A stretch of DNA of 64,000 nucleotides from Parvularculaceae bacterium (lineage in GTDB: Bacteria; Pseudomonadota; Alphaproteobacteria; Caulobacterales; Parvularculaceae), in the NCBI GenBank assembly GCA_021776465.1, contig JAJFFU010000113.1, forward strand, positions 1-64,000, read 5' to 3'. The translations under genes were made by a program, and so were the position numbers. Below the pieces are notes generated by a model. That model was not told where the DNA came from, did not search any database, and saw only the letters and a list, made by a program, of their open reading frames with translations. Below are positions 1 to 64,000 of the stretch, piece by piece. How positions within the stretch are numbered: position 1 is the first letter of the stretch; each line of letters opens with the position of its first letter.

Positions 1-198
1 TTGGGTGATGACAACAACCCATACAGAAAAAAGTTTACAACAGAGAATATTATCGGCATGTACCAATATTTGAGGAAGTGGGAACTACCTATGCCAGATG
101 TTGGAAAATATCATGTAAATAATGCTATTTATCGTTGGAAGGTCGGAGAGAAGGAGTACACTCATGACCCATTACATCAAGACAGTGGAAAAGGCTAA
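1..198 (+). CDS. Hypothetical protein, probably the 3' end of a longer gene
   Basis: An open frame runs from the first base of the window to TAA at 196-198. The first codon is TTG with no visible upstream region, so the gene may begin outside the window. About 65 residues are visible, polar with several Tyr and Trp and no recognised motif. It overlaps the next gene by 35 bases. Function unknown. Confidence 0.5.
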   Translation: MGDDNNPYRKKFTTENIIGMYQYLRKWELPMPDVGKYHVNNAIYRWKVGEKEYTHDPLHQDSGKG

Positions 199-310
199 TA
201 AGCTCATTGGAGCCTATATTAATGGTTTGTATCAATTAAGTGACGATGAGAAGATAAAATTTGCTAATCAGATATTGAAAAGAGCAATAAAGGAGATAGA
301 AAATGAATGA
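164..310 (+). CDS. Small hypothetical protein (48 aa)
   Basis: The start is ATG at 164, preceded by a GAAGGAG ribosome site (149-155). An in-frame TTG-type start at 122 is possible but has no such site. The predicted 48-residue protein is a mostly helical acidic/basic peptide ending in Lys/Glu-rich sequence. It overlaps the genes on both sides, as is typical of this tightly packed phage region. Not recognised. Confidence 0.55.
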   Translation: MTHYIKTVEKANKLIGAYINGLYQLSDDEKIKFANQILKRAIKEIENE

Positions 311-650
311 TAGAAAAGCATTAAGGGTGTTGGCATTTTTAGCGCAGAATGCAGATGTTGTAATGAAAGTGGCTGATAAATATCAATATCCTCGTGATTG
401 GGGAAGGTCTTTTCAAGTTGGATCTTTGGTGGGGTATCTAATAATTTTTAGCCATGAGTTGAGCGTAGATGTTATTGATGAATCATATAGAATTGCTAAG
501 GGTTTTTCTGACAAATATGGCTCAAAGTTAATGAATGTTTTCATCTCACTATTTGAATGGCATATGAAAAACGACAAGAGCACAGAAGAAGTAGAAGAAT
601 CTGTGATGAAGCTGGTCAGAATTATAGAATGGAGTAAGGTCGTTGGTTAG
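303..650 (+). CDS. Hypothetical protein (115 aa)
   Basis: The start is ATG at 303, with a GGAG site at 292-295 inside the end of the previous gene. The product is 115 residues, predicted mostly helical, with no signal peptide or Cys motif. Its end overlaps the thymidylate synthase start by 8 bases, suggesting translational coupling. The family is not recognised. Confidence 0.6.
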   Translation: MNDRKALRVLAFLAQNADVVMKVADKYQYPRDWGRSFQVGSLVGYLIIFSHELSVDVIDESYRIAKGFSDKYGSKLMNVFISLFEWHMKNDKSTEEVEESVMKLVRIIEWSKVVG

Positions 651-1491
651 AGAAAAGCGGAAAGGAATAGACGCTTACATCATCGAAGATACCTCTTCTC
701 CGGCGGGCCACAGACTTACGACGTTTGTTCTCAAATACCCGCGCTTTATCCACGCGGAACTCCTAACACACAGGATGTTTAGTAGGAACAGCAGTAGTAG
801 CAGAGCTATTCCTGTAAAGAGGCTCATCAAGAAGGTGATTGATGACCCTGCTATGCCAGAATTTTGGGGGATGAATCAGAGGGGAATGAGCGCTCGCGTA
901 GAGGCGGATAGTAAGACCATTTCTCAGGCGAAGTATAATTGGCTCCTGGCTCGTGACGACGCAGTGAAGCATGCTGAACATTTGATGAACCAAGGGCTCC
1001 ATAAACAAATTGTAAACAGGGTTATTGAGCCCTGGATGCATATTGAAGTGGTGGTGAGTTCTACAGAATATGAAAATTTCTATAAGCAACGTTGCCACCC
1101 AGATGCACAGCCTGAAATCAAAGTGCTGGCTGATATGATGCGCGAGGAGCATAAAAAGTGTGGGCCTGGGTTGGCGCATGCAGGTTGGTGGCACATGCCA
1201 TTCATTTCTCCATACCTTAGAGGAGAATACAACATAGATGTTGAAAAACTAAAGAAGATTAGCGTTGCTCGTTGTGCTAGAACATCGTATGCTACACACG
1301 AAGGCATAATTGATGAAGCTAAAGATGTTGCTTTGTATGAAATGCTGGTATCTCATGATCCGCTTCATGCATCGCCACTGGAGCATGTTGCTGTTTGCAC
1401 AGGGGATAATCACAGATATGGAAACTTTACCGGATTCAAGCAACTCAGGCAATTTATCGAGGAGGAAAAACGTGAGCAAAGAGGAGCTTAA
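643..1491 (+). CDS. thyX: Flavin-dependent thymidylate synthase ThyX
   Basis: ThyX makes dTMP from dUMP using methylenetetrahydrofolate, FAD and NADPH, supplying dTTP for phage replication. The 282-residue protein carries the ThyX signature at residues 43-54: His-Arg, then Ser, Asn, Ser and Arg in the spacing HRxxSxNxxSxR, which binds FAD and dUMP. A downstream block ending in HASPLEH near residue 245 is also typical. The start is TTG at 643, eight bases inside the previous gene, preceded by GGAGTAAGG. An ATG-led start is not available without losing the conserved N-terminus. With the dUTPase and ribonucleotide reductase it forms a dNTP supply set. Identification is firm. Confidence 0.93.
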   Translation: MVREKRKGIDAYIIEDTSSPAGHRLTTFVLKYPRFIHAELLTHRMFSRNSSSSRAIPVKRLIKKVIDDPAMPEFWGMNQRGMSARVEADSKTISQAKYNWLLARDDAVKHAEHLMNQGLHKQIVNRVIEPWMHIEVVVSSTEYENFYKQRCHPDAQPEIKVLADMMREEHKKCGPGLAHAGWWHMPFISPYLRGEYNIDVEKLKKISVARCARTSYATHEGIIDEAKDVALYEMLVSHDPLHASPLEHVAVCTGDNHRYGNFTGFKQLRQFIEEEKREQRGA

Positions 1492-2083
1492 AACAGAAGA
1501 ATCGGAGCCAGAGAATAAAGAGCCTGAAATTACTAAAGAGGAGCTTGAACAAAAACTTAGAGAAGAGAATGAAAGAAAACTAAAATGGAAGCGTTTAGAA
1601 ATTATCCATAGGCATATCAGGCTTGTACAGGACAACTGCTTCAAATTAGCAAAGAACCTGCATGCTATGGGAGAGGAAGAATTTGCTCGTAAGCTAATTG
1701 CCAATGCTCTTGTGCATGATAATAGTAAATTCCATGGTATCGAATGGCTCCACCTCCATGATAGTGAAGAAGGCTCTAAACCCACTGATATCGGATATGT
1801 TGATCCAGAAAATAAGAGAATGGCTCACTTGCAGCATGTCAGTACGAACGACCACCACCCGGAATTTCACGGCGGTGATACATTACAGATGAGTAGGCTT
1901 CAGGTGGCAGAGATGTTGTGTGACTGGAAGGCGCGCTCTGATGAATTTGGTACGAGTTTAGTAGATTGGATGAAAACTGAGGGATATCCAAGATTTGGTA
2001 TTCCAAAACAAGGAAAAATTGCGAAGCAGATGAATTATTTTCTCTCGCTTCTGTTGGATAAACCGTTTGGGGGGATAAAATGA
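1472..2083 (+). CDS. DUF5662-like metal-binding protein
   Basis: The start is GTG at 1472 after a GGAGG site at 1461-1465, overlapping the end of thyX by 20 bases. The N-terminus is a charged helical stretch rich in Lys and Glu. The conserved core follows, with a His-Asp-Asn-Ser-Lys motif and a later Asn-Asp-His-His-Pro-Glu motif, a pattern I associate with phage DUF5662 proteins. The spaced His/Asp residues suggest metal binding of the HD type, but no enzymatic activity is established from the sequence. Confidence 0.6.
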   Translation: MSKEELKTEESEPENKEPEITKEELEQKLREENERKLKWKRLEIIHRHIRLVQDNCFKLAKNLHAMGEEEFARKLIANALVHDNSKFHGIEWLHLHDSEEGSKPTDIGYVDPENKRMAHLQHVSTNDHHPEFHGGDTLQMSRLQVAEMLCDWKARSDEFGTSLVDWMKTEGYPRFGIPKQGKIAKQMNYFLSLLLDKPFGGIK

Positions 2084-2439
2084 AACTAAGAACAAAACCT
2101 GAAAGACCTAAGGCATATCAGTACCACAAAACCGTAACTATTAATGCAAATTATAGTTCGCTATCGGATTTAATTTCAGAATTAAAGGCTAAAGCTGAGT
2201 CTGAACATCTTGATATGACAAATTTTAATCTTGATAATATAGAAGTTAGTACAGAAGAAGAAGGGGGATTTTACGGATATAGCCCACATTATGTTCCTGT
2301 TGTAGAATTCTCTTCGACTGTTATTCGGGAGTCATATGAAGCCAAAATGGAAGAGTGGGAACAAAAAATGGCTGAGTGGGAAAAGTGGTATGAAGAGAAT
2401 AAAGAAGAAATTGAAAAAGAGAAGAGTAAAAGGAGATAA
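2080..2439 (+). CDS. Hypothetical protein, first of a tandem paralogous pair
   Basis: The 119-residue protein begins with the block KLRTKP and ends in a Lys/Glu-rich segment predicted to form a coiled coil. The next gene starts with the same KLRTKP block and has the same layout, so the two are tandem duplicates that have diverged. The gene overlaps its upstream neighbour by four bases (ATGA-type junction). Function unknown. Confidence 0.6.
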   Translation: MKLRTKPERPKAYQYHKTVTINANYSSLSDLISELKAKAESEHLDMTNFNLDNIEVSTEEEGGFYGYSPHYVPVVEFSSTVIRESYEAKMEEWEQKMAEWEKWYEENKEEIEKEKSKRR

Positions 2440-2440
2440 T

Positions 2441-2911
2441 GTGTTTAAACTAAGAACTAAGCCAAAAAACCCTGAACCCTGTAAATCTAGGAAATTCGTA
2501 GAATATGATTTAGGAACTGAGTGTAAGTTAGATTGGGCTTTGGAACAATTAAGTGCTCTTGCTATTAATCGTGGATTGGATATGGGTGGTTTTCATAATA
2601 GTAACATCACTATTCGAGCAGGTGTTGATTATGGGTATTATGATGATTGTAGTTCTCCAGAGCTTTTTATTGTGTATTCATATCTTGAATCTGATGAAGC
2701 TTATAAGAAAAAATTAGAAGAATACAACAAGAAGCTTAAAAATTGGAATAAGTGGGCCAAGGAAAACAAGAAAGAAATAGCGGCAGAAAAGAAGCGTAGA
2801 AAGGAAATTGCAGATAAGAAGAAGATTATTGCTGCGCAGGAGAAAATTACGAAACTCGCCGAAGAGCAACTAAGGCTCCAGAAGCAACTAGATAAAGTGA
2901 AGGGGAAATGA
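2441..2911 (+). CDS. Hypothetical protein, second of a tandem paralogous pair
   Basis: The start is GTG at 2441, directly after an AGGAG site at 2431-2435 and one base after the previous stop. The protein (156 aa) opens with FKLRTKP, matching the upstream paralogue. It has a Tyr-rich middle and ends in a long Lys/Glu/Ala coiled-coil tail. The longer open frame back to 2336 overlaps its neighbour and is not needed. Function unknown. Confidence 0.62.
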   Translation: MFKLRTKPKNPEPCKSRKFVEYDLGTECKLDWALEQLSALAINRGLDMGGFHNSNITIRAGVDYGYYDDCSSPELFIVYSYLESDEAYKKKLEEYNKKLKNWNKWAKENKKEIAAEKKRRKEIADKKKIIAAQEKITKLAEEQLRLQKQLDKVKGK

Positions 2912-3276
2912 ACGCGCGTGAAAGAATGCAACTTCATCAGGATAAAGTGCTAACACCTGATTGGGGGCGGTATATGGGAAATAACCATCATACTGTTCCT
3001 CACCCATATATTTTTGGTGGAGGAGGTGTATCATTCACTAAGTTTATTGGAAAGCCTTTGTCTGATAATTTGTGGGAGATGCTTTTGATTAGGCTTGGAG
3101 TGAAGCATATCCAAATTTTTAAGCCTAGAGATGGAAGGTGGTGTATTGGACCATCACCAAGAGGTATTGACATAGATTTAGATGAAGATGGTAATGTGAA
3201 AGAGATGTATTTTGTGAATGATAATAGGCCATTGTCTAAAAAGGACAATAATGGAAATGAATTGTCACCATTGTGA
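2908..3276 (+). CDS. Hypothetical protein (122 aa)
   Basis: ATG 2908 overlaps the previous stop by four bases, with an AAGG-type site inside the previous gene. The 122 residues include a Gly-rich stretch around residues 36-41 and an Asp-rich segment near residue 90. No known domain recognised. It overlaps the start of the next, Cys-containing gene by 26 bases. Confidence 0.58.
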   Translation: MNARERMQLHQDKVLTPDWGRYMGNNHHTVPHPYIFGGGGVSFTKFIGKPLSDNLWEMLLIRLGVKHIQIFKPRDGRWCIGPSPRGIDIDLDEDGNVKEMYFVNDNRPLSKKDNNGNELSPL

Positions 3277-3481
3277 CGAAGAGATGGATGTTGGGTATTT
3301 TGTAGGGAGCATTGACAAAGGCGGGGATATGTGCAAAATATGTCACGGATTGTATTACGATTTATTTAAAGCATTTGTAGATGATCCTTTTGTTCCAGAA
3401 CTTGCTCAAATAGAGATTGATGAATTAAACGATAAGCTAGACAAGAGGAAGAGAAAAAAGATAAGAAGAAGGCAGCAATAG
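3251..3481 (+). CDS. Small Zn-binding protein ending at a possible -1 frameshift site
   Basis: ATG 3251 follows AAAGGA. The zero-frame product is 76 residues, with two CxxC-type pairs (CHHC near the start, CKIC about 25 residues later) that would hold a zinc ion. The C-terminus is very basic. At 3454-3460 the zero frame reads A AAA AAG, a canonical bacterial -1 slippery heptamer, with an AGAGG just upstream. The zero frame stops at 3479-3481. After a -1 shift the frame stays open for 32 more codons to TGA at 3556-3558, giving a Lys/Leu coiled-coil tail. Function unknown. Confidence 0.6.
   Translation: MEMNCHHCDEEMDVGYFVGSIDKGGDMCKICHGLYYDLFKAFVDDPFVPELAQIEIDELNDKLDKRKRKKIRRRQQ
3454..3460 (+). 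promoter_or_regulatory. Candidate -1 ribosomal frameshift heptamer A_AAA_AAG
   Basis: The heptamer is in the correct zero-frame register (xxA AAA AAG), with a purine-rich Shine-Dalgarno-like AGAGG at about 3444-3448, which resembles the stimulator used in dnaX-type sites. A -1 shift extends the product by 32 codons to 3558. A one-base homopolymer sequencing error would look the same. Confidence 0.4.
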
Positions 3482-3614
3482 CAAAGAAGAAGCTCGATTC
3501 ACTATTGAAACAGAAGGCAATATTGGAAAAGGACAAAGCAAGGGTTTTGAAGAATTGATAAAACGAGTTAATTGGCAGAGTTTACACAATCCATGGCGGG
3601 GAGGAAGAAGGAAA

Positions 3615-4508
3615 ATGAAAATATTACAGAGGCTACAGAATAGCAAACTAATCAGCCCGCCGTACTGGCTACCAGAAAACGCTCACTACGTCACAGAAAT
3701 GGGAAGTGTTGCGTACGGATGCTCAGGAGGTGGGAGCGACCGGGATATCTATGGCTTTGCCATTCCGCCAAAGAATATCGTGTTTCCGCATACTGCGGGT
3801 GATATCATGGGGTTTGGTACACGACAGCCTACGTTTGACCAGTGGCAACAGCACCACATCAAAGATCCTGACAAGGATATTGAATGGGACTTCCAGATAT
3901 ACTCGATTGTTAGGTATTTCCAGCTATGCATGGAAAATAACCCTAATATGCTCGACAGCATGTTCACGCCAGATAGGTGTGTTCTAAAGGGCACAGAAGT
4001 AGCTAATATGGTGAGGGACAAACGTAAGGAATTCCTCAGCAAATTAATCTGGAAGAAATACAGAGGATACGCAAGGTCGCAGCTTTACAAGATGACAAAT
4101 AAGAGCCCTGACGGCAAGCGAAAAGCTCTTGTAGAAAAATTTGGTTATGACGTCAAGTTTGCCTACCACATTGTTCGTTTGATGCTGGAAGCTGAGCAGA
4201 TTCTTATGTACGGTGATGTCGATCTTGAGTGCAACAGCGAAACGTTCAAATCTATTCGTAGAGGAGAATGGTCTGAGCAGGAAATGCGTGAGTGGTTTAG
4301 CGCAAAAACCGTCAGTATGGAAACGTTGTATAATAGCAGTAAGCTGCGTGACGAACCAGACGAAAAGATTATCAAGCAATTGCTGATTGATTGCCTTGAA
4401 CACCATTATGGAAACCTCTCTGGGGTCATTGTGAAGCAGGATGAAGCATTGATTGCACTGAGGCAAATTCAGGAAATTTCTAACAAGTATTTCTTGACAA
4501 ATGAGTAA
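3615..4508 (+). CDS. RlaP-type nucleotidyltransferase (DNA polymerase beta superfamily)
   Basis: The N-terminal region has the minimal nucleotidyltransferase signature: Gly-Ser (GS) about residue 31, then a Gly-rich turn, then SDRD about 10 residues later. The paired aspartates bind the catalytic metals. The rest of the 297-residue protein is helical and fits the predicted-nucleotidyltransferase family named RlaP (RNA-repair-associated). The start is ATG 3615 after GGAAGAAGG. An alternative TTG at 3555 overlaps the end of the candidate frameshift product. The phage may use it in RNA end repair, but no ligase or kinase partner is visible nearby. Confidence 0.72.
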   Translation: MKILQRLQNSKLISPPYWLPENAHYVTEMGSVAYGCSGGGSDRDIYGFAIPPKNIVFPHTAGDIMGFGTRQPTFDQWQQHHIKDPDKDIEWDFQIYSIVRYFQLCMENNPNMLDSMFTPDRCVLKGTEVANMVRDKRKEFLSKLIWKKYRGYARSQLYKMTNKSPDGKRKALVEKFGYDVKFAYHIVRLMLEAEQILMYGDVDLECNSETFKSIRRGEWSEQEMREWFSAKTVSMETLYNSSKLRDEPDEKIIKQLLIDCLEHHYGNLSGVIVKQDEALIALRQIQEISNKYFLTNE

Positions 4509-4522
4509 AGATAGGGTATAAT
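4494..4522 (+). promoter_or_regulatory. Sigma70-type promoter
   Basis: A perfect TTGACA (4494-4499), 17-base spacer and perfect TATAAT (4517-4522) lie across the end of the nucleotidyltransferase gene. Transcription would start near 4529, about 40 bases before the next gene at 4571. This indicates use of the host primary sigma factor. Confidence 0.85.
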
Positions 4523-4570
4523 CTATCAATAGATAAATGTGATTTTGTTGGACCAATTTGGAGACACCAA

Positions 4571-5704
4571 ATGAATAAATTGAAAATTCCGAAGAAATTG
4601 AAAGTCGGGTATGTAAATCGTGAGGACACATATACAGGGAAGCTTGCCTATGTCACGTATGTTGATGAAAAAGGAACGCACCGTAAAAAGAGATCGTGGG
4701 ACGGGTGGCGCGACCACAAGATTTCTGCAGATGACTATGAAAACGAGCCCACGAGCGGATTTGTACTGAATAAGAAGGCAGGCGATCACAGGTATGGTTG
4801 GAATGGCCGTATCGCTGCTATTAGGGTTTTTGACCCGCGTGGGTTTGAGTTTGAGATCAAGCTTGATAATCTTCTTTTCATCCTGCAAGAAACTTCCGCC
4901 GTAAAGGGAAAGGGCCTTGATGGTGACTTCGTATATGCTTGGGATGGAGCGAACCACGTTCTCCTTCCGACAACGAGCATGGAATATGAAGATTCCATGA
5001 AATTCACCTCCCTACAAACCAATAAGATCGGTAAGAAGGATATGGTTGTTGGGGCTACCTATCTCACCAAGAAAAGTGAGGAGGTGATGTACCTTGGTAG
5101 AGAAGTATGGTACGAGCCCGGGAAGAACAAAGAAGACAATTGGGTGATGAAGACACAGAAAAAGCATGTGTTTGTTTTTGTAGAGGAACGTGAAACAACA
5201 TGGGAATCAGAATATTGGCTGCAGACTGGATTTACTCAGTTGGCTGCAGTTATCAACCCAGAACCAGCTTCTAACTTTCCTGATGAGTATGATGAATTCA
5301 GGAAGACGGTGAATGGCTCGCCTCCGTCTAAGTTTATTTTCCGCAAGAAGAAGTTCAAGAAGATGCCGCTGAATATTTCCTCCTACAATAGGCAAAAGAG
5401 GCTGTTGAAGAAGGGAGATAAATATTACCCATGCGCTATTGGTGTTTCTGGAAAATACAACGAAAAATCATTCTTCTATCTATACACAAGTCCATGGGAT
5501 ATAGAAATTGATGAAAAGAAGTTTACTGTCGACTTTCAGGAATTACATAGTTATAATTTTGGAAGCGGTTATTACGAATGGAACCGAAACGTACCTAAGC
5601 CTGGATATGTCAAAATTACTGCTGAAGAAATTAAGGATTTAGACACATACTCGCTACAAATTAAAAATGAAGCTGGTGGAATTCACACGATTACTAAGGA
5701 TTAA
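4571..5704 (+). CDS. Hypothetical phage protein (377 aa), first gene after a strong promoter
   Basis: The protein is 377 residues, rich in aromatic and charged residues, and predicted to be a soluble, mainly beta protein. No signal peptide, Cys cluster or known catalytic motif is seen. It is the first gene behind the consensus promoter at 4494-4522 and lies 11 bases before the next gene, which may share its transcript. Its start has a GGAGACACC ribosome site. I do not recognise the family. Confidence 0.72.
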   Translation: MNKLKIPKKLKVGYVNREDTYTGKLAYVTYVDEKGTHRKKRSWDGWRDHKISADDYENEPTSGFVLNKKAGDHRYGWNGRIAAIRVFDPRGFEFEIKLDNLLFILQETSAVKGKGLDGDFVYAWDGANHVLLPTTSMEYEDSMKFTSLQTNKIGKKDMVVGATYLTKKSEEVMYLGREVWYEPGKNKEDNWVMKTQKKHVFVFVEERETTWESEYWLQTGFTQLAAVINPEPASNFPDEYDEFRKTVNGSPPSKFIFRKKKFKKMPLNISSYNRQKRLLKKGDKYYPCAIGVSGKYNEKSFFYLYTSPWDIEIDEKKFTVDFQELHSYNFGSGYYEWNRNVPKPGYVKITAEEIKDLDTYSLQIKNEAGGIHTITKD

Positions 5705-5715
5705 GGAGAAATAAA

Positions 5716-6153
5716 ATGGCTAAGACAAAGAATGATGAAAAGATCAAACTCCTCATCGCAAAGGTGAAGGAGCAGAAAGAAGCGCTTGGAAAGAAGCCTC
5801 GTGCTGCATGGCGTACAAACGGAATTTTCAAGTTTGCAGATGGAGAACACTTTAACATCAATACGGTTACTCAGCCTGAAATTCTAATTAGGGCTTTAGG
5901 TCATCTTATTATGATGGAAAATAGCAGCGCAGAAGCGGCAAAGCGACTCTCTGTTGTTATTCTCTCAGAAGGTACATGGAACGGATATAAGGTGTCTGAG
6001 TATGAGGAAGATTTCAAGCTTCGCATTCAGATGTTTAAATACGACAAGAAGAAGAAAACTCTCGATAAGACAAAGAAGAAACTTGACAGCCTAGTGAGTG
6101 AAGAGGCTCGTACAGAGATGGAGCTAGATGACATCGAGGCGTTGCTGGCATGA
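5716..6153 (+). CDS. Hypothetical protein (145 aa)
   Basis: ATG 5716 follows a strong AAGGAG site. The 145-residue protein has a compact middle section and a Lys-rich C-terminal helix containing KKKLDSL, a string that also occurs in the -1 frame tail after 3460. It ends in TGA that overlaps the ATG of the dUTPase gene (ATGA), so the two are probably co-translated. Function unknown. Confidence 0.65.
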   Translation: MAKTKNDEKIKLLIAKVKEQKEALGKKPRAAWRTNGIFKFADGEHFNINTVTQPEILIRALGHLIMMENSSAEAAKRLSVVILSEGTWNGYKVSEYEEDFKLRIQMFKYDKKKKTLDKTKKKLDSLVSEEARTEMELDDIEALLA

Positions 6154-6707
6154 GCGTACTAGACGATGTTCAGGGGTTGATGAATGCAGGGTTTGATAAA
6201 GCAAAAATAATGAATGCCAATTATGATGGCATGGCATCTATGCTAAGGCAAACAGCAGAGGAGGGGTTTGGACGACAGCTTTCTCGTATCAACCTAAAAG
6301 TGAAGAGACTGTCTGATACAGCTAAGCTTCCAGAAAATCGCTGGCCAGATGCTGGGTGGGATTTGTTTGCTGATGAAAATAAGAAAATTGAAGCGGGTGT
6401 AGGAAAATTGGTCGATACAGGCATCTCAGTATCCATCCCAGAAGGGCATGTTGGCATCATCTTTGACCGCTCCTCATATCCTACTAATAGGGGACTAGAA
6501 AGGGCTGCTGGAGTAATAGACAGTGGGTATACGGGTCCTGTAAAAGTGTTTCTTCGTAATTGTGCAGGGCTATGGACCGAGGTTGTGCCAGGTGACAAAA
6601 TTGCACAGCTAGTGATTCTTCCTACCCCACGTGTAACACTTGTTGAGGTTGATAGTCTTGATGAAACGGAGAGAAGCGATGGCGGATTTGGCAGCACTGG
6701 AGAGTAA
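6150..6707 (+). CDS. dut: dUTP pyrophosphatase with N-terminal extension
   Basis: The enzyme hydrolyses dUTP to dUMP and pyrophosphate, keeping uracil out of DNA and feeding ThyX with dUMP. All five trimeric-dUTPase motifs are present: DAGWDLFA at 67-74, DRSS about 106-109, the uracil-binding GVIDSGYTGPV at 121-131, GDKIAQ at 148-153, and the C-terminal RSDGGFGSTG at 175-184. The first 50 or so residues are an extra helical extension not found in minimal dUTPases. The start overlaps the previous stop by four bases. Confidence 0.93.
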   Translation: MSVLDDVQGLMNAGFDKAKIMNANYDGMASMLRQTAEEGFGRQLSRINLKVKRLSDTAKLPENRWPDAGWDLFADENKKIEAGVGKLVDTGISVSIPEGHVGIIFDRSSYPTNRGLERAAGVIDSGYTGPVKVFLRNCAGLWTEVVPGDKIAQLVILPTPRVTLVEVDSLDETERSDGGFGSTGE

Positions 6708-6709
6708 CA

Positions 6710-6931
6710 ATGAAGTGTCACAATTGTGAAAAAGAGGTTGATGTAGAATTTTCAGAAGAGTGGCTCATCACTGCATGTAAAAAATGCTTTTCCGAGTTAG
6801 AAAAAGGGTACCAAGAGTTGATGGAGGAAGTGATACATGCGAATCGCAATGATGACAACGTGGAATTGCAAGTGCGGAATAGCGGCTTACTCAGAACGAC
6901 TAGCAAATACTTTGATGGGGTTGGGTCATGA
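6710..6931 (+). CDS. Small Zn-finger protein whose tail overlaps the next gene
   Basis: ATG 6710 begins a 73-residue protein with CHNC near the N-terminus and CKKC about 23 residues later, a likely zinc knuckle like that of the 3251 gene. Its last 31 codons lie inside the start of the glycosyltransferase gene in a different frame. The overlapping tail has no obvious conserved character, so only the first 42 or so residues may matter. Function unknown. Confidence 0.5.
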   Translation: MKCHNCEKEVDVEFSEEWLITACKKCFSELEKGYQELMEEVIHANRNDDNVELQVRNSGLLRTTSKYFDGVGS

Positions 6932-7826
6932 AGTTTTTATTGTGTCCAATCATTACCTAACTGATGATAATTTTGTCTTTTTTGAAGAAAGTGATGCAGA
7001 AGTAGATGTTGCATGGGAGTGGTTTGGAAGGTCTGGGATTGAGAAATTTGATAAAGATAAGATAAGGGCCCTTGCAGATGCTGTAGACGTTATACATATT
7101 CAATACGAATCCTTCCTTTGGCATCACAACTACATCACTTATGACAATTTCTATGATATTTTTGGTGATACCCCTGTAGTTTGTACGTTCCACTCATCTG
7201 GGATTCATCCGGCATGGCCTGTAGGGAAGTTTGCAGCCACAATTCAACACGATATAAGGCTACAAAGCAGCGGAAATCGTTATATTGTACCTATGGGGGT
7301 GCCAGAATGGGAAATAAAGAAAGAAACAGAACCAGTGCTGATGTCATTTGGCCTAGGGAGAAACAATGACGACTTTTGCCGAGAAGCCATCAAAATTGCA
7401 AACGAGCAACACGGTACTAGCCTATCTTATGATGCTCAGTATGGGGACAAGAAGTGGGTGTCAGAATCCGCGCTTCAATCCAGACTTCAGCGAGCAAGAT
7501 ATCATGCTCTTATTTACCCTCCTGTTGGTGCTAATGTGTCTTCTAGCGCCGTATGCCAGGCTTTAGCAACAGCTAAGCCCGTATTTACATCTCAAACTAA
7601 CTGGTTTGAACACGTAAGAGATTATGTGCATATGGTGGAGACACCATGCGAGATGGCAATCCTTCTTTCTACGTATGAGAGCCCTGCAGGAAAATTTTTG
7701 AAAGCTGAGCAACGTTCTCATAAAGATCTTATTAATGAGCGGGGAATGACTAGAATAGGCCAAATGCATGAAGAGATATATAAAAAATGCATTTCTGGAG
7801 AATCAGATGATAAGCAAGGAACATAA
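6837..7826 (+). CDS. Glycosyltransferase (GT4-like, GT-B fold)
   Basis: The N-terminus (MRIAMMTTW followed by a CGIAAYS-type turn) is the typical opening of GT-B glycosyltransferases that take nucleotide sugars. The C-terminal half contains a donor-binding segment with PPVGAN and a conserved Ala/Lys/Pro turn. Length is 329 aa, slightly short for GT4. The start ATG 6837 has GGAGGAAG upstream, inside the preceding gene. With the GT2 enzyme at 44369 and the sugar dehydratases it could build a glycan on DNA, virion or host surface. The acceptor is unknown. Confidence 0.72.
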   Translation: MRIAMMTTWNCKCGIAAYSERLANTLMGLGHEVFIVSNHYLTDDNFVFFEESDAEVDVAWEWFGRSGIEKFDKDKIRALADAVDVIHIQYESFLWHHNYITYDNFYDIFGDTPVVCTFHSSGIHPAWPVGKFAATIQHDIRLQSSGNRYIVPMGVPEWEIKKETEPVLMSFGLGRNNDDFCREAIKIANEQHGTSLSYDAQYGDKKWVSESALQSRLQRARYHALIYPPVGANVSSSAVCQALATAKPVFTSQTNWFEHVRDYVHMVETPCEMAILLSTYESPAGKFLKAEQRSHKDLINERGMTRIGQMHEEIYKKCISGESDDKQGT

Positions 7827-8085
7827 AGAACTCAAGAGAAGGATAAAAACAAGTAGGGATCACGGGGAAGTGTTGAGAGAGGCTATTTGTTTTGAATGTA
7901 AACACTGTGTATATAATTCAGGGTGAGGCGGGTATAGCGAATACACTCCGGGGTACGACAGTTATGTTGAGTGTTACAAGTACTTGTGGCCGATAAATGG
8001 TCGAGATATAGACACTAAGAAGGACTATTTTGATTGTATTTCAACGGCGAAATACTGCCCTAAATTTGAGGAGGATAAATTTTAA
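7807..8085 (+). pseudogene. Cys-rich small protein interrupted by an in-frame TGA
   Basis: ATG 7807 follows a good TGGAG site. The frame is open for 39 codons, meets TGA at 7924-7926, then continues open for 52 more codons to TAA at 8083-8085, which overlaps the next ATG. Both halves look coding: Cys pairs before the stop (CKHC) and conserved-looking Gly/Tyr/Cys after it. A tryptophan at the TGA would fit the context. It may be a nonsense mutation, a sequencing error or real readthrough. TGA is used as a normal stop by many neighbours. Confidence 0.5.
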
Positions 8086-8435
8086 TGATTAGACGAGAAT
8101 TAACGCTTGGTAAGGTGTGCCCGTTTAAATCAGGGTTGGGGGTGATTTACAATAATAAGTGCACAAAAAACTGCGCATTATACATTGAGAGACAAATAAA
8201 TACATTTGGGCAAGATGATGAGGGGAATGTTGATTTATCTAATGTGAAGCAAGAGTTGCATTGTGGTTGTGTTTTGGTTCATAACGAAAGAGAAAACAAT
8301 GACTCAGCCAGTTCACTAAATGCATTAGCTCAAGTGTTGTGCAAGGCGTTCGAAACAATGAATGTTGAAGCTACTCCTGGCAGGGTGAAGGAGAGGGAAC
8401 CAACCCCTCCGCACTTAAGCCAAGCAGTAGAGTAA
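8085..8435 (+). CDS. Small Cys-containing hypothetical protein (116 aa)
   Basis: ATG 8085 overlaps the previous TAA and is preceded by GAGGAG. Cysteines at CPF, CTKNC and CGC suggest metal binding in the first 65 residues. The C-terminus is Pro/Glu-rich and probably disordered. It abuts the next gene with no gap (TAA then ATG). Function unknown. Confidence 0.6.
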   Translation: MIRRELTLGKVCPFKSGLGVIYNNKCTKNCALYIERQINTFGQDDEGNVDLSNVKQELHCGCVLVHNERENNDSASSLNALAQVLCKAFETMNVEATPGRVKEREPTPPHLSQAVE

Positions 8436-9128
8436 ATGAAAGCACCCAAAAAGAAAAAAAAGAAGCAAGATAGAGAGGTTTTGGATAAAATAGATAACTC
8501 AATTCTTGAGTTAAAGACTGATGATCCGGTCAAAAAGGAGCGTGCTGCCCGCACGCTCCTACGCCTATTTAGACCTCTAATTCTCAGTACGAGTAAGTCT
8601 ATTTCGATGAGAGTACCGCATAGTATGGATGAAATTCTTCCCATCGTGGAGAATAAATTGATCAAGATGGCGTCTAGATACTTGACACCCAGAACTGATA
8701 CACAGGGAGAGGGTCGCCTGATAGGTGACTGGTCTCCCAATTTCAATGTCTACTTGACATCTCATAGCAACTTCTACAAACAGACGAAGCTAGAAGTTAT
8801 GGAGGACATTGACGGGCCTGGGAGAAAGGCCAGGAAATATCAGGGGGCGGCAAATCCAAGCACTCAACAATATTCTGTAATTCTTGATCAGGAAATGCAC
8901 CCAGAATATCAAGAAACGTTCAGTTATGTCAACATGAACGAAGTACTAGACCATGTTGAGGCCTCTCTTGGGTTACAAGCGAGAGAGCTTGTCATGTTAA
9001 AATTTATATACAGGCAAAGAAACCCTATTGTGAGGTGGGTGTTGGGTATGAGTGCTATTCATATGAAAATGATGATAGACGCAGTAAGGGATACGTTACG
9101 CAATGATTACGGTAGGGCTATTGTATAA
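8436..9128 (+). CDS. Sigma70-like transcription factor candidate
   Basis: After a Lys-rich N-terminus, residues about 35-115 resemble sigma region 2: a long helix with Arg-Leu-Phe-Arg-Pro-Leu followed by an Asp-Glu-Ile-Leu segment and an ordered aromatic stretch. Residues about 180-225 resemble region 4, a helix-turn-helix ending in a helix with Asp-Thr-Leu-Arg. Such small sigma-like proteins are common in large phages and could redirect host RNA polymerase to late promoters. The match is by pattern only; a structural role is possible. Confidence 0.45.
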   Translation: MKAPKKKKKKQDREVLDKIDNSILELKTDDPVKKERAARTLLRLFRPLILSTSKSISMRVPHSMDEILPIVENKLIKMASRYLTPRTDTQGEGRLIGDWSPNFNVYLTSHSNFYKQTKLEVMEDIDGPGRKARKYQGAANPSTQQYSVILDQEMHPEYQETFSYVNMNEVLDHVEASLGLQARELVMLKFIYRQRNPIVRWVLGMSAIHMKMMIDAVRDTLRNDYGRAIV

Positions 9129-9311
9129 ATGAATAGGAGTAAGGCTAGAAAAAGGAAAACAGTTTTTTACTGTACAACATGTGAAAGAGGGGTGGGTGTA
9201 GTTCAGGGTAGCTACACTAATTATAAAACTGAAAGTGGAAGGGAAGTGGTTAAACGTATATGTACCGGGTGTAATAGCCCCGTCCTGTATATGAGGAATA
9301 TTAAATGCTAA
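9129..9311 (+). CDS. Zinc-ribbon small protein (60 aa)
   Basis: The gene starts directly after the preceding TAA. It has CTTC and, 30 residues later, CTGC, the spacing of a classical zinc ribbon, in a basic 60-residue protein. It may bind nucleic acid or act as a small structural domain. It overlaps the next start by seven bases. Confidence 0.6.
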   Translation: MNRSKARKRKTVFYCTTCERGVGVVQGSYTNYKTESGREVVKRICTGCNSPVLYMRNIKC

Positions 9312-9610
9312 CAGAAAAAGATTTACAGCCAGGGAATAAATTGACAACTGCAGAAGGTATCGTCATAGAAATTACTGATAGAAGTGTCCTTGGTAGTGGA
9401 GATATTATCGATTATTCTATTAAAAGACAAACTCAATTACAGTATATGCAGATTTGTGATAGCGGTGGTTTAGTATATGAAAGGTTGCCTTATAGTAGTA
9501 TTTTTGGACTCTATTCTCCTATAGAAATAAAGGCAGGTAAGTGTGATTCTTTTGTAATATCTTTTTTAAAATGGTCTAATGCAAATTATGATTGGGAGGA
9601 GATCGAGTAA
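9305..9610 (+). CDS. Hypothetical protein (101 aa)
   Basis: ATG 9305 lies inside the end of the zinc-ribbon gene. The 101 residues are rich in Ile, Ser, Gly and Tyr, predicted mainly beta, perhaps an SH3-like barrel. No motif recognised. TAA overlaps the next ATG by one base. Confidence 0.55.
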   Translation: MLTEKDLQPGNKLTTAEGIVIEITDRSVLGSGDIIDYSIKRQTQLQYMQICDSGGLVYERLPYSSIFGLYSPIEIKAGKCDSFVISFLKWSNANYDWEEIE

Positions 9611-10215
9611 TGCCAACATATGATTACAGATGTGTGAAATGTGGATATGAGAGCGAACTATATGCATCGTTCGATGATTATGATAAACCTATTAACTTGT
9701 ATGCCGAGGAAGAAGGTGGGTGTGAGTGCGAGATGCATAGACTAGATAAGGTGTATGCTACAGAATTCTATTTTAATGAAGATAGGAGTAAAATTAAGAA
9801 TATGCCAACAAAGAAGGGTGGAGAACGAGCCCTTAGAAAACATATGGAAGAAGTAAATCGTATTATGAACGAGCCTATTTCTCCATCTGAAGTGCAGGCA
9901 GGGAAAGAAATGATGGCAACCCGTGAAAAGGAGAAAGGATTGCCTCCTGGTGCAATTTCTGGAGATAGACCTACAGAGATGGTTGAAGTGGCCACTGAAT
10001 CTGGCGCTCGTATCGACAGGCTGGCATTAGCGCAGCAAATTGATGAAAGCACTGGATATAGATATGAAGTGGGGCAAGTGGCTAGGATGGCAGAAGAAAA
10101 AATTAGTGAGACGGTGGGAGAAACTGTCAGTGTTGAGCGTACGGTGCGCAGAGGGACTGAAGATTTGAAAAAGAGAGCTAAGAGACAAATTAGAGATAGA
10201 GGAGTGAGGGTATGA
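9610..10215 (+). CDS. FmdB-like zinc-ribbon protein
   Basis: The start ATG 9610 follows GGAGGAG, and the protein opens MPTYDYRC, the hallmark of FmdB-family regulators with a CxxC zinc ribbon (CVKC), followed by further Cys in a CEC-type element. The remaining residues are helical, with Arg/Lys-rich stretches. In phages, FmdB-like ribbons occur as small regulatory or structural proteins of unknown role. Confidence 0.65.
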   Translation: MPTYDYRCVKCGYESELYASFDDYDKPINLYAEEEGGCECEMHRLDKVYATEFYFNEDRSKIKNMPTKKGGERALRKHMEEVNRIMNEPISPSEVQAGKEMMATREKEKGLPPGAISGDRPTEMVEVATESGARIDRLALAQQIDESTGYRYEVGQVARMAEEKISETVGETVSVERTVRRGTEDLKKRAKRQIRDRGVRV

Positions 10216-10691
10216 TTTTAGACATTGTAGAGGGTGACGTATTTGAGATGGCAAAAGGGACGATGAATATCCCTGGCACTGATCGCTATTACAGAAAAAT
10301 CAAGATGGTGGTGGATGATTTTGGGAATGAAGGATTCACTGGTTGGGATTCCAATGGACCAGTGCCATTTGTGCATCAAACGTTTGAATCTATGATTCCG
10401 TTGCTTAATGAATATTTTTACTTTATCCTGCCAGAAGAAGAATGGAAGAAAGAATGGTCAGGAAGGATTGCTAAGTCGCTATCGAAAGTAGGAGGACACA
10501 AGAGAGAAAATCCTGGGAAAGAAGTTCTTGGCATTACAAATATAAATAAAGAAATTCTTGCTGCTCAATGGGAAGGAAGGAGTAAGCGACTTCCAACAAA
10601 GAGATGGGGGGATGAGCCAGTGGTGAAGAATCGTAGGTTAACAAAAAGTGAAAGATCAGAAAAAAGAAGAGTGGCTAGAATAGAAAAGTAA
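10212..10691 (+). CDS. Hypothetical protein (159 aa)
   Basis: The start overlaps the upstream stop (ATGA-type). The first 85 residues are aromatic-rich and could be a globular domain; the last 70 are strongly basic, with many Arg and Lys, consistent with nucleic-acid contact. No recognised domain. Confidence 0.58.
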   Translation: MILDIVEGDVFEMAKGTMNIPGTDRYYRKIKMVVDDFGNEGFTGWDSNGPVPFVHQTFESMIPLLNEYFYFILPEEEWKKEWSGRIAKSLSKVGGHKRENPGKEVLGITNINKEILAAQWEGRSKRLPTKRWGDEPVVKNRRLTKSERSEKRRVARIEK

Positions 10692-11224
10692 TGATACTCG
10701 ATTTATATATGAAACGGATTGCGTCCACTGTAGAAAGTATAGGCTTATTTCTACAGATGCCGGATGAGATAGCTAAGGAATTCCCTGAAAAAGATAAGGA
10801 AGACGCTTCTCCTCCTCATCTAACTGTTTTATATATAGGGGATCAGGATAGCAAAGATCTGGATAATATAATAGAAATATGTAACGATGTAATACATACG
10901 CATGATCCAATCCAGATAACGCTAGAAGATTTAGATTTTTTTACGTCCTCAGACACTGAGCTTGAAAACAGGGAAATAGCTCATCTTCCAATAAAATGTG
11001 ATGGAATGGCGAAACTCCGAAAGGATGTTTGGGATACTCTGGAGGATGCTGGATATGAAATCCAAGATAGCCATAGGGAATACAAACCACACGCCACATT
11101 AGCATATTGTAGCGATAGAGAATATGACGGACCTGTTCCGACAGGAAGTTTTTTATGCACGAGTATAGATGTATGGAAGAAGGGCGGTAATTGTATCGAG
11201 AAGTGCTTCCTCAAAGGACACTAA
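10691..11224 (+). CDS. 2H phosphoesterase (LigT / 2'-5' RNA ligase fold)
   Basis: Two His-x-Thr signatures define the family: HLT in a PPHLTVLYIG block around residue 43 and HAT in a KPHATLAYC block around residue 135. They form the two-histidine active site that opens or makes 2',3'-cyclic or 2'-5' phosphodiester bonds. Some phage members degrade cyclic-nucleotide immune signals, so an anti-defence role is possible. The N-terminus (DLYMKRIAS) matches a short motif shared with several unrelated proteins downstream, which may be a targeting tag. Confidence 0.82.
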   Translation: MILDLYMKRIASTVESIGLFLQMPDEIAKEFPEKDKEDASPPHLTVLYIGDQDSKDLDNIIEICNDVIHTHDPIQITLEDLDFFTSSDTELENREIAHLPIKCDGMAKLRKDVWDTLEDAGYEIQDSHREYKPHATLAYCSDREYDGPVPTGSFLCTSIDVWKKGGNCIEKCFLKGH

Positions 11225-12367
11225 ATGCTGATTGAATCTAAGATGGACATGTCCTTTACAAGGACAGCAGGTATAGAGGAGGGGGATTACGCTTTTGTGC
11301 GTCTTCCTCCTGAGCTTATGCCAGAAGATATGGCACAAGGGGCGGAAGATTTGTCTCAATATGCACCTGCTCAAGACATAAGAGAAAACAGGCGCGACCT
11401 AACAGATGCTGAAGCTATCAAGCCTGTGCTGCTAATCTACGTCCAAAGGTTCGAACAGATAGATGGGATAATCAGAGGGATGTATCAGGGGATGTCTTCT
11501 CTGACACCAGAGCAGACAGCTAATCTAAACCTTGAGAAAAGGCGTAGGAACGCGATCCTCGACAAAATACAGAAGAGTATGCGTACAGCCTCTATCATCT
11601 CTGCAGAGCATAAAGACATCCTTTGGGCGATTGGAGACAGGCTGGATGTTTTGGGCAATCAATTACCCTCAGATACTAGTAGTGAAATTATTATGCAATG
11701 GGCGTCACATGCCCCATATGAGCTAACTCTTCAGCAGGCTACAGATGCTTGGAATAAATACCTAGCAGTGCTAAAATCCTCAGACAAACCATTTCTGACA
11801 AGAATCGGGCAGCTTACAGACGTTGATAGTGCATTAGTGGAGCTATCTGCAGCCGTAGACATCCTACTAGACAGCTTGATGCAGCTTCATACGATGACAA
11901 AGGACGTAGAACTTTCTCTGAACGTCATGCCTAGGGCGGCTATGTTAAAAACAGGCCAAGTGGATCCGTATGACCCATTTGATGACCTACAGCAGCTTCC
12001 TATAGATAATGAAGAATTTGTACAGGTGGCATTATCTCCAACGGATACGGGTGATCCAGTTCCACCAGAGATTCCTAAAAGTCCATGGTATAGATTGGCA
12101 TATGCTGGTCATTATAGACTGGTTGTAGCTATTAACTACACGAAAGTAACACCACCAGAGACAGGAGTAACATCAACATACATGGTGGAGCCATATTCTA
12201 TGAGGTTGAGGCAGAATCCAGAGGGGCTCTCACAATATTACTTTTTTGGCTATGATACAGAGGATGGACATATAAAAATGTTCATCTACAAGAACATACA
12301 TAGCGTGGAAATTACTAACGAGACTTATTCTCCGCGATGGTCCGTTGAATTTGAGTATAAGGGTTAG
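11225..12367 (+). CDS. Large helical protein with C-terminal WYL-like domain
   Basis: The first 280 residues are predicted mostly helical with no recognised fold. The C-terminal 90 residues match the pattern of a WYL-type SH3-like barrel: an Ile-Asn-Tyr strand, then VEPYSMRLR, then a phenylalanine-rich strand and a final VEI turn. WYL domains often bind small ligands or nucleic acid and regulate defence systems. No helix-turn-helix is seen. It begins directly after the 2H phosphoesterase stop (TAAATG) and is followed three bases later by a second WYL-like protein. Confidence 0.5.
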   Translation: MLIESKMDMSFTRTAGIEEGDYAFVRLPPELMPEDMAQGAEDLSQYAPAQDIRENRRDLTDAEAIKPVLLIYVQRFEQIDGIIRGMYQGMSSLTPEQTANLNLEKRRRNAILDKIQKSMRTASIISAEHKDILWAIGDRLDVLGNQLPSDTSSEIIMQWASHAPYELTLQQATDAWNKYLAVLKSSDKPFLTRIGQLTDVDSALVELSAAVDILLDSLMQLHTMTKDVELSLNVMPRAAMLKTGQVDPYDPFDDLQQLPIDNEEFVQVALSPTDTGDPVPPEIPKSPWYRLAYAGHYRLVVAINYTKVTPPETGVTSTYMVEPYSMRLRQNPEGLSQYYFFGYDTEDGHIKMFIYKNIHSVEITNETYSPRWSVEFEYKG

Positions 12368-12369
12368 AC

Positions 12370-12666
12370 ATGAAAAATGAGAATATGACGCTCTACACAA
12401 TAATAGATGTGTTGAAAGATGCAGCAGAACGCGAGAAGCTCTGTGAAATCTATTATAGTAAGAGTAAGGGCGGATTGAAAAGATATGAACTACAGCCCTA
12501 TGAGGTGAGAGAGGGATATCTCTATGCCACAGATGCTGGCCAAACAAAACAATTTAAAATTCATTCTATTAAGCGTGCTGCCGTAGTGGAGAAACGCGAT
12601 TGGAGTGAAGTCGAATATTCAAGAAAGATCATTGGAGAATCTGATGCCGAAACCACTAGCAGTTAA
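12370..12666 (+). CDS. Small WYL-like domain protein
   Basis: The 98-residue protein appears to be a single WYL-type barrel: an Ile-Tyr-Tyr strand, then ELQPYEVREG, then LYATDA, then a FKIHSI strand. It starts two bases after the larger WYL-like protein, and the pair may work together. No DNA-binding helix is present. The C-terminus is Ser/Asp/Glu-rich. Confidence 0.5.
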   Translation: MKNENMTLYTIIDVLKDAAEREKLCEIYYSKSKGGLKRYELQPYEVREGYLYATDAGQTKQFKIHSIKRAAVVEKRDWSEVEYSRKIIGESDAETTSS

Positions 12667-13168
12667 AGTACCGAGCGTTGCCGATATTTACGTCAAGGCA
12701 CAAGAGATTGACACAGCCCCTGGGCAATCAGGATCTTTGGATGTCTCTACATTCGGCGGTGAGGAAAATATAGGGTATGCTGGAGGTGAGGGGACACAAG
12801 ATCCTATTTACCCTCAACAGCAGATCCCTCTATCTAATATTGTTGATCGTCGTTATGAAATTAGAAAGATGATGAAAGGATTTGACAAGACAATTGCGAT
12901 TGCACAAGAGAAAAAGAAGCTTTTATCTCAACTATTAGCATCGAATGGTAAGAATACGCAATATTTCATTGATGATCCAAGTACATGGGACGAGAAGACG
13001 TGGCACGATACAGTGCGTAGAGTGGAAAGATTGAGTAGAGATGCGAATGAGATTCTTATGTCTACAACGATGGTTGATGAAGATCCGGAAAGTAAGGGTG
13101 AAACCCTTCCGCGTAGGCCTGATTATTCGTCAATCTACATGAAGGGGAAAGAAAGGGGAGGAATTTAA
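12644..13168 (+). CDS. Hypothetical protein with the shared N-terminal motif
   Basis: ATG 12644 has a TTGGAG site and overlaps the upstream gene by 23 bases. An upstream GTG at 12605 is poorer. Residues 13-21 read DIYVKAQEI, close to the short motif at the start of several other proteins in this module. The rest is helical, and the C-terminus is Pro/Arg-rich. Likely part of the virion gene set; function unknown. Confidence 0.6.
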   Translation: MPKPLAVKVPSVADIYVKAQEIDTAPGQSGSLDVSTFGGEENIGYAGGEGTQDPIYPQQQIPLSNIVDRRYEIRKMMKGFDKTIAIAQEKKKLLSQLLASNGKNTQYFIDDPSTWDEKTWHDTVRRVERLSRDANEILMSTTMVDEDPESKGETLPRRPDYSSIYMKGKERGGI

Positions 13169-13458
13169 TGTTAATTCACAACGATTTTTATGTCAAGACA
13201 GCGAAAAGAATGGGGCGCAGAAATTCTGAGAGAATGTGCCCGTTTTGCACGTCACTGCAAAGCATAAAACACAAGAAGTGCAAATGTGGAGCTAGATGGC
13301 TAGCTTCCCTTATCGCGTACAACAAGCAGGGAGCTTGTGGTGTGATGGATAAAGAAACAGAAAGAGAAGTTCTGAAGATTGTACGTAAGTGCAAGAAGGA
13401 AGGCATCACTCTAAAGAAATGGCAAGAACAAAAAGACCAAGAGAAAGCAGTGTCGTAA
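13168..13458 (+). CDS. Zinc-finger protein with the shared N-terminal motif
   Basis: The 96-residue protein has CPFC near residue 24 and CKCG about 15 residues later, a likely zinc ribbon. The N-terminus, with DFYVKTAKR, resembles the recurrent leader of the 12644, 25133 and 25726 products. The C-terminus is Lys/Glu-rich. The start overlaps the previous stop (TAATG-type). Confidence 0.6.
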   Translation: MLIHNDFYVKTAKRMGRRNSERMCPFCTSLQSIKHKKCKCGARWLASLIAYNKQGACGVMDKETEREVLKIVRKCKKEGITLKKWQEQKDQEKAVS

Positions 13459-14129
13459 ACGACTTTTTTTCTTTTAGGAAAGGTCAGTACGACCTACTTC
13501 CAGAAGGTAAGAAGCCTAAATCTGTAAAACCTCCTCGTGGAGAGATGGATATTTCTCCTGAAGACGCTAAAAATATAGGGCCGAATAAGGCTCCCAAGAT
13601 TAAAAGGCCGTCTAGAGCTAAACCTGCAGAGGAAAAGTACCCACCACAACAAATGTATGACGATGGGGTGGAATTTGGTACAGAGCTTGCTCCTGCAGAA
13701 ACAGAAGCATTTGAAGACACCACTTGGGGGCAAGAAGGAGAACCTTGGACGCCAGATCCAACTCCTACTCAGGAATCAATTCCTCCTCTAGAAACTCTAG
13801 AGCTTGAGCCCGGTAGGGAAACATTTATGCAACCCGTAACCGTGCCAGGAGAACAATCATTTAATCCTCCGAGGGAATGGGCACTTTCTCAATTTGAAGA
13901 GGGTGGAAAAATTAGATCGCCTGCGTTAGTGAATGCATATCAGGAAGCTCTGAATTCTATTCAGGAAATGCCAGAGCCGCAGAAGCAAGAAGTCGTCAAA
14001 GATAAGGGAAGGTTACGTCAATGGCTAGGTAAATTGTTCAGCAATACTGGCCAACCTGATGAAGTAGATGAAGCTGTTGAAATGGCCCTTATGAATATGG
14101 AGAGCTTGCTTAGAAAAACAAGAGGATAA
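13419..14129 (+). CDS. Proline-rich, probably disordered protein
   Basis: ATG 13419 is chosen over GTG 13389, but neither has a strong ribosome site and the start is uncertain. About 236 residues, very rich in Pro, Glu, Lys and Thr over the first 150, then a helical C-terminal 80 residues. This resembles scaffold or linker proteins of phage heads. No conserved enzyme motif. It ends four bases before the next gene. Confidence 0.5.
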   Translation: MARTKRPRESSVVNDFFSFRKGQYDLLPEGKKPKSVKPPRGEMDISPEDAKNIGPNKAPKIKRPSRAKPAEEKYPPQQMYDDGVEFGTELAPAETEAFEDTTWGQEGEPWTPDPTPTQESIPPLETLELEPGRETFMQPVTVPGEQSFNPPREWALSQFEEGGKIRSPALVNAYQEALNSIQEMPEPQKQEVVKDKGRLRQWLGKLFSNTGQPDEVDEAVEMALMNMESLLRKTRG

Positions 14130-14132
14130 TGA

Positions 14133-14831
14133 ATGAGTGACATCGATAAGATTTTTGGGGATAACGAAGAAGAGGTGGAGGAAGAACTACCTCTTGTGAA
14201 GCACGTACAATATAAGATCCAGAAGTATAAGCTTGAAGAGGATTTGATCTATTGGTATATGCATGATGACTGTACAATCAAAGAACTAGTGAAACGTTGT
14301 AACACTGAGCTTGATGACAGGAAAATCAATAATGGGGACAAATTCCCCTACCAAAATATCACGCATTCCAACGTGAACAACTATCTCAGCAAAATCCGAG
14401 ATAAAATCACCATGATGCGTCAAGACCAGTTTGAGCAGGCTATCGCTGGTGTGGGTGTGATCGACAAGGTGAGGCATTTACAAGGCCTTGTACATTCAGG
14501 ATACGAGAGAGGGATGCTCATCAAAGACAGGATGATTGAATCTTTTGAAAAGAGAGATGACCGTTCATTCTTCGCTGCCGTCAATGCCGCAAAGGCAAAC
14601 GACTCACAGGTGGCAGACGTCCTAAAATCCCTGGCCATGCTTGAAGGTAAGCTATCTACGTACGTCACGGTGGACTATGTCAAGACATTAACTGGTCGTA
14701 TCGTGGATAAAATTGCTACGGATGACCACCTCGACCCAATGCATAAGCATAATTTGATTCTTAGTGTGCATCAGTGCATCGATCTTGAAGATGCTCAGCA
14801 GACAATTGATACAAATTTTGAGGTGAAATGA
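14133..14831 (+). CDS. Possible small terminase subunit
   Basis: The 232-residue protein begins with an acidic stretch, then has a helix-turn-helix-like segment (TIKELVKRC near residue 50) and a long helical middle. Its size and position one gene upstream of the large terminase fit a small terminase, which recognises the packaging site and recruits the large subunit. No diagnostic motif exists for that family, so this rests on context. Confidence 0.42.
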   Translation: MSDIDKIFGDNEEEVEEELPLVKHVQYKIQKYKLEEDLIYWYMHDDCTIKELVKRCNTELDDRKINNGDKFPYQNITHSNVNNYLSKIRDKITMMRQDQFEQAIAGVGVIDKVRHLQGLVHSGYERGMLIKDRMIESFEKRDDRSFFAAVNAAKANDSQVADVLKSLAMLEGKLSTYVTVDYVKTLTGRIVDKIATDDHLDPMHKHNLILSVHQCIDLEDAQQTIDTNFEVK

Positions 14832-14832
14832 T

Positions 14833-15276
14833 ATGGGTATATTGGATGATTATAGTATGAGGCGTAGTGGTCAGTTAGAGATTTATTACCAATTATCTTT
14901 TCCCGGTAACTGTTTCACTAATAATGCGAATATTTATTATGATGTTCTCGACAATGTGTTTTTTAGTGAATGTGGAGAGCCTGGAGAGGCTAATTATTCG
15001 AGCCCTGGTGGTGGATTTAGTAGGGTGTTTTTGGGTAGTATAGATTTACGGCAAATATACAATTCTGTTCAGTTGGAGGAAGGCGAATATTATTCATCAA
15101 TTTTTGATCATATGATTCGGCAAAATGATGAGTTTGAAAGAATTGCTAAGCCAATATGCGATCAATGGGCAGAAAAAAATAAAGAAACAATATTGGTGGT
15201 CCAAGACATGTTAATGGAAGGTGTTTATGATGAAAAGTTTCATCAGTACGTAGAAAAACTAAGGATTAACACGTAA
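14833..15276 (+). CDS. Hypothetical protein between the terminase genes
   Basis: ATG 14833 starts one base after the previous TGA; a GAGGTG lies upstream. The 147 residues include a DDYSMRRSGQ segment near the N-terminus that loosely recalls the shared leader motif, and many Tyr and Gly residues. TAA overlaps the large terminase ATG. Function unknown. Confidence 0.58.
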   Translation: MGILDDYSMRRSGQLEIYYQLSFPGNCFTNNANIYYDVLDNVFFSECGEPGEANYSSPGGGFSRVFLGSIDLRQIYNSVQLEEGEYYSSIFDHMIRQNDEFERIAKPICDQWAEKNKETILVVQDMLMEGVYDEKFHQYVEKLRINT

Positions 15277-18200
15277 TGAAGACCCTAAAAGACGCAACTA
15301 CTGACATTAAGGCGAGCATTCTAGCTCGCCTTGCGCAATTGCGGAAAGAAGAAGATGAACTTAATAATCAACTTATGCTCCCAGATGGGTATGAAAAGAA
15401 GATTGTTTGGGATCATAGGCCAGTAAGCCCTATAGAATTCATCAATGGCAGAGAATTCATCAATGACAAGGCCAACAGGATTTGGCCGCATGTACGAGAG
15501 GACATGGAAATCGTGTTTTCGGGCTATGGGTCTGATGGAAGATTGGATTATTCTCCTGCTGTAAATAATTTTTTTAATGTTTCGGGCTTGGGATGTCTCG
15601 CCGGATATACAGAAATTAAGATGGTTGATGGTGGGACAAAAAAAATAGAGGATATTGTTGAAAATAAGAAGGAATACATAGGAAAACAAATAATTTCTTA
15701 TGACGAAGAAACAGATGAATTTGTAAGAAATAAAATTGTAGATGCTGTTTATAGTGGCACGAAAAGAATGTACTGTCTTCATTCTGAAAAAGGGGATATA
15801 ATTCATGCAACGGCTAATCATCCGTTTTTCACAAAAGATTCTGGGTGGAAAAGGCTTGATAAACTAACAATTGAGGACGAAATTAAATTAGTGGATGGGT
15901 TTGCTAAGGTGGTTGCCATCATTGATATGGGTTACGATGACGATGTATATGATTTAACGATGGAAGCGCCTTACCATTCATTTATAGCAAATAATTTTGT
16001 TGTTCATAATTCTGGGAAGAGCGTCTCATGTTCGCTTTTCGTAGCTTATTTAACATATTGGCTACATTGCATGAGCAATCCTTATGACTATTATGACATG
16101 TATAAGACGGGTAACGTTCCTCTTATGATGTGCTTGGCTCCTACAGAACAAAAAGCACGTAAAATTGTGTATCAGAAGGCATATGCGACGATTGCAGCCA
16201 TTGATTGGTTTAGGGATAACAATTATGCCCCTGACCCACGACATAAAAATCAATTAATTTTCTATAAGAGCGGGTTTGATGTTACAAAAGCTGCCAAAAG
16301 AGAACTGACAAACCTCACGCCCTATCTAAACATTAGATTCGGGTCTGGTAAAGCACAAGCTGTTGTTGGGGAAGACCTTTATGCGTGTGTTGTAGACGAA
16401 GCGTGTTCTCCAGGCGGGTTTGAATTGCGAAATGGGGTAGATAGATGTGAAGAAATCTATGAAACAGTAGACACTCGTCGCATTTCACGCTTCGGAGAGG
16501 CGGGATTGAACATGTTTATCTCGTCAGCGGGTACAGAAGACCGTTGGCTTGAGAAGAAAGTGCAATCTATCGAGGAATGGCGGGTATTAAATGGCATAAC
16601 TGATAAAAATTCCATCACGGAAGGAATGGAGTCTGGTCATAGGTTTTATCATCGTCGAAGAGCGTCATTTGACTGCAACCCTACATATAAAGACAGTCCC
16701 AGGTTTAATTATAGGGTGGAGAAGACGACAAAAAAGGGTGCTAAAATTGTCCACGACTTAAAAATTCCCTTAGAATTCAAATCTGCCATGGAATCTGACC
16801 CAGAAAAGTTCCTGAGAGACATTTGTGCGATTCCAACAATGGCAGCACAGCCATATTTCACAGCTTGGCAGCGCGTACTGCAAAATGTTAACTATGATCG
16901 CGTAGATCCTCTCCCAGATAATGGGGAAGATAATGTAATGCCGGTATTTACGAAGGAAGATGGTACAATTGGTGCCTGGGACTTGCTTCCACCTGATTTC
17001 GTAGGCAAAGAGGGCATGCTCTATTATTGTTTCCCAAAAAACACACCTGTAATTATGAGTAATTTCCAAAGAAAGGATATTCAAGAAATTGTCTGCGGTG
17101 ACGAGGTAATAACTCATACAGGGAGTAAAAAAAAGGTTCTGGATACGTTTAGTAGACATTATAAGGGCGAATTTGTTAAAATTAAGACGCAAGGGGGGCA
17201 TGAATTTGCGCCTACTAATGATCATAAAATTTTAGTTCTTAGGAAAAACAAATGTATGTGCGGAAATTCTTTTCATTACCCAGGTTGTAAGCATGAAAAA
17301 GTAAAGTGTGAATTTAGGGAAGAAGTTCCAGATTATTCGCCTGAGTGGATAGAGGCTGGAGATATTTCCAAGGGAGATTTTTTGGTAATACCTAAATATA
17401 ATAGTGATTTCATTAGAAATATAGACGGTTTTGATTTGTGCCCAGAATTGGCTAAGTTGTGTGGGTGGTTTATGGCAGAAGGATCTTATGGGAAAGCAAA
17501 AATCAAATCTGGAGTCAAATACTACACTCTAGCCTTTACGCTTCATGAGGATGAAATAGAAGTGGCTTATGATCTTTATCGTTGTGCTAGGTTATTAGAG
17601 CCATCTGCCGAAATATGGATGAAGCCTCACCCATCAAAAAAGGCATTGGCTGTGAGAATTAAAAAAGTTCCAAGGCTAATAAGGTTCATGAGAGATCATA
17701 TTGGCGAATATAGTCATAGAAAATTTATTTCAAAAGACTTAATGTCAGCAAGCAAGGATTTTCACTTTGAATTTTTGAAATCATATTTAAATGGAGATGG
17801 GCATTATTCTCATGTGGTTTATGATGGGGGCCAGCATGGGCATCATACGTATGGGTCTACTACATCTATTAAAATGTGTGATGCTATTAGGATGCTTTTG
17901 GTAAAATATGGATTTGTTCCCTCGGAAATGAAAAAAACGTCGAAGTATGTCAAGAATGATGGAACAAATAGTGACTCTTATAGAATAGGGATACACGGGC
18001 ACAAACAACATGCTGACATGTTTGGAGGTAATTATGATCATAACATGAACGAAAGGCTTTATGGATTCAATGTTGGTGATTATTGCTATTTACCCGTGAG
18101 GGAAATTGAAAGGTATTATGATGAATGTGAGGTGTATGATATTGAAGTACAGGATGATCATTCATTTATTGTAAGTGGCGGGTTTGTTGTTCATAATTGC

Positions 18201-18875
18201 CATATCGATCTTGGTACTGGTGGGACTAGAAGTAGTGGAAGAGATGCCTGTGGCGTAAGTTTGTCGCATAGAGGTCCAGATATTATACGAGCAGATATAG
18301 CATACCCGACAGTAGTGGTAGATTTAAGTATAAGGTTTAAGGCAAGCAAGAGAAAATTAAAAACTGAGGGTGGAATTAGTCAAAGAACGGTTGATGAAAT
18401 TGATATTTCTGATGTAAGGGAGTTTATAATTAAACTTGATCGAGAAAGAGGGTTTAATTTTGCAAAAATCACATATGATGGCTTCAATTCTCTAGAAACG
18501 CTTCAAACTCTTCAAAAACTTGGATATGAGGCAGAAAGGGCTGCGTGTAACAAAGATACGTGGGATAACTGTCGTTCGTTGTGGTATGATGGGAAAATTG
18601 ATATTTTTGAGGACGAATGGCTACTGTATGAGATGTCAAAGCTAGAAGATAAGGGTGATTACGTAGATCATGGGGTTGGGGGGCATGATGACGAAGCTCA
18701 AGCTATGGCAAGAGCAGTAGAAATGGCAATTGAAGGATTTAAGCCGGATATAAAGCCGGATAGAGGTAGGCCAAGGCTTTCGCCGGCTGTCGTTAGGGTT
18801 CCAGGCGGTACACCAAGGAATAGTATGCCTAGGCCAGGTAGAAGACAGACAGGATTACCATTTTATTATCGATAA
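15276..18875 (+). CDS. terL: Terminase large subunit with two inteins
   Basis: The packaging motor ATPase and nuclease that pumps DNA into the prohead. The 1199-residue precursor carries inteins at 107-245 and 585-974; removing them leaves about 670 residues, normal for a large terminase. The Walker A motif is reconstituted only after splicing (SGLG then SGKS). Walker B is ACVVDEA, followed by a SSAGTED coupling segment. The nuclease domain begins HIDLG with the metal-binding Asp and continues to DACGVSLSH. Both inteins therefore sit in catalytic motifs. The start overlaps the upstream stop by one base. Confidence 0.93.
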   Translation: MKTLKDATTDIKASILARLAQLRKEEDELNNQLMLPDGYEKKIVWDHRPVSPIEFINGREFINDKANRIWPHVREDMEIVFSGYGSDGRLDYSPAVNNFFNVSGLGCLAGYTEIKMVDGGTKKIEDIVENKKEYIGKQIISYDEETDEFVRNKIVDAVYSGTKRMYCLHSEKGDIIHATANHPFFTKDSGWKRLDKLTIEDEIKLVDGFAKVVAIIDMGYDDDVYDLTMEAPYHSFIANNFVVHNSGKSVSCSLFVAYLTYWLHCMSNPYDYYDMYKTGNVPLMMCLAPTEQKARKIVYQKAYATIAAIDWFRDNNYAPDPRHKNQLIFYKSGFDVTKAAKRELTNLTPYLNIRFGSGKAQAVVGEDLYACVVDEACSPGGFELRNGVDRCEEIYETVDTRRISRFGEAGLNMFISSAGTEDRWLEKKVQSIEEWRVLNGITDKNSITEGMESGHRFYHRRRASFDCNPTYKDSPRFNYRVEKTTKKGAKIVHDLKIPLEFKSAMESDPEKFLRDICAIPTMAAQPYFTAWQRVLQNVNYDRVDPLPDNGEDNVMPVFTKEDGTIGAWDLLPPDFVGKEGMLYYCFPKNTPVIMSNFQRKDIQEIVCGDEVITHTGSKKKVLDTFSRHYKGEFVKIKTQGGHEFAPTNDHKILVLRKNKCMCGNSFHYPGCKHEKVKCEFREEVPDYSPEWIEAGDISKGDFLVIPKYNSDFIRNIDGFDLCPELAKLCGWFMAEGSYGKAKIKSGVKYYTLAFTLHEDEIEVAYDLYRCARLLEPSAEIWMKPHPSKKALAVRIKKVPRLIRFMRDHIGEYSHRKFISKDLMSASKDFHFEFLKSYLNGDGHYSHVVYDGGQHGHHTYGSTTSIKMCDAIRMLLVKYGFVPSEMKKTSKYVKNDGTNSDSYRIGIHGHKQHADMFGGNYDHNMNERLYGFNVGDYCYLPVREIERYYDECEVYDIEVQDDHSFIVSGGFVVHNCHIDLGTGGTRSSGRDACGVSLSHRGPDIIRADIAYPTVVVDLSIRFKASKRKLKTEGGISQRTVDEIDISDVREFIIKLDRERGFNFAKITYDGFNSLETLQTLQKLGYEAERAACNKDTWDNCRSLWYDGKIDIFEDEWLLYEMSKLEDKGDYVDHGVGGHDDEAQAMARAVEMAIEGFKPDIKPDRGRPRLSPAVVRVPGGTPRNSMPRPGRRQTGLPFYYR
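15594..16010 (+). other. Mini-intein in the terminase P-loop (139 aa)
   Basis: It starts with Cys in the block-A-like CLAGYTEIKM, has a block-B His in ATANHPFFT, and ends in SFIANNFVVHN with Ser as the next extein residue. There is no room for a homing endonuclease, so this is a minimal splicing domain. It splits the ATP-binding loop between Gly-Leu-Gly and Ser-Gly-Lys-Ser. Confidence 0.93.
17028..18197 (+). other. Intein with LAGLIDADG endonuclease in the terminase nuclease domain (390 aa)
   Basis: It starts CFPKNTPV, has a block-B-like GHEFAPTNDHK, and ends SFIVSGGFVVHN with Cys as the next extein residue. The middle has both dodecapeptide blocks of a LAGLIDADG endonuclease: LCGWFMAEGS and FLKSYLNGDG. 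It also holds a Cys-rich insert (CMCG, then HYPGCKH). It lies just before the catalytic HIDLG of the nuclease domain. The two acidic residues of the endonuclease motifs are intact. Confidence 0.93.
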
Positions 18876-18885
18876 GGGGAAATAT

Positions 18886-19161
18886 ATGATTAAGGTAAGA
18901 AGACTGCAGGAAATAGAGAAATCTATAGAAGAAAAGGAAAAGGTGGGTGAAATGCCAACAACTGGCAAGGTTGACGCTAAAACTGGAAGGGATATTTATG
19001 GTGCATACGTAACTATCCATGTAACATCAGACGCTCCGATAAGGCTAAATGGGCACTTTGAAGAAGTTTTAGATATGAAATTTACGCTTGAGGAGAAAAA
19101 CGCGAGAAAGCTTGTCGGGACCAGCGGGTTCTTGAAGCTAAAGTATGAGGATAAAGAATAA
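18886..19161 (+). CDS. Hypothetical protein (91 aa)
   Basis: ATG 18886 follows AAGGGG. The protein has an N-terminal Lys/Glu helix and a beta-rich remainder. No recognised motif. TAA overlaps the next ATG by one base, so it is probably translated together with the lipoprotein downstream. Confidence 0.6.
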   Translation: MIKVRRLQEIEKSIEEKEKVGEMPTTGKVDAKTGRDIYGAYVTIHVTSDAPIRLNGHFEEVLDMKFTLEEKNARKLVGTSGFLKLKYEDKE

Positions 19162-19742
19162 TGAAACGAATGCTATTAATAGTCCTGATCCTGGTATTTA
19201 TTCTTCCTGGTTGTCAGTTTGCACAGGAAAATCAGGACATCGTTCAGTCACTTGCTGAGCGAGATAAGGTGAGGGATATGGTGTATGAATATGCACCGTC
19301 CAGGTTCGCAGCATATAGGAAACAGCTATATCTGGAAAGGAAACGAGTGATTGATGAGCGCTGGGAAGTGGGACTAAAAATTAACAGCGAGGATGGTAAG
19401 ATTATTCTCAAGAAGGTGAGAGATTTGAAGAAGCTCTACGAGGAAAAGCTGAAGAAGCTTAGTCTTGCTATTGCTAAACAAGCGCTTGCCGAGAAGAAGC
19501 TCGACAGGCTCATCATGATTGATAAGAGGATCACAGAGCTTCACAAGCGGTATATGATGGCTGGAATGTCTGCAGAAGCAAGAGCGGCATTGAGGGACAA
19601 TATTATCTCTCTTGCCAATGAGGCAGCAGCAGAATACAGTAAAATGAAGAAATTAAAAGAAGAAATGGATAAGCTGAAGGATGATAATTCAGAACTCCAA
19701 GGAACAATTGATGAGCTTACGGGCGAAGGAGAAGAAGGATAA
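19161..19742 (+). CDS. Coiled-coil lipoprotein
   Basis: A type II signal peptide is visible: Lys/Arg start, hydrophobic stretch, and a lipobox LPGC with Cys at residue 18. The mature 170 residues are almost entirely charged heptad-like helix, a predicted coiled coil. It would be lipid-anchored in the host envelope facing the periplasm. Spanin o-components are much shorter, so this may instead modify the cell envelope or block superinfection. Neighbours overlap on both sides. Confidence 0.72.
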   Translation: MKRMLLIVLILVFILPGCQFAQENQDIVQSLAERDKVRDMVYEYAPSRFAAYRKQLYLERKRVIDERWEVGLKINSEDGKIILKKVRDLKKLYEEKLKKLSLAIAKQALAEKKLDRLIMIDKRITELHKRYMMAGMSAEARAALRDNIISLANEAAAEYSKMKKLKEEMDKLKDDNSELQGTIDELTGEGEEG

Positions 19743-20101
19743 TGCCAATCGTAGATGACACAGACAAGAAATCGAGGATTGCCGAGCTTACGAAAGAACT
19801 ATTAAAGCTAAGTAATGAAGTTGTGAAAGAAGAAACAATGGCGGGTCTGGAGTCAGAGGAGACGATTGATCCATTCTCTGATATTCCGGACAGCCTTGAT
19901 GTCCTAGATGACCACAATGATAAGTATAACAAGCTTTTAGAAGAAGTTATGACGGATGACCAACTCCAAGAAACAGAAGATAGAATCACTATGGCCGAGG
20001 AGAATAAGGGCGATTCTAAGGAATGGGTGGAGCTTAGTGTCGGTATTCTTAAAATTGCCAAAACCGTGTTCTTGGGTCCTGGCACTGCTGTAATCGGATA
20101 A
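19742..20101 (+). CDS. Acidic hypothetical protein (119 aa)
   Basis: The start overlaps the lipoprotein stop (TAATG). The protein is acidic and helical with a hydrophobic C-terminal 20 residues (ILKIAKTVFLGPGTAVIG), which could be a membrane contact. It is the last gene before an untranslated gap of 60 bases that carries the TGCTATTGTA element. Function unknown. Confidence 0.58.
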   Translation: MPIVDDTDKKSRIAELTKELLKLSNEVVKEETMAGLESEETIDPFSDIPDSLDVLDDHNDKYNKLLEEVMTDDQLQETEDRITMAEENKGDSKEWVELSVGILKIAKTVFLGPGTAVIG

Positions 20102-20125
20102 GATTAATCTAAAACTGATTACACA

Positions 20126-20135
20126 TGCTATTGTA
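20126..20135 (+). promoter_or_regulatory. TGCTATTGTA element, candidate phage promoter
   Basis: The identical decamer occurs at 20126, 40077 and 51121, each time in a short non-coding gap before a new gene or after a terminator. Its core TATTGT with an upstream TG could be an extended -10 for an altered sigma factor; no -35 box is present. Downstream is a gene led by AAGGAG. Confidence 0.4.
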
Positions 20136-20161
20136 ATTTTTGAAAAGGAGACCATATATCC

Positions 20162-20494
20162 ATGGGAAGCGAGAGAGTTTCAACCAAGCGTAGCTTTTAT
20201 GTGCCAGAATACATTTCTGCATCGCTTGAGGGCAAAAAGGAGCGAGAAGCCAAATCTCGCACTGCTGTAATTGAGGCCAGAATCAAGAAGGAATTTGAAG
20301 AAGGTGTCATGAGTAAGCAGGCATTTAAGCAACATGTTGATCATAATTATCATGGTCATGGTGTACGTGAAGCTCTAGCCGATGGATCGGTATGGGAAGA
20401 AAGTGGCGGTAAAATTTACAGGAAGCAAGAGTGTCAACGAGAGGTTGAGGCGGTGTTACGAGCGCTCAATAATTTAGATGAAGAAGGTAATTAA
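20162..20494 (+). CDS. Hypothetical protein (110 aa)
   Basis: ATG 20162 follows AAGGAG at 20145-20150. The basic helical protein has several Lys/Arg/Glu stretches and a His-rich HNYHGHG patch near residue 61. It is the first gene after the TGCTATTGTA element and leads into the giant mosaic gene 17 bases on. Function unknown. Confidence 0.6.
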   Translation: MGSERVSTKRSFYVPEYISASLEGKKEREAKSRTAVIEARIKKEFEEGVMSKQAFKQHVDHNYHGHGVREALADGSVWEESGGKIYRKQECQREVEAVLRALNNLDEEGN

Positions 20495-20511
20495 GGAATA
20501 AATAAAGCAAA

Positions 20512-23500
20512 ATGGCTAAACTAACTACTGGTGAAAACCTAAATGATTTGCTGTACGCTACGAGAATGGATAAGCGTCAAGCTAGAAAGGGTGGCGAACT
20601 ATCTTTAGCAGAAAAGCGTGAGGCAGAAGCTAAGCAAATCCGCAAGGTAGACGCAATGTCTTCTCCTGAGCGCAGAGATTATACACATATTAACCCAAAT
20701 CTTGTGCATAGAGCCCCTGATCATTCTAGAGACAACAGACAAGATGTTATCAAGCGAGCAGCTAATACATTCAAGCAGAGAGTCTCACAGGCTCTTGGCA
20801 AGGGTGGTATTGCTATCGATTTTGACGGAATTAAGGTAGAGGCAACATCAAAGGATCTTGCAGACGATAGTTTACAAGTAATTGATAAGGCGATTGTCAC
20901 CTTTGCTGTTAATGTTGACACTCCAACAAAACCAATGAAGTTTTTCGGTTGTGTAGATTATAACGAAGACAATGACCGTCACGATAAGTATGCAGTGCGT
21001 AATTTTGTAGTCACTGCAGATAAAAAGAAAATTAAATTTTCCGACGAAGGCTTGAGAAAGTATGCATCAATGGGAAATCTTGACCAGCACGCTTATTCGA
21101 AGATAGAGCGTAAACTTGTCGCATATGACATGTCAAATGAAAGTAGCGAACGCCACGCCTATCGTCAGTTAGAAGTCAAGGATGTAGATAGAGCAAGAGC
21201 TATTCTAGAAGATAATAGTTTTAGAGTGCATAGTAAGTTTCTTGGCCCAGAAGCCGGATCACTTGGTCATGTGTACGAAGTAGAAATGCTCCCCATGCAT
21301 TATGATGCCGTGAAGAAGGTGCTGGCTGGAGAGTGGAAAGAATACTCGCGCGATACCAAGAACGATGAGGGCAAGGCTTGGAGCGATGCTACGGAAAGCA
21401 CAGGCGACTGGTCTGGGCGCAGTAGAGAAAAGAACCCTGCCCCGCACCAGAAGACAAAGGGTAAAGAGCCTCACAACGCCCCACACTCAGACGAAGATAA
21501 AGCATTCTCGCAAGAGAGTGAAGAGCAGGGCAAGTGGCCTGGGCGTGCGCATGACAAGGAAGATAGCATGCTTCCTCCAAAGAAAGACGTCAATAGAAAC
21601 ACTAAAAATGACGAATTCGATGGTAACCACATGACGGATGACCGTACAGAGAAGGCAACTGAATTCCCAGGACGTACAATGGAGAAGGGCGTTGCTAAGG
21701 AAGCTAACCCAAAAGACATGCTTCGTTGGGAGCAAAAGAAAGCACAGATGGCGCCACCAAGCGGTGGGCTTGATACACTCCCTGGAGAGCCAGGCGACCC
21801 AGGAATGGGTGGGCCTCCAATGGAAGGGGCTCCCGGTGATGTGATGGCTGCTCCGGAAGATGGTCAACCGATTGAAGTGCTGGTTTCTGATCCGATGAAC
21901 CCAGGGCAATACATAAAACTAACATCTGCTCAGCTTCTTGAAAAATCATTACGTTGGGCGAGTGCTAGCAAAAAGAGAGTTGCCGCATTAAAAGTTTATG
22001 CATCTGATGATGATGACCTTGATGACGACGATGATGACGATGACGATGATAAGTCGGATGACAAGCCAGATTTTGGTGGAAGTGACGACAGCGATTCGGA
22101 TGACTCAGACGATGACAGCGACGATGATGACGATAGCTCGCCAGCGCCAAAGCCAAAGAGCGACAGCGGTAGTGACAGTGGTGATGCCGGCCCTGACCTA
22201 GATCCAGGCGGGGACGACATGGGAATGATGAGTGTCGAGGTTGGAATGGATCCAATGATGGACGATCCAATGATGAGTGACCCAATGGATTCAATGATGG
22301 GTGGAGGTAAGGATGACGCAGTGTGCGACATGCTAGAAGCAGCATCATTGCTGGTTGACGACCCTGAAACAAAAGCTAAGATTGAAGAATTATGTGCCGA
22401 CCTGAAGGCTCCAGATATGATGGATCCAATGGTTGGTGATGGCGCCGATGCAATGGGCATGGGGTGCGGAATGGATGAAGGAGCAGGAATGCTAAAAGAG
22501 ACAGGAGATAATAAGATGGGAATGGGCGCCGATTTCGGAATGGGCTCATACGCGTCTAAGTGCGAATTTTATGGTCGCACAGCATCTAAGTGGCTCGAAT
22601 CTCTCGCCCGAAAAGGTTATAAAGTAAAGACAGCTTGTTATTGCAAGAAGGGAAGTGGCGAGGAACACTACTGCCGTAAGGTAGGTTGTTCAAACAACCC
22701 AGCATGTAATATGAGCCGTGGTGTTGTTCTGGCACAAGCAGCGGGAAAAGCCGATATGCTGAAGGCCAAGAGCCATCCGTCGCCTGAGGTAAAAGATGAA
22801 AGTCGCACAATGGACGGAATGCATAAGAGAGATCATGATGGGGGTGAGAAGGTAAGACCCGGCGAGGTTTTTCGAAGCACATCTGATGTAAAGAAGAGTG
22901 CCAATCATGAAATACCTCACATGGAAGGTGTAGATCCTGCCCAAAGAAAAACTACTATCGACCCATCAATGGTTGAGGAAAGCCAAATGGTTTCTCCGGA
23001 AGCTCTGATGCAGTCATTGGTAGATCCAAATATGCAGGGTGGAACAAACCCAGCACTACAGCAGGGAATGGATCCAAGCATCCAAGATTTCAAACATTAT
23101 GATCAGGGATTTGGTAAGCAGGGTATTACAACATCTGGTACCGATAACGATCCTCCTACTCACATTGATCAGGCCAAGCGTCCTATGGATGGCATGACCC
23201 AGAGAAGTGGCGACGAGAGTGCAGAGGTTGTACCTAGTGAAGAAGCAAGTGATTGCAAAGCACCGGGAATCAATATCAACCCGAGCGAAGACATTGTAGG
23301 GCATGACTACGACCCTGTTGATGGAATGACAAGGAATAAGAAAATGACAATGCCTACAAATAGTGGCGCTACAAAGGATGAAAACACAGGAACGAGGAAG
23401 GCCAGCATCGCTGACGCTCTTCGCGAAGAAATTTCTGGCCCTGAAGTAACACGCAAGCACTTCACAAGAGTGTACGCTAAGAAAAAGAATGATGTTCGTG

Positions 23501-24999
23501 AAGAGTTTGAACAGAAGCGTTTAGCTCACATCCACCAGTACAACCAGGGGTTCATCGATTTCCGCGAAACCGATAAAAGAATTAAGGCTGAGAAGAAGGA
23601 CATGGAGCGTAAGCTTGCAGAAATGAAGCAAGTGGCTTCTGATCTTGGTCGTGAGACAGGTAAAGGGGGAAAAGAAACTAGCCAGTTTGAGAAGGGTCGT
23701 GAAAAATATCATGAGGATGACACTCTAAAGAATAGGTCTGAATTTGAAGACAAAGAGTGGAACAAGCGTTCTGATGAGAAAGCTGGCTGGAAGGGAAACG
23801 ACTCGCATAATTACCACAAGGAAATAAGGGGTGACGAGGGCAAGCAAGATTCCGATGAAACAGAGGATGACAGCAAATGGCCTGGTCGTTCGCGCGAGAA
23901 AAACCCATCCAGAGATAAGCAGGGCGAAACCCAATACACAAGCAAGGGCATCAAGCCTCGTGAAGACGAGGAAAAAGCCATGAGCGATGAAACTGAAGAT
24001 CCTAAGAAGTGGCCTGGCCGCTCAAGGGAGAAGGCAAAGAGCGTAAGCAAGGATGCCGGAAGTTTCATGTATAAGGATAGCGAATTCAAAATGCCTCCTA
24101 AGAAGGATAAAAAAAAAGACGATGAAGTAGATGAGTCTGGTGATAGCAAAGAAGCTGGTGCCGGAGAATTTATCAATGCAAGTCGTCATGCTTCTTGGGG
24201 GCGTCAGGCTGTAGAAGGAGCCGGAGACAATACATCGTATAAGGGTGAGGGAAAGGATGACATCTCTACAAAGATGCCTAGCCTTCAAAGCGATAGTGAT
24301 GTAAAGGGTGAAGGCCACAGCGATGAGCGTGGCGAACATCCGTTGAAGGTGAGTCAGCCAGATGAACGCTCTGTAGAGATGGATAAACATTTCACATCCG
24401 AAGGCGAATATCTAAAAAAAGGCCAAATGAGAAGTGTGTGCCCTGAATGTGGCTCGCAGTGGGACCCAGGTAAAACATATTGTTCTCAGTGTATGTATGA
24501 TGATTCTGTAGGTCAATCCGAAGGTGAATATCTAAAAAAAAGTAAAAAGGTAGAAGCCATTGATCAGGATCATGCAAGCGGGTCATACCGCAGGCACAGA
24601 ATTGATCAGCAGGTTGGGCGTGTAAAGCACCTAGGGCATGAGTTCAAGGGAAATGATGTTAATTTCTCAGCTAATCAGATGGCCGTTAAAGACATCTCTG
24701 ATGGAAGAGTGCCAAATGCTGGTACGGGCTACTCAGTAGATTATATGGTTGATAGAGTGTTGCGTGGAATGTCTACAAGAGATTACAATAACGCTAATGA
24801 CGCTTTCAAGCAAATCGTGAGCCTTGATGATCACAAATGGATGAGCGAGTTCCAGAAGCGCGATTTAGCGCAGAGAATGGCTGGATACGGGCTACGCGTT
24901 GATGAAGATGTTGTAGAGAAATGCCTCACTGAAGGTAATGTTTTTAATCAGCAACAGCGCGGAGAAAAGGACAGCTTGATTACAGCAAAAAAAAAGTAA
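20512..24999 (+). CDS. Giant mosaic protein (1495 aa), probable virion component
   Basis: No known enzyme domain is recognised. In order: a basic N-terminus and a beta-rich domain (to about 280); a low-complexity region with repeated WPGRxxEK-type motifs; an Asp tract; a Met/Asp/Pro region; a Cys cluster near residue 702 (CYCKKG); a helical segment; more WPGR-type motifs; and a CPEC/CSQC zinc ribbon flanked by two EGEYLKK copies. The zero frame ends AAA AAA AAG TAA, which includes a canonical slippery heptamer. A -1 shift would add a 29-residue Cys-rich tail up to 25085, just before the terminator. Its size and position after terminase suggest a virion or internal head role. Confidence 0.75.
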   Translation: MAKLTTGENLNDLLYATRMDKRQARKGGELSLAEKREAEAKQIRKVDAMSSPERRDYTHINPNLVHRAPDHSRDNRQDVIKRAANTFKQRVSQALGKGGIAIDFDGIKVEATSKDLADDSLQVIDKAIVTFAVNVDTPTKPMKFFGCVDYNEDNDRHDKYAVRNFVVTADKKKIKFSDEGLRKYASMGNLDQHAYSKIERKLVAYDMSNESSERHAYRQLEVKDVDRARAILEDNSFRVHSKFLGPEAGSLGHVYEVEMLPMHYDAVKKVLAGEWKEYSRDTKNDEGKAWSDATESTGDWSGRSREKNPAPHQKTKGKEPHNAPHSDEDKAFSQESEEQGKWPGRAHDKEDSMLPPKKDVNRNTKNDEFDGNHMTDDRTEKATEFPGRTMEKGVAKEANPKDMLRWEQKKAQMAPPSGGLDTLPGEPGDPGMGGPPMEGAPGDVMAAPEDGQPIEVLVSDPMNPGQYIKLTSAQLLEKSLRWASASKKRVAALKVYASDDDDLDDDDDDDDDDKSDDKPDFGGSDDSDSDDSDDDSDDDDDSSPAPKPKSDSGSDSGDAGPDLDPGGDDMGMMSVEVGMDPMMDDPMMSDPMDSMMGGGKDDAVCDMLEAASLLVDDPETKAKIEELCADLKAPDMMDPMVGDGADAMGMGCGMDEGAGMLKETGDNKMGMGADFGMGSYASKCEFYGRTASKWLESLARKGYKVKTACYCKKGSGEEHYCRKVGCSNNPACNMSRGVVLAQAAGKADMLKAKSHPSPEVKDESRTMDGMHKRDHDGGEKVRPGEVFRSTSDVKKSANHEIPHMEGVDPAQRKTTIDPSMVEESQMVSPEALMQSLVDPNMQGGTNPALQQGMDPSIQDFKHYDQGFGKQGITTSGTDNDPPTHIDQAKRPMDGMTQRSGDESAEVVPSEEASDCKAPGININPSEDIVGHDYDPVDGMTRNKKMTMPTNSGATKDENTGTRKASIADALREEISGPEVTRKHFTRVYAKKKNDVREEFEQKRLAHIHQYNQGFIDFRETDKRIKAEKKDMERKLAEMKQVASDLGRETGKGGKETSQFEKGREKYHEDDTLKNRSEFEDKEWNKRSDEKAGWKGNDSHNYHKEIRGDEGKQDSDETEDDSKWPGRSREKNPSRDKQGETQYTSKGIKPREDEEKAMSDETEDPKKWPGRSREKAKSVSKDAGSFMYKDSEFKMPPKKDKKKDDEVDESGDSKEAGAGEFINASRHASWGRQAVEGAGDNTSYKGEGKDDISTKMPSLQSDSDVKGEGHSDERGEHPLKVSQPDERSVEMDKHFTSEGEYLKKGQMRSVCPECGSQWDPGKTYCSQCMYDDSVGQSEGEYLKKSKKVEAIDQDHASGSYRRHRIDQQVGRVKHLGHEFKGNDVNFSANQMAVKDISDGRVPNAGTGYSVDYMVDRVLRGMSTRDYNNANDAFKQIVSLDDHKWMSEFQKRDLAQRMAGYGLRVDEDVVEKCLTEGNVFNQQQRGEKDSLITAKKK
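21376..24040 (+). repeat. Degenerate WPGR-type protein repeats
   Basis: Five copies of a roughly 20-residue acidic unit ending W/F-S/P-G-R-x-x-E/D-K occur at about 21376-21440, 21502-21567, 21637-21690, 23848-23915 and 23977-24040. DNA identity between copies is partial, so they are old repeats. Copies four and five share SDETED and KWPGRSREK and look like a more recent duplication. Confidence 0.65.
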
Positions 25000-25085
25000 A
25001 TAGCTGTGCAGGAAATTGCGGATGTAGTTGTACACCGGAAAAGAAAGACCCGGAATGTACCTGCAAATGCCCCGAATGTAAATAA
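24990..25085 (+). other. Candidate -1 frameshift site and Cys-rich trans-frame tail
   Basis: The zero frame reads GCA AAA AAA AAG TAA. The heptamer A AAA AAG (24990-24996) is in register just before the stop. After a -1 shift the frame runs 29 codons to TAA at 25083-25085, encoding nine Cys in CxxxCxCxC and CxCxCxxC arrangements, an organised pattern unlikely by chance. The tail ends five bases before the terminator stem. Confidence 0.55.
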
Positions 25086-25089
25086 TCCT

Positions 25090-25120
25090 AAAGGGAGGGC
25101 TTTCGTCCCTCCCTTTTTTT
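25090..25120 (+). terminator. Intrinsic terminator after the giant mosaic gene
   Basis: Ten-base-pair stem AAAGGGAGGG / CCCTCCCTTT with a seven-base loop, followed by a run of T. It closes the transcript of the giant gene (or of its frameshifted tail). Confidence 0.9.
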
Positions 25121-25132
25121 GTTGGAGAAGAA

Positions 25133-25729
25133 ATGATAATTGATATTTTTTACAAGAAAGCTCAAATAAAAGACATGTCGTCTTTTTTAATGGATTTTTA
25201 CAGTAGGGCTCTCTTGGATATCCAAACTGAAAGCGGCGGAGAATATGGGTTATACCAGTCAACATTAAGATTGATGGAGCAAAACCCAAATGTTGTTCAA
25301 GTTGTGCAAGATTGGGCTGGTGAGCAAGGTATGGAAACCGAGCATATGGATCAGCGGACTAGGAGAAATCAGTGGACAACAGATAATCCTTTCTATATTG
25401 GGGCTAAGCGTTTTTTTGCCGAAAAGGATTCTGGAGATGGGGTTTTTGTAGATGACAACGGTGTTTTAATAGAAAATATAAATAATATAGAAAATAATGT
25501 TCCAGTTAGGGAGTTTTCTAGAGAGTACTTCTACGATCATATGTTAGGAGATATTTTTGCATTATTTTACAGAGATAGTGCAATAACAGTTTTTGGTACA
25601 CCAGAGCCAGTAAAACCAAACGATTACTCTCATGATTTTTTAGGATTTTTTAACTCACAAGATGAAGTTGAATCTAATATGTATGAACATGCTGAGATGG
25701 ATGGATATAAGGATATTAGAGACGCATGA
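25133..25729 (+). CDS. Hypothetical protein with shared N-terminal motif (198 aa)
   Basis: ATG 25133 follows GGAGAAG. It begins MIIDIFYKKAQ, the recurrent motif seen on the 2H phosphoesterase and several neighbours. The remaining sequence is unrelated to those proteins, acidic and Tyr/Phe-rich. It is the first gene after the terminator at 25090-25120 and overlaps the next gene by four bases. Function unknown, probably virion or cargo. Confidence 0.62.
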   Translation: MIIDIFYKKAQIKDMSSFLMDFYSRALLDIQTESGGEYGLYQSTLRLMEQNPNVVQVVQDWAGEQGMETEHMDQRTRRNQWTTDNPFYIGAKRFFAEKDSGDGVFVDDNGVLIENINNIENNVPVREFSREYFYDHMLGDIFALFYRDSAITVFGTPEPVKPNDYSHDFLGFFNSQDEVESNMYEHAEMDGYKDIRDA

Positions 25730-26265
25730 TCATAGATAGATATTTCAAGCGCATAGCGCAGATAGATGTTAATGAGGACGAAGGACTTCAAGATGTGTTA
25801 AATTCTGTACAAACTGGGAGCCCAGAAGTGCTAGCTGACTACCTAGAAGATCATTATTCTCAACAGGCTCCGGATGTTTTGGATCTATTGCGTAGACAGC
25901 CGGATATTATCTCTCAATTAATCGCTACAATGGTGTTAGATACACAGGATCCGGGGCGGTATATGACATACTTGGCCGAGGCATTAGAGGATATGTTATA
26001 TCAAGCTATTAAACCTCATTATCATGGGCAGACTTGGTACAAAGCGGATAATATATTTTCACAAAATATCTCGCTAGAACTTGAGCTTTATTCTCCGTAT
26101 TTGGAGTTTGCAGGTGGGGAATATGTCGGAGAAGGGAAATTTCAATACGAAATACATACAAATGGAATTTACCCAGAAGATCCTTCGCTGATGTTAGAGA
26201 TAGGGCTGGCTATGGATGATAAAGGAAGAATACAAATAGAAGTATTTGACGTACAGGTATGGTAA
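25726..26265 (+). CDS. Hypothetical protein with shared N-terminal motif (179 aa)
   Basis: It begins MIIDRYFKRIAQ, almost the same leader as the 25133 product, after which the two sequences differ. The protein is acidic, helical in the first half and beta-rich in the second. It overlaps the upstream stop by four bases and its own stop overlaps the next ATG. The paired leaders suggest a common targeting or processing signal. Confidence 0.62.
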   Translation: MIIDRYFKRIAQIDVNEDEGLQDVLNSVQTGSPEVLADYLEDHYSQQAPDVLDLLRRQPDIISQLIATMVLDTQDPGRYMTYLAEALEDMLYQAIKPHYHGQTWYKADNIFSQNISLELELYSPYLEFAGGEYVGEGKFQYEIHTNGIYPEDPSLMLEIGLAMDDKGRIQIEVFDVQVW

Positions 26266-27521
26266 TGAAAAAAATAGCAGACAGCTTATCCCACGAGAAC
26301 ACTTCTAACACTATTGTATTAGAGGAGAGGGACGATCAAAACGGGGTAGAACGAGAAGACAAGTTCGACCGAATGAATCAAGATAGCCGCGAGCCATCTC
26401 GTAGGCAAAAGAAATATATGTTAGAGGATGACGCAGGCCTCCTATCTCCCAATCGCGGCGATGAAAGTTTGTTTTACCCAGAGCATAATAAGAACGAGGA
26501 TGACAACGAGATAGGAAGCTATCAACAAAGACGAAGACGAGGAATTTATATGTCAGATGTATATAATGTTCAGGCTGTAGCTGATAAATTTGGCCCTAGG
26601 TTGGCCCAGAATATGCTAGATAAGGGAATTGAATTTGTAGATGCTGCACTTTTTGATGAGGCATATGAGCAATCAATGGCATCAAGGACAGCGGAAACAA
26701 ATTTTGAAATGTCCAAAGATTATGCCAAGGACGAAAAAGGGCTCGCTCTTGTAAATTATTATGATAACTGGGATGTAGAATGGGCGCTATACGCAGCTAA
26801 AGATTACAATAAAAAGGGTGAAAGGCTTGGCGTATTCATGTCTGCAGATAAAGCACGTCAGGAAGCAAATAGCAAGGGTGATGGAAATTACGTCATCGAA
26901 GGTGAGTGTGTAAGGCCAGAGAAGAGCCATTGGGGCTATTACGTTGTTTCTGTGAAGAATGGAATGACAACTCGCTACTCTAAGAAGCCTGTTTATGTGC
27001 ATGAAACACACGCAGGATACCGCAAAGCATCATCAAATATTATAGAAATTTCTCCGGAGGAATTTATGAGTGAAACTATTACGGCTGGAAGGATTGTCAG
27101 AGCTAGATTGAGTAAGAAAAGCGCAGCAGCTATTCGTGGATTCGCCAAGTATGCACAAAAAATGCTTGACAACGTAGGGGTGACATCAAAAAGTTTCCCA
27201 GAAGGTAATGACCGTCGTTCTATGAGAGAAGTGTTAGCATCTCTTGATAAGTGTATGGATAGTTTGCAGGGAATGGTTGATAGCCTATCGCCTGGCGACC
27301 AGAAGAAGCTAGATGATGTTGTTGAGACGCTTGAGGAAGTGTGTCATACTGATTTGGACCATGATTCTGAGATGGGTGAGCCACAAGGGCATGTGAGTCA
27401 AATGGGTGGTGGAGAAAGTCCTGGCGATGCATTCTCTGGTGACAGTATGATGGCTTACGCTGCTCTGTCAAAATTGAATAATAAAGAACAGGCTCGTATT
27501 GTTGCGATGCTGAAGGGGTAA
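26265..27521 (+). CDS. Hypothetical virion-type protein with internal start sites
   Basis: About 418 residues. The N-terminal 85 are charged and likely disordered; the middle holds a beta-rich segment; the C-terminal 150 are helical with a Gly/Met-rich end. ATG 26265 overlaps the previous TAA; ATG 26259 is an equal alternative. Two in-frame ATGs, at 26550 and 27066, follow GAGGAATTTAT-type ribosome sites and could yield nested shorter products, as in some scaffold genes. Not recognised. Confidence 0.58.
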   Translation: MKKIADSLSHENTSNTIVLEERDDQNGVEREDKFDRMNQDSREPSRRQKKYMLEDDAGLLSPNRGDESLFYPEHNKNEDDNEIGSYQQRRRRGIYMSDVYNVQAVADKFGPRLAQNMLDKGIEFVDAALFDEAYEQSMASRTAETNFEMSKDYAKDEKGLALVNYYDNWDVEWALYAAKDYNKKGERLGVFMSADKARQEANSKGDGNYVIEGECVRPEKSHWGYYVVSVKNGMTTRYSKKPVYVHETHAGYRKASSNIIEISPEEFMSETITAGRIVRARLSKKSAAAIRGFAKYAQKMLDNVGVTSKSFPEGNDRRSMREVLASLDKCMDSLQGMVDSLSPGDQKKLDDVVETLEEVCHTDLDHDSEMGEPQGHVSQMGGGESPGDAFSGDSMMAYAALSKLNNKEQARIVAMLKG

Positions 27522-27523
27522 TT

Positions 27524-27922
27524 ATGAGTGAAAGAATGGCAGATTTGTTTTGGAAGAGACAGCAGGGAAAAGATAATTCTCAACAGAGGCAAGCTCCGGC
27601 ATCAAATCTTACAGAAGCCATTGCTGCATTCAGTGATGACAAAAGAACTGAACAAATGTCTGATGAGAGGGTGCCTGGAGAATCTCCGTTAGAATGGGAA
27701 CAAAGAATTAGACAGGCTGACAAAGCGTATAATTATGACAAAAACGATACGCGTAGGGCTATGAAAGATAGAACTGCAGCACTTGATATGCAACAGAGCG
27801 TACTTCACGATCTTGTGTCAGATGGGCCAAAAATCCCACAACACAGTTTCAATTTAGAGACAGACAAAGGCGAAGTGGTTACATACAACAGTAATATGTG
27901 GTCACGTAAAGGAGAAGAATAA
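27524..27922 (+). CDS. Hypothetical protein with shared N-terminal motif (132 aa)
   Basis: The start reads MSERMADLFWKRQQ, a variant of the leader motif with Asp, an aromatic residue and Lys-Arg at the same spacing. The remainder is polar and Gln/Asp-rich, probably disordered. It starts two bases after the upstream TAA. Function unknown. Confidence 0.58.
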   Translation: MSERMADLFWKRQQGKDNSQQRQAPASNLTEAIAAFSDDKRTEQMSDERVPGESPLEWEQRIRQADKAYNYDKNDTRRAMKDRTAALDMQQSVLHDLVSDGPKIPQHSFNLETDKGEVVTYNSNMWSRKGEE

Positions 27923-28194
27923 TGATGGAATCGACAAAGCAAGTGGTGCTTGAAGTTCTTATGGGAATGAAGACAACAATGCTCAAGATGTTGGACAGCA
28001 AGAAAGCTGCTGCTCTTATTACATCTGGTATTCTTATGCTAGTTGTATATGCGTTTGGTCCGATGCCTGATGAACTAAAGATGGACTTGGCTGATAAAAT
28101 TATGAAAGTAGTAGTTGTCTACCTCGGCGCTCAGGGAGCGGCTGACTTAGGGAAGGAAAAAGCCAAAGCGGAGGCAGAAAAACCTGTTGAATAA
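27922..28194 (+). CDS. Small membrane protein, possible holin
   Basis: The 90-residue protein has one clear membrane segment (about residues 34-53, ITSGILMLVVYAFGP) and a second weaker hydrophobic run containing VVVVYLGAQGAADLG. The Tyr-Leu-Gly-x-Gln-Gly pattern recurs in small phage holin-like proteins. Charged C-terminal tail. A holin role would be lysis timing, but no endolysin is nearby, so this is uncertain. Confidence 0.5.
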   Translation: MMESTKQVVLEVLMGMKTTMLKMLDSKKAAALITSGILMLVVYAFGPMPDELKMDLADKIMKVVVVYLGAQGAADLGKEKAKAEAEKPVE

Positions 28195-28407
28195 ATGATA
28201 ACAGACATGTACCAAAATCGCAAGATTGCTCAACGCAGAGAGGCAATAGTTGAGGATTTCTGGAGAGCTATGAAGGGAGATCCTAAGCTGGACGCACAAG
28301 GGCAGCCAATGAGTCACTTGGATTCCTTGTATTCCGAGCACGCCCCGTATGCTGCCGAGGAATGGCATCCGATATACCAGCTAGCAAAGCGTTTTGGGTT
28401 CGTGTAA
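28195..28407 (+). CDS. Small protein with shared N-terminal motif (70 aa)
   Basis: The start directly follows the previous TAA. It begins MITDMYQNRKIAQ, another version of the leader motif with Asp, Tyr and a basic pair. The rest is short and helical. Function unknown. Confidence 0.55.
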   Translation: MITDMYQNRKIAQRREAIVEDFWRAMKGDPKLDAQGQPMSHLDSLYSEHAPYAAEEWHPIYQLAKRFGFV

Positions 28408-28442
28408 AAACCCACTGAGGCGTTTAACAGAGACAAACGTAT

Positions 28443-28464
28443 GAATGGGCCAGAAATGGCCCAT
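28443..28464 (+). other. Hairpin upstream of the 28486 gene
   Basis: AATGGGCC and GGCCCATT form a perfect 8-bp stem with a six-base loop. No T-run follows, so it is not an obvious terminator. It may control access to the ribosome site near 28475. Confidence 0.4.
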
Positions 28465-28485
28465 TTGCCATATAGAGGTAATAGA

Positions 28486-28824
28486 ATGGATGAGAAGATC
28501 GATGAACTTTTTTTGAAAAAGTGCTTGCAATTTGGGCCCAAAGGGGTTAGATTATCTATACTCCCCCTAAGGGAAAAACAATTCCCTAAAAGAGGAACAA
28601 GTGCCCCAGGAATTAACCAAGGAGTAGAAAATAATAAATATAATACAGGGGAAGGGGAACATCAGGGAAATATAGGGGAAGGACATAGTACATCTAATTC
28701 CGCTGGCGGAAGAGTAGGCACAGGCGATCAGTATTTCTCAAAAGAAGAATTAAAAGATAGAAGAAAAAATAAAGATGGAAGTACTGACCCACATGATGAA
28801 AAGCCTAGTATAAAGAATGTGTAA
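28486..28824 (+). CDS. Disordered Gly/Asn/Glu-rich protein (112 aa)
   Basis: ATG 28486 is preferred because of a TAGAGG site eight bases upstream. The longer frame from ATG 28441 begins inside an 8-bp hairpin. The N-terminus contains DELFLKKC, similar to the shared leader motif. The remainder is low-complexity Gly, Asn, Ser and Lys. It ends just before the promoter at 28832. Function unknown. Confidence 0.5.
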   Translation: MDEKIDELFLKKCLQFGPKGVRLSILPLREKQFPKRGTSAPGINQGVENNKYNTGEGEHQGNIGEGHSTSNSAGGRVGTGDQYFSKEELKDRRKNKDGSTDPHDEKPSIKNV

Positions 28825-28831
28825 ATAATGC

Positions 28832-28860
28832 TTGACAAACGCAGTATATTGTGATATAAC
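28832..28860 (+). promoter_or_regulatory. Sigma70-type promoter
   Basis: TTGACA (28832-28837), 17 bases, TATAAC (28855-28860). It would start transcription about 28867, just before the metallophosphoesterase gene. Confidence 0.78.
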
Positions 28861-28880
28861 TATAGTATGGGTATGTATTT

Positions 28881-30110
28881 ATGACCCAAAAAGGAGAAGT
28901 GGTTTTGGAGATAGATGAGAAGTTAATCCAGTATGCTAAAACTGAAAAACAGAAAGAAAAAATTAAGGCAGTGATTGAGCATGGAAGCAACTTAGCAGCC
29001 GCGAGGGCTCTTGGAATTAATGAAAGCGGCATTAGGCAAGTGCTGAAGAAGGTGAAAAAATACGCGGCGCGAGACGGGTATGCCCCAGAATCAGGTATTG
29101 AATATAAAATTCCTGACGGATATGGGATGAAGGGTGGAACGGTTCATAGAAAGAACGGAGAGGTAGTTCAGGATTGGATAAAGTTTGATGAGAGGAAGAG
29201 AAAGGATGACCAGGCGCTAATAGATATTGTTGTATCAGCAGTTTCTTCATATAAAGACGTTGTTAGTCAAGTTCCTGCTCCAATTGTAACAAACGATGAA
29301 TTACTCACCACATATGTAATTGGAGATGCACATCTAGGGATGTATGCGTGGGTTAATGAGACATTAGATGAGAATTGGGATCTAAACATAGCGATGAAAT
29401 ATTTATATGCTGCTATTGATAGAGCGATTTCTTCATCTCCTCAGTCTAAAGAGTGCATAATTTTAAGTTTAGGTGACTTTTTTCATATTGACAATAACGA
29501 TGGACTTACCCCTAAAAGTAAGAACAGACTGGATTTCGATGGAAGGACTGGAAAAATTTATGCGAAGGGGGTCACTCTGATGATGTATGCTATCAAAAAA
29601 GCCCTAGAAAAGCATGAAATCGTACATGTTCAGTGTTTGCAAGGTAATCATGATGTTGTGTTGTCGTCCACGCTGGCTGCGGCTTTACATGCAATATATG
29701 AAGATCATGTCAGAGTAAAAGTAGATACGTCTCAGTGTTTATTTCATTTTCACGAATTTGGTAAAGTGCTTATAGGTATGGCTCACGGAGATGTCCCTCG
29801 AAAGCTTGAGGCGTTCAAAGACATTATGACAGACAGAGCCGAGATGTGGGGAAGGACAAAGTACAGATATTGGTTATTAGGTCATGTTCATCATATCCAA
29901 AAGAAAGAATTTAATGGTGTTGTGATGGAGAGCTTCAGATCTTTGATTCCGAAAGATAAATACCATACAGACCATGGATATAGATCTGGAAGGGATCTTT
30001 CTGTCATCGTATATCATAGAGAGTTTGGTGAATACGAGAGACATACAATCCCGGTAGCGCTACTTGCGAAGGACTTGGCTGAAGATGGACAAAAGGAAAT
30101 GGTTACATAG
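28881..30110 (+). CDS. Calcineurin-like metallophosphoesterase with N-terminal helix-turn-helix
   Basis: The phosphoesterase core has the metal-binding signature in order: GDAHLG (about residue 150), LGDFFHID, GNHD and GHVHH. These bind two metal ions and hydrolyse phosphodiesters or phosphomonoesters. The first 80 residues have a helix-turn-helix (LAAARALGINESGIRQVLKK), suggesting DNA binding. The product may be a DNA-processing or anti-defence nuclease. TTG 28905 has the better ribosome site (AAGGAG, eight bases) and could be the true start. A consensus promoter lies just upstream. Confidence 0.78.
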   Translation: MTQKGEVVLEIDEKLIQYAKTEKQKEKIKAVIEHGSNLAAARALGINESGIRQVLKKVKKYAARDGYAPESGIEYKIPDGYGMKGGTVHRKNGEVVQDWIKFDERKRKDDQALIDIVVSAVSSYKDVVSQVPAPIVTNDELLTTYVIGDAHLGMYAWVNETLDENWDLNIAMKYLYAAIDRAISSSPQSKECIILSLGDFFHIDNNDGLTPKSKNRLDFDGRTGKIYAKGVTLMMYAIKKALEKHEIVHVQCLQGNHDVVLSSTLAAALHAIYEDHVRVKVDTSQCLFHFHEFGKVLIGMAHGDVPRKLEAFKDIMTDRAEMWGRTKYRYWLLGHVHHIQKKEFNGVVMESFRSLIPKDKYHTDHGYRSGRDLSVIVYHREFGEYERHTIPVALLAKDLAEDGQKEMVT

Positions 30111-30780
30111 TGTAATTACTATTTACATTGCAGTTGTATTAATTTTTTCTCCGGGGTGCGCAAACACTCTGTACACAATTGATGCGAATTATAATAACAG
30201 TATCACCTATATGGGGGTAGTCATTAGAGACTACCCCTATTCTGATTTATTGGGTAGCACTGTTGTCATATCTGACGATAGTGTTAGGACAACACATAAA
30301 AAGAAAATGAAGGTGGTGGAGATTATTTCATTATTTCCATTTACAGAACTAACGGAAGTGAGATTTGTAAGAGATATTAGGATAAAGGACAGACCTGGGT
30401 TTACGGCAGTTGGGCTGTATTCCTATAATGATGACATAATGTTTATCGATTATGATGAGGTGTTGTGGTATAGGACACTAGCGCATGAAATGGGGCATGC
30501 TGTTTGGGATGTAATGTCAAAAGATATGCAGTTGGAGTGGATTTTACTCTATTTTGACATTCTTGACAAGGCTGAAATGGAACACCCTGGAGGGGATGAA
30601 TATTCAGATATTCCATGGGAAAAACAACGTAATTTTCCTACACAATATTCTATGCATTCTCTAGATGAATATTTCGCAGAGGTGTTCATGCTCTATTGTA
30701 TAAATAGGGACAAACTGATGGAAAAATTCAGTGACGAAGCGTTTTTGCTAGATAAACATTTAAAAACTCTTAGGGAATAA
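30085..30780 (+). CDS. Lipoprotein with HExxH zinc metalloprotease motif
   Basis: ATG 30085 gives a Lys/Arg start, a hydrophobic stretch and a lipobox (SPGC, Cys 25), so the protein would be exported and lipid-anchored. HEMGH at 134-138 is a zincin active site, with a downstream Glu in a DEYFAEVF segment typical of gluzincin-like proteases. A secreted protease encoded by a phage could act on the host envelope. It overlaps the metallophosphoesterase end by 26 bases. No exact family assigned. Confidence 0.62.
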   Translation: MDKRKWLHSVITIYIAVVLIFSPGCANTLYTIDANYNNSITYMGVVIRDYPYSDLLGSTVVISDDSVRTTHKKKMKVVEIISLFPFTELTEVRFVRDIRIKDRPGFTAVGLYSYNDDIMFIDYDEVLWYRTLAHEMGHAVWDVMSKDMQLEWILLYFDILDKAEMEHPGGDEYSDIPWEKQRNFPTQYSMHSLDEYFAEVFMLYCINRDKLMEKFSDEAFLLDKHLKTLRE

Positions 30781-30781
30781 C

Positions 30782-31486
30782 ATGGCAAGGTATATTCAAG
30801 GGCAGAATGAGCCACATGAAGTAATTGAAGAATTTAGGGGATTTGCTTCCCCTAATGTATATGAAAACACCGCTGATGAGGGCGGAGTTCAGGATGCTAT
30901 GTCTGGATTTATGAGCCCAGAACATTCTGATATAATTAATGCAATTGGCGATGTGTCTCAATTCTACCAAAATGTACAGATTGATGATTTGAACAATTAT
31001 CTTGGAGTTTTCGAAGGGCAACCAGAAAATTCTGTTGGATGGACGGTTACAGGGTCGCTTGATGATGTTCTTGCACACGCGGCACAAATAGGTGATATGT
31101 TTAACCAGAAAGCAGTAGCTGTTTTTAGGCCTGTGGATGAAGGTCAGTCTAACGCTGTGTATCACAAAATAACATTTGATCCATTAGACGCTAGTAAAAG
31201 CTTGGACATAAATAAAGTATCTGGAATTTATGGCGGATCCTATATTTTTGACCAAGAAACTAAGAATGTTACTGGAATTGAAGTTATGGTTGAAGGTGAT
31301 GAAGGTAATGCTAGCGTACAAAAAATTGTTGAGTTGCTAAATAAAATAGGTAAGCTACAAGCTGTAGAATCACATCCAGTTGAAGCACATTTTATTGGAT
31401 CAGAAACTAGAAAAGGCGCGCATGACGAATATATGCATATAATTACTGAAGGGCTTGATACGTGGCAAGCTCTTCCAATGAGGTAA
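30782..31486 (+). CDS. Polyvalent-protein-like domain protein, MARYI leader
   Basis: The start codon lies one base after the upstream stop. The protein opens MARYIQGQ, the same leader as the next gene. The middle and C-terminal parts (GWTVTG, FNQKAVAVF and a later beta-rich stretch) recall domains that occur in injected polyvalent phage proteins. This assignment is from pattern memory only. Probably a virion or cargo protein. Confidence 0.5.
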   Translation: MARYIQGQNEPHEVIEEFRGFASPNVYENTADEGGVQDAMSGFMSPEHSDIINAIGDVSQFYQNVQIDDLNNYLGVFEGQPENSVGWTVTGSLDDVLAHAAQIGDMFNQKAVAVFRPVDEGQSNAVYHKITFDPLDASKSLDINKVSGIYGGSYIFDQETKNVTGIEVMVEGDEGNASVQKIVELLNKIGKLQAVESHPVEAHFIGSETRKGAHDEYMHIITEGLDTWQALPMR

Positions 31487-31488
31487 AT

Positions 31489-32958
31489 ATGGCCAGATAT
31501 ATAAGAGGACAGCTAGAAGAAGATCAGATGATGGAGCCTTTTGAAGATCCCATGATGACTATTTACCACTACAGCAATAAGCTTGGTGATGATGACATGG
31601 TGACAATAGACCCTGAAGCATTTATCACTGGTGGTAATGCATATTCTCGTGGAGAACGTGAAGTATCATCTGTCCCAAGGTCATTCTTTTATCCAGACCC
31701 TACACAGAGGGAGCAGTTCTTTAGAGGCAGTCCTCCTCTATACACTGCCCAGGTGCCTAGAGATCAAATTTATGATTTAGTGGAAGACCCAGAAGGATAT
31801 ATTGCCAAGCACAAACACCCAACATACGGGCTCAGGAAGGGAATGGAGTGGGACAACCTTCTGAATGATCTGAAAGAGAATTATCTAGGGGTAATTTATG
31901 GCAGGCCAGACCTCAGAATGGTGAGCCTGCTACACCCTGTTGATGCTGAAAGGCATAAAGGTGAAGATTTCCCGATGGGTAAACAGGGGCAATGGTTTCA
32001 CGATCAAGAACAAGCTGATAGTAGAAAATACACCCCTCCTAGCGAAAGAATGATGGAGCCTAAACATATGAAACCTGGATACAAGCCCAGGGAAAAAGAG
32101 CCTAGAAGAAGATTTAATATTAAGCAGTTGGTAGAGATGGCTCATAGCAAAGAGGATTGGAAAGACTGGTATTCTGCTTCAGATGAAATTCTAGAACAAT
32201 TATTTGGAAAAGATGCAGACATGCTGAAGAGCTTGTTAGCTGTTACGTCTGCTAGAACTAGTGTGCCAAACAATGTAACAAAGGCTATTAAGGCCTATAC
32301 AAAAATCCTGCAAGGGATGCCTATCGATAGCTCAGTAGGTATTATGCCGGCCCATGCACAGAATATCAATAGAATTTTACATGGAGAGCCAATTTCCGGA
32401 GGTAAAGTGGGTCCGTTCGAACAGAATTTATTTGGAATTTTGGCACCAACTACTATTGACCTTCATATGGCTGAGATCTTGTACGGAAAGTATGACAGAA
32501 GTAAGGGTAAATATCGTCCAATTGATCAAACAGATGCTGTAAGATATTATTCTCAGAATTTACTTGAGAAAGTGGCAAAGAGGCTTGATTGGGAACCGGC
32601 TGAAGTTCAGGCGGCATTGTGGTCATTCAATATAGAGTTAAGAGGAGAGGATCCTGTCTCGTACGATACGATCCTACAACAGCGGGCACAAAATGCCTGG
32701 GAAGAATCAGGAGGAACATATGGATCCGTTGAAGAGCAAGTCGATGCCCTCTGGCACGAAACCGGAGGACCCTTCACAGAACGAGGATCTGGGGAAGTTG
32801 ATCCAGAGAGCACTTTTGTACAGGGCGAAAAACCTTACGAAGGTGAAGGATTTTTGGGGGGTGATGCAGGACGAGATGAAGAAGAATCCGCCCCCGAAGA
32901 TGTAATGGAATTATTCATGCAAGACGACTACAGGATGGAGGATGATGAGCTATATTAA
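31489..32958 (+). CDS. Polyvalent protein with ADP-ribosyltransferase-like N-terminal domain
   Basis: The start is ATG 31489 (MARYIRGQ), two bases after the previous stop. Residues about 25-150 (IYHYSN, a Gly-Arg pair, PRSFFYPDP, then YTAQVPRDQIYDL) resemble ADP-ribosyltransferase-like toxin domains of polyvalent proteins. Residues about 220-390 match a conserved polyvalent domain with FGKDADMLKSLLAVTSA, ISGGKVGPFEQNL and VQAALW. The C-terminus is acidic. Such proteins are thought to be packaged and injected to modify host targets. Catalytic residues were not verified. Confidence 0.5.
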   Translation: MARYIRGQLEEDQMMEPFEDPMMTIYHYSNKLGDDDMVTIDPEAFITGGNAYSRGEREVSSVPRSFFYPDPTQREQFFRGSPPLYTAQVPRDQIYDLVEDPEGYIAKHKHPTYGLRKGMEWDNLLNDLKENYLGVIYGRPDLRMVSLLHPVDAERHKGEDFPMGKQGQWFHDQEQADSRKYTPPSERMMEPKHMKPGYKPREKEPRRRFNIKQLVEMAHSKEDWKDWYSASDEILEQLFGKDADMLKSLLAVTSARTSVPNNVTKAIKAYTKILQGMPIDSSVGIMPAHAQNINRILHGEPISGGKVGPFEQNLFGILAPTTIDLHMAEILYGKYDRSKGKYRPIDQTDAVRYYSQNLLEKVAKRLDWEPAEVQAALWSFNIELRGEDPVSYDTILQQRAQNAWEESGGTYGSVEEQVDALWHETGGPFTERGSGEVDPESTFVQGEKPYEGEGFLGGDAGRDEEESAPEDVMELFMQDDYRMEDDELY

Positions 32959-34366
32959 AATATTTGCCCAGAGTGATGGCGAAGAAGATTTAGGAGGGTC
33001 TGCTGAAGGAGATATTCCTTGGAAAGTAGGACCTAACTCATCAGGGGATAGAAAATTTCCTGGGGGAAATGCTTCGTCTGGAAAGAAGCATAATGATAGG
33101 AAACACACAGATCATCCATCTGATGCAGATCATACAAGAGGAACAACAAACAATACGCAACTAGAAGCAAAGAAGACAGCACAACTTGAAGATCATACAT
33201 TGTCTCAGATGCTTGTGGATTTCCTAAATACAGGAGAACCTCACCAAGGTATGGTACTTGCAGATTTCTTACGAGAAAATTATCATGAAAGCTATGCAGA
33301 CGTACTCAGTGGGCGGATTAGAGAAATGAAGCCAGACATGGGAGCAGAATATATCAAAGTGGCTTTCCTAGATCCTGTTGAGTCAGGAGTATATAGAGTT
33401 CCAAATACAGAATTTATGTTGTTTGAAGAAAAAGGTCGGTGGGGGATTCTACCCCCAGAAAGGACTGTAGAAGCGATGAAGAAACGCTCTCAGGGTAATG
33501 AAGAAATGTTGCAGGTGTTTACTGATTATCTGTTAGATTCTGGGCTCCGAATCACGGTTGCCAATTATCCTGATCAATCTAATATCCAAGTTGACCATTT
33601 GAATTTAGATGAAATTCAGAATATCCGATCCAGGTTTAATACGTTTATTGAAGAAATAAATTATGTTTTGCTTCATACAGAGTCGGGGCAGAGTTGGATA
33701 GTGCCTATTGATTATGAGCATAATGGTAAGAATATTTTAGAAACAGCTAGAGACAGTGATGAAATAGGGATAGCATATGCAGAAATTCTTATCAATATTC
33801 CATACGATGTATTGCAGGCAAGAGTTGAAGGAAGAATGATGAATAAAGAAGCATTACATCTCAAGATGGATCCAAATTTAAGAGGAAGTGTAAATTACGT
33901 TGTTGAGACACACGGAATTCCGTGGAAAGACATCGAGAGTATTGAATATATGGAGGTTCCGAAAACAGCCGTGAATTTAGAAGAATTCCCAAAGAGCCTG
34001 AGAGAAGATGGCATTGTAATCTTTCACGCCAACACCCCTAAGCTAAAGGCTCAGGGATTACAACATGTAGAAGGAAGTGATTTTCCAAATAATGCTTTAA
34101 TGGTGTTTTATAAGACAGCGAGTAGCCCATTTCATATGAATAATGTAAAATTTCCTATTGATATCATTTGGGCAGACGAAAAAGGAACGGTGCTTGCTGT
34201 AAAAGAGATGAAGCCTGGCGGATTAGGGTATTACCCTCCAATTGGTACGGTTCATGCAATTGAGACAAATGTCGGATGGGCTGAAAAGAATGGAGTGGCA
34301 GTTGGGGATAGGCTGACAGGCATCATCGAAGGTGAAGACAATAGTCTTGAATTTTTCCAAGATTAA
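32942..34366 (+). CDS. Large hypothetical protein with C-terminal DUF192-like domain
   Basis: A GGATGGAGG site precedes ATG 32942, which overlaps the previous gene by 17 bases. The first 80 residues are charged and disordered. The central part is not recognised. Residues about 380-470 match DUF192: ALMVFYKT, then FPIDIIWAD, then a Gly-rich loop and AIETNVGWAEKNGVAVGD. DUF192 proteins are small beta-rich proteins of unclear role, often exported. A promoter follows immediately. Confidence 0.6.
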   Translation: MMSYIKIFAQSDGEEDLGGSAEGDIPWKVGPNSSGDRKFPGGNASSGKKHNDRKHTDHPSDADHTRGTTNNTQLEAKKTAQLEDHTLSQMLVDFLNTGEPHQGMVLADFLRENYHESYADVLSGRIREMKPDMGAEYIKVAFLDPVESGVYRVPNTEFMLFEEKGRWGILPPERTVEAMKKRSQGNEEMLQVFTDYLLDSGLRITVANYPDQSNIQVDHLNLDEIQNIRSRFNTFIEEINYVLLHTESGQSWIVPIDYEHNGKNILETARDSDEIGIAYAEILINIPYDVLQARVEGRMMNKEALHLKMDPNLRGSVNYVVETHGIPWKDIESIEYMEVPKTAVNLEEFPKSLREDGIVIFHANTPKLKAQGLQHVEGSDFPNNALMVFYKTASSPFHMNNVKFPIDIIWADEKGTVLAVKEMKPGGLGYYPPIGTVHAIETNVGWAEKNGVAVGDRLTGIIEGEDNSLEFFQD

Positions 34367-34370
34367 GGGG

Positions 34371-34399
34371 TTGACAAGCGACTCTATATAGTGTATACT
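34371..34399 (+). promoter_or_regulatory. Sigma70-type promoter
   Basis: TTGACA (34371-34376), 17-base spacer, TATACT (34394-34399). Transcription would start near 34406, 15 bases before the next ATG. Confidence 0.82.
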
Positions 34400-34420
34400 T
34401 TATTCAATGGGAGAGGACAA

Positions 34421-34717
34421 ATGGCAAAAAAAGCTATGAGCAAAATATGGAGAGTCATCAGGAGTGCCGAATTTCAGTGGACAACAGCAGTTGTCCTAGT
34501 GAGCGGTTTGATGGCACATTCTATTGATTGTCTAATTGGCCTTGCAAATGACCAGCATACGTCGTACAATATAATTGTGGGCTTGCTAGGGTTTGTAGCA
34601 TCGGGCATGCTCTCTATGGCCCTGTTTTGGAATCTTGTGTTTTATGTTTACATGTTGTGGTATACGATGTGGCAAGGACTAATGAGAAATGTAAAGAAGA
34701 TAAGATTCTGGGGGTAA
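34421..34717 (+). CDS. Small membrane protein (98 aa)
   Basis: ATG 34421 follows GGGAGAGGA. At least two and probably three hydrophobic segments are present (about 23-42, 50-66 and 70-85), with a basic N- and C-terminus, so it is an inner-membrane protein. First gene behind the promoter at 34371. Function unknown: a membrane-acting host takeover or superinfection factor is possible. Confidence 0.6.
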   Translation: MAKKAMSKIWRVIRSAEFQWTTAVVLVSGLMAHSIDCLIGLANDQHTSYNIIVGLLGFVASGMLSMALFWNLVFYVYMLWYTMWQGLMRNVKKIRFWG

Positions 34718-34719
34718 AG

Positions 34720-34995
34720 TTGAGTATAATTGCTAAAGCTGTAGTAAATACCAAAATTATTGTGGATTTTCCATATGATATTTGGGTGTATGAAGATGAG
34801 TTAGATGATTGGGAAGGTGAAGTTTCATTTGATAATTCTGAGTTTGTTGAATTTCTGAAGAATAAGGTGTATGAAAATGCTTGTGATGATTCTTCTTATA
34901 TTATTAGGTGTATGTTTGAGTCAAGTTTTGGTGCAGAAGATTGTGAATGTGAAATTGATCAGAACGTGAAAATAAAGGAGCCATCTCGTGGGTAG
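34720..34995 (+). CDS. Hypothetical acidic protein (91 aa)
   Basis: TTG 34720, two bases after the upstream stop and behind a GGGGG site, is chosen over the longer upstream frame that overlaps the membrane protein. Acidic, Asp/Glu-rich, with a CECEI-type Cys pair near the end. Not recognised. Confidence 0.48.
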   Translation: MSIIAKAVVNTKIIVDFPYDIWVYEDELDDWEGEVSFDNSEFVEFLKNKVYENACDDSSYIIRCMFESSFGAEDCECEIDQNVKIKEPSRG

Positions 34996-35173
34996 ACATA
35001 AAGGGATCAACACTTCTTCTCCTGCTAAGAGGAATAAGAAGACGTCGCACAAATCTAAGAAGAAGAATAAAGTGGTGTTAGCTATCCAGGCTCATTGGCG
35101 GGGAGAGGATATGCAAATCTTCAACAAGCGAAATAATAAGAAAACCATCCCTGGTACACGAGGGAAGAAGTGA
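34988..35173 (+). CDS. Small basic protein (61 aa)
   Basis: GTG 34988 follows AAAGGAG. Lys and Arg make up a large share of the 61 residues, so it probably binds nucleic acid or phosphate-rich targets. It overlaps both neighbours. Confidence 0.48.
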   Translation: MGRHKGINTSSPAKRNKKTSHKSKKKNKVVLAIQAHWRGEDMQIFNKRNNKKTIPGTRGKK

Positions 35174-35388
35174 GAAAATTCCGTATTTGGCTATCTAGAA
35201 AAATTATGCCAGCCGGACAGATGATTCTTACAAGTCCATACAACCATAGTTCTATTCGGCGTGAAGTTAACGAGGAACAATGGAGAGAGTGTTTAAACGG
35301 TAATACAAAAACTAAATATATGATTTGTAAAGGGTGTGGGTTATCTCAAGAGGGTCATTTAGCAATATTGGAGGGAGGGAATGTTTAA
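35170..35388 (+). CDS. Small Cys-containing protein (72 aa)
   Basis: GTG 35170 overlaps the previous stop. The C-terminal part contains CKGCG in a likely zinc-binding turn. Basic N-terminus. Function unknown. Confidence 0.48.
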   Translation: MRKFRIWLSRKIMPAGQMILTSPYNHSSIRREVNEEQWRECLNGNTKTKYMICKGCGLSQEGHLAILEGGNV

Positions 35389-35800
35389 GGGGACATATTT
35401 TTGTGATTTAGACGGGACATTGTTCAAACACGGGACAACAGAATTTCTTCCTGGTGCTAAGGAGTTTTTGGAGCTAGCTAGCAAGAAGCGCTGGCGCATC
35501 ATCTTCACAACGCGTAGAGGAGATGTGGAATTTGAGGGGCATCCAGTGTATTCTAAACATGCGACAGAAGAGATGCTTTTCCGTCATGGGTTGGATAGAC
35601 ATACTATTGTGTATGATGTCATGAGCCCTAGAATCATTGTGGACGATAGTGAGGTTGGCACTATCCGCAGATACACAAACCAAGGATTTTCTGAAAAAGA
35701 CCTTGCAGACCTGGAAAAATATGGTACACTTAACAAGGTGCGGCAAGGAGCCGAAACTATGAAACACATACTCAAAGGGCGTTCCGAAAAGGAGAGGTAA
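35381..35800 (+). CDS. HAD-family phosphatase
   Basis: Motif I is DLDGT (CDLDGTLF near residue 10), with the nucleophile and acid aspartates. Motif II is TTRRG about residue 45. Motif IV has RIIVDDSEVG. At 139 residues there is no large cap domain, which resembles small nucleotide or polynucleotide phosphatases of phages. The likely substrate is a nucleotide or sugar phosphate. It starts eight bases inside the previous gene, with a GGAGGGA site. Confidence 0.78.
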   Translation: MFKGTYFCDLDGTLFKHGTTEFLPGAKEFLELASKKRWRIIFTTRRGDVEFEGHPVYSKHATEEMLFRHGLDRHTIVYDVMSPRIIVDDSEVGTIRRYTNQGFSEKDLADLEKYGTLNKVRQGAETMKHILKGRSEKER

Positions 35801-35851
35801 ATGGAAAAGAAATTCTGGGCAAGCTCATTTTGGATGGGTGATTTGTAAACC

Positions 35852-36022
35852 ATGAGTAAGAAAGACAAGACCTTGTGTGTGACAAAACACAAATTCAGTT
35901 TTGGGCCCACATTTAATTTGAAAAAGAAGAGTAAACGCGCCACGAGCAAAAATCGTAGGAGAAATGAAATGGAATACTGGAAAGGAAACTGGGAGGGGCG
36001 ATTACCAAGCTCTTTAGCATAA
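35852..36022 (+). CDS. Small basic protein (56 aa)
   Basis: ATG 35852 to TAA 36022 encodes a Lys/Arg-rich 56-residue protein with two Trp near the end. No clear ribosome site is present, so it is uncertain. A 15-codon ORF (35801-35848), which starts directly at the stop of the HAD gene, precedes it and could be a leader peptide. Confidence 0.35.
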   Translation: MSKKDKTLCVTKHKFSFGPTFNLKKKSKRATSKNRRRNEMEYWKGNWEGRLPSSLA

Positions 36023-36033
36023 GACACTAAAGA

Positions 36034-36111
36034 GCGCGCGTAGCCCAATTGGCAGGAGGCGACAAACTTAAAATTTGTACAGTACGAGTTCGAATCTCGT
36101 CGTGCGCACCA
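36034..36111 (+). tRNA. tRNA-Leu(UAA), class I-like
   Basis: A full cloverleaf folds: seven-base acceptor GCGCGCG with CGTGCGC, D loop with GG, anticodon loop CTTAAAA (anticodon UAA), T arm ACGAG-TTCGAAT-CTCGT, and encoded ACCA. A leucine tRNA should have a long variable arm; this one has only about five bases (ACAGT). It may decode UUA or be charged unusually. Confidence 0.75.
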
Positions 36112-36114
36112 TAA

Positions 36115-36315
36115 ATGGCTAAGAAAGTAAGAAAAGGGCAAAAGATTGAATTTACACTCGTTGATAGCAATAAAATCTATAACGGAACTGTAAAATTCAT
36201 TCAGGGAAATATTGCTTGTACAGTGTTTCCTCATAACATTTACTTGACGCTTCCGAGCGGGAAAAAGGAAAAGGCTGATTTTGATTTCTGGGTGGAGATG
36301 GAAAATATAATGTAA
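36115..36315 (+). CDS. Small hypothetical protein inside the tRNA cluster (66 aa)
   Basis: ATG 36115 lies three bases after the tRNA-Leu CCA end. No ribosome site precedes it, because the tRNA sits there, and translation may depend on tRNA processing. The 66 residues are basic, with beta-rich pattern (FTLVDSNKIYNG), resembling a small SH3-like or DNA-binding fold. Function unknown. Confidence 0.55.
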   Translation: MAKKVRKGQKIEFTLVDSNKIYNGTVKFIQGNIACTVFPHNIYLTLPSGKKEKADFDFWVEMENIM

Positions 36316-36317
36316 AC

Positions 36318-36392
36318 GGAGCTATAGCCCAACGGCGAGGCGGCAATCTCAAGAATTGTTTGATGTTGGTTCGATTCCAACTAGCTCTACCA
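36318..36392 (+). tRNA. tRNA-Leu(CAA), class I-like
   Basis: Acceptor GGAGCTA with TAGCTCT, D loop with GG, anticodon arm GCAAT-CTCAAGA-ATTGT (anticodon CAA), short variable TTGAT, T arm GTTGG-TTCGATT-CCAAC, encoded ACCA. Like the UAA tRNA it lacks the long variable arm expected of a leucine tRNA. Confidence 0.75.
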
Positions 36393-36429
36393 AAGGAGTA
36401 ACTCTTTTCGCATCGCTTAATTACTCCTT
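36393..36429 (+). other. Hairpin after tRNA-Leu(CAA)
   Basis: AAGGAGTAA (36393-36401) pairs with TTACTCCTT (36421-36429), a perfect 9-bp stem with a 19-base loop. The rest of the gap to 36522 holds nothing recognisable. It may be a processing signal or regulatory structure. Confidence 0.4.
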
Positions 36430-36522
36430 CATAAACTTTTAAGCAAGAGCCCTAAGCATATGGGAAAAATGCAGAGGCAAAGTTGAGATACCATGATCCT
36501 CTTAAATTACTCTTACTATCTC

Positions 36523-36607
36523 CGCAATATAGCCCAAATGGAAGAGGCACAATAATACATTCTTACTGTTTATTGTTTAGGTTCAGGTTCGAATCCTGGT
36601 GTTGCGT
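36523..36607 (+). tRNA. tRNA-like gene with extended anticodon arm, possible Lys(CUU)
   Basis: Acceptor CGCAATA with TGTTGCG, D arm with GG, T arm with TTCGAAT, but no encoded CCA. The region between D and T arms folds as a nine-pair helix (CAATAA / TTATTG, one bulged T, ACA / TGT) carrying a seven-base loop TTCTTAC. Read normally the anticodon is CUU (Lys). The arm is about nine bases longer than normal, so it may be non-functional, processed or specialised. Confidence 0.55.
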
Positions 36608-36624
36608 CATTAGGAGAGAGAAAA

Positions 36625-36708
36625 ATGAGAAACGAAGATGAAGAATTTGCTTGTATAACATTGTCAATTATTTGTATTGGGGCAATTCTGCTTCTGTTGT
36701 TTAGATAA
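36625..36708 (+). CDS. 27-residue membrane peptide
   Basis: ATG 36625 follows a strong TAGGAGAG site. Residues 10-26 form one hydrophobic segment (ITLSIICIGAILLLLF), with acidic residues before it. Such tiny single-pass peptides are common in large phages. Function unknown. Confidence 0.5.
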   Translation: MRNEDEEFACITLSIICIGAILLLLFR

Positions 36709-36723
36709 TGGTGAGTTTTAATT

Positions 36724-36810
36724 GCGACTGTGGCGTAATCGGGAGCCGCGCGGGTCTTAGAAATCCGTCCTGAAATATGGGTGTAGGTTCGAGTCCTACC
36801 AGTCGTACCA
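36724..36810 (+). tRNA. tRNA-Leu(UAG)
   Basis: Acceptor GCGACTG with CAGTCGT, D arm with GGG, anticodon loop CTTAGAA (UAG), a 15-base variable arm, T arm GTAGG-TTCGAGT-CCTAC, encoded ACCA. This one has the class II long variable arm expected for leucine, unlike the other two. Confidence 0.85.
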
Positions 36811-36820
36811 TTATACTTGT

Positions 36821-36848
36821 GCAAGTTCAAATCTTGCCAGGTGCACCA
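36821..36848 (+). pseudogene. Orphan 3' half of a tRNA
   Basis: Right after tRNA-Leu(UAG) lies only a T arm (GCAAG-TTCAAAT-CTTGC) and CAGGTGC-ACCA, with no matching 5' half. It is the leftover of a deleted tRNA gene. Confidence 0.7.
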
Positions 36849-36862
36849 TAATAAAGGGGAAA

Positions 36863-37435
36863 ATGTGGATGTATATTGATCACGACTACACTAATACATG
36901 TATGCTGACATACAGCGGCGAATTTGTAGATTTAGCTAATCCTAAAGTGAGCGATATTAGACTTAGAGACATTGCTCACGCCCTATCAAATATTTGCAGG
37001 TTTCATGGGCAAAGTGAAGATTTCTATAGTGTTGCCCAACATGCTGTGAATTGTAGCCTTGTTGTGGACGAGAGATGGGCCTTAGAAGCCCTTCACCACG
37101 ATGACTCCGAGGCTTACCTGAACGATATTGGCAGGCCTCTCAAGGGCATGTTAAGCGAATATAGGGCGATTGAAACAGCCTGGGGAAAGAAAATATCTGA
37201 GGCATTTTCCCTTGACATGGAAGACGAATCATGTTATAATGAAATTAAGAGAGCAGATAATGTTGTGCTTCTTGCTGAATTTCGTGATCTAATGCATAAC
37301 AGCGAAGAATATCTGAAGAATCGAGGATTCCAAGAATCACCGATGGTAGCTAAAATTAACCCGTGGAGCCCAAAGCAGGCAGAGGCGAAGTACCTACTGA
37401 GGCATTATGAGCTACGAGAAAGGACACAGGTATAA
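36863..37435 (+). CDS. HD-domain phosphohydrolase (YfbR-like 5'-nucleotidase candidate)
   Basis: The HD signature is clear: SVAQHAV about residue 58, then HHDDSEAYLNDIGRPLKG about residue 77, the metal-binding His and Asp residues of HD phosphohydrolases. Length (190 aa) and motif context match YfbR-like dNMP 5'-nucleotidases used by phages to adjust nucleotide pools. A promoter is embedded in its 3' half at 37212. The start ATG 36863 has an AAAGGGG site. Confidence 0.75.
   Translation: MWMYIDHDYTNTCMLTYSGEFVDLANPKVSDIRLRDIAHALSNICRFHGQSEDFYSVAQHAVNCSLVVDERWALEALHHDDSEAYLNDIGRPLKGMLSEYRAIETAWGKKISEAFSLDMEDESCYNEIKRADNVVLLAEFRDLMHNSEEYLKNRGFQESPMVAKINPWSPKQAEAKYLLRHYELRERTQV
37212..37240 (+). 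promoter_or_regulatory. Sigma70-type promoter inside the HD gene
   Basis: Perfect TTGACA (37212-37217), 17 bases, perfect TATAAT (37235-37240). Inside the coding sequence, it would drive the next small genes (37407 and on) separately from the HD gene. Confidence 0.72.
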
Positions 37436-37673
37436 AGCTGAATATGTTGAGCTTACAAAAGAAGAACAAGATGCTATTCAGGGAGAGCTTGATAAACTAG
37501 AAACTCTCGAAAAAGTACGGGCTGCTTATGAAATGTGTATGGAAGAAGCATACTATCGTAAGCATAGAGGCGATGATGCACCATGGAACAAGCTTGATAT
37601 GTGGCGATACCAATACACAAGAATGCAGAAAAGATTATTGAGAGAATATGAAGTTTTTGGTTGCCTTTGTTAA
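37407..37673 (+). CDS. Hypothetical helical protein (88 aa)
   Basis: ATG 37407 overlaps the end of the HD gene. Helical, rich in Glu, Arg and Tyr, with a predicted two-helix hairpin. Probably transcribed from the internal promoter at 37212. Function unknown. Confidence 0.58.
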   Translation: MSYEKGHRYKAEYVELTKEEQDAIQGELDKLETLEKVRAAYEMCMEEAYYRKHRGDDAPWNKLDMWRYQYTRMQKRLLREYEVFGCLC

Positions 37674-37689
37674 GAATATATGATATACT
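37661..37689 (+). promoter_or_regulatory. Sigma70-type promoter
   Basis: TTGCCT (37661-37666), 17 bases, TATACT (37684-37689). Overlaps the end of the 37407 gene; would start near 37696, just ahead of ATG 37702 and possibly leaderless. Confidence 0.6.
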
Positions 37690-37701
37690 GGAGATAGACA
37701 A

Positions 37702-37935
37702 ATGGAAATTACAAAAGAAATGGTTGTCCCGGGGGCAGAATTTGTTATTCCGATGGACGGCGGAATGAGTAAGTGGGTAATTGCTGAAGATGGGACAGCT
37801 ATGTATCATCGTTTGTCTTTTGCCCCAATTAAATCTGCTCATCAGGGCGATAGGTTTGTACATTATATGAATAACGCAAATGTTTCTAATTTTGGCGAAA
37901 GGCATCGTGGTTGGGATTGGACAGAAAAGGAATAA
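37702..37935 (+). CDS. Hypothetical protein (77 aa)
   Basis: Start ATG 37702, preceded by GGAG. Beta-rich with FVIPMDGG and a Trp/Asn/Arg-rich end. It lies behind the promoter at 37661 and just before the patatin-like gene. Function unknown. Confidence 0.55.
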   Translation: MEITKEMVVPGAEFVIPMDGGMSKWVIAEDGTAMYHRLSFAPIKSAHQGDRFVHYMNNANVSNFGERHRGWDWTEKE

Positions 37936-37936
37936 T

Positions 37937-38914
37937 ATGAAAAGAACAAAGATCGATATGGTTATGGGTGGCGCTGGCCCTCTCCGTTATCCTATTTATG
38001 TCGGAGCACTTATCGCTGCACGTGATAAAAAGCTTATTCCGGGTAAAGTGGATTACGAAAAGATGGATAGAGCCCCTCGTTTGATTGGAACATCCGCTGG
38101 AGCACTAATTGGTGGCTTGTATATGTCTGGTGTGTCGATTGGTAGAATTAAGAAGCTTGTTGAAGACACAGATCAAGAACAATTCGCCTCATTTGGCCTA
38201 GCTCGTTTTTTGAAGGCAATAATTTTGTACAAAGCTAATTGGGGCGGCGCATATATGAATTCGGGGAAGAAAGCCGAGAAGTGGCTCCTTGAGCAAACTG
38301 GTGGCCGCACTATGAAAGATTGCCCCGGCCTATTCATTGTTGTTGCTGACGTAAGAAACGGAGAAACTGTAATTCTTAATGCAGCGTCCGCTCCAGACAT
38401 GACGGTTGCACGAGCAATTCGTGCATCAATTAGTATTCCGCTCGTATTCGACGCTGTACCCTGGACAGACAAGTATGGCAGGAAGCGGCTTCTGATGGAT
38501 GGCGGGATCAGATATAATTTCCCAATCGACTATTTTGTTGACATTGATAAGACGCCTGTTGTGGGATTCACTCCGAAGGAAGGAACTGATCCACTCTCAG
38601 ACAATTATTCGACACCAGAAATCATCAAAATGATGATCCAGAATATGATTGGAGCAACAGAAATCAAGTCTATAGAAGATGCAGCATGGTCTTCTTGGAT
38701 TATGCTTGCCGGTAAGAATGACGACGAGAAATCACTACTGTCTTTTGATGCCGACAAAAAAACTAGGAAGAAATGGCTTGAAATCGGAAGGGAATCGACG
38801 TATAGTAAGATTGAAGCAGCAGTGGAAGATAGCAAACGCAAGCTCGAAGCGGTGAGCGGAGACTCGCTTGTTAATCTGTACGCTATGCTTAGCCAGGATA
38901 GCCCTGGCACGTAG
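37937..38914 (+). CDS. Patatin-like phospholipase
   Basis: The catalytic dyad is present: GTSAG (residues 51-55) with the nucleophile Ser, and a DGG motif near residue 193 with the catalytic Asp. An oxyanion-hole-like GGAGPLRYP lies near the N-terminus. Patatins hydrolyse acyl esters of membrane lipids; a phage enzyme could act in lysis or host takeover. ATG 37937 has AAAGGAAT upstream and overlaps nothing. A 45-base hairpin follows the gene. Confidence 0.82.
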   Translation: MKRTKIDMVMGGAGPLRYPIYVGALIAARDKKLIPGKVDYEKMDRAPRLIGTSAGALIGGLYMSGVSIGRIKKLVEDTDQEQFASFGLARFLKAIILYKANWGGAYMNSGKKAEKWLLEQTGGRTMKDCPGLFIVVADVRNGETVILNAASAPDMTVARAIRASISIPLVFDAVPWTDKYGRKRLLMDGGIRYNFPIDYFVDIDKTPVVGFTPKEGTDPLSDNYSTPEIIKMMIQNMIGATEIKSIEDAAWSSWIMLAGKNDDEKSLLSFDADKKTRKKWLEIGRESTYSKIEAAVEDSKRKLEAVSGDSLVNLYAMLSQDSPGT

Positions 38915-38930
38915 ATGTGTGCTGTAGTAC

Positions 38931-38975
38931 GTTAGATATGTTCAAAAGCTTGGAAGTGTATTCCAAGCATCTAAC
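38931..38975 (+). other. Hairpin after the patatin-like gene
   Basis: GTTAGAT pairs with ATCTAAC, and inside it GCTTGGAA pairs with TTCCAAGC around a five-base loop. No T-run follows, so it may be a regulatory or RNA-stabilising element, not a standard terminator. Confidence 0.5.
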
Positions 38976-39013
38976 AATTGTGATAGTAGATTTCAATAAA
39001 AGGAGAAAATGAA

Positions 39014-39622
39014 ATGGATAAAATGATTGACCTTGAAGTTATCTTCAACAAGCTGAGCCTGATTCTCGCAGAGGGTGGGCAGATGGATGCACAGACGATG
39101 AAGACTATCGGTCTTACAATCGGTGCCCTTCTTGTTGGTAAGCTGTTCGCAAAGGTTGCTAAGGCAACTGGTCGCCAGTACAAGCTCAACTTCAGTCCGA
39201 CCACGTTCACCGGTAAGCCTTACGGTCTCCTGACCAAGGCAACACTGAAGAAGGTAAAGGATATGCCTGCTCTGTCGTTCATGACTCTGTTCACGCTTAT
39301 CTTCGACATTCTGACGTCTCCTCTGGCTGCTGGCGCAAGCATCTTTGCTCGTCGTCCACTGGCTGAGAAGCAGAGAATGATCGATGATGAGGCTGATGAG
39401 AGTAAGACGAAGGCACGTGCCAAGCACAACGCCGAGGCTGTTGCAAGCCTTGACACTCGTGTTTTTGACATCGAGGATCGTCTTCCTGAAATGCTGGATG
39501 AGATGGCCAAGAGCCGCAAGGTAAATGACCAGCTTCTGTCCGCATCGGCTGCACTTGGTAAGAAGGTGGAGAGTGGCACCCGCCGCCCCCGCACTTTTAT
39601 CGGTCATCCGAAGAAGCGATAA
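39014..39622 (+). CDS. Hypothetical protein with high-expression-like codon use (202 aa)
   Basis: ATG 39014 follows AAAAGGAG. Ala/Lys/Leu-rich and helical with two hydrophobic stretches (about 31-45 and 88-106). Its DNA uses many CTC, GTC, ACT and AAG codons, unlike most small neighbours, which suggests high expression. A structural or virion role is likely but not proven. It is followed by a strong hairpin at 39659. Confidence 0.6.
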   Translation: MDKMIDLEVIFNKLSLILAEGGQMDAQTMKTIGLTIGALLVGKLFAKVAKATGRQYKLNFSPTTFTGKPYGLLTKATLKKVKDMPALSFMTLFTLIFDILTSPLAAGASIFARRPLAEKQRMIDDEADESKTKARAKHNAEAVASLDTRVFDIEDRLPEMLDEMAKSRKVNDQLLSASAALGKKVESGTRRPRTFIGHPKKR

Positions 39623-39658
39623 GGCATTGCGTCTAAGGGCGCACTAATAGAGTATTGT

Positions 39659-39696
39659 GTTACGAGAGAGCCAACACTCTCTCGTAACATTTCTTT
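39659..39696 (+). terminator. Hairpin terminator
   Basis: Perfect 12-bp stem GTTACGAGAGAG / CTCTCTCGTAAC with loop CCAACA, followed by ATTTCTTT. It ends the 39014 transcription unit. Confidence 0.75.
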
Positions 39697-39716
39697 ATGT
39701 ATGGGAGGACACCGTG

Positions 39717-40013
39717 ATGGATATGAGAGAACTTAACGAGTTAGCTTACGAGATATCAGAATTGCCAGAGCATGCATTAAAAAAATTTATTAAGCATTTA
39801 ACGATGTACGTAGGGTTTGATGATAATATAAATATTGCTCAGGCTCAGCTTAACGAAATTGCTATTCCGCTTGATTATAGTGGAAGAGCCAAAACTTCTG
39901 GATTATATACTGAAACAGAGAGAGAAAATTTAGAGAAAATTAAAAATATGTTTTTTGGTTTTTTGGCGAAATATGATAAACCTGCCAGCGAATTGGCAAA
40001 AACCAAAACATAA
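39717..40013 (+). CDS. Hypothetical protein (98 aa)
   Basis: ATG 39717 follows GGGAGGAC. Helical acidic protein with a hydrophobic patch near residue 78 (MFFGFLAKY). It stands between two terminators, as a short transcription unit. No recognised domain. Confidence 0.55.
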   Translation: MDMRELNELAYEISELPEHALKKFIKHLTMYVGFDDNINIAQAQLNEIAIPLDYSGRAKTSGLYTETERENLEKIKNMFFGFLAKYDKPASELAKTKT

Positions 40014-40039
40014 AAATCAACCGTATTACAAGCACACGT

Positions 40040-40074
40040 ATCGGGCATCCCATAACAAGGATGCCCGATTTTTC
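40040..40074 (+). terminator. Intrinsic terminator
   Basis: Perfect 11-bp stem ATCGGGCATCC / GGATGCCCGAT with an eight-base loop, then a T-run. It is followed three bases later by the TGCTATTGTA element. Confidence 0.9.
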
Positions 40075-40076
40075 AT

Positions 40077-40086
40077 TGCTATTGTA
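40077..40086 (+). promoter_or_regulatory. TGCTATTGTA element, candidate phage promoter
   Basis: Second copy of the decamer, directly after the terminator at 40040 and 37 bases before the next ATG. Position fits a start of a new transcription unit. Confidence 0.42.
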
Positions 40087-40122
40087 TCTTTGAGGGCTCT
40101 ATTTGCCCGATAAGGAGATAAA

Positions 40123-40416
40123 ATGGTAGAAAGAGATTATTTTGCCAATCCAGGGGATGCGGCGCTGTCTGGCAACTGGACGGAGTTTATATTTGGGTTT
40201 ACAGCCAGTAGTCAAATAATTGACAATGATGATGCTACCAAAGGTATGGAATTTTCATATACTGGTGGTGCTAAGCATGGCATCCTAACTGCTGGCGAAA
40301 GTGTTAACCTTGATGATAGACATAGAAATAAGATTTATCTCAGAGATGGTGACCCTTCTACGGCAGTTACTTCTGGGACGTTATTTCGTATTTTTGCTTG
40401 GGGTAAGGGAGGATAA
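40123..40416 (+). CDS. Small beta-rich protein, possible surface or decoration protein
   Basis: ATG 40123 follows AAGGAGATA. The 97 residues are Gly/Thr/Ser/Phe-rich and predicted beta sandwich, which fits small decoration or fibre-tip proteins. Stands in the same unit as the next gene. Function inferred only. Confidence 0.52.
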   Translation: MVERDYFANPGDAALSGNWTEFIFGFTASSQIIDNDDATKGMEFSYTGGAKHGILTAGESVNLDDRHRNKIYLRDGDPSTAVTSGTLFRIFAWGKGG

Positions 40417-40417
40417 T

Positions 40418-40918
40418 ATGTCTTCTTTAAATAAAAACTCGGCAGGAGCACTTATAGGTGTAGCACTCGGTGACGCAATCGTTCAGATTCGTTATAGGCA
40501 GGATCAGAACACAGCAGGCGGAACGGCGACGTCCGGGTCCGATCAACTGTATCCGACCAACGAGTTGACCCACAACGGGATCGGGGGCGTCGTCGCACTG
40601 GCGACCAGCGTCTTGACTTTACCGGCCGGCACGTATTTTTTAACGGGGTGGGCAACGGTCAAAGGGGTTGGCGTGGGCCGGTGTCAGATCTGGCTCGATG
40701 ATGGAACCGCTACACCTCTTGTCGTCGGCCACTCAGGAACTTGCGTTCTCGAAGGCAACATGCTTATGCCAATCGCTGGCAAATTCACCCTTGCGGTGCA
40801 GACTGACATTACGGTTCAGTATCGTGTGGCCAACACCAAGACCACGTCAGGCCTAGGGGCTGCTGCTAACTGGGGTGAAGAAGTTTACGGGGACTTTACT
40901 TTCATGAAAGTCTCTTAA
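40418..40918 (+). CDS. C1q-like beta-rich protein on a G+C-rich DNA patch
   Basis: ATG 40418 follows AAGGGAGGATA. The 166-residue product has alternating Thr/Gly/Val/Leu strands and ends in WGEEVYGDFTF, a C1q/TNF-like beta sandwich pattern that occurs on phage tail or fibre proteins. Most of the gene from about 40490 has visibly more G+C than its surroundings, a sign of recent acquisition. Probable virion surface protein. Confidence 0.5.
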   Translation: MSSLNKNSAGALIGVALGDAIVQIRYRQDQNTAGGTATSGSDQLYPTNELTHNGIGGVVALATSVLTLPAGTYFLTGWATVKGVGVGRCQIWLDDGTATPLVVGHSGTCVLEGNMLMPIAGKFTLAVQTDITVQYRVANTKTTSGLGAAANWGEEVYGDFTFMKVS

Positions 40919-40962
40919 TGCATACAATATAAAAAGATGTTATAACAAAAATAAAAAAGAGC

Positions 40963-40991
40963 TTGAAATACGCCCTCTTGTGCGGTATACT
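40963..40991 (+). promoter_or_regulatory. Sigma70-type promoter overlapping a terminator
   Basis: TTGAAA (40963-40968), 17-base spacer, TATACT (40986-40991). The -10 box lies in the loop of the terminator hairpin at 40972-41016. It would drive the glutamine synthetase gene from about 40998. Confidence 0.72.
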
Positions 40992-41016
40992 TAGGTATCA
41001 CGCAAGAGGGCTTTTT
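40972..41016 (+). terminator. Intrinsic terminator enclosing a promoter
   Basis: GCCCTCTTG (40972-40980) pairs with CAAGAGGGC (41003-41011), a 9-bp stem with a 22-base loop, then TTTTT. It ends upstream transcription while the promoter in its loop starts the next unit. Confidence 0.78.
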
Positions 41017-41043
41017 ATGTGTACACTAAACATGGAGAAATAA

Positions 41044-42093
41044 ATGACCAAAGTAGATTATCTGTGGATCGACGGGACGCTGAGAAAACACGATGGCTTG
41101 CCTGGTATGAGGGCAAAAACCAAGGTTCTTACAGAGCGATTCAACCCGCGCAATATTTTATCGTTCCCTAATTGGGGCGCTGATGGAAGCTCAACAAATC
41201 AGGGGTCAAGCACAGATTCTGATATTACTCTGAAGCCTGTAGCAGCGTACAATGTCAAGAAGATTGATAGCATTACGTCAGACTATATTGTCTTGTGCGA
41301 AGCGCTAAAGCCAGATGGGACTCCGGCAGACGGGAACCACAGAAAAAAGCTTGTTGATATTCTGAAAAAGGAAGGCAATGATTACTGGTTTGGTTTTGAG
41401 CAGGAATATGTGATTTACAAGGAATATTGGCATTTAGGGGAAAGAGAAATTGAAAAACCAATTGTTCAAGGCATGTTTTACTGCGGTGTTGGCGGCAGCG
41501 TGACATTTGGTAGAGATGTTTCAGAAGCTCACCTTGATGATTGCCTTGCTGCCGGTCTTATGATTTACGGAACAAATGCAGAAGTGATGCCTGGCCAGTG
41601 GGAATTTCAAATTGGCGTTAGAAATATTGGCGACACAGAAGCCACTGCCATTCATTTTTGTGATGATTTGACAGTGGCGCGTTATCTTCTTGAGCGCCGC
41701 GCTGAAACGATGGGATACTACATCTCGTTTGCTTGCAAGCCTAGGAAGAACCTAAATGGGTCTGGTTGCCACACCAATTTCAGTAGCAAAGCTATGAGAG
41801 AAGAGGGTGGGATGGCGGCTATCAAGGCTGCTATTGATGCGCTAGAAGGTAAGGCTTTGGAACATATCGAAGTATACGGAATGCGCGTGAAGGACAGACT
41901 CACTGGAGATCTTGAAACAGGAAAGTGGGAGACATTCACTAGCGGTGTTGCTGACAGAACAGTGAGTATTAGAATTCCGAGAAGTGTGGCAGATAAGGGG
42001 TATGGATACCTGGAAGATAGACGTCCAGGTGCAAACATTGACCCTTACGTAGTTGCTCATAAGATTATCGAGACGGTGACAGGCGATGAATAA
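41044..42093 (+). CDS. Glutamine synthetase, type II-like
   Basis: The enzyme makes glutamine from glutamate, ammonia and ATP. The motifs are those of eukaryotic/rhizobial-type GSII: WGADGSSTNQ (residues 44-53), GFEQEYVI, GTNAEVMPGQWEFQIG, NGSGCHTNFSSKAMR (NGxGCHTNFS class), and SIRIPRSV followed by the EDRRPGANIDPY segment. Length (349 aa) matches GSII, not bacterial GSI. It follows a strong promoter and overlaps a secreted thermonuclease. Glutamine would feed nucleotide and amino-sugar synthesis; a role in counteracting nitrogen stress is possible. Confidence 0.88.
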   Translation: MTKVDYLWIDGTLRKHDGLPGMRAKTKVLTERFNPRNILSFPNWGADGSSTNQGSSTDSDITLKPVAAYNVKKIDSITSDYIVLCEALKPDGTPADGNHRKKLVDILKKEGNDYWFGFEQEYVIYKEYWHLGEREIEKPIVQGMFYCGVGGSVTFGRDVSEAHLDDCLAAGLMIYGTNAEVMPGQWEFQIGVRNIGDTEATAIHFCDDLTVARYLLERRAETMGYYISFACKPRKNLNGSGCHTNFSSKAMREEGGMAAIKAAIDALEGKALEHIEVYGMRVKDRLTGDLETGKWETFTSGVADRTVSIRIPRSVADKGYGYLEDRRPGANIDPYVVAHKIIETVTGDE

Positions 42094-42706
42094 AACAAAA
42101 ATCAGAAACATAGCAGTCACGGCAGTGCTATCGGCAATGGTGATCATTCTTACACTAGTAGCGATGTCCCCTTTCATCACTGTTGATCAAGAGATGTACG
42201 ATGACGTTGCGGTAATTTCTGAAAAGGTGGCAAATATCGAACGTAAGATGTTTGATACAAAAATAACTAAAACAATGACAGATGCAGTTGGTGTAGAAAA
42301 AACGAAGCCTCATGTAAAAGTTGTGAGATATATTGATGGGGATACAGTGTATATTCATCACATTCCTACTGAACCGATTTTTGAGAAGCTAAGATTTTTG
42401 AGAATCGATACACCAGAGCGTGGGCAGAAGTATTACAAGGAAGCATCTGTTGCAATTAAGAAAATGCTCTCAGAGGCAACAATTATCACTCTGGAATTTG
42501 AGAGTGACAAGCCTGGAGCGCATCAGAGGGGGAATTACAATCGACTCTTAGTGTATGTCTATGCTGACGGTAAGATGGTGAATCTGGAGATGGTGAGGTT
42601 GGGTTGGAGCAAATTCTATACCAAATATGGGGCTGGAAAATACGCGGACAAATTCATGGCGGCAGAAAAGGAAGCTAAAAAAGACAGGAGAGGGATATGG
42701 AGGTAG
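42086..42706 (+). CDS. Membrane-anchored thermonuclease (SNase-like)
   Basis: Residues 11-31 form a membrane segment (signal anchor). The C-terminal half is a staphylococcal-nuclease domain: VVRYIDGDTVYI, RFLRIDTPERG, a Arg-containing RGNYNRLLVYV strand and a final GIWR. It would cut DNA or RNA at or outside the membrane. It overlaps the glutamine synthetase stop by eight bases. Confidence 0.82.
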   Translation: MNKTKIRNIAVTAVLSAMVIILTLVAMSPFITVDQEMYDDVAVISEKVANIERKMFDTKITKTMTDAVGVEKTKPHVKVVRYIDGDTVYIHHIPTEPIFEKLRFLRIDTPERGQKYYKEASVAIKKMLSEATIITLEFESDKPGAHQRGNYNRLLVYVYADGKMVNLEMVRLGWSKFYTKYGAGKYADKFMAAEKEAKKDRRGIWR

Positions 42707-42990
42707 CTCCTGAAATTTGGAAGGTGACAGAAACGTATTTCGAGATATATTGGAAACAAATTCCTAAAACATTGATGGAGCACATTAATGACATTGAAGA
42801 AATGGAATATTCTTGTGCAGAACCATACTATCATGATTTAATGCGCCACCTAAAATATGACGCCTCTTCGTGGAAAGAGGGCTTAGATGAAGGTGACTAT
42901 GGAATGCTCCCGTATATTTATGACTACAACATGTTAATTGTAAAGCTACAACAGGCTGGTTGGAAAGGAGAAAGGGTGGTGGTGTCATAA
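42697..42990 (+). CDS. Hypothetical protein (97 aa)
   Basis: ATG 42697 overlaps the thermonuclease end by ten bases. Acidic and aromatic-rich helical protein with one Cys (EYSCAEPYYHD). Function unknown. Confidence 0.58.
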   Translation: MEVAPEIWKVTETYFEIYWKQIPKTLMEHINDIEEMEYSCAEPYYHDLMRHLKYDASSWKEGLDEGDYGMLPYIYDYNMLIVKLQQAGWKGERVVVS

Positions 42991-43181
42991 TGAAATTCAC
43001 AATCGATGGTGACGATGCCAAGAGAATTTTTCATCTTAGCAGACATCCAACAATGGCCTCAATTTTTGCGGAGAGGATTATAAAGGAAATGACAGGGAAA
43101 GATTATTGGGTGTCAGTTATTCCTAGCGAAAAACTAAAAACTTATTGCAGTAGTTACGAAGTGGAAATTAGGGAGAAATAA
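42990..43181 (+). CDS. Small hypothetical protein (63 aa)
   Basis: ATG 42990 overlaps the previous TAA. The 63-residue protein has an ordered beta/alpha pattern and a basic HLSRHP segment. The longer frame from 42960 overlaps its neighbour and is rejected. Function unknown. Confidence 0.55.
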   Translation: MKFTIDGDDAKRIFHLSRHPTMASIFAERIIKEMTGKDYWVSVIPSEKLKTYCSSYEVEIREK

Positions 43182-43394
43182 ATGAGATATGAAGAAATGA
43201 CAAAATGCCTGAGGTGCAAAGAGCTATACTTTGGACCGCCTATGTCATACATAATGATTAAATCTCCAATGTGTGAAAAGTGTGGGGCTTTGGCAATTAA
43301 TCTTGTATCAACAATTGGAAGGGCAAAGTGGGTAGGAAAGTGGTGGAATCCGTTGACATGGAGTTGGGTAAAAGAAGAAAGGGTGAGGGGTTAA
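43182..43394 (+). CDS. Zn-ribbon small protein (70 aa)
   Basis: The start is directly after the previous TAA. CLRC and CEKC, 22 residues apart, form a zinc ribbon. The C-terminus is Trp-rich. It ends just before a VOC gene. Function unknown. Confidence 0.58.
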   Translation: MRYEEMTKCLRCKELYFGPPMSYIMIKSPMCEKCGALAINLVSTIGRAKWVGKWWNPLTWSWVKEERVRG

Positions 43395-43397
43395 TAA

Positions 43398-43951
43398 ATG
43401 CGCTTAGATCATTTCGCAATTCGGTGTGCTGACAGAGATGAAACATCTAAGTTTTTAATGGATGCGTTTGAATACAAGAAACAAGAAGAATTTGATTTAG
43501 AATTCGATGATGGGACAACCTGCAAATGTATTGCCCTAACTCCACCTGAGAAAAAAAGGGCGCCCCATTTACTAATATTCTTCCAAATATTCCAGAGCCA
43601 TTTAATAGCACAGAATACCACATGGCTCCTGAGATTTTTGTTTCATCCTCAGACGATCCTAATAGCATTGTGGCTAAGTGGGTGGCTGCGCGGGGCGGGA
43701 TAGGTGGCTTACATCATTTTGCTTATCAAGTAGAGTCTGTAGAAGAAACAATAAAGGAGTGGGAAAAAAAAGGGTGGGCTGATTTCAGTAGTGACCCTAT
43801 TGTTTGCGACGAAGATGACCTAACACAAGTGTTTTCTGTTCCTCACAAGCTAACGGGGTTTATTTATGAATTTATTGAGAGGAGAGGGAATGTCGGATTT
43901 TGTAAATCTTCGGTCAAAAATTTGATGGAGAGCAGTAAGGAGAACAAATGA
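43398..43951 (+). pseudogene. VOC/glyoxalase-superfamily gene split by a -1 frame change
   Basis: The first frame opens MRLDHFAIRCAD, the N-terminal strand of the vicinal-oxygen-chelate fold. At a run of seven A (43551-43557) the coding character moves to the -1 frame, which reads KGAPFTN and continues to GGLHHFAYQVES, the second VOC metal half, ending at TAA 43949-43951. Either one A is missing from an eight-A run or the ribosome or polymerase slips there. The intact product would be about 184 residues. An internal ATG at 43622 could give only the C-terminal half. Confidence 0.6.
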
Positions 43952-44160
43952 TAACTGTAGGAGAACTAAGAAAATACATTGAAAATATTGGCGATGATGT
44001 TGTAATTCTTGTATATAGTGGCGATCATTCATATCGAGAAGCGAGTTATTGGGTGGCCGATGTTGAAACAGATGGACACTACTACCGCGAGTATTATGAA
44101 GATCCAGAAGGCTACGTAGATCCAGAAATTGAAATTATTGAAGCATTGGTGATTAATTAA
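43948..44160 (+). CDS. Small acidic protein (70 aa)
   Basis: Start overlaps the previous stop (ATGA-like). Tyr/Glu/Asp-rich, with ELRKYIENIGDDV near the N-terminus, similar in outline to the start of the 48276 protein. Function unknown. Confidence 0.55.
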   Translation: MITVGELRKYIENIGDDVVILVYSGDHSYREASYWVADVETDGHYYREYYEDPEGYVDPEIEIIEALVIN

Positions 44161-44357
44161 TGTGGAGTGAAATACCGGGCACTCGCATTCCTGAAAGAAA
44201 GAGCACTCCCTCTTTAATGATTGCTGATTGGGCTTTAGCATCAATGTTAATGGTTAAGATTATATCTCCAGAGAAAGGAGAGGTAGGGATTTCTGTTGAT
44301 AGAGGGGAATTTATAAAGATGTTGAAGAATGTTGGGATTCCGATAGGTGATGATTAA
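44160..44357 (+). CDS. Small hypothetical protein (65 aa)
   Basis: ATG 44160 overlaps the TAA of the previous gene. Mixed helix/strand with an amphipathic C-terminal helix. No recognised motif. Confidence 0.55.
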   Translation: MWSEIPGTRIPERKSTPSLMIADWALASMLMVKIISPEKGEVGISVDRGEFIKMLKNVGIPIGDD

Positions 44358-44368
44358 AGGAAAAAAAA

Positions 44369-45274
44369 ATGATTTTAAGAACATGGAGTCAAGACCCAAG
44401 GGTTAAGTTTTGGACAGAAACACAATATTGTCCCGAGCCATACGTAGATAGAAAACGCTTGGTTGGATGGTTTTTACCAGTGTTAGATAACATCGAATTA
44501 ATGCCAGGTATGTGGAAGAGCTTTACAGAGAGCATGCCTCTGAATTACCCGTTCGCCATTATTGCTTTAGATGGCGGGAGCACAGATGGGACACTGGAGT
44601 GGCTTGTGGCGAACATGTTGACGTACAGTAATGAAATTACATCTAAGGACGTCCTTCCAGAGAATATTACAGGGCTAGTAAAGCCCCCTACAGAAAATGT
44701 AGGCGTTAGGCTCTTAGCGGGTGATTTTGATGGGAACTTTAGCAAAGAGAAAGATTTCGGGTATATTGGTTACCTGCATAGCGACATGAAATTTCCTAAG
44801 CCTGAAGGAAAGTATGAGCGAGGCTGGGAATCAATGCTAGTAGAATTAATGGATGAAAATCCGAAGATCGGTATTATTGGCCCAAGAACTCAGCAATGCG
44901 GGTATGGTGATGATAAATGGACGAAGGAAGGGTTTACTACAGCTTCAGTGTCTCCGTTTTTCATTAGAATGAAGTGTTTGAAGGAACATTACGAAAAAGT
45001 TGGTGGATTGATTGATCCTGAGCTTTGGTTTCAGATTGGATATTGTGATTGGGACATGCATATGAGAAATATGCGTATGGGGTGGAAGAGCTATATTCCG
45101 AGCCACATTGAAGTAGATCACCCGATGTGCGGGACGCGCCCAACACTACACGCTAAAGATCCGCAGCGCGATGTAGCATTCAAAGAGAACCAGGCCTATT
45201 ATTGCCAGAAGTGGGGTGTTAATCATCTGTATGATCCATGTAAGGTGGCAAGACAAGAAAGGAGAATCCCATGA
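44369..45274 (+). CDS. Family 2 glycosyltransferase
   Basis: The N-terminal nucleotide-sugar fold has ALDGGSTDGT (residue about 67), the GT2 phosphate-binding turn, and a HSDM divalent-metal motif near residue 138. Acceptor-side residues include a GPRTQQ segment and CDWDMHMR. It is followed by two sugar-dehydrogenase genes with overlapping stops, so the three probably make one glycan-building operon. Confidence 0.82.
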   Translation: MILRTWSQDPRVKFWTETQYCPEPYVDRKRLVGWFLPVLDNIELMPGMWKSFTESMPLNYPFAIIALDGGSTDGTLEWLVANMLTYSNEITSKDVLPENITGLVKPPTENVGVRLLAGDFDGNFSKEKDFGYIGYLHSDMKFPKPEGKYERGWESMLVELMDENPKIGIIGPRTQQCGYGDDKWTKEGFTTASVSPFFIRMKCLKEHYEKVGGLIDPELWFQIGYCDWDMHMRNMRMGWKSYIPSHIEVDHPMCGTRPTLHAKDPQRDVAFKENQAYYCQKWGVNHLYDPCKVARQERRIP

Positions 45275-46260
45275 CTATGAAAAAAAATACATGGCTCAAG
45301 GATAGAAAATTGAAAGTGCTTATCATTGGAGCTACAGGAATGCTTGGGCATAGAGTGGCTCTTGAATTTTTGAAAGATGGCGAGGAAGAAATTGAATTAA
45401 TATTATGGGGAGGAAATAGGAATATTCTTGCCATGGATTTCTTCAACGAGCAAGGATATGTAAAATCGGTCCTTCCAACATGCTTGATCGACACAAGCGA
45501 AGTAGATCTATTACTAGGTGTTGTCAATCCTGACGTAATAATTAATTGCGCAGGGATCATCAAGCAGAAGCAAGGAAATGACATTAAGACGATGCGCGAC
45601 ATGGTTCGCCTAAACACCGACCTCCCGCTTCAGCTTGCTGAGTTTGTGATGGATAGAGAATGTACACTATACAACTTCAGTAGTGATTGTGTGTTCTCTG
45701 GTAGGAAGGCTGGGTTTTACAAAGACGATGAGCCTGATTCTCCTTCGCTCTATGGTAGGACGAAGGCCATTGCAGAAATGGCATCATTGAAGAGAAATAA
45801 AATAAAAACTATCAGAACGTCATTCATAGGATACGAGTTGTCTGGTAACGTATCGCTTCTAGAATGGTTGTTGAGCAATAAGGGAGAATCTATCTTTGGG
45901 TACAATCAGGCAATTTGGACTGGTGTCACTACGGCATATATTGCTAGATTCCTTATGGAGGAAATTAGAAACAGCGGGAAATACATTAGCCAGTATCACA
46001 AAGGTGTATGTAATCTAGCAGCACAGCCAATTAGTAAGTTTGATCTTCTAAATATGGTGGTAGATGCGCTAAACCTAAATATTGAAATCAAACCTTGCTA
46101 TACGTTCATTGAAGACAAAACCTGCAACAGGGCTCTTTTGCCGCAGCATCTTTTCAAGTGGAACGCCCCAAGCTGGGATGATGGAGATTGTGAGGGCGAG
46201 CTACTAAGAGATATCGTAGACGAATACAAAATTTATCAAGAATGGAGAGAGACAGAGTGA
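45271..46260 (+). CDS. dTDP-4-dehydrorhamnose reductase-like (RmlD/WbjC-type) sugar reductase
   Basis: Rossmann motif GATGMLGH near residue 22 and a YGRTK catalytic Tyr-Lys pair about residue 157 define an extended SDR. The overall pattern, with no separate ketoreductase domain, resembles RmlD/WbjC, which reduce 4-keto sugars such as the FucNAc intermediates. Overlaps the GT2 stop by four bases. Works with the dehydratase that follows. Confidence 0.75.
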   Translation: MTMKKNTWLKDRKLKVLIIGATGMLGHRVALEFLKDGEEEIELILWGGNRNILAMDFFNEQGYVKSVLPTCLIDTSEVDLLLGVVNPDVIINCAGIIKQKQGNDIKTMRDMVRLNTDLPLQLAEFVMDRECTLYNFSSDCVFSGRKAGFYKDDEPDSPSLYGRTKAIAEMASLKRNKIKTIRTSFIGYELSGNVSLLEWLLSNKGESIFGYNQAIWTGVTTAYIARFLMEEIRNSGKYISQYHKGVCNLAAQPISKFDLLNMVVDALNLNIEIKPCYTFIEDKTCNRALLPQHLFKWNAPSWDDGDCEGELLRDIVDEYKIYQEWRETE

Positions 46261-47258
46261 GCGAAGAATTGATTGGTGGTAGCGTTTTGATTACTGGAGG
46301 AACCGGTTCTGTTGGGCAGGCTTTGATTGACCTTTTATTGGCGAGCGAATACAAAAACACTCATCAAATTTACGTATTCTCGCGCGATGAAATGAAACAA
46401 CATCAAATGAGAAATGGGAAATATAAGGGTGTTAGTAACATAAATTACATCTTGGGTGATGTGCGTGATTATCATGCCATTAAAGAAGCAATCAGAAGCA
46501 CAATGCCATCACACATTGTGCACGCTGCTGCTATGAAGCATATTCCTGCTTGCGAGATACATCCAGGCGAGGCTTACAAGACAAACGTAGTGGGGGCTCA
46601 AAATCTAATTAGGGCTGTGAAAAAGGGTAGGGTGGCAGATTTTGATTACAACCCACAGGTAGTAGGATGCTCTACAGACAAAGCTGCTAGCCCAACAACC
46701 ACTATGGGTGCCAGTAAATTTATGATGGAAAGATTATTTCTCAAAGAGAATTACTCCTGTGTTAGGTATGGTAATCTTTTCGGCTCCAGAGGAAGTGTTT
46801 TCAACAAATGGGTCGAGAATGCTAAAACAGGAGAAGGTATAGAGCTTACGCACAAGGATATGACGAGGTATGTCAATTCGCTTAGCGATAGCGCAAAGAC
46901 AATCGTAAAGGCTTTTGGTTCCCAAGGGAGTATCATAATCAAGCCTGGTATTTCTGTCAAGATGCTTTTTGTTGCTGAGAGTATCAACTCATTTTTCGGA
47001 AACAAGTCTGAAGTGAAAATTGTTGGGGTGCGCCCTAACGAAAAGATGCACGAGGATTTGCTAACGGAAGTAGAGTATGAAAGGGCTTCTGAAATCGGGG
47101 CATACGACAACAAATATTGGCATATATTCCCACCAGGAAATTTTGTAGCAAAAGAGAGACGAATTCCTTGTAAAACGTCTGCGGATGATGTATACTCTTA
47201 TGAAGAGACAGAGAAGCTGATACACAAGATGTTGGAGAAGAAAAATGACGAAAATTGA
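46257..47258 (+). CDS. UDP-GlcNAc 4,6-dehydratase-like (CapE/FlaA1/WbjB type)
   Basis: GTG 46257 (GGAGAG upstream) overlaps the TGA before it; ATG 46242 is an alternative. GGTGSVG is the NAD-binding motif. A HAAAMKHIPACE segment and a catalytic-region Lys in ASKFMMERLF match UDP-N-acetylglucosamine 4,6-dehydratases. With the RmlD-like enzyme it could make a 6-deoxy-amino sugar such as UDP-FucNAc. Confidence 0.75.
   Translation: MSEELIGGSVLITGGTGSVGQALIDLLLASEYKNTHQIYVFSRDEMKQHQMRNGKYKGVSNINYILGDVRDYHAIKEAIRSTMPSHIVHAAAMKHIPACEIHPGEAYKTNVVGAQNLIRAVKKGRVADFDYNPQVVGCSTDKAASPTTTMGASKFMMERLFLKENYSCVRYGNLFGSRGSVFNKWVENAKTGEGIELTHKDMTRYVNSLSDSAKTIVKAFGSQGSIIIKPGISVKMLFVAESINSFFGNKSEVKIVGVRPNEKMHEDLLTEVEYERASEIGAYDNKYWHIFPPGNFVAKERRIPCKTSADDVYSYEETEKLIHKMLEKKNDEN
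47168..47196 (+). promoter_or_regulatory. Possible sigma70-type promoter
   Basis: TTGTAA (47168-47173), 17 bases, TATACT (47191-47196), inside the end of the dehydratase gene. Would drive the MESH1-like gene at 47245. Confidence 0.48.
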
Positions 47259-47769
47259 AAGGGCAGCAATCTTTGCTATGGAGGCTCACGATGGACAATT
47301 CAGAAAGGGGACGGGAAAACCGTACATTGTACATCCTTCTAGAGTGGCAGCTATGGTGCGCGGTTATCTTGATGCTTACGACGAAGCAATTGCTGTGGAC
47401 GTGGTATGCGCTGCGTGGCTCCACGATACTGTTGAAGACACTGACATTACTCCAAGTGATCTACTGGCACATTTCGGCTCTGCCGTAGAATACTTCGTAG
47501 AGAAGCTCACACAAATGCCTCCTACGCCAGGGTACAACAGGGCTCAGCGTAAGGCAATGGATAACGAAAAGCTCAAGGCGGCTCCTGACGTTGTGAAAAT
47601 CGTCAAGCTCTGCGACAGGCTCGACAACACGTCTGATGAGGGGAGTTGGATGAAGGAAGGATTCAAGAAGAAATATAAGAGAGAAACATTTGATCTATTG
47701 CGCGCCCTAGAAGACGCTGATAAGTGGGGGCTAGTGGAACAAATCAAGGAAAACATTAAGGATTGGTAA
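47245..47769 (+). CDS. MESH1/SpoT-like alarmone hydrolase
   Basis: The 174-residue HD protein opens AHDGQFRKGTGKPYIVHPSRVA with His 30, then HD at 60-61 in a LHDTVEDTDIT block, and ends with VKLCDRLDN. This is the RelA/SpoT hydrolase domain without a synthetase, as in small alarmone hydrolases (MESH1-like) that remove (p)ppGpp or related compounds. It could damp the host stringent response during infection. Other substrates are possible. The start overlaps the dehydratase end. Confidence 0.82.
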   Translation: MTKIERAAIFAMEAHDGQFRKGTGKPYIVHPSRVAAMVRGYLDAYDEAIAVDVVCAAWLHDTVEDTDITPSDLLAHFGSAVEYFVEKLTQMPPTPGYNRAQRKAMDNEKLKAAPDVVKIVKLCDRLDNTSDEGSWMKEGFKKKYKRETFDLLRALEDADKWGLVEQIKENIKDW

Positions 47770-47771
47770 AA

Positions 47772-48221
47772 ATGAAACCAATGATTCATGCGCGGAACAG
47801 CGCTAAAAAGTATGGAGGAGAAGCAGAGGAATATCTCCCTATTCACGATTTTATTGACAGTAGCGCATCAACACTTGCAGATGTAAGGCATAGAGCAATT
47901 CTTCATAGTACGTTCGGATGCTTCATTGTCGAGAAAGTTTTTGGGACATATTTTCTGAATAGTGACGATATTGAAGTTCAGGTAAGAGATGTGGCTGAAG
48001 ATCACATCATTGAAGATTTAGGGCAAATTCCCACTGTTGAGAGATGGCTTCAAGGGATGAAAATAGAGCCATGGATGACGTATGCTACAAAAGAAAAGGA
48101 TTATGAGGCAAGAATTCATGATTTGACAGACACACCACATCCTACTACGGTGTTACCTGGATTGATGCCTGGGCATATGGTTTTTTCTAACCCAAGATAT
48201 CCTTCTATGCTTAGTAGCTAA
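47772..48221 (+). CDS. DUF6915 family protein
   Basis: The 149 residues match the family pattern: HARNSAKKYGG then EEYLPIHDFID, and a RHRAILHSTFG helix. The family is common in phages with unknown role; its conserved His and Asp suggest metal binding. ATG 47772, just three bases after the previous TAA; GTAAAA upstream. Confidence 0.7.
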   Translation: MKPMIHARNSAKKYGGEAEEYLPIHDFIDSSASTLADVRHRAILHSTFGCFIVEKVFGTYFLNSDDIEVQVRDVAEDHIIEDLGQIPTVERWLQGMKIEPWMTYATKEKDYEARIHDLTDTPHPTTVLPGLMPGHMVFSNPRYPSMLSS

Positions 48222-48241
48222 AAAAAAATGCAAGAAATAAC

Positions 48242-48270
48242 TTGAAAGTTGCTAGAGTATGTGTTACAAT
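48242..48270 (+). promoter_or_regulatory. Sigma70-type promoter, possibly giving a leaderless mRNA
   Basis: TTGAAA (48242-48247), 17 bases, TACAAT (48265-48270). The expected start, around 48276-48277, coincides with the next ATG at 48276. No ribosome site is present between them. Confidence 0.62.
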
Positions 48271-48275
48271 ATATT

Positions 48276-48899
48276 ATGAAGACAAGAGAATTAATTAGGC
48301 AATTGCAAGAAATTGATCCCACAGGCGAGATAGAGGTTTGTATCGGTAACGCCGATATTTGGTATCTAGAAACAAAGCCTGCTTATTGGGACGGATGTTT
48401 GCAGGTTTTGAAGAGAGATCCCGATAAAGCTCCCTACTATGACATCTGCGGTGGTGAGTTTAGGGGAGGTGGAACGAAGATTGATATTAGATCTCTTTCT
48501 ATTTATGATGCAGTGTCTAGCAATACTGATTTACCCGTCGAGTTTGATGGTAGCTATGCAATGAAGAAATACGAAAAGCTTATCGAGAAGGAAAGGGAAA
48601 TTTGCGAAGAATCTAACGAAGATTGTGAGAAGCGTACTTTCATGAGGTATGTTGAGCAAAGGTTTGGAGATAATTCTGATTTAGACACAATGGTAGTGGA
48701 TGACTATGAGCCAATGGCTAGTGAATTTTACGACAAGCATCTTTCATATAAAAACGAGTTACTGCCAGGACAGAAGGAAGAAAGAAATGGATATGTTGTT
48801 TGGGATTCATATGTGGATAGAAGGAAAAGAGAATGGGACGAAAGAGTAGGTATTGACATTATTGATGGAGTGCCTATTTTTGTTCTAAGAGATAAGTAG
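48276..48899 (+). CDS. Hypothetical protein from a possible leaderless transcript
   Basis: ATG 48276 begins MKTRELIRQLQEIDP, a common opening of a phage protein family of unknown function. The start is at or near the predicted transcription start of the promoter at 48242. The 207-residue protein is acidic, with a charged middle helix. Its stop codon overlaps the tRNA-Met start at 48898. Confidence 0.6.
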   Translation: MKTRELIRQLQEIDPTGEIEVCIGNADIWYLETKPAYWDGCLQVLKRDPDKAPYYDICGGEFRGGGTKIDIRSLSIYDAVSSNTDLPVEFDGSYAMKKYEKLIEKEREICEESNEDCEKRTFMRYVEQRFGDNSDLDTMVVDDYEPMASEFYDKHLSYKNELLPGQKEERNGYVVWDSYVDRRKREWDERVGIDIIDGVPIFVLRDK

Positions 48900-48993
48900 C
48901 GGAGTGGAGAAGTGGTAACATCCCTAACAGGATGTAACTCACCAGGCCCATAACCTGGAGATCGTTTGGTTCGAATCCAACCTCTCGCTACCA
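48898..48993 (+). tRNA. tRNA-Met(CAU) with a 19-base insertion in the D arm
   Basis: The anticodon arm CCAGG-CCCATAA-CCTGG (anticodon CAU), T arm with TTCGAAT and encoded ACCA are clear. The acceptor AGCGGAG pairs with CTC-T-CGCT with one bulge. The D arm GAG-AAGTGGTAA-CTC is interrupted between repeated GTAAC copies by 14 extra bases that fold (ATCC / GGAT). Removing the insertion restores a normal D arm. It may need processing or be dead. Confidence 0.6.
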
Positions 48994-48997
48994 TCAC

Positions 48998-49065
48998 CCT
49001 ATCGGTTTGTGGTATGTTTGATCACCTACTGCATTCTATTTGCCATCAGGTGAGTGAACGATAGG
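48998..49065 (+). ncRNA. tRNA-sized structured RNA between tRNAs
   Basis: Outer stem CCTATCG (48998-49004) with CGATAGG (49059-49065) and inner stem TCACCT (49022-49027) with AGGTGA (49048-49053). It spans 68 bases and lies directly after tRNA-Met, but there is no T loop. It could be a degenerate tRNA or an unknown RNA. The rest of the gap to 49109 contains a GGCG/CGCC hairpin. Confidence 0.35.
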
Positions 49066-49109
49066 CGGCGTCAGCGATGCGCCGATAAGGATTAGTGACC
49101 AGTCGCAAT

Positions 49110-49182
49110 ATCAGGGACCGGTGGACGGGGCCAGGGCTCATAACCCTGTTGCAAGGTAGTTCAATTCTACCCCCTGGTACCA
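49110..49182 (+). tRNA. tRNA-Met-like (CAU), short D arm
   Basis: Acceptor ATCAGGG with CCCTGGT, anticodon arm CAGGG-CTCATAA-CCCTG (CAU), T arm GGTAG-TTCAATT-CTACC, encoded ACCA. The D arm is reduced to CCG-GTGGA-CGG. It could be an elongator or initiator Met, or an Ile tRNA with modified C34. Confidence 0.72.
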
Positions 49183-49187
49183 TTTTC

Positions 49188-49262
49188 GCCTCCATAGTTC
49201 AATGGGTAGAATAGTAGATTTGTAATCTTCAGATGTCGGATCGTAGCCGACTGGAGGCTCCA
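49188..49262 (+). tRNA. tRNA-Thr(UGU)
   Basis: Acceptor GCCTCCA with TGGAGGC, D arm with GGG, anticodon loop TTTGTAA (UGU), encoded TCCA. The T loop is ATCGTAG instead of the usual TTCGAAT, which is odd but keeps the stem GTCGG/CCGAC. One mismatch in the anticodon stem. Confidence 0.72.
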
Positions 49263-49292
49263 TAAGTCTTTATGTGCAAAGGAGTTACGTAA

Positions 49293-49898
49293 ATGTCGTT
49301 AATGGTAATGCCACATTCAATTTTTCTACACGTACCCAGAACAGGCGGCACATGGGTAAATCGCGTGGCAGAAGAACATGTTCACGGAGCATACACGCTT
49401 GAGGATACAGGGCACACGTCTTTCCCTAAAGCTCATCAATTCAATACTGGAAATAAGCGCACATTTATGCTTTTTGTTCGTCACCCTCTTGCATGGTATA
49501 AGAGCTATTACAGGAGAAGAAGGAAGTTGGGCTGGACGCCATGCCCAGAAGACGAAACCTGGAAAAGTGATACTTTTGACGGATATGTAAATAATGTTAT
49601 TGATGGCAAGGGCCAAAGGGCATATGTGTCTCGTATGTACAGGCGTTTTGTGGATGACTATGAAGATATGGGCGCAGGAGAACTTTTGGTTGGTAGATAT
49701 GAAACATTAGTGAATGATTTTATTGGATTCTTAGATCTTGTTGGAGAAAAATATAGTCGAGAAGGTATTTCCAATTTCGGCAGGCGCGGTGTGACAACAG
49801 AAGAAAAACTTATGTACACAGACGCCCAAATTGCACAATTGATGGAAATAGAGAAGGAAGCCCTTGACAAATACGAATATGTGGGGTATACTCAGTGA
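49293..49898 (+). CDS. Sulfotransferase-family protein
   Basis: ATG 49293 follows AAAGGAG. FLHVPRTGGTWV (residue about 11-22) matches the 5'-phosphosulfate-binding loop of PAPS sulfotransferases; LFVRHPLAWYKS is the 3'-phosphate region. It probably moves sulfate from PAPS onto a sugar or other acceptor. With the sugar enzymes it suggests sulfated glycan decoration. A promoter is embedded at its 3' end. Confidence 0.8.
   Translation: MSLMVMPHSIFLHVPRTGGTWVNRVAEEHVHGAYTLEDTGHTSFPKAHQFNTGNKRTFMLFVRHPLAWYKSYYRRRRKLGWTPCPEDETWKSDTFDGYVNNVIDGKGQRAYVSRMYRRFVDDYEDMGAGELLVGRYETLVNDFIGFLDLVGEKYSREGISNFGRRGVTTEEKLMYTDAQIAQLMEIEKEALDKYEYVGYTQ
49864..49892 (+). promoter_or_regulatory. Sigma70-type promoter in the sulfotransferase 3' end
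   Basis: Perfect TTGACA (49864-49869), 17 bases, TATACT (49887-49892). Probably drives the following small gene and tRNA-Ile/tRNA-Pro region. Confidence 0.72.
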
Positions 49899-50155
49899 GA
49901 AAGTTAACTGCGCATGGCGATGAAGAAATTGAATGCGCGGTGAACAATCTGTCTCGGGAAGCTGGTGATGTATATATGCACCCGAAAGTATTTATGAAAT
50001 TGAGAAAAATGAGTTGTTTCGATCCTTGCAGAAGAAGGGTGTTGCTTATGACAGGATATATGGGCACTTTCAGAAATAAAGGTGAGGAAGCAGAAATTTG
50101 GTTGGATAGATCTTTACAGGAAGGGGAGATTGCTATAAAAAATACAGACCTATAG
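49895..50155 (+). CDS. Hypothetical protein (86 aa) overlapping tRNA-Ile
   Basis: GTG 49895 overlaps the previous TGA. The promoter at 49864 would start inside this gene, so it would be translated from the upstream transcript or from an internal ATG at 49976. Basic, with one CDPCRRR segment. Its last ten bases are also the 5' end of tRNA-Ile. Function unknown. Confidence 0.5.
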   Translation: MRKLTAHGDEEIECAVNNLSREAGDVYMHPKVFMKLRKMSCFDPCRRRVLLMTGYMGTFRNKGEEAEIWLDRSLQEGEIAIKNTDL

Positions 50156-50222
50156 CCAAGACGGTAAGGCGTCACTCTGATGAAGTGAAAATACACTGGT
50201 TCGATTCCAGTTGGGTCTACCA
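50146..50222 (+). tRNA. tRNA-Ile(GAU)
   Basis: Acceptor AGACCTA with TGGGTCT, D arm with GG, anticodon arm TCACT-CTGATGA-AGTGA (GAU), T arm ACTGG-TTCGATT-CCAGT, encoded ACCA. A complete, normal cloverleaf. It overlaps the end of the preceding ORF by ten bases. Confidence 0.85.
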
Positions 50223-50223
50223 T

Positions 50224-50299
50224 ATCTCTCCCCGTAGCGACACAACCTGGGCGACGGCCAATTTAAGGGAGGAACTGATAGGGATGTGAGCGGAGAGGT
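50224..50299 (+). ncRNA. tRNA-sized structured RNA between tRNA-Ile and tRNA-Pro
   Basis: ATCTCTCC (50224-50231) pairs with GGAGAGGT (50292-50299), one G-T pair, spanning 76 bases. No T loop or anticodon arm is recognised. It is in the same position as the structure at 48998 (after a tRNA) and may be a degenerate tRNA or an unknown small RNA. Confidence 0.3.
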
Positions 50300-50303
50300 A
50301 ACA

Positions 50304-50378
50304 CAGGGCATGGCGAAGTTTGGTCTACCGCGACGGCTTTGGAGGCCGTAGACTCAGGTTCAAATCCTGATGCCTTGA
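50304..50378 (+). tRNA. tRNA-Pro(UGG)
   Basis: Acceptor CAGGGCA with TGCCTTG, D arm with GG, anticodon arm ACGGC-TTTGGAG-GCCGT (UGG), T arm with TTCAAAT, no encoded CCA. Normal cloverleaf otherwise. Confidence 0.82.
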
Positions 50379-50415
50379 TTATGTTGATTTCTGAGGAATA
50401 TTGTGGAGAAACGAA

Positions 50416-50835
50416 ATGAGAAATGTGATCCTTGGTGTGTTTATTGCTGTGCTTTTTTCTGGCTGTATTGCCTTTCCACCGAATGGAGAATTGTCAACAA
50501 TGGCCCAAGAGGAATGGGAGAGGTCGGGTCCTGCTGACGAAATCAGCAGTCTTAACGTGGAAGGGCACTATTGTATTGGAACCCCAGCATACTATGTTGA
50601 TTATTCAACTCATACTGTACGAGTGTATGTGCCATATGGGCTCACTCTAATGGCTCGTCCTATTATGAGGTATGAACTTAGCAAGGCAGCGTGGCATATG
50701 AATGCTATTATGAAGGCACATCCTTGTGTTGCATTTTTTGCAGGGCTAGATTCTACATTTCACCTACCAACAAGTGAGCTTCATAGCTGGTATAGGGTGC
50801 TATTCCCAGGAGAACTAAAAGAGGAAAATGAGTGA
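50416..50835 (+). CDS. Lipoprotein (139 aa)
   Basis: ATG 50416 gives a short hydrophobic leader and a lipobox FSGC with Cys at about residue 16. The mature part is beta-rich, with CIGTPAYYVD and an aromatic C-terminus. It would be lipid-anchored in the host envelope. The preceding TTG 50401 is a weaker start. Function unknown. Confidence 0.68.
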   Translation: MRNVILGVFIAVLFSGCIAFPPNGELSTMAQEEWERSGPADEISSLNVEGHYCIGTPAYYVDYSTHTVRVYVPYGLTLMARPIMRYELSKAAWHMNAIMKAHPCVAFFAGLDSTFHLPTSELHSWYRVLFPGELKEENE

Positions 50836-51118
50836 AAAACATCTAATCATTCTTGAAGGAGGGCCTCTTGATGGTAAGAGGCTAGAGAGTAATAAGTTCC
50901 AGGGTGAAACAATAAAAGTGAAATATTATCCAAATAGGCTAAAAAATAATGAAAAATGGCCAAAGGGTGATAGTTGGCAGTGGGACGCTCAAATGGCAGT
51001 AAAGGTGCCAGGGTTGGACATGAAAGAAAGGGAAGCGACGTACAAGAGAAGCGTGAAAGTGGTTCTAGATAATTGGCATGATTCGGCGATCAGATATTAC
51101 ACATTTATCAAGGATTGA
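50828..51118 (+). CDS. Hypothetical protein (96 aa)
   Basis: Start overlaps the lipoprotein end by eight bases. LEGGPLDGKRL near residue 10 is a turn common in small phage proteins of unknown role. Beta-rich and basic. The stop is directly before the TGCTATTGTA element at 51121. Confidence 0.55.
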   Translation: MSEKHLIILEGGPLDGKRLESNKFQGETIKVKYYPNRLKNNEKWPKGDSWQWDAQMAVKVPGLDMKEREATYKRSVKVVLDNWHDSAIRYYTFIKD

Positions 51119-51120
51119 CG

Positions 51121-51130
51121 TGCTATTGTA
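51121..51130 (+). promoter_or_regulatory. TGCTATTGTA element, candidate phage promoter
   Basis: Third copy, three bases after the previous stop. Between it and the terminator at 51187 lies no gene, only a hairpin and a pyrimidine-rich stretch, so a short RNA of about 90 bases is possible. Confidence 0.4.
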
Positions 51131-51186
51131 TACGTGTACGATGCCCACGGGCGTTGTATATCTATCCCCTTTCTTTCGCTTGTCCT

Positions 51187-51222
51187 AAATCCCCTGCACA
51201 TTAGGTGTGCGGGGGATTTTTT
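51187..51222 (+). terminator. Intrinsic terminator
   Basis: ATCCCCTGCACA pairs with TGTGCGGGGGAT (one G-T pair), loop TTAGG, then a T-run. It ends whatever starts at the TGCTATTGTA element. Confidence 0.88.
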
Positions 51223-51244
51223 GTAGAAAAACTGATAAAAGAAC

Positions 51245-51273
51245 TTGAAACATGAAGCAAAATGGTGTATAAT
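51245..51273 (+). promoter_or_regulatory. Sigma70-type promoter
   Basis: TTGAAA (51245-51250), 17 bases, perfect TATAAT (51268-51273). Drives the coiled-coil gene at 51295, whose GGAGG ribosome site is at 51282. Confidence 0.78.
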
Positions 51274-51294
51274 CTAATAATGGAGGAAAAACAC

Positions 51295-52122
51295 ATGGAT
51301 TTGGAAAAACTGATAAATGAGGCGTCAACCTATATTGACACACTTGAGAAGAAGCTCAAGGACGCCCAAAGGATCGCTAAAGAGAATCTTGACCTGAATG
51401 ATGAACTTGAGAAGGAAAATAAGGAAATCAAGAAGGAGAAGAAGGCTCTAAACAAGGAAAGCCTAGATCTCAAGCGTGAGAATGACGCACTTTCTGAACG
51501 CATCGAGCGGATGCTTGGTACAGTAGAGCATAACGACTCAGAGTATAAGGGTTTGCTCAAGAAGTACAGGGCGGAAAAGATCGATAAGGAAAAGGCTGAA
51601 CACGCTCTAAAGAAGGCTGATCTAGCTCGTAAGATCGATCATGATGAGATCGATGCCAAGGCAGAAAAAATTATCAGCCTATTGAGTAATCTGCGTGACA
51701 GGGATTCTGTGATCAAGATTTTGAAGACTGATAGAGATTTCTTCAAGTATCTTTGGAACCAGGCACAAGACGATTTTCATGCTCTAAAAAAGAAGCCAGA
51801 GGAAGCTGAAAAGCAACTTGCGGCATGGAAGGCTAGAGCAGAGAAGCTAGCTGACGACATCAAAAAGATGGCAGCAGAAAACAGTGGGATGAAGAAGGAA
51901 ATAGAGGGGTATGAAGCTGCTGCCAAGCTTATTGTTGAAGAAGTGAGCAAGCCCTTTCCTGCTGCCAAGCTTATTGTTGAAGAAGTGAGCAAGCCCTTTA
52001 TTGATCTTGCTGAGTCTGAGCTAAAGAGCATGGATGCGAGCTTTGATAGTTTGAGCAAGATGTTGGACGAGGAACTGAAGAATATTGACGAATTTCTGAA
52101 ACGTCAGATGGGTTTGAAGTAA
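51295..52122 (+). CDS. Coiled-coil protein (275 aa)
   Basis: ATG 51295, behind a strong promoter and GGAGG. Nearly the whole length is Lys/Glu/Leu heptad sequence, one long predicted coiled coil, with an exact tandem duplication of 14 residues near the C-terminal third (AAKLIVEEVSKPF twice). Many AAG and CTC codons suggest high expression. Likely a structural or host-interaction protein. No catalytic motif. Confidence 0.65.
   Translation: MDLEKLINEASTYIDTLEKKLKDAQRIAKENLDLNDELEKENKEIKKEKKALNKESLDLKRENDALSERIERMLGTVEHNDSEYKGLLKKYRAEKIDKEKAEHALKKADLARKIDHDEIDAKAEKIISLLSNLRDRDSVIKILKTDRDFFKYLWNQAQDDFHALKKKPEEAEKQLAAWKARAEKLADDIKKMAAENSGMKKEIEGYEAAAKLIVEEVSKPFPAAKLIVEEVSKPFIDLAESELKSMDASFDSLSKMLDEELKNIDEFLKRQMGLK
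51917..51999 (+). repeat. Tandem 42-base duplication
   Basis: Bases 51917-51957 and 51959-51999 are identical over 41 positions with a 42-base period, keeping the frame. Very recent duplication by slippage. Confidence 0.9.
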
Positions 52123-52165
52123 ATATTTCTATTCATTAGGAAGTTGTACAGTAGGAGATATGCTT

Positions 52166-52852
52166 ATGTTAAAGCGTATTATAGAAAGTAAAGATGTGGG
52201 AGAGAGATTTTCTAAGCGGCGCGTCACTAACCAGGAGGTTTTCAATTATGTAGCGCCGGCTATGTTGAAGCAGGGACGTTGTTATGCCCCGGGGTTTGGC
52301 ATTAGGTATGAATTGCCTAGGGGTAAGTATTGGACGGGAAGAAGGTATCGCACTTCACAGATTGTTCTACTCTATGAGCGTAGAGATACGGCAGACGGAG
52401 TAAAAGAATTCAAGAAGCGCGTGCAGAAGTTTGCAGGAGATAAGGAATTTATGATTGCTCATGAATCCAGATACTCTCCAGTTAGGATGCTTTTCCCTCC
52501 AGTTACGGAGCAGTCATATGAATCGTGGGAATCGTCTTACGAAGGATATGCGTGCAATTATGGTGGTATTGGTTGGGCATTGGGGAAGATGGGGTATGAT
52601 TTGGAATTTCTTCGTGCCATTCAGGATTTGCATGATGATATTAGTGTCAGACCTGTCGATTGGGCGTACAGTTTGAATAAACTTGCTAGGCGGTTTGAAA
52701 TCCGTGGAGTAAGGTCTGACTGGAGAGAACTCGTCCATGAACAGGAATGGGATTATCATTCACCTGATACGAGAGAGGGGTTGGATTGGTTGCGCCTAGC
52801 AGCTTATAATCCAGAAGTTGTAAGGAAGAGGAGGATGGAAGAAGATGATTAA
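52166..52852 (+). CDS. Hypothetical protein (228 aa)
   Basis: ATG 52166 is eight bases from GGAG; ATG 52160 is an alternative. The protein is rich in Arg, Tyr and Glu, with a region SYEGYACNYGGIGWALG. No recognised domain. It overlaps the next start by eight bases. Confidence 0.62.
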   Translation: MLKRIIESKDVGERFSKRRVTNQEVFNYVAPAMLKQGRCYAPGFGIRYELPRGKYWTGRRYRTSQIVLLYERRDTADGVKEFKKRVQKFAGDKEFMIAHESRYSPVRMLFPPVTEQSYESWESSYEGYACNYGGIGWALGKMGYDLEFLRAIQDLHDDISVRPVDWAYSLNKLARRFEIRGVRSDWRELVHEQEWDYHSPDTREGLDWLRLAAYNPEVVRKRRMEEDD

Positions 52853-53315
52853 AATTGTAGTGAAAAATGGTGATGGTGTGGATTTCTCCTGTTTTGGATG
52901 GGTTGAATACCTCACTCTAGTTGATGAAAGAGATGTTATGAGTAATCAGGACGTAATTCAGTTCCTTGAATACCTCGATACTTTTGAGTCATGGGAATTT
53001 CTTCCGAGAGGAGCCACTATCAGAAAGACTAATGGTGATCTTGTCATCGACACCGCGAATGCAGATTTTCCGAATAAGGTGACGGTTGTAAAGCTGTATC
53101 CTGAAATCGAGCGAGAAATTGGTATCAAGCGTGCGGCTGATTATGGAGGAATGTCTTTCTACGTTCGTGGAGAGTATTCGAAAAAGGAAGGGAGAATGAT
53201 TGCTGCTCGGCGTGCTGCTGAGCACATTTGTGGCGAGTCGCTTACGTTCATCAACAATGACGTTGAAGAATCTGGCACTCTTGTTTACTATTTCGTTGCA
53301 GACAAAGTTCTGTAA
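52845..53315 (+). CDS. Hypothetical protein (156 aa)
   Basis: ATG 52845 overlaps the previous gene. The 156 residues contain an ordered beta/alpha pattern and one Cys; not recognised. Ends about 35 bases before the lipoprotein gene. Confidence 0.6.
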   Translation: MIKIVVKNGDGVDFSCFGWVEYLTLVDERDVMSNQDVIQFLEYLDTFESWEFLPRGATIRKTNGDLVIDTANADFPNKVTVVKLYPEIEREIGIKRAADYGGMSFYVRGEYSKKEGRMIAARRAAEHICGESLTFINNDVEESGTLVYYFVADKVL

Positions 53316-53350
53316 TATATTTTGTGGAAAACTTTTAGGAGGATGGAAAT

Positions 53351-53965
53351 ATGTATCGCATTGTGATTATGTTGTTTATCGCTTTAACTGTAATGGGTTG
53401 TACGACAACTCATGAGGAACTCGCTACGATTGGTGGTAAGACTTTTCACGCCATGTACGCTCGTCCCGCTGGTGCTCCTGCTGCGACTATGCTTGTAGAG
53501 GAGAGTTTCACTACGGAAGTGCTGGCCGATGGTACTGAATCTCGAAAGAGCGGTGCTGTTGAGCTAAAGGCTTCATGGAGTCAGAAGGACATGGCAACGA
53601 CGGCTGTTGAGGGTGTATTCTCGACTGCTTCCAGTGCTGTGTATGGGCTCTCTTGGGAGGCTATTCGTGGACCGGATAAGCACGAGGAACATATTAGTGT
53701 AGATGGTGGTGGTGACGGCGATACCACTGTAACTGGTGGTGGAGCAAGTGCTGAATCGTCTTCTACTTCTAATAGTAAGAGCAAGAGTAAGAGTACGGCC
53801 ACTCAGAGCCAAAAGCAGAGCCAGAGCCAGAAGCATGCTAAGGTGAAGCACAAGGCTCCTAAAAAGAAGCATAAGAAGAAGCCTGCGCCTATGTGTAAGC
53901 CGAAGAAGCACAAGAAGAAGGGCAAGGGGCATCACAAGGGTAAGCACGGCAGTAAGGACGACTAG
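53351..53965 (+). CDS. Lipoprotein with Ser/Gln/Lys/His-rich tail
   Basis: A signal peptide ends in lipobox VMGC with Cys 17. The mature N-terminal half is Gly/Ala/Thr-rich; the C-terminal 80 residues are repeated Ser-Lys, Gln-Ser and Lys-Lys-His stretches, very basic. It would be anchored at the outer surface or periplasm with a positively charged tail that could bind polyanions such as LPS or DNA. A strong terminator follows. Confidence 0.65.
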   Translation: MYRIVIMLFIALTVMGCTTTHEELATIGGKTFHAMYARPAGAPAATMLVEESFTTEVLADGTESRKSGAVELKASWSQKDMATTAVEGVFSTASSAVYGLSWEAIRGPDKHEEHISVDGGGDGDTTVTGGGASAESSSTSNSKSKSKSTATQSQKQSQSQKHAKVKHKAPKKKHKKKPAPMCKPKKHKKKGKGHHKGKHGSKDD

Positions 53966-53982
53966 AGGATTTGTACAATATG

Positions 53983-54012
53983 GGGAGGCGGGTCATCCGC
54001 CTCCCTGTTTTT
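53983..54012 (+). terminator. Intrinsic terminator
   Basis: Perfect 9-bp stem GGGAGGCGG / CCGCCTCCC with a five-base loop, then TGTTTTT. It separates the lipoprotein from the sugar dehydratase. Confidence 0.88.
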
Positions 54013-54031
54013 ATTTGGAGGGGGAAGGAAG

Positions 54032-55084
54032 ATTACTAGAAAAATTGCACTAATCACGGGAATCACGGGGCAAGATGGAAGTTACATGGCAGACCTGTTG
54101 TTAGAAAAGGGATATGAAGTATATGGGCTAGTAAGAAGAAGCGCTACTCCTAATCACTGGAGAATAGCCCACATAAAAGACAGGATAACACTTATAGAAG
54201 GTGATCTGTCAGATGATGAATCATTACACCGAGCTATTGCGCAGTTACCAGGACAAATGGGTGAAAACCTAAGTAAGTCTGGAATCCACATAGATGCGTA
54301 CAAAACTGAACTAGAAGTTTATAATTTCGCTGCCAATAGTTTTGTAGGTAATAGTTGGGATAATCCTATTAACCACATGGATGTGAACGCCCTAGGTGTG
54401 ATACGCCTCTTAAATGCAGTGCGCCGCCTACGACCAGATGCCAAAGTATATCTAGCTGGGTCATCAGAACAATTTGGTAAGGTGCAGGAAACCCCGCAAA
54501 AAGAGTCTACGCCATTTTATCCTAGGTCTCCGTATGGTGTAGCGAAAGTAGCGCAATATTGGACAGGGGTAAATTATAGAGAATCTTATAACATGTTCAT
54601 TTGTTGTGGATTATTGTTTAATCATGAATCTGCGCGCAGAACCGATTGTTTTGTTACACAGAAGATTGTGAAAGGTATGAGGGCGAGAGTCCCTTTTCAA
54701 CTTGGCAACATAGATAGTAAGAGAGACTGGGGACACGCGAAAGATTATGTGAGAGGTGCATATTTGATGCTCCAACAGGATGAACCTGATGATTTTGTTC
54801 TTGCTACAGGAGAAACACATAGCGTTAGAGATTTCGTAGAAACAACGATGAAATTCCATTACCCTCCTGCGAAATGGGAATGGAAAGGTGAAGGGTTGGA
54901 TGAAGTTGGTGGATATATTACTAAAAATGGATTTCAACCAAAAATTACTATCTCTGAAGAATTTTACAGACCAGCCGAAGTTGACCTCCTGCTTGGCGAT
55001 GCAACGAAAGCAAAAAAAATATTAGGATGGGAACCAGAATATACATTTGAGGCTCTGGTGGAGGAGATGATGAATGCTGTTTGA
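54032..55084 (+). CDS. gmd: GDP-mannose 4,6-dehydratase-like, apparent ATT start
   Basis: GDP-D-mannose is converted to GDP-4-keto-6-deoxy-mannose, precursor of fucose or related deoxysugars. The Rossmann motif GITGQDGSYMADLL lies at the very N-terminus and is upstream of the first ATG (54086). No ATG, GTG or TTG is present in this frame between the terminator and the motif, but ATT 54032 sits behind GGAGGGGGAAGG. So AUU initiation or a one-base sequence error is needed. Other signatures: SSEQFG and a YPRSPYGVAKV catalytic Tyr-Lys. The usual partner reductase (Fcl/Rmd) is not adjacent. Confidence 0.8.
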   Translation: MTRKIALITGITGQDGSYMADLLLEKGYEVYGLVRRSATPNHWRIAHIKDRITLIEGDLSDDESLHRAIAQLPGQMGENLSKSGIHIDAYKTELEVYNFAANSFVGNSWDNPINHMDVNALGVIRLLNAVRRLRPDAKVYLAGSSEQFGKVQETPQKESTPFYPRSPYGVAKVAQYWTGVNYRESYNMFICCGLLFNHESARRTDCFVTQKIVKGMRARVPFQLGNIDSKRDWGHAKDYVRGAYLMLQQDEPDDFVLATGETHSVRDFVETTMKFHYPPAKWEWKGEGLDEVGGYITKNGFQPKITISEEFYRPAEVDLLLGDATKAKKILGWEPEYTFEALVEEMMNAV

Positions 55085-55499
55085 GATGGGGCAGGATATT
55101 GAGTCGTTCCAGGCTAAGGTGTTTGAATTATTCATTTTGTACACAAGAAATTGGAATGATAAGTTCAAAGAGTTTGGATCAGTGGGAACAATGATCGCAA
55201 TGAGTAGTAAGATTGACCAACTAAGAAAAATCACGAAGGGAGGAATCAGAATCCCCACTGACTCACATGTTCAGTCTCTCCTACAGAATATTGCTATTCT
55301 TGCCATTGTTACGCTCATGGAAATAGAACAGCATGAAGAAAAAGAATTAATGCATATACCAGAGATTGATCAAAAAATGATTCTCAGACTTATCAATGAC
55401 CAATATGCGAGTGGTGATGACATAGTGATATTCGGTTCTGATGACGAGGAGGAGGAGGACGATGACGAATTTGAGTCAGGAGATCGAGCAGTACTTTAA
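55074..55499 (+). CDS. Hypothetical protein with acidic tail (141 aa)
   Basis: ATG 55074 overlaps the dehydratase end by 11 bases; GAGGAG upstream. First 110 residues helical; the last 25 are an Asp/Glu run. The acidic tail overlaps the next gene's ribosome site. Function unknown. Confidence 0.58.
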   Translation: MLFEMGQDIESFQAKVFELFILYTRNWNDKFKEFGSVGTMIAMSSKIDQLRKITKGGIRIPTDSHVQSLLQNIAILAIVTLMEIEQHEEKELMHIPEIDQKMILRLINDQYASGDDIVIFGSDDEEEEDDDEFESGDRAVL

Positions 55500-55899
55500 T
55501 CCTAAATTGGCCGAGGTTGTAAATGTAGTGCCGGTAGACGAGGTGTTTGATTTGCAACATCTAATTCAGGGAAACAAAAATAGGATAAAAGAGCTTGAAA
55601 ACCGGATAAAGCATGGTAAACTTACAGAGAAGCAAAACGATAAGGCTCTTTCTGAATACATGTTAGAATTGGTTATGCAGAAGCGACTAGCCCATCAAAA
55701 CCCTCAACAGAGCGACAGTCATGATGAGCAGCTTGAAGAAGACGATGATCAATACCTCAAAGAAGCTCCAGTACAGGATGATCAAAGACCTGTAGACGAG
55801 AATATGAGGCTCAGAGACGACAAAATGCTGCACGATGATATTGATGGCAAGCCATACCCGAGCAAGATAAACGAGGTGCATAACCCAAGGAGGGTATGA
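55462..55899 (+). CDS. Hypothetical polar protein (145 aa)
   Basis: ATG 55462 follows GAGGAGGAGG and lies inside the previous gene's acidic tail (38-base overlap). Gln/Asp/Glu-rich, probably coiled coil then disordered. Function unknown. Confidence 0.57.
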   Translation: MTNLSQEIEQYFNPKLAEVVNVVPVDEVFDLQHLIQGNKNRIKELENRIKHGKLTEKQNDKALSEYMLELVMQKRLAHQNPQQSDSHDEQLEEDDDQYLKEAPVQDDQRPVDENMRLRDDKMLHDDIDGKPYPSKINEVHNPRRV

Positions 55900-56147
55900 T
55901 GCGTCCCAGCAATGATAAACAAAGCTGGTATTACAAAGGTGAAAGGGTTGGGCCTATGCTCAACAAAGAAGGTAGGGTGGTTTTTTCAATTCCCTGTATT
56001 AACACCAAAACTCATTCTGTACACGAGAAGCATATAGAGTGGGAATCGATTGGTGAGATGGCATACGCTTCTATGGATAAAATAATTTCTTGTAATAAAT
56101 GTAAATTAAAGGTGCAACTAACCAATAATAATATGAGAGATGTCTGA
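55896..56147 (+). CDS. Small hypothetical protein (83 aa)
   Basis: ATG 55896 overlaps the previous stop (ATGA). Contains CINTK and a CNKCK near the end, a possible metal site. Function unknown. Confidence 0.55.
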   Translation: MMRPSNDKQSWYYKGERVGPMLNKEGRVVFSIPCINTKTHSVHEKHIEWESIGEMAYASMDKIISCNKCKLKVQLTNNNMRDV

Positions 56148-56149
56148 TA

Positions 56150-56662
56150 ATGTTGTTCAGTGTTACGTCTGAGTTTCAGGCAAAAAAAGTGAACGGATGG
56201 GAGCTTACTGGGAGCGATGCAAAATCCTTAATAAATGAGGCTATGACAAGGTTAGAAGGTGATGGCAAAATTGCCCAGTGTATTACTATGGGTGAAGAGT
56301 TTTTCTTGACACACGTTGAAAAATTAGAAGCATTCATGCCTGACTATTACCCAGATTTACTTTCAAATAGATATTACAGGAAGTTTCCGCATTTTTTCGA
56401 GAATAATGATACGAAGGGAACGTTGTATAACGCAGTTGTTGTGGCATCTTGCTATGGCGAAGACGATGAATGCAGAGTGTATAGCGTAAATGGCAAAAAT
56501 GAGTATGATGTGTACATTATCAAAATTATAAAGGAGAAAGGACATGGAAGAAATGAAGAAGAGCGGCAGCCACTACAAGCAGATGATTCAGAGGACGGAT
56601 CTCCTGGCGGACAAGTTGCACAAGCTGACAGCCGCAGTGAGAAGCCTAGAGGAGAAGGTTGA
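56150..56662 (+). CDS. Hypothetical protein whose tail overlaps the next gene
   Basis: ATG 56150, two bases after the previous TAA. First 130 residues look like a folded domain; the last 40 are Gly/Arg/Asp-rich and are read out of frame over the start of the 56544 gene (119 bases). The overlapping end may not be conserved. Function unknown. Confidence 0.52.
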   Translation: MLFSVTSEFQAKKVNGWELTGSDAKSLINEAMTRLEGDGKIAQCITMGEEFFLTHVEKLEAFMPDYYPDLLSNRYYRKFPHFFENNDTKGTLYNAVVVASCYGEDDECRVYSVNGKNEYDVYIIKIIKEKGHGRNEEERQPLQADDSEDGSPGGQVAQADSRSEKPRGEG

Positions 56663-56783
56663 CGTTGAACAGATGCTTGTTATGAAGCGTGAGATTGCTG
56701 ATCTCAGGGCCGAGCTTGCTTCTGTGAAGGAGCTTGCGAAGAAGAAGGTTGCTGGACGTCCAAAGAAGAAAGTAGAGGCGTAA
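56544..56783 (+). CDS. Small coiled-coil protein (79 aa)
   Basis: ATG 56544 follows AAAGGAGAAAGG. A helical Lys/Glu/Leu protein with a basic end (KKKVAGRPKKKVEA), perhaps DNA-binding. It overlaps the 56150 gene by 119 bases in another frame. Just upstream of the DNA methyltransferase. Confidence 0.58.
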   Translation: MEEMKKSGSHYKQMIQRTDLLADKLHKLTAAVRSLEEKVDVEQMLVMKREIADLRAELASVKELAKKKVAGRPKKKVEA

Positions 56784-56786
56784 TAT

Positions 56787-57560
56787 ATGATAAGGGGAAA
56801 TGAACTCAATGAGCTTAGTACGTCTGAGTGGATCCATTTCACAAAGACGATTTGGGAGACGAATTATCCCCTTGATCTAACCTGGCCAGACAGAAAAATT
56901 TGCAGATGGACAAAGCAGCCACAGGTGATGAGGGATGTGATTTGTTTCTTTACACAAGGCGGGGATACAGTGCTGGATCCATTTGCAAATGTAGGATCTA
57001 CTCTTATTGGTGCAGCTATGTGTGGGCGTCCGTCTATGGGCATTGAAAAAGAGAAGGAATATATTCAAACTTTCAATGAGATGAGAAAGAAATACAGTGT
57101 GTATCATGGGCAGGTTGTGAAGGACGATGAAGGGGAGGTGGGGTTTAACCTCCTAAAGAATGCTAAGCTGTTTCACGAGGACGCAAAGAGGTATTTAGAG
57201 GCATTGAAATATGGGAGTGCAGATTTTGTTTTAACTTCTCCTCCATTTGGGCCGAATAATTTGGAACACCTTGAAGATTATGTGAGAGATTTCAAAAGAG
57301 TGGGCAGGCAAGTGTACCGTATCCTTGAAACCGGAAAATATTTCTGTTTCTTTATGGGTGACAGGTTTCACAACGGGAAATATATCCCTCTAGCACACAG
57401 GTTGGCTGTTGAAATGGAAGATGTGGGATTCAAATTGAAGGGTATGAGAGTTTGGGTAAACAAGGCAAAGCCGGTGAGTACGAAATCGTACGGGGTTGGT
57501 CAGGCTTTTGTTCCAAACATTGAACATGAGAATCTAATAATCTGCTGTAAGGAGAAATAA
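56787..57560 (+). CDS. DNA methyltransferase (N4/N6, beta-type order)
   Basis: The 257-residue enzyme has the SAM-binding VLDPFANVGSTLIGA segment (motif I, about residues 60-75) and the catalytic TSPPFG (motif IV, about residue 152), which transfers methyl to an exocyclic amino group. A DPF motif I preceding the catalytic motif resembles several phage N4/N6 methylases. It could protect phage DNA from host restriction. No restriction enzyme or specificity subunit is adjacent. Confidence 0.85.
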   Translation: MIRGNELNELSTSEWIHFTKTIWETNYPLDLTWPDRKICRWTKQPQVMRDVICFFTQGGDTVLDPFANVGSTLIGAAMCGRPSMGIEKEKEYIQTFNEMRKKYSVYHGQVVKDDEGEVGFNLLKNAKLFHEDAKRYLEALKYGSADFVLTSPPFGPNNLEHLEDYVRDFKRVGRQVYRILETGKYFCFFMGDRFHNGKYIPLAHRLAVEMEDVGFKLKGMRVWVNKAKPVSTKSYGVGQAFVPNIEHENLIICCKEK

Positions 57561-57561
57561 A

Positions 57562-57810
57562 ATGATAACAAGAGAGGATCTTGAAGTAGGCACTGAATTT
57601 AAATTTATTGGATGGAAATATCCAGCAAATTACAAAGGAAAAGTAATATATTTTGATAGGATGAGAATCACAGGATTTGACACCTATCTTGGCGAGGAAC
57701 AAATGCACGTTGAACTTCATAGTGAAAAAGATTCGTTTGCTTATTACAAATTTGGTTACTACGTAGATAAAGTGGTCGAACAACTAAACGAGTTCTGGGA
57801 CTGGAGCTAA
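57562..57810 (+). CDS. Hypothetical protein (82 aa)
   Basis: ATG 57562 follows AAGGAG in the end of the methylase. Beta-rich, aromatic, with no recognised motif. One of three small genes before the nicotinamide phosphoribosyltransferase. Confidence 0.55.
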   Translation: MITREDLEVGTEFKFIGWKYPANYKGKVIYFDRMRITGFDTYLGEEQMHVELHSEKDSFAYYKFGYYVDKVVEQLNEFWDWS

Positions 57811-57814
57811 AATA

Positions 57815-58030
57815 ATGTTTAGGCTTGTGGCTGAAGTAAATCACGGTGGGTGGGGGGTTTATGATGAACCCATTGCTACTTTTGATACACGTAAGCTAGC
57901 AGAGGATTATTTGGATGCATCTACTACGAAAGAATATCCTTACAGTGGTAAAAGCCTTATTCCACGCGGTACGATAAACGTAAGAATAGAAGAATATAAA
58001 TTTCCTCACAATCCACCGATTGATTTCTAA
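57815..58030 (+). CDS. Small hypothetical protein (71 aa)
   Basis: ATG 57815, four bases after the previous stop. Compact beta/alpha pattern with VAEVNHGGWGVYDEP at the start. TAA overlaps the next ATG by one base. Function unknown. Confidence 0.55.
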   Translation: MFRLVAEVNHGGWGVYDEPIATFDTRKLAEDYLDASTTKEYPYSGKSLIPRGTINVRIEEYKFPHNPPIDF

Positions 58031-58302
58031 TGGAAGATAGAATACAAGTATTTAGAGAAGAATCATTACTCATTGATGTATTTATTAGAGTGTGTGATTT
58101 TTTCGGATGGGATGACAAAAGAAAGGGGTTTCTTGCTTGGAGGTACGAGCAATTAATCGAATATTTTTATTGTTCATGGGTGTGTAATGAACGGTGTTAT
58201 CCTGGCGGGTGGAAAAAGGAACATGAGTATCAGTGGCATTGTGCTAAGCATTTCCCATGTACGTGGAGAATTGATTTTTGGTGGAAAAATAATATTGGAT
58301 AA
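58030..58302 (+). CDS. Aromatic-rich small protein (90 aa)
   Basis: Trp, Tyr, Phe and Cys are frequent (CSWVCNERCYPGG), so a compact metal-bound or disulfide fold is likely. Overlaps the previous stop. Not recognised. Confidence 0.55.
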   Translation: MEDRIQVFREESLLIDVFIRVCDFFGWDDKRKGFLAWRYEQLIEYFYCSWVCNERCYPGGWKKEHEYQWHCAKHFPCTWRIDFWWKNNIG

Positions 58303-58313
58303 AGGGGATAGAT

Positions 58314-59714
58314 ATGAAGATTTACAAAGATAATTTCATTCTCAATACGGATAGCTACAAGATTTCGCATTACAAGCAATATCCTGAGGGAACAGAATAT
58401 GTTTTCTCATACATTGAGGCGCGAGGTGGGAAGTACCCCGCAACATTGTTCTTTGGGCTACAGGCATTTATTAAAGAATATCTAGAGGGTGTAAGAATTA
58501 CTCTGTTGGATATCAATGAAGCAGAGGCTGTGTTCAAGAAGCATGGGTTTGCGGATTTTAATAGAGAGATGTGGGAGCATATTCTCTACCACTATGACGG
58601 TGCACTTCCGATCCGAATCAGAGCAGTCCCAGAAGGCACGGTAGTTCCTGTATCCAATGTTCTCGTGACATTAGAGAATACAGATCCTAAGTGTGCCGCG
58701 CTCACTTCGTACATCGAGACAGCCCTGCTAAGGGCTATCTGGTACCCGACAACTGTGGCTACTCTGTCGCACGGGATTAAAGAAACAATTAAGACGTACA
58801 TGGATTGTACATCTGAAAGCCTTGACGGGTTGCCGTTTAAGCTCCATGATTTTGGCGCTCGTGGCGTATCCTCAAGGGAAAGCGCTGGGCTTGGTGGCCT
58901 AGCTCACCTTGTGAATTTCATGGGCACAGACACCATTGAAGCACTGGTGTACGCCAACCACTACTACCAGGCAGACATCCTGGGCGACGAGATGCCTGGG
59001 TTCTCCATTCCTGCTGCTGAGCATAGCACGATCACTGCTTGGGGTAAGGAGAACGAGGCTGAGGCGTACAGAAATATGCTCAAAGCATATGGGCGAGAGG
59101 GAAGCCTTCTCGCTGTTGTGTCTGACTCGTATGATATCTACAATGCGTGTGAGAAGATTTGGGGCGAACAACTAAGGGCAGAGGTGATTGCTTCTGGGGC
59201 GACGGTTGTAATCCGTCCTGATAGCGGACATCCTCCGGATGTTGTACTGAAGTGTCTGAAGCTCCTTGAGGAGAAGTTTGGCAGCACAACGAACAGTAAA
59301 AATTACAGGCTCCTAAATAATGTTAGAGTTATCCAGGGTGATGGCATCGATGCTGAGATGCTCAAGACAATCCTTGTAACGATTGAGGAAGCGGGCTATG
59401 ATGCAGATAACCTGGCATTCGGTTGTGGTGGCGGATTGCTACAGAAGATGGATAGGGACACGTGCCAGTTCGCCATGAAGTGTAGCTCCATCACTGTTAA
59501 TGGTGAGGAGAGGGATGTATTCAAGGATCCCGTAACATCTAAGGCTAAGCACAGCAAGAAGGGTCGCCTGATGCTCTACACAAATAATGACGGGACATTC
59601 TTCACTGATCGTGAGGGAGTAAATCCTGAGGACAACGAAGCTCTCCGTACAGTGTTCGAGAATGGGAAGCTTCTGATCAACGAACACCTGAGCGACATTA
59701 GAGCGAGGCAATAA
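58314..59714 (+). CDS. nadV: Nicotinamide phosphoribosyltransferase
   Basis: The enzyme joins nicotinamide and PRPP to NMN, the first step of salvage NAD synthesis. The 466-residue protein has the family signatures: SDSYDIYN, LHDFGARGVSS, IPAAEHSTITAW, VIRPDSG and QGDGIDAEML. The last binding loop reads RPDSGHPP instead of the frequent RPDSGDP/NP. Phage homologues restore NAD after host NAD-depleting defences. No NMN adenylyltransferase is visible in this window. ATG 58314 follows GGGGATAG. Confidence 0.92.
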   Translation: MKIYKDNFILNTDSYKISHYKQYPEGTEYVFSYIEARGGKYPATLFFGLQAFIKEYLEGVRITLLDINEAEAVFKKHGFADFNREMWEHILYHYDGALPIRIRAVPEGTVVPVSNVLVTLENTDPKCAALTSYIETALLRAIWYPTTVATLSHGIKETIKTYMDCTSESLDGLPFKLHDFGARGVSSRESAGLGGLAHLVNFMGTDTIEALVYANHYYQADILGDEMPGFSIPAAEHSTITAWGKENEAEAYRNMLKAYGREGSLLAVVSDSYDIYNACEKIWGEQLRAEVIASGATVVIRPDSGHPPDVVLKCLKLLEEKFGSTTNSKNYRLLNNVRVIQGDGIDAEMLKTILVTIEEAGYDADNLAFGCGGGLLQKMDRDTCQFAMKCSSITVNGEERDVFKDPVTSKAKHSKKGRLMLYTNNDGTFFTDREGVNPEDNEALRTVFENGKLLINEHLSDIRARQ

Positions 59715-60139
59715 TGGGTATTGCAGAGAGAGGGAGGTATATCCTCAACCTTGACCAGTATAAATGCAATAATGGCCCTGAACATATAGGGAGAATTGAT
59801 CTTGCGTGCCCATACAACGATCAGTACGTTCTTAGGCTGCTCGTCAAGGAAGCATTTTCTGGCTATAATATTCCTTACGGACTTGAGTGGGCTGCTCCCC
59901 TCATCATGTCTGCCGAGAAATATCAGGCAGAAACTCTTGGAATAAGGCACTCATTTGTCTACGTAACTATTAGGCATGGAATTGTCAGGTCAGTAACGGA
60001 TGACGAATGGCACGTAGATGGATTCTCAATGAATATCTCTCACCTTCCTGAGCAGAACTATTTGTGGAGTAATGTATATCCTACAGAATATACTCGATGC
60101 GGCATTGTTTTTCCTAAAGACTTCAATCCTAAGAAATAA
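59714..60139 (+). CDS. Hypothetical protein, 5' part of a likely split gene
   Basis: ATG 59714 overlaps the previous TAA by one base. The 141-residue product has an ordered beta pattern ending EQNYLWSNVYPTEYTR. At its stop the coding signal seems to continue in another frame (see next gene), as if one base were inserted near 60133-60137. Cupin- or oxygenase-like folds are possible but unproved. Confidence 0.58.
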   Translation: MGIAERGRYILNLDQYKCNNGPEHIGRIDLACPYNDQYVLRLLVKEAFSGYNIPYGLEWAAPLIMSAEKYQAETLGIRHSFVYVTIRHGIVRSVTDDEWHVDGFSMNISHLPEQNYLWSNVYPTEYTRCGIVFPKDFNPKK

Positions 60140-60185
60140 GTTTTTCCAGCACTGTGATTCGGAATTTCCATTTGTTGTGGATACT

Positions 60186-60437
60186 ATGCTTGCGAGTAAC
60201 CAGTATGTGTGTGATCCGTATATAATTCATAAGAGGCCAACAGTTCCAGAGGGGAAAGTGCGGACGTTTGTCAGGGTGAGCCATGTGCCGATTGAGATTC
60301 CTGATGTGAACAATACACAGAATCCATTGATGCCTAAGAATTACGACAGAGATGGGGTAAAAGAATTCAGAGATAGTTTGGTAGATTATTGGGAGGAGGA
60401 ATTAGATGACGGAAACAGACGAACTTATTGTGGGTGA
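60186..60437 (+). CDS. Hypothetical protein, 3' part of a likely split gene
   Basis: ATG 60186 has no ribosome site, and the residues before it (SEFPFVVDT) look coding, so it is probably the C-terminal part of the preceding gene in a shifted frame. Contains VRVSHVPIEI and a DVNNTQNP segment. An alternative ATG at 60072 overlaps the previous gene out of frame. Confidence 0.45.
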   Translation: MLASNQYVCDPYIIHKRPTVPEGKVRTFVRVSHVPIEIPDVNNTQNPLMPKNYDRDGVKEFRDSLVDYWEEELDDGNRRTYCG

Positions 60438-60654
60438 CCGGTTTGAATATCACTGGAATAATCAGGACATAGCATTTACTGTGACCAAAATCACAGACAC
60501 CCACGTGCACTTTGAGTACGATGACCACTATAGATCATCAATCAATGTTCATTACAAATATAGAGGTAAAGAAAAGCGTGTGGGTAAAAAATTCTTGAGA
60601 GAATGGTTAAAGAAATATAGAAATTGGGGAGTAATAGAGGGTGAGGATAGATAA
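60406..60654 (+). CDS. Small beta-rich hypothetical protein (82 aa)
   Basis: ATG 60406 follows GAGGAGGAATT. Predicted beta barrel with GDRFEYHWNNQ and KYRGKEKRVGKKF, a basic surface. Overlaps its neighbours. Function unknown. Confidence 0.58.
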   Translation: MTETDELIVGDRFEYHWNNQDIAFTVTKITDTHVHFEYDDHYRSSINVHYKYRGKEKRVGKKFLREWLKKYRNWGVIEGEDR

Positions 60655-61423
60655 AAATAAGATTCAGAGAAGTGGCGAATTTGAGACGACAATTGACCTA
60701 TTGTATCTATTGCACAATCAAATCGAACAGGAAAAAAGAGGGAAGAGCGCTAATGGGTTCTCTCCCTCATTTATTTCTAGGTCAACATGTGAGAGAGCTT
60801 GGTTCTGGCATTATATACGCAAGGAACGCGAAGAATTTGTTTGGCCCAAGTTAGCTAGAGTGTTTAGCCTTGGACATGCTATTCATGATAGAATTCAAAA
60901 ACTTCTAATCCTCTCTGGCGTTTCTTCGGATGATAAAATTGAGGTGAGGCTCGAATCCGAAGAGTGGGGGATCCGAGGCTATGTTGATGGAATTATCATT
61001 GACAGAGATAACTCTCTTGTTCTGGAAATCAAGAGCATCAATGACAAGGGATTTATAAAGGTAGAGAAAGATGGGCCGAAGCGTGATCACGTCATTCAGG
61101 CCAACCTCTACATGTGGCTATTAGATCTTGACAAAGCCGTAATTTATTACGAGAATAAGAATGATAGCAGGCACATAGCCTACACATGCCAACGAGATGA
61201 TGGTATTATTGTGTGGTTAAAATCCATGATAAAGAAAGTGCGGACATACCATGCACTAAACCTCGTTCCAAGCATTGCATACAATCAATATGATTTCGAG
61301 TGCAAGTATTGCCCTTGGCAAGCCTCCTGTCAGAATATAGGCGGAGACAAGAAGAAGGGCGCAGATCAAAACAAAATGACAAAAGTAAAACAGAGTGGTA
61401 GAATAAGTATAACTTCTCCTTGA
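60641..61423 (+). CDS. Cas4/RecB-like PD-(D/E)XK nuclease with Fe-S motif
   Basis: GTG 60641 follows GGGGAGTAATAGAGG. The N-terminal SRSTCERAWFWHYIRK, then LGHAIHDRIQ, GYVDGIIIDRDNSLVLEIKSIN (nuclease core with Asp, Glu and Lys) and C-terminal CKYCPWQASC. One Cys near the start plus three near the end is the Cas4/AddB four-cysteine pattern for an iron-sulfur cluster. Likely a DNA end-processing or recombination nuclease. Confidence 0.85.
   Translation: MRIDKNKIQRSGEFETTIDLLYLLHNQIEQEKRGKSANGFSPSFISRSTCERAWFWHYIRKEREEFVWPKLARVFSLGHAIHDRIQKLLILSGVSSDDKIEVRLESEEWGIRGYVDGIIIDRDNSLVLEIKSINDKGFIKVEKDGPKRDHVIQANLYMWLLDLDKAVIYYENKNDSRHIAYTCQRDDGIIVWLKSMIKKVRTYHALNLVPSIAYNQYDFECKYCPWQASCQNIGGDKKKGADQNKMTKVKQSGRISITSP
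61376..61404 (+). promoter_or_regulatory. Possible sigma70-type promoter before ribonucleotide reductase
   Basis: ATGACA (61376-61381), 17 bases, TAGAAT (61399-61404), each one mismatch from consensus. It would drive the ribonucleotide reductase gene from about 61411. Confidence 0.48.
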
Positions 61424-61429
61424 GGTGAC

Positions 61430-64000
61430 ATGTATCAGTACGAAGACGTAAAAAAGAAGACATTAGAATATTTTGATAATGATGAATTGGCAACAGATGT
61501 TTGGATAGACAAATATGCATTGAGAGATAATGATGGGAGCCTTATGGAGGATGATCCCTCCATGATGCACAGAAGGCTTTCTAAGGAATTTGCACGTATA
61601 GAGAGCAAATATCCCAATCCGATGAGCGAAGAGGAAATATACGGTCTTTTAGAGGGGTTTAAATATATCGTACCGCAGGGATCTCCCATGAGCGCTATAG
61701 GCAATGATTATCAGTATCAAAGCCTCTCTAACTGTTTTGTGAAAGGAACACAAATCTATACAGAGCATGGCGGTGTGATCAATATCGAAGACGCCAAGAT
61801 TGGTGATCGAATTATTACACACAGAGGAAGATATAAGGAAATTTCTCAAATTCACGAGAATGACCTAGGGGGGAGAACTGTATATGACTTCAAGTGCTAT
61901 AAGACCCCAAATACGCAAGTTACTGAAAATCATGAGTTTTGGTCTATTACTAAAGAACAAATTGAATGGGGTGAGTCTCCGCAATGGAATAGTGTAGGCA
62001 AATTACGTAAAGGTGATTATGTAGCTATACCTAATTACTCCTATCCTGAAAGTATCGATTGCGCCATTAGGGCATTAGATATATCTGTCTTAGAATATCC
62101 AGATAAGTACTCCTTAGATGTTGGAGAGTATAAAGTAACCATGGTTACTAACTATTCAAATCACCTAGGGACAAAGTGCAAACAAAGGCACAAGAAGTCT
62201 GTAAATAAGATCTGGAGAATCAATAATGATTTTGCTTTTTTCTTAGGGCTATGGTATGGCGATGGTTGTATTTTTTCAGATCATGATGTATTGAGAGGCA
62301 TAACATTTACTTTTGGATCTCATGAAAGAGTTAGCTTGGTCGATTTTGTTGTTCGACATGGCGAAAAAATGTTTGGACTAAAAGCCGATGTAAATGATAA
62401 TAGTCATATTGATGGAACCATTCAGGTAGTGTTTCATTCGCATCTTGTTGCTCAAGTATTTAATCAGTTATTCGGTCGCGGGTGTGGTGGCAAGAAGATG
62501 GTAGAGCGCGTTAATGGTTGGAATGATGAAATGGTCATGAATTTGTTTGGCGGATTGATTTCGTCTGATGGAACAGTGACAAAAGTAGGGGATGTCAGAG
62601 TTGTACTACATAATGAGGGCCTTATTAAATCTTTCTATCATCTAGGAAGGTCAAGAGGGATGCTTTTAGGCATTTCTAATTCTGGTAAAACTTGGAGGAT
62701 AGATTGGCCAAAAAATCACGGAATTATTGATTATGTAACCAAAGAATATACTGATAATCGAGTAAAAATTGCCAGGGATGCTAAATCTAGCAGGCTCTAT
62801 TTTATAGAGATTGATGGTGTTAAATTTGTTCAGGTCACTGGAAAATCTAAGGCTCAAATTGACGATGAAAAAGTATATACTATTGGTGTTAATGGAGATC
62901 ATTCTTATTCAGTAGAGGGGTTGATTTGTAAAAATTGTTTTGTAGTGGCTCCACCAAAGGACAGCTACGGCGGCATCTGTTACACAGACCAACAGATGAT
63001 TCAGCTTATGAAACGCAGGGGTGGAGTCGGGTTCGACATTTCCAATATTCGCCCTAAGGATATGGGCGTTCTCAACGCTGCCAAGACGACAGATGGTATT
63101 TCCTGTTTCATGGAGCGATACAGCAACAGCACGCGCGAAGTGGCTCAAAAGGGCAGGCGCGGAGCACTTATGCTCACTATCGATGTCAGGCATCCAGAGA
63201 TTGAGACATTTATCAATATCAAGCGTGACTTAAAAAAGGTCACAGGTGCCAACATCAGCATTAAGGTGACAGATGATTTCATGTCTGCAGCAGTAGCAGA
63301 TAAACCTTATGTGTTACGTTGGCCTGTAAATGCCCAGGAAGATAGCGAGGCTAAAATAATGAAGACTGTCATGGCTCGCAGCATTTGGGATAAAATTATT
63401 GACAGCGCTCACTCCATGGCAGAGCCTGGAATACTGTTCTGGGACAATGTGAGGAATCAATCTCCAGCAGACGTATATGAAGGCTATGAAAGCACTTCAA
63501 CAAACCCGTGTTTTGGGCCTAATGAGTTTTTGCTAACAGACCAAGGATATAAGACATTTGAGGAATTAGAAGGTTTAGGCGAAATAACAATAATCAATAA
63601 AGATGGCGATACTGCAAAGTCTAGGGTATGGAAATCGGGGAAAAAGGAAGTTATCACACTTAAAAATAGCTTAGGTGAAGAGACAGTGTGCACACCCAAT
63701 CATGTTTGGATGACTAATGATGGCAAGGAAGTAAAAGCCCAGCATTTAAAAGGGAAAAGGCTCATGCCTTTTGTTTCACCTACCCCGCTTTATGATCAGA
63801 GTAAACATATTGTTAAACTAGGTTTTATTCAGGGTGATGGAAACCTATCTCGCCTGGACGATAATTTACATCCTGGGCATCGTGGATTTGAAATAAATAT
63901 CGGTGAAAAGGATGATGATATTCTTGACCTATTTGGCTTTAGAAGAGAGGATGGTGACGATGGGAGATCTTTCTATACTTCTGAATTTTATGAGAATTGT
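61430..64000 (+). CDS. Ribonucleotide reductase large subunit with inteins, incomplete
   Basis: The gene runs past the window end. ATG 61430 follows GAGGTG. Extein blocks: GSPMSAIGN, SNCFVVAPP (after splicing), DSYGGICYTD, KRRGGVGFDIS, TREVAQKGRRGALM and VTGANIS, with a STNPC active-site motif at the end. No ATP cone is seen, and the N-terminus and motif order resemble class II (B12-dependent) reductases, but class assignment is not certain. One full intein lies at 61733-62935 and a second begins at 63509. Reduces ribonucleotides to deoxyribonucleotides for phage DNA synthesis. Confidence 0.9.
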   Translation, partial: MYQYEDVKKKTLEYFDNDELATDVWIDKYALRDNDGSLMEDDPSMMHRRLSKEFARIESKYPNPMSEEEIYGLLEGFKYIVPQGSPMSAIGNDYQYQSLSNCFVKGTQIYTEHGGVINIEDAKIGDRIITHRGRYKEISQIHENDLGGRTVYDFKCYKTPNTQVTENHEFWSITKEQIEWGESPQWNSVGKLRKGDYVAIPNYSYPESIDCAIRALDISVLEYPDKYSLDVGEYKVTMVTNYSNHLGTKCKQRHKKSVNKIWRINNDFAFFLGLWYGDGCIFSDHDVLRGITFTFGSHERVSLVDFVVRHGEKMFGLKADVNDNSHIDGTIQVVFHSHLVAQVFNQLFGRGCGGKKMVERVNGWNDEMVMNLFGGLISSDGTVTKVGDVRVVLHNEGLIKSFYHLGRSRGMLLGISNSGKTWRIDWPKNHGIIDYVTKEYTDNRVKIARDAKSSRLYFIEIDGVKFVQVTGKSKAQIDDEKVYTIGVNGDHSYSVEGLICKNCFVVAPPKDSYGGICYTDQQMIQLMKRRGGVGFDISNIRPKDMGVLNAAKTTDGISCFMERYSNSTREVAQKGRRGALMLTIDVRHPEIETFINIKRDLKKVTGANISIKVTDDFMSAAVADKPYVLRWPVNAQEDSEAKIMKTVMARSIWDKIIDSAHSMAEPGILFWDNVRNQSPADVYEGYESTSTNPCFGPNEFLLTDQGYKTFEELEGLGEITIINKDGDTAKSRVWKSGKKEVITLKNSLGEETVCTPNHVWMTNDGKEVKAQHLKGKRLMPFVSPTPLYDQSKHIVKLGFIQGDGNLSRLDDNLHPGHRGFEINIGEKDDDILDLFGFRREDGDDGRSFYTSEFYENC
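61733..62935 (+). other. Intein with LAGLIDADG endonuclease in ribonucleotide reductase (401 aa)
   Basis: Starts CFVKGTQIYTEHGG, block B TPNTQVTENHEF, ends SYSVEGLICKN, with Cys as the next extein residue. Endonuclease dodecapeptides FFLGLWYGDG and LFGGLISSDG are present. It interrupts SLSN / CFVVAPP, at a redox-active cysteine of the enzyme. Confidence 0.93.
63509..64000 (+). other. Second intein in ribonucleotide reductase, truncated by the window end
   Basis: Starts CFGPNEFLLTDQGYKTFEEL after STSTNP, block B ETVCTPNHVWM, and first LAGLIDADG motif LGFIQGDGNLS. Its end is outside the window. Insertion is at the Cys of the STNPC active-site motif. Confidence 0.9.

Follow-up and report, generated by a model that had tools for sequence, protein, structure and literature searches.

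Inteins at two catalytic cysteines of a phage ribonucleotide reductase, and a family with asparagine at the second LAGLIDADG acid position

The ribonucleotide reductase (RNR) gene that closes the 64,000-nucleotide stretch of DNA analysed here (the window) carries two inteins, each placed immediately before a cysteine of the catalytic cycle, and their carrier is a large phage. We hold with good confidence that these are two independent homing inteins, the second belonging to a family with asparagine in place of the second catalytic acid of its LAGLIDADG nuclease. That this second intein makes a single-strand nick at the empty RNR site is a separate proposal, which we make tentatively. Inteins at RNR catalytic residues are already known in general; what is new is the asparagine, in motif 2 of every examined member of the intein 2 family. 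The features concerned are as follows.

61430 to 64000, plus strand: class II (B12-dependent) RNR gene, open at the window end and extending to 66067 on the contig
61733 to 62935, plus strand: RNR intein 1, 401 aa, at site 1 (SLSN/C), before the redox cysteine (T. maritima NrdJ Cys134)
62240 to 62269, plus strand: LAGLIDADG motif 1 of intein 1 (FLGLWYGDGC)
62549 to 62578, plus strand: LAGLIDADG motif 2 of intein 1 (GGLISSDGTV), acid present
63509 to 64000 in the window, plus strand, ending at contig position 64501: RNR intein 2, 331 aa, at site 2 (STNP/C), before the thiyl-radical cysteine (Cys322)

Contig sequence beyond position 64000, where the first-pass annotation had advised looking, completes intein 2 and the RNR frame, and the gene (61430-66067) is a single open frame of 1545 aa. 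The host protein scores 443 bits against NCBIfam TIGR02504 NrdJ_Z (cut-off 400) and passes the cut-off of Pfam Ribonuc_red_lgC, while the spliced protein has the equivalents of T. maritima Cys134, Cys322 and Cys333 in place; this identifies the host as a ribonucleotide reductase of class II (NrdJ), and it carries two inteins. That annotation had placed the insertions at SLSN/CFVV and STNP/C, both at cysteines of the catalytic cycle. The junctions read in translation agree with it, and so does a phmmer alignment with T. maritima NrdJ (1xje), where Cys134 pairs with the first residue after intein 1 and Cys322 with the cysteine at the intein 2 junction, Cys333 being also kept. In this numbering, we take Cys134 to be the redox cysteine and Cys322 the thiyl-radical cysteine. 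The general RNR arrangement, as given in the part of PMC9669993 available, combines a thiyl cysteine on the finger loop with a cysteine pair on strands A and F.

Intein 1 (RNR residues 102-502) lies between the junctions SLSN/CFVKGT and LICKN/CFVV and displays C1, block B TENH, N401 and C+1. Ending in KN/C, it lacks the penultimate histidine, an absence shared by all 8 distinct close members at site 1, which have K, L, F, E or Q there. Splicing without this histidine has been published (Chen 2000, cited in PMC8772380). Taken alone, intein 1 stays below every Pfam cut-off (Hint_2 26.9 bits for 28.4, Intein_splicing 22.2 for 35.8, LAGLIDADG_3 18.1 for 22.5), and it is absent from the matches of the three intein or LAGLIDADG profiles searched across the bin. 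Its identity as an intein therefore comes from its junctions, block motifs, same-site relatives and empty alleles, and it is probably self-splicing. Those relatives occupy ten viral loci, L112-L121 (7 distinct sequences, 8 with the window's own), and two other phages have site-1 inteins that match intein 1 over its length at 41-42% identity. Both LAGLIDADG motifs bear an acid (GDG, SDG), here as in the ten loci, and the nuclease should cut both strands of empty alleles.

Intein 2 (RNR residues 694-1024, nucleotides 63509-64501, of which only the first 492 nucleotides are inside the window) shows the junctions STNP/CFGPNE and YIAHN/CGEV, with C1, block B TPNH, N331, C+1 and the penultimate histidine (HN). 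It contains Intein_splicing and LAGLIDADG_3 stretches over the Pfam cut-offs, and TxxH and terminal HN are present in 36 of its 36 viral relatives; it too is a probable self-splicing intein. Each element would excise itself after translation through Cys1 and its terminal Asn, the exteins being joined at a catalytic cysteine doubling as the +1 splicing nucleophile, and only the spliced enzyme would be complete.

With both junctions at catalytic cysteines, one might imagine that the inteins persist because they act as redox switches of the RNR, splicing being held back until the cell is reducing; an intein in the R2 protein of Aquifex increases iron loading, according to the passages available of PMC8772380. 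We consider this role quite improbable. The extein-only alleles that had been suggested as a check do exist in relatives, the inteins being missing from 77 of 80 related phage RNR loci at site 1 (L086 is occupied there) and from 79 of 80 at site 2. Moreover, five distinct site-2 members have their junction slid by one codon (NPC/C or NPC/S), off the catalytic cysteine, and the type of nuclease found at the same site varies between phages.

The DNA around the sites is conserved. Mean nucleotide entropy was computed in windows of 4, 6 and 8 codons over 79 phage loci for site 1 and 80 for site 2 (occupied loci included, 2 of 79 and 1 of 80). Site 1 ranks 19 of 810, 32 of 808 and 70 of 806, and site 2 33, 11 and 10 of the same totals; the amino-acid ranks are 55, 75 and 65 for site 1 and 46, 19 and 29 for site 2. 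The idea that inteins target invariant DNA is thus supported at both RNR sites in so far as the insertions lie in conserved DNA, the RNR being the only gene for which site conservation was assessed. On sequence comparison, each RNR intein represents a lineage that recurs at the same codon in the RNRs of other phages, and such lineages would persist there because the DNA for a catalytic motif can hardly change.

Site 2 is also used by others, namely HNH inteins and ordinary LAGLIDADG inteins, and group I introns lie 6 bp from it. In two crAss-like loci, Rfam reported no intron at the gathering threshold (score 50), and an e-value search gave a group I intron at 33.8 and 31.2 bits (E 1.4e-6 and 8.8e-6). 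A scan of genome contigs added three RNR loci, one of which, L104 from a Lokiarchaeota MAG, is interrupted at site 2 by 121 aa resembling an intein without a nuclease; as this insert matched no Pfam family, it is not counted among the kinds of element at this site. A single stretch of RNR codons has therefore been taken by LAGLIDADG inteins with and without a second acid, by HNH inteins and, nearby, by group I introns.

The phage has further inteins, two in its terminase gene and one in its portal gene.

15276 to 18875, plus strand: terminase large subunit gene, with two inteins
15594 to 16010, plus strand: terminase intein 1, 139 aa, in the P-loop (GLG/SGKS)
17028 to 18197, plus strand: terminase intein 2, 390 aa (YY/CHIDLGTGG)
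contig 69592 to 70695: portal intein, the fifth intein

The first-pass annotation had counted at least four inteins in two genes, which was correct, and the count is now five in three genes. It had put each of its four at an active-site residue, which goes too far as a general statement: both RNR junctions are catalytic cysteines, but at terminase intein 2 a putative nuclease Asp stands at +4, and the portal protein is no enzyme. In the 3.4-Mb bin, all matches of the three intein or LAGLIDADG profiles are on this contig, the same profiles having missed intein 1.

A shared LAGLIDADG type had also been taken as a sign of spread between the loci, a proposal that fares badly. Terminase intein 1 is a mini-intein without LAGLIDADG match, and in two intein trees, built with the terminase inteins as had been advised, RNR inteins 1 and 2 fall in different groups, each with its same-site relatives. 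Spread inside the phage can draw on a weak similarity of intein 1 to terminase intein 2 (23% identity over 126 aa, E about 1e-5), yet we give it very little credence: the closest relatives found are inteins at the same codon in the RNRs of other phages, about 40-50% identical, and this already contradicts a recent movement between loci. RNR intein 1, terminase intein 2 and the portal intein may nevertheless go back to a very old common ancestor, as they occupy the same half of each of the two trees (0.972 and 0.956). In the class I enzyme of LR756511, the site-1 intein groups with the terminase and portal inteins (0.864), not with intein 1, so that a single site-1 lineage across RNR classes is not supported.

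We now come to the nuclease of intein 2. Its first catalytic acid, Asp110, is encoded at 63836, and Asn202 replaces the second at contig position 64112, past the window. The family comprises 36 full-length viral site-2 loci (31 distinct), two free-standing nucleases near nrdD, and intein 2 itself. Asparagine occupies the second-acid position in 32 of 32 distinct sequences, five duplicate intein sequences having been dropped beforehand and a separate Nodularia record standing outside the counts; by locus, it is present in 36 of 36 and in both free-standing nucleases. A second scan gave 44 of 44 loci, 38 of them on the same contigs as in the first. This position lay outside every pattern used to find members; both scans included GFIQGDG as one pattern, and members without the first motif are under-sampled. 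Six distant loci with an acid in motif 2 (L167-L172) were excluded from the family.

Identity to intein 2 ranges from 36 to 53% within the family (about 50% for L129-L131), against 16-48% for the 60-aa extein flanks, with the exception of the downstream flanks of L129 and L130 (63 and 60%) and of L151, where three residues only could be compared; a further comparison of the flanks took in 30 of the 32 distinct sequences at site 2 (all but L136 and L151). Inteins more alike than their flanks fit with movement after the RNRs diverged. The RNR domain is over cut-off in 8 of the 9 hosts scanned out of 36, L163 falling below. None of the 80 loci found by means of the RNR itself has an intein of the asparagine type.

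That the nuclease retains its fold is supported by several observations. All 31 relatives match LAGLIDADG_3 at E 0.001. PDB searches with single sequences returned no more than weak matches, and a profile reached PI-PfuI with E 2e-8. The structural model (pLDDT 94.2), its two motif helices terminating at the Asp and the Asn, superposes on PI-PfuI with Z 18.8 and rmsd 10.8 over 304 residues, the best among the nuclease-bearing chains compared; Foldseek ranks PI-PfuI third, after TliVMA. Model and match thus support a LAGLIDADG fold with two motif helices, of which only one ends at an acid: Asn stands in 32 of 32 sequences where PI-PfuI has Glu250. Intein 2 is accordingly filed as a LAGLIDADG-fold relative rather than as an ordinary double-strand cutter.

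Asparagine at a LAGLIDADG catalytic acid position is known to abolish cutting, so the nuclease of this family might only bind DNA. Cutting could have been lost long ago, the domain being kept for DNA binding or for stability of the splicing domain. This reading, rather unlikely in our view, has in its favour the missing acid itself, the case of L193, with Asn at the first acid as well, whose nuclease looks dead so that decay seems to occur in the family, and the precedent of an archaeal intein whose nuclease domain has degenerated (PMC8966425). It accords poorly with the rest of the active site, where PI-PfuI D149, D173 and K322 align to D in 31 of 31, D in 31 of 31 and K in 29 of 31 sequences; with the two free-standing copies, which have no splicing-domain match and retain the same Asp and Asn; and with the very different RNRs that these inteins occupy. 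The nuclease and the splicing domain are besides under similar constraint: pairwise identity averages 0.465 for the former and 0.441 for the latter, and dN/dS in 14 overlapping pairs is 0.13-0.38 and 0.15-0.65, rough ratios as 11 of the 14 pairs have a nuclease dS above 1, the only two pairs with dS below 0.91 in both domains giving 0.15 and 0.18 for the nuclease. A conserved nuclease would also be expected if it helps the splicing domain to fold.

Conversely, the enzyme might still cut both strands, the missing ligand being supplied by another residue, a second protomer or deamidation of the asparagine. Glycine follows the Asn in 32 of 32 sequences, Asn-Gly being the fastest deamidating pair, and several polar residues of the nuclease are invariant. 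Glycine follows the acid in ordinary motifs too, however, and Asn-Gly is no special sign; nor is there a substitute acid two residues earlier, the D248 position being S in 28, T in 2 and G in 1 of 31. We judge this unlikely, and less probable than a long-standing loss of cutting. The bolder form of deamidation, where the invariant Asn-Gly would mature to the missing Asp and make a time-delayed cutter, is hardly more than a speculation.

A natural nicking LAGLIDADG homing endonuclease is for us the most likely reading of the family. Engineered LAGLIDADG nickases exist. We propose, with somewhat less than even confidence, that the family works without its second acid, nicking at the conserved AAYCCNTGYNNNGAR codons, moving through phage RNRs by nick-driven homing and leaving free-standing copies near class III RNR genes. 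Intein 2 itself would home by nick-stimulated recombination, after a one-strand nick at an empty RNR site. In any case, one site-2 intein family bears a conserved substitution expected to stop double-strand cutting. If nicking is true, a LAGLIDADG intein would home without a double-strand break and natural LAGLIDADG nickases would be to hand; if the nuclease does cut both strands, the two-acid rule of the LAGLIDADG family needs revision.

Relatives came from profile searches. A single-sequence scan of viral contigs with either RNR intein found none, a plasmid scan gave no match, and a terminase extein scan found no loci; a portal extein scan found two, where match lengths leave no space for an intein at the site. 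Against 299 genomes of the phylum of the bin, its own included, a profile search matched at full length in its own only and partially in 14 others. Neither a natural LAGLIDADG nickase nor the asparagine family turned up in searches of the open-licence PMC literature, which is our sole reason for calling the family undescribed.

How does this compare with known systems? Phage RNR genes are repeated hosts of introns and inteins according to the passages available of PMC3653736, which cite 'Lightning strikes twice: Intron-intein coincidence' and cover neither residue-level class II sites nor the asparagine family. Insertion at conserved sites is presented as a general rule for inteins in PMC2814812; the present analysis examined it at two sites of a single phage RNR. 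The inteins of L094 (IMG/VR) and LR756501 share the NP/C site of intein 2 with HNH in place of LAGLIDADG (HNH_3 is over cut-off in LR756501 and below in L094, 21.7 of 24.8, the two being 60% identical), and in the Hint tree they form a 0.994 group with the asparagine family, DAC16 and the LR756511 site-2 intein. PI-PfuI of Pyrococcus furiosus (PDB 1dq3), which we take to come from an RNR gene and to have D149, D173, E250 and K322 as catalytic residues, has the same Hint and LAGLIDADG architecture and agrees at three of these four positions; it differs by Glu250, aligned to Asn in 31 of 31 members, and by its length (454 aa against 331). Also among the closest is the RnR intein of Nodularia phages (vB_NspS-kac65v151, vB_NpeS-2AV2 and others), for which searches of the open-licence PMC literature gave no paper. 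From end to end it shares 40% identity with intein 2, with the same NP/C site and the same motif-2 Asn, so that the asparagine family is carried by isolated phages. Their RNR is of a different branch, the two flanks showing 25 and 29% identity (values from L156, which by the trees carries a near-identical intein), and, unlike the RNR described here, its translation reads through site 1 without an intein.

The open frame at 61430-66067 of the contig, which measures 148,771 bases in a bin of 3.4 Mb and whose initial 64,000 bases make up the window, runs beyond the end of the window and encodes 1545 aa, its product being a class II ribonucleotide reductase (RNR; TIGR02504 match) that carries two inteins. 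When this product is aligned to T. maritima NrdJ, Cys134 is the residue after intein 1 and Cys322 the junction cysteine of intein 2, Cys333 being also conserved. The junctions proposed in the first-pass annotation, site 1 (SLSN/C, before the redox cysteine) and site 2 (STNP/C, before the thiyl-radical cysteine), are both exact to the residue.

Inteins of the phage
61733-62935: RNR intein 1, alone below the Pfam cut-offs and named an intein because of its junctions, motifs, same-site relatives and empty alleles
63509-64501: RNR intein 2, above the Pfam cut-offs
Terminase intein, 139 aa, in the P-loop of the terminase (phrog_2)
Terminase intein, 390 aa, second intein of the terminase (phrog_2)
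Contig C17 (the window's contig) 69592-70695 (locus L006 9593-10696): portal intein, 368 aa, fifth intein of the phage, in the portal gene (phrog_16240)

The portal intein has junctions GQW/C...HGN/C, with Gly as penultimate residue, and the portal relatives L227 and L228 leave no space for an intein at its site. Downstream of the portal region, the contig also encodes a free-standing LAGLIDADG nuclease (phrog_11023; 78340-79044) and a free-standing HNH nuclease (HNH_3 over cut-off; 82306-83136).

The profile of intein 1 recovers ten same-site relatives in other phages (L112-L121), at LSN/C, LSS/C or SSN/C, and that of intein 2 recovers 36 full-length loci at (N)P/C or one codon later; Nodularia phages carry further relatives of intein 2. 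Within the phage, the two have a single 19-residue stretch in common (E about 0.05). The RNR inteins are therefore separate arrivals, because relatives at the same sites exist elsewhere and they share so little; a recent transfer from one gene to another within the phage, the kind of spread that the first-pass annotation had suggested, is not supported. Intein 1 and its ten relatives possess the motif 2 acid, and the penultimate His is absent from all 8 distinct close members (L112-L121 and the window), replaced by K, L, F, E or Q; it is present in the site-1 inteins of phages LR756511 and PTm1. Weaker site-1 inteins, their sites read from translation, lie in two class I RNRs, that of LR756511, which exceeds the TIGR02510 cut-off, and that of the Tenacibaculum phage PTm1, which is annotated as subunit alpha. 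Another lies in a class II RNR, that of Thermobifida phage P318, which exceeds the TIGR02505 cut-off. Over 433 aa, that of LR756511 is 27% identical to the intein at site 1 of L094, and in the whole-intein tree it joins the terminase and portal inteins (0.864), apart from intein 1, so that a single lineage spanning both classes is not established. In LR756511 (L109, LR756511.1, a 595-kb phage), the class I RNR has inteins at both equivalent cysteines, like a mirror of the window's class II gene. In PTm1 (L107 2353-5765) the frame of the site-1-cysteine intein is broken: its end and the following extein lie in a different frame, and the RNR is annotated in the record as two separate genes.

The relatives of intein 2 are 36-53% identical to it, and their RNR 60-aa flanks 16-48%, with downstream exceptions in L129 (63%), L130 (60%) and L151, where the extein past the junction is three residues long. 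In L151 (429-2702) just CGI and a stop follow the intein, the RNR gene being apparently interrupted there. The occupied site reads AAY CCN TGY NNN GAR in the 30 loci compared, the lone deviation being GCT for CCN in L157. The junction has slid by one codon (NPC/C or NPC/S, not NP/C) in L142, L148, L149, L154, L158 and L208, the reading for L208 coming from the upstream junction alone. The sister of L148, L146, has the usual position. The nine host RNRs scanned for class are class II or without decided class: two, L143 and L145, score above the NrdJ cut-off, five others pass the class II insertion domain, L163 falls below the cut-off for that domain, and L133 passes the general RNR barrel only (best model NrdJ, 306 of 400, below cut-off).

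Among phage loci encoding a relative of the window RNR (best 80 of 87), site 1 is empty in 77, occupied in L086 and L094 and without coverage in L090; site 2 is empty in 79, L094 being occupied. Depending on window size, the surroundings of the insertion point rank among the lowest 2 to 9% for nucleotide entropy at site 1 and among the lowest 1 to 4% at site 2; for amino-acid entropy the figures are 7 to 9% at site 1 and 2 to 6% at site 2. Insertion into conserved DNA, as the earlier proposal had it, is therefore supported. This preference of RNR inteins and introns is well known: one paper gives insertion of inteins into conserved DNA as a general rule (PMC2814812), and another presents inteins and introns in phage RNRs as familiar (PMC3653736).

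The N-P-C-x-E of site 2 is occupied by intein 2 and its relatives, which we name the Asn family as Asn202 replaces their second LAGLIDADG catalytic acid. It is also occupied by LAGLIDADG inteins that have an acid in motif 1 as well as in motif 2, in Bacteroides phage DAC16, LR756511 and Vibrio phage VnaP (host RNR of class I), and by HNH inteins in phage LR756501, where HNH_3 exceeds its cut-off, and in L094, where it does not; the latter intein is 60% identical to the former. A Lokiarchaeota MAG contig (L104 4871-5233) has, at the radical-cysteine site of RNR, an intein-like 121-aa insert with no match in Pfam. Nearby, two crAss-like phages have a group I intron that contains a LAGLIDADG-like frame; its 5' exon ends in NPCG, which by our reading of the exons places it 6 bp away from the point of intein insertion. 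In the splicing-domain tree, from which VnaP is absent, a single group (FastTree local support 0.994) unites the Asn family with the two HNH inteins, DAC16 and the site-2 intein of LR756511, in spite of differing nucleases; branching within it, and with it any order of nuclease exchange, is weakly supported (0.108 and 0.223 at the splits joining non-Asn members).

The Asn family was compared as 32 distinct sequences, the window's own plus those of 31 viral loci; their mean pairwise identity by domain is 0.44 to 0.47, and 40 positions of 331 are invariant, including Asp110 in motif 1 and Ala201-Asn202-Gly203 in motif 2. Asn202 occurs in both query sequences, and was not pre-selected, since the scan relied on two other patterns, GFIQGDG and F[NY]N[EQ]IGF. 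ANG is found in 36/36 full-length loci, in both free-standing relatives and in all six further contigs of a second scan, among which L193 has Asn in place of Asp110 as well; six distant matches (L167-L172) have an acid there. In a structure model (pLDDT 94.2, pTM 0.87) one motif helix ends at the Asp and the other at the Asn.

We take the anatomy, sites, conservation, same-site relatives and Asn of the RNR inteins as established, whereas splicing, DNA recognition, homing and nicking are inferred. In a LAGLIDADG enzyme each motif helix supplies one acid and, as engineered variants illustrate, single-strand cutting is the simplest activity left when one is lost. The Asn-family nuclease may thus nick DNA, which we put at slightly under an even chance. 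That it is a dead but conserved domain seems less likely. In the 14 closest usable pairs dN/dS is 0.13-0.38 for the nuclease and 0.15-0.65 for the splicing domain; because these pairs are not independent of one another and 11 of the 14 have a nuclease dS above 1, we rely on the first two alone (0.15 and 0.18 against 0.15 and 0.17). Two nucleases are free-standing and match no splicing domain: L164, which lies between nrdD and a gene for dUTPase, and L165, after nrdD and a putative activase gene. They keep both Asp and Asn, which argues against a nuclease kept solely as a splicing aid. The nrdD of L164 (921-3920) has its own intein, with ordinary LAGLIDADG motifs. Full cutting, by means of another ligand or deamidation of the invariant Asn, is improbable. 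Among open-licence papers, no description of the Asn family or of a natural LAGLIDADG nickase turned up. Set against PI-PfuI, the Pyrococcus furiosus intein endonuclease, the family keeps the equivalents of Asp149 (Asp, 31/31), Asp173 (Asp, 31/31) and Lys322 (Lys, 29/31), but where PI-PfuI has Glu250 it has Asn (31/31).
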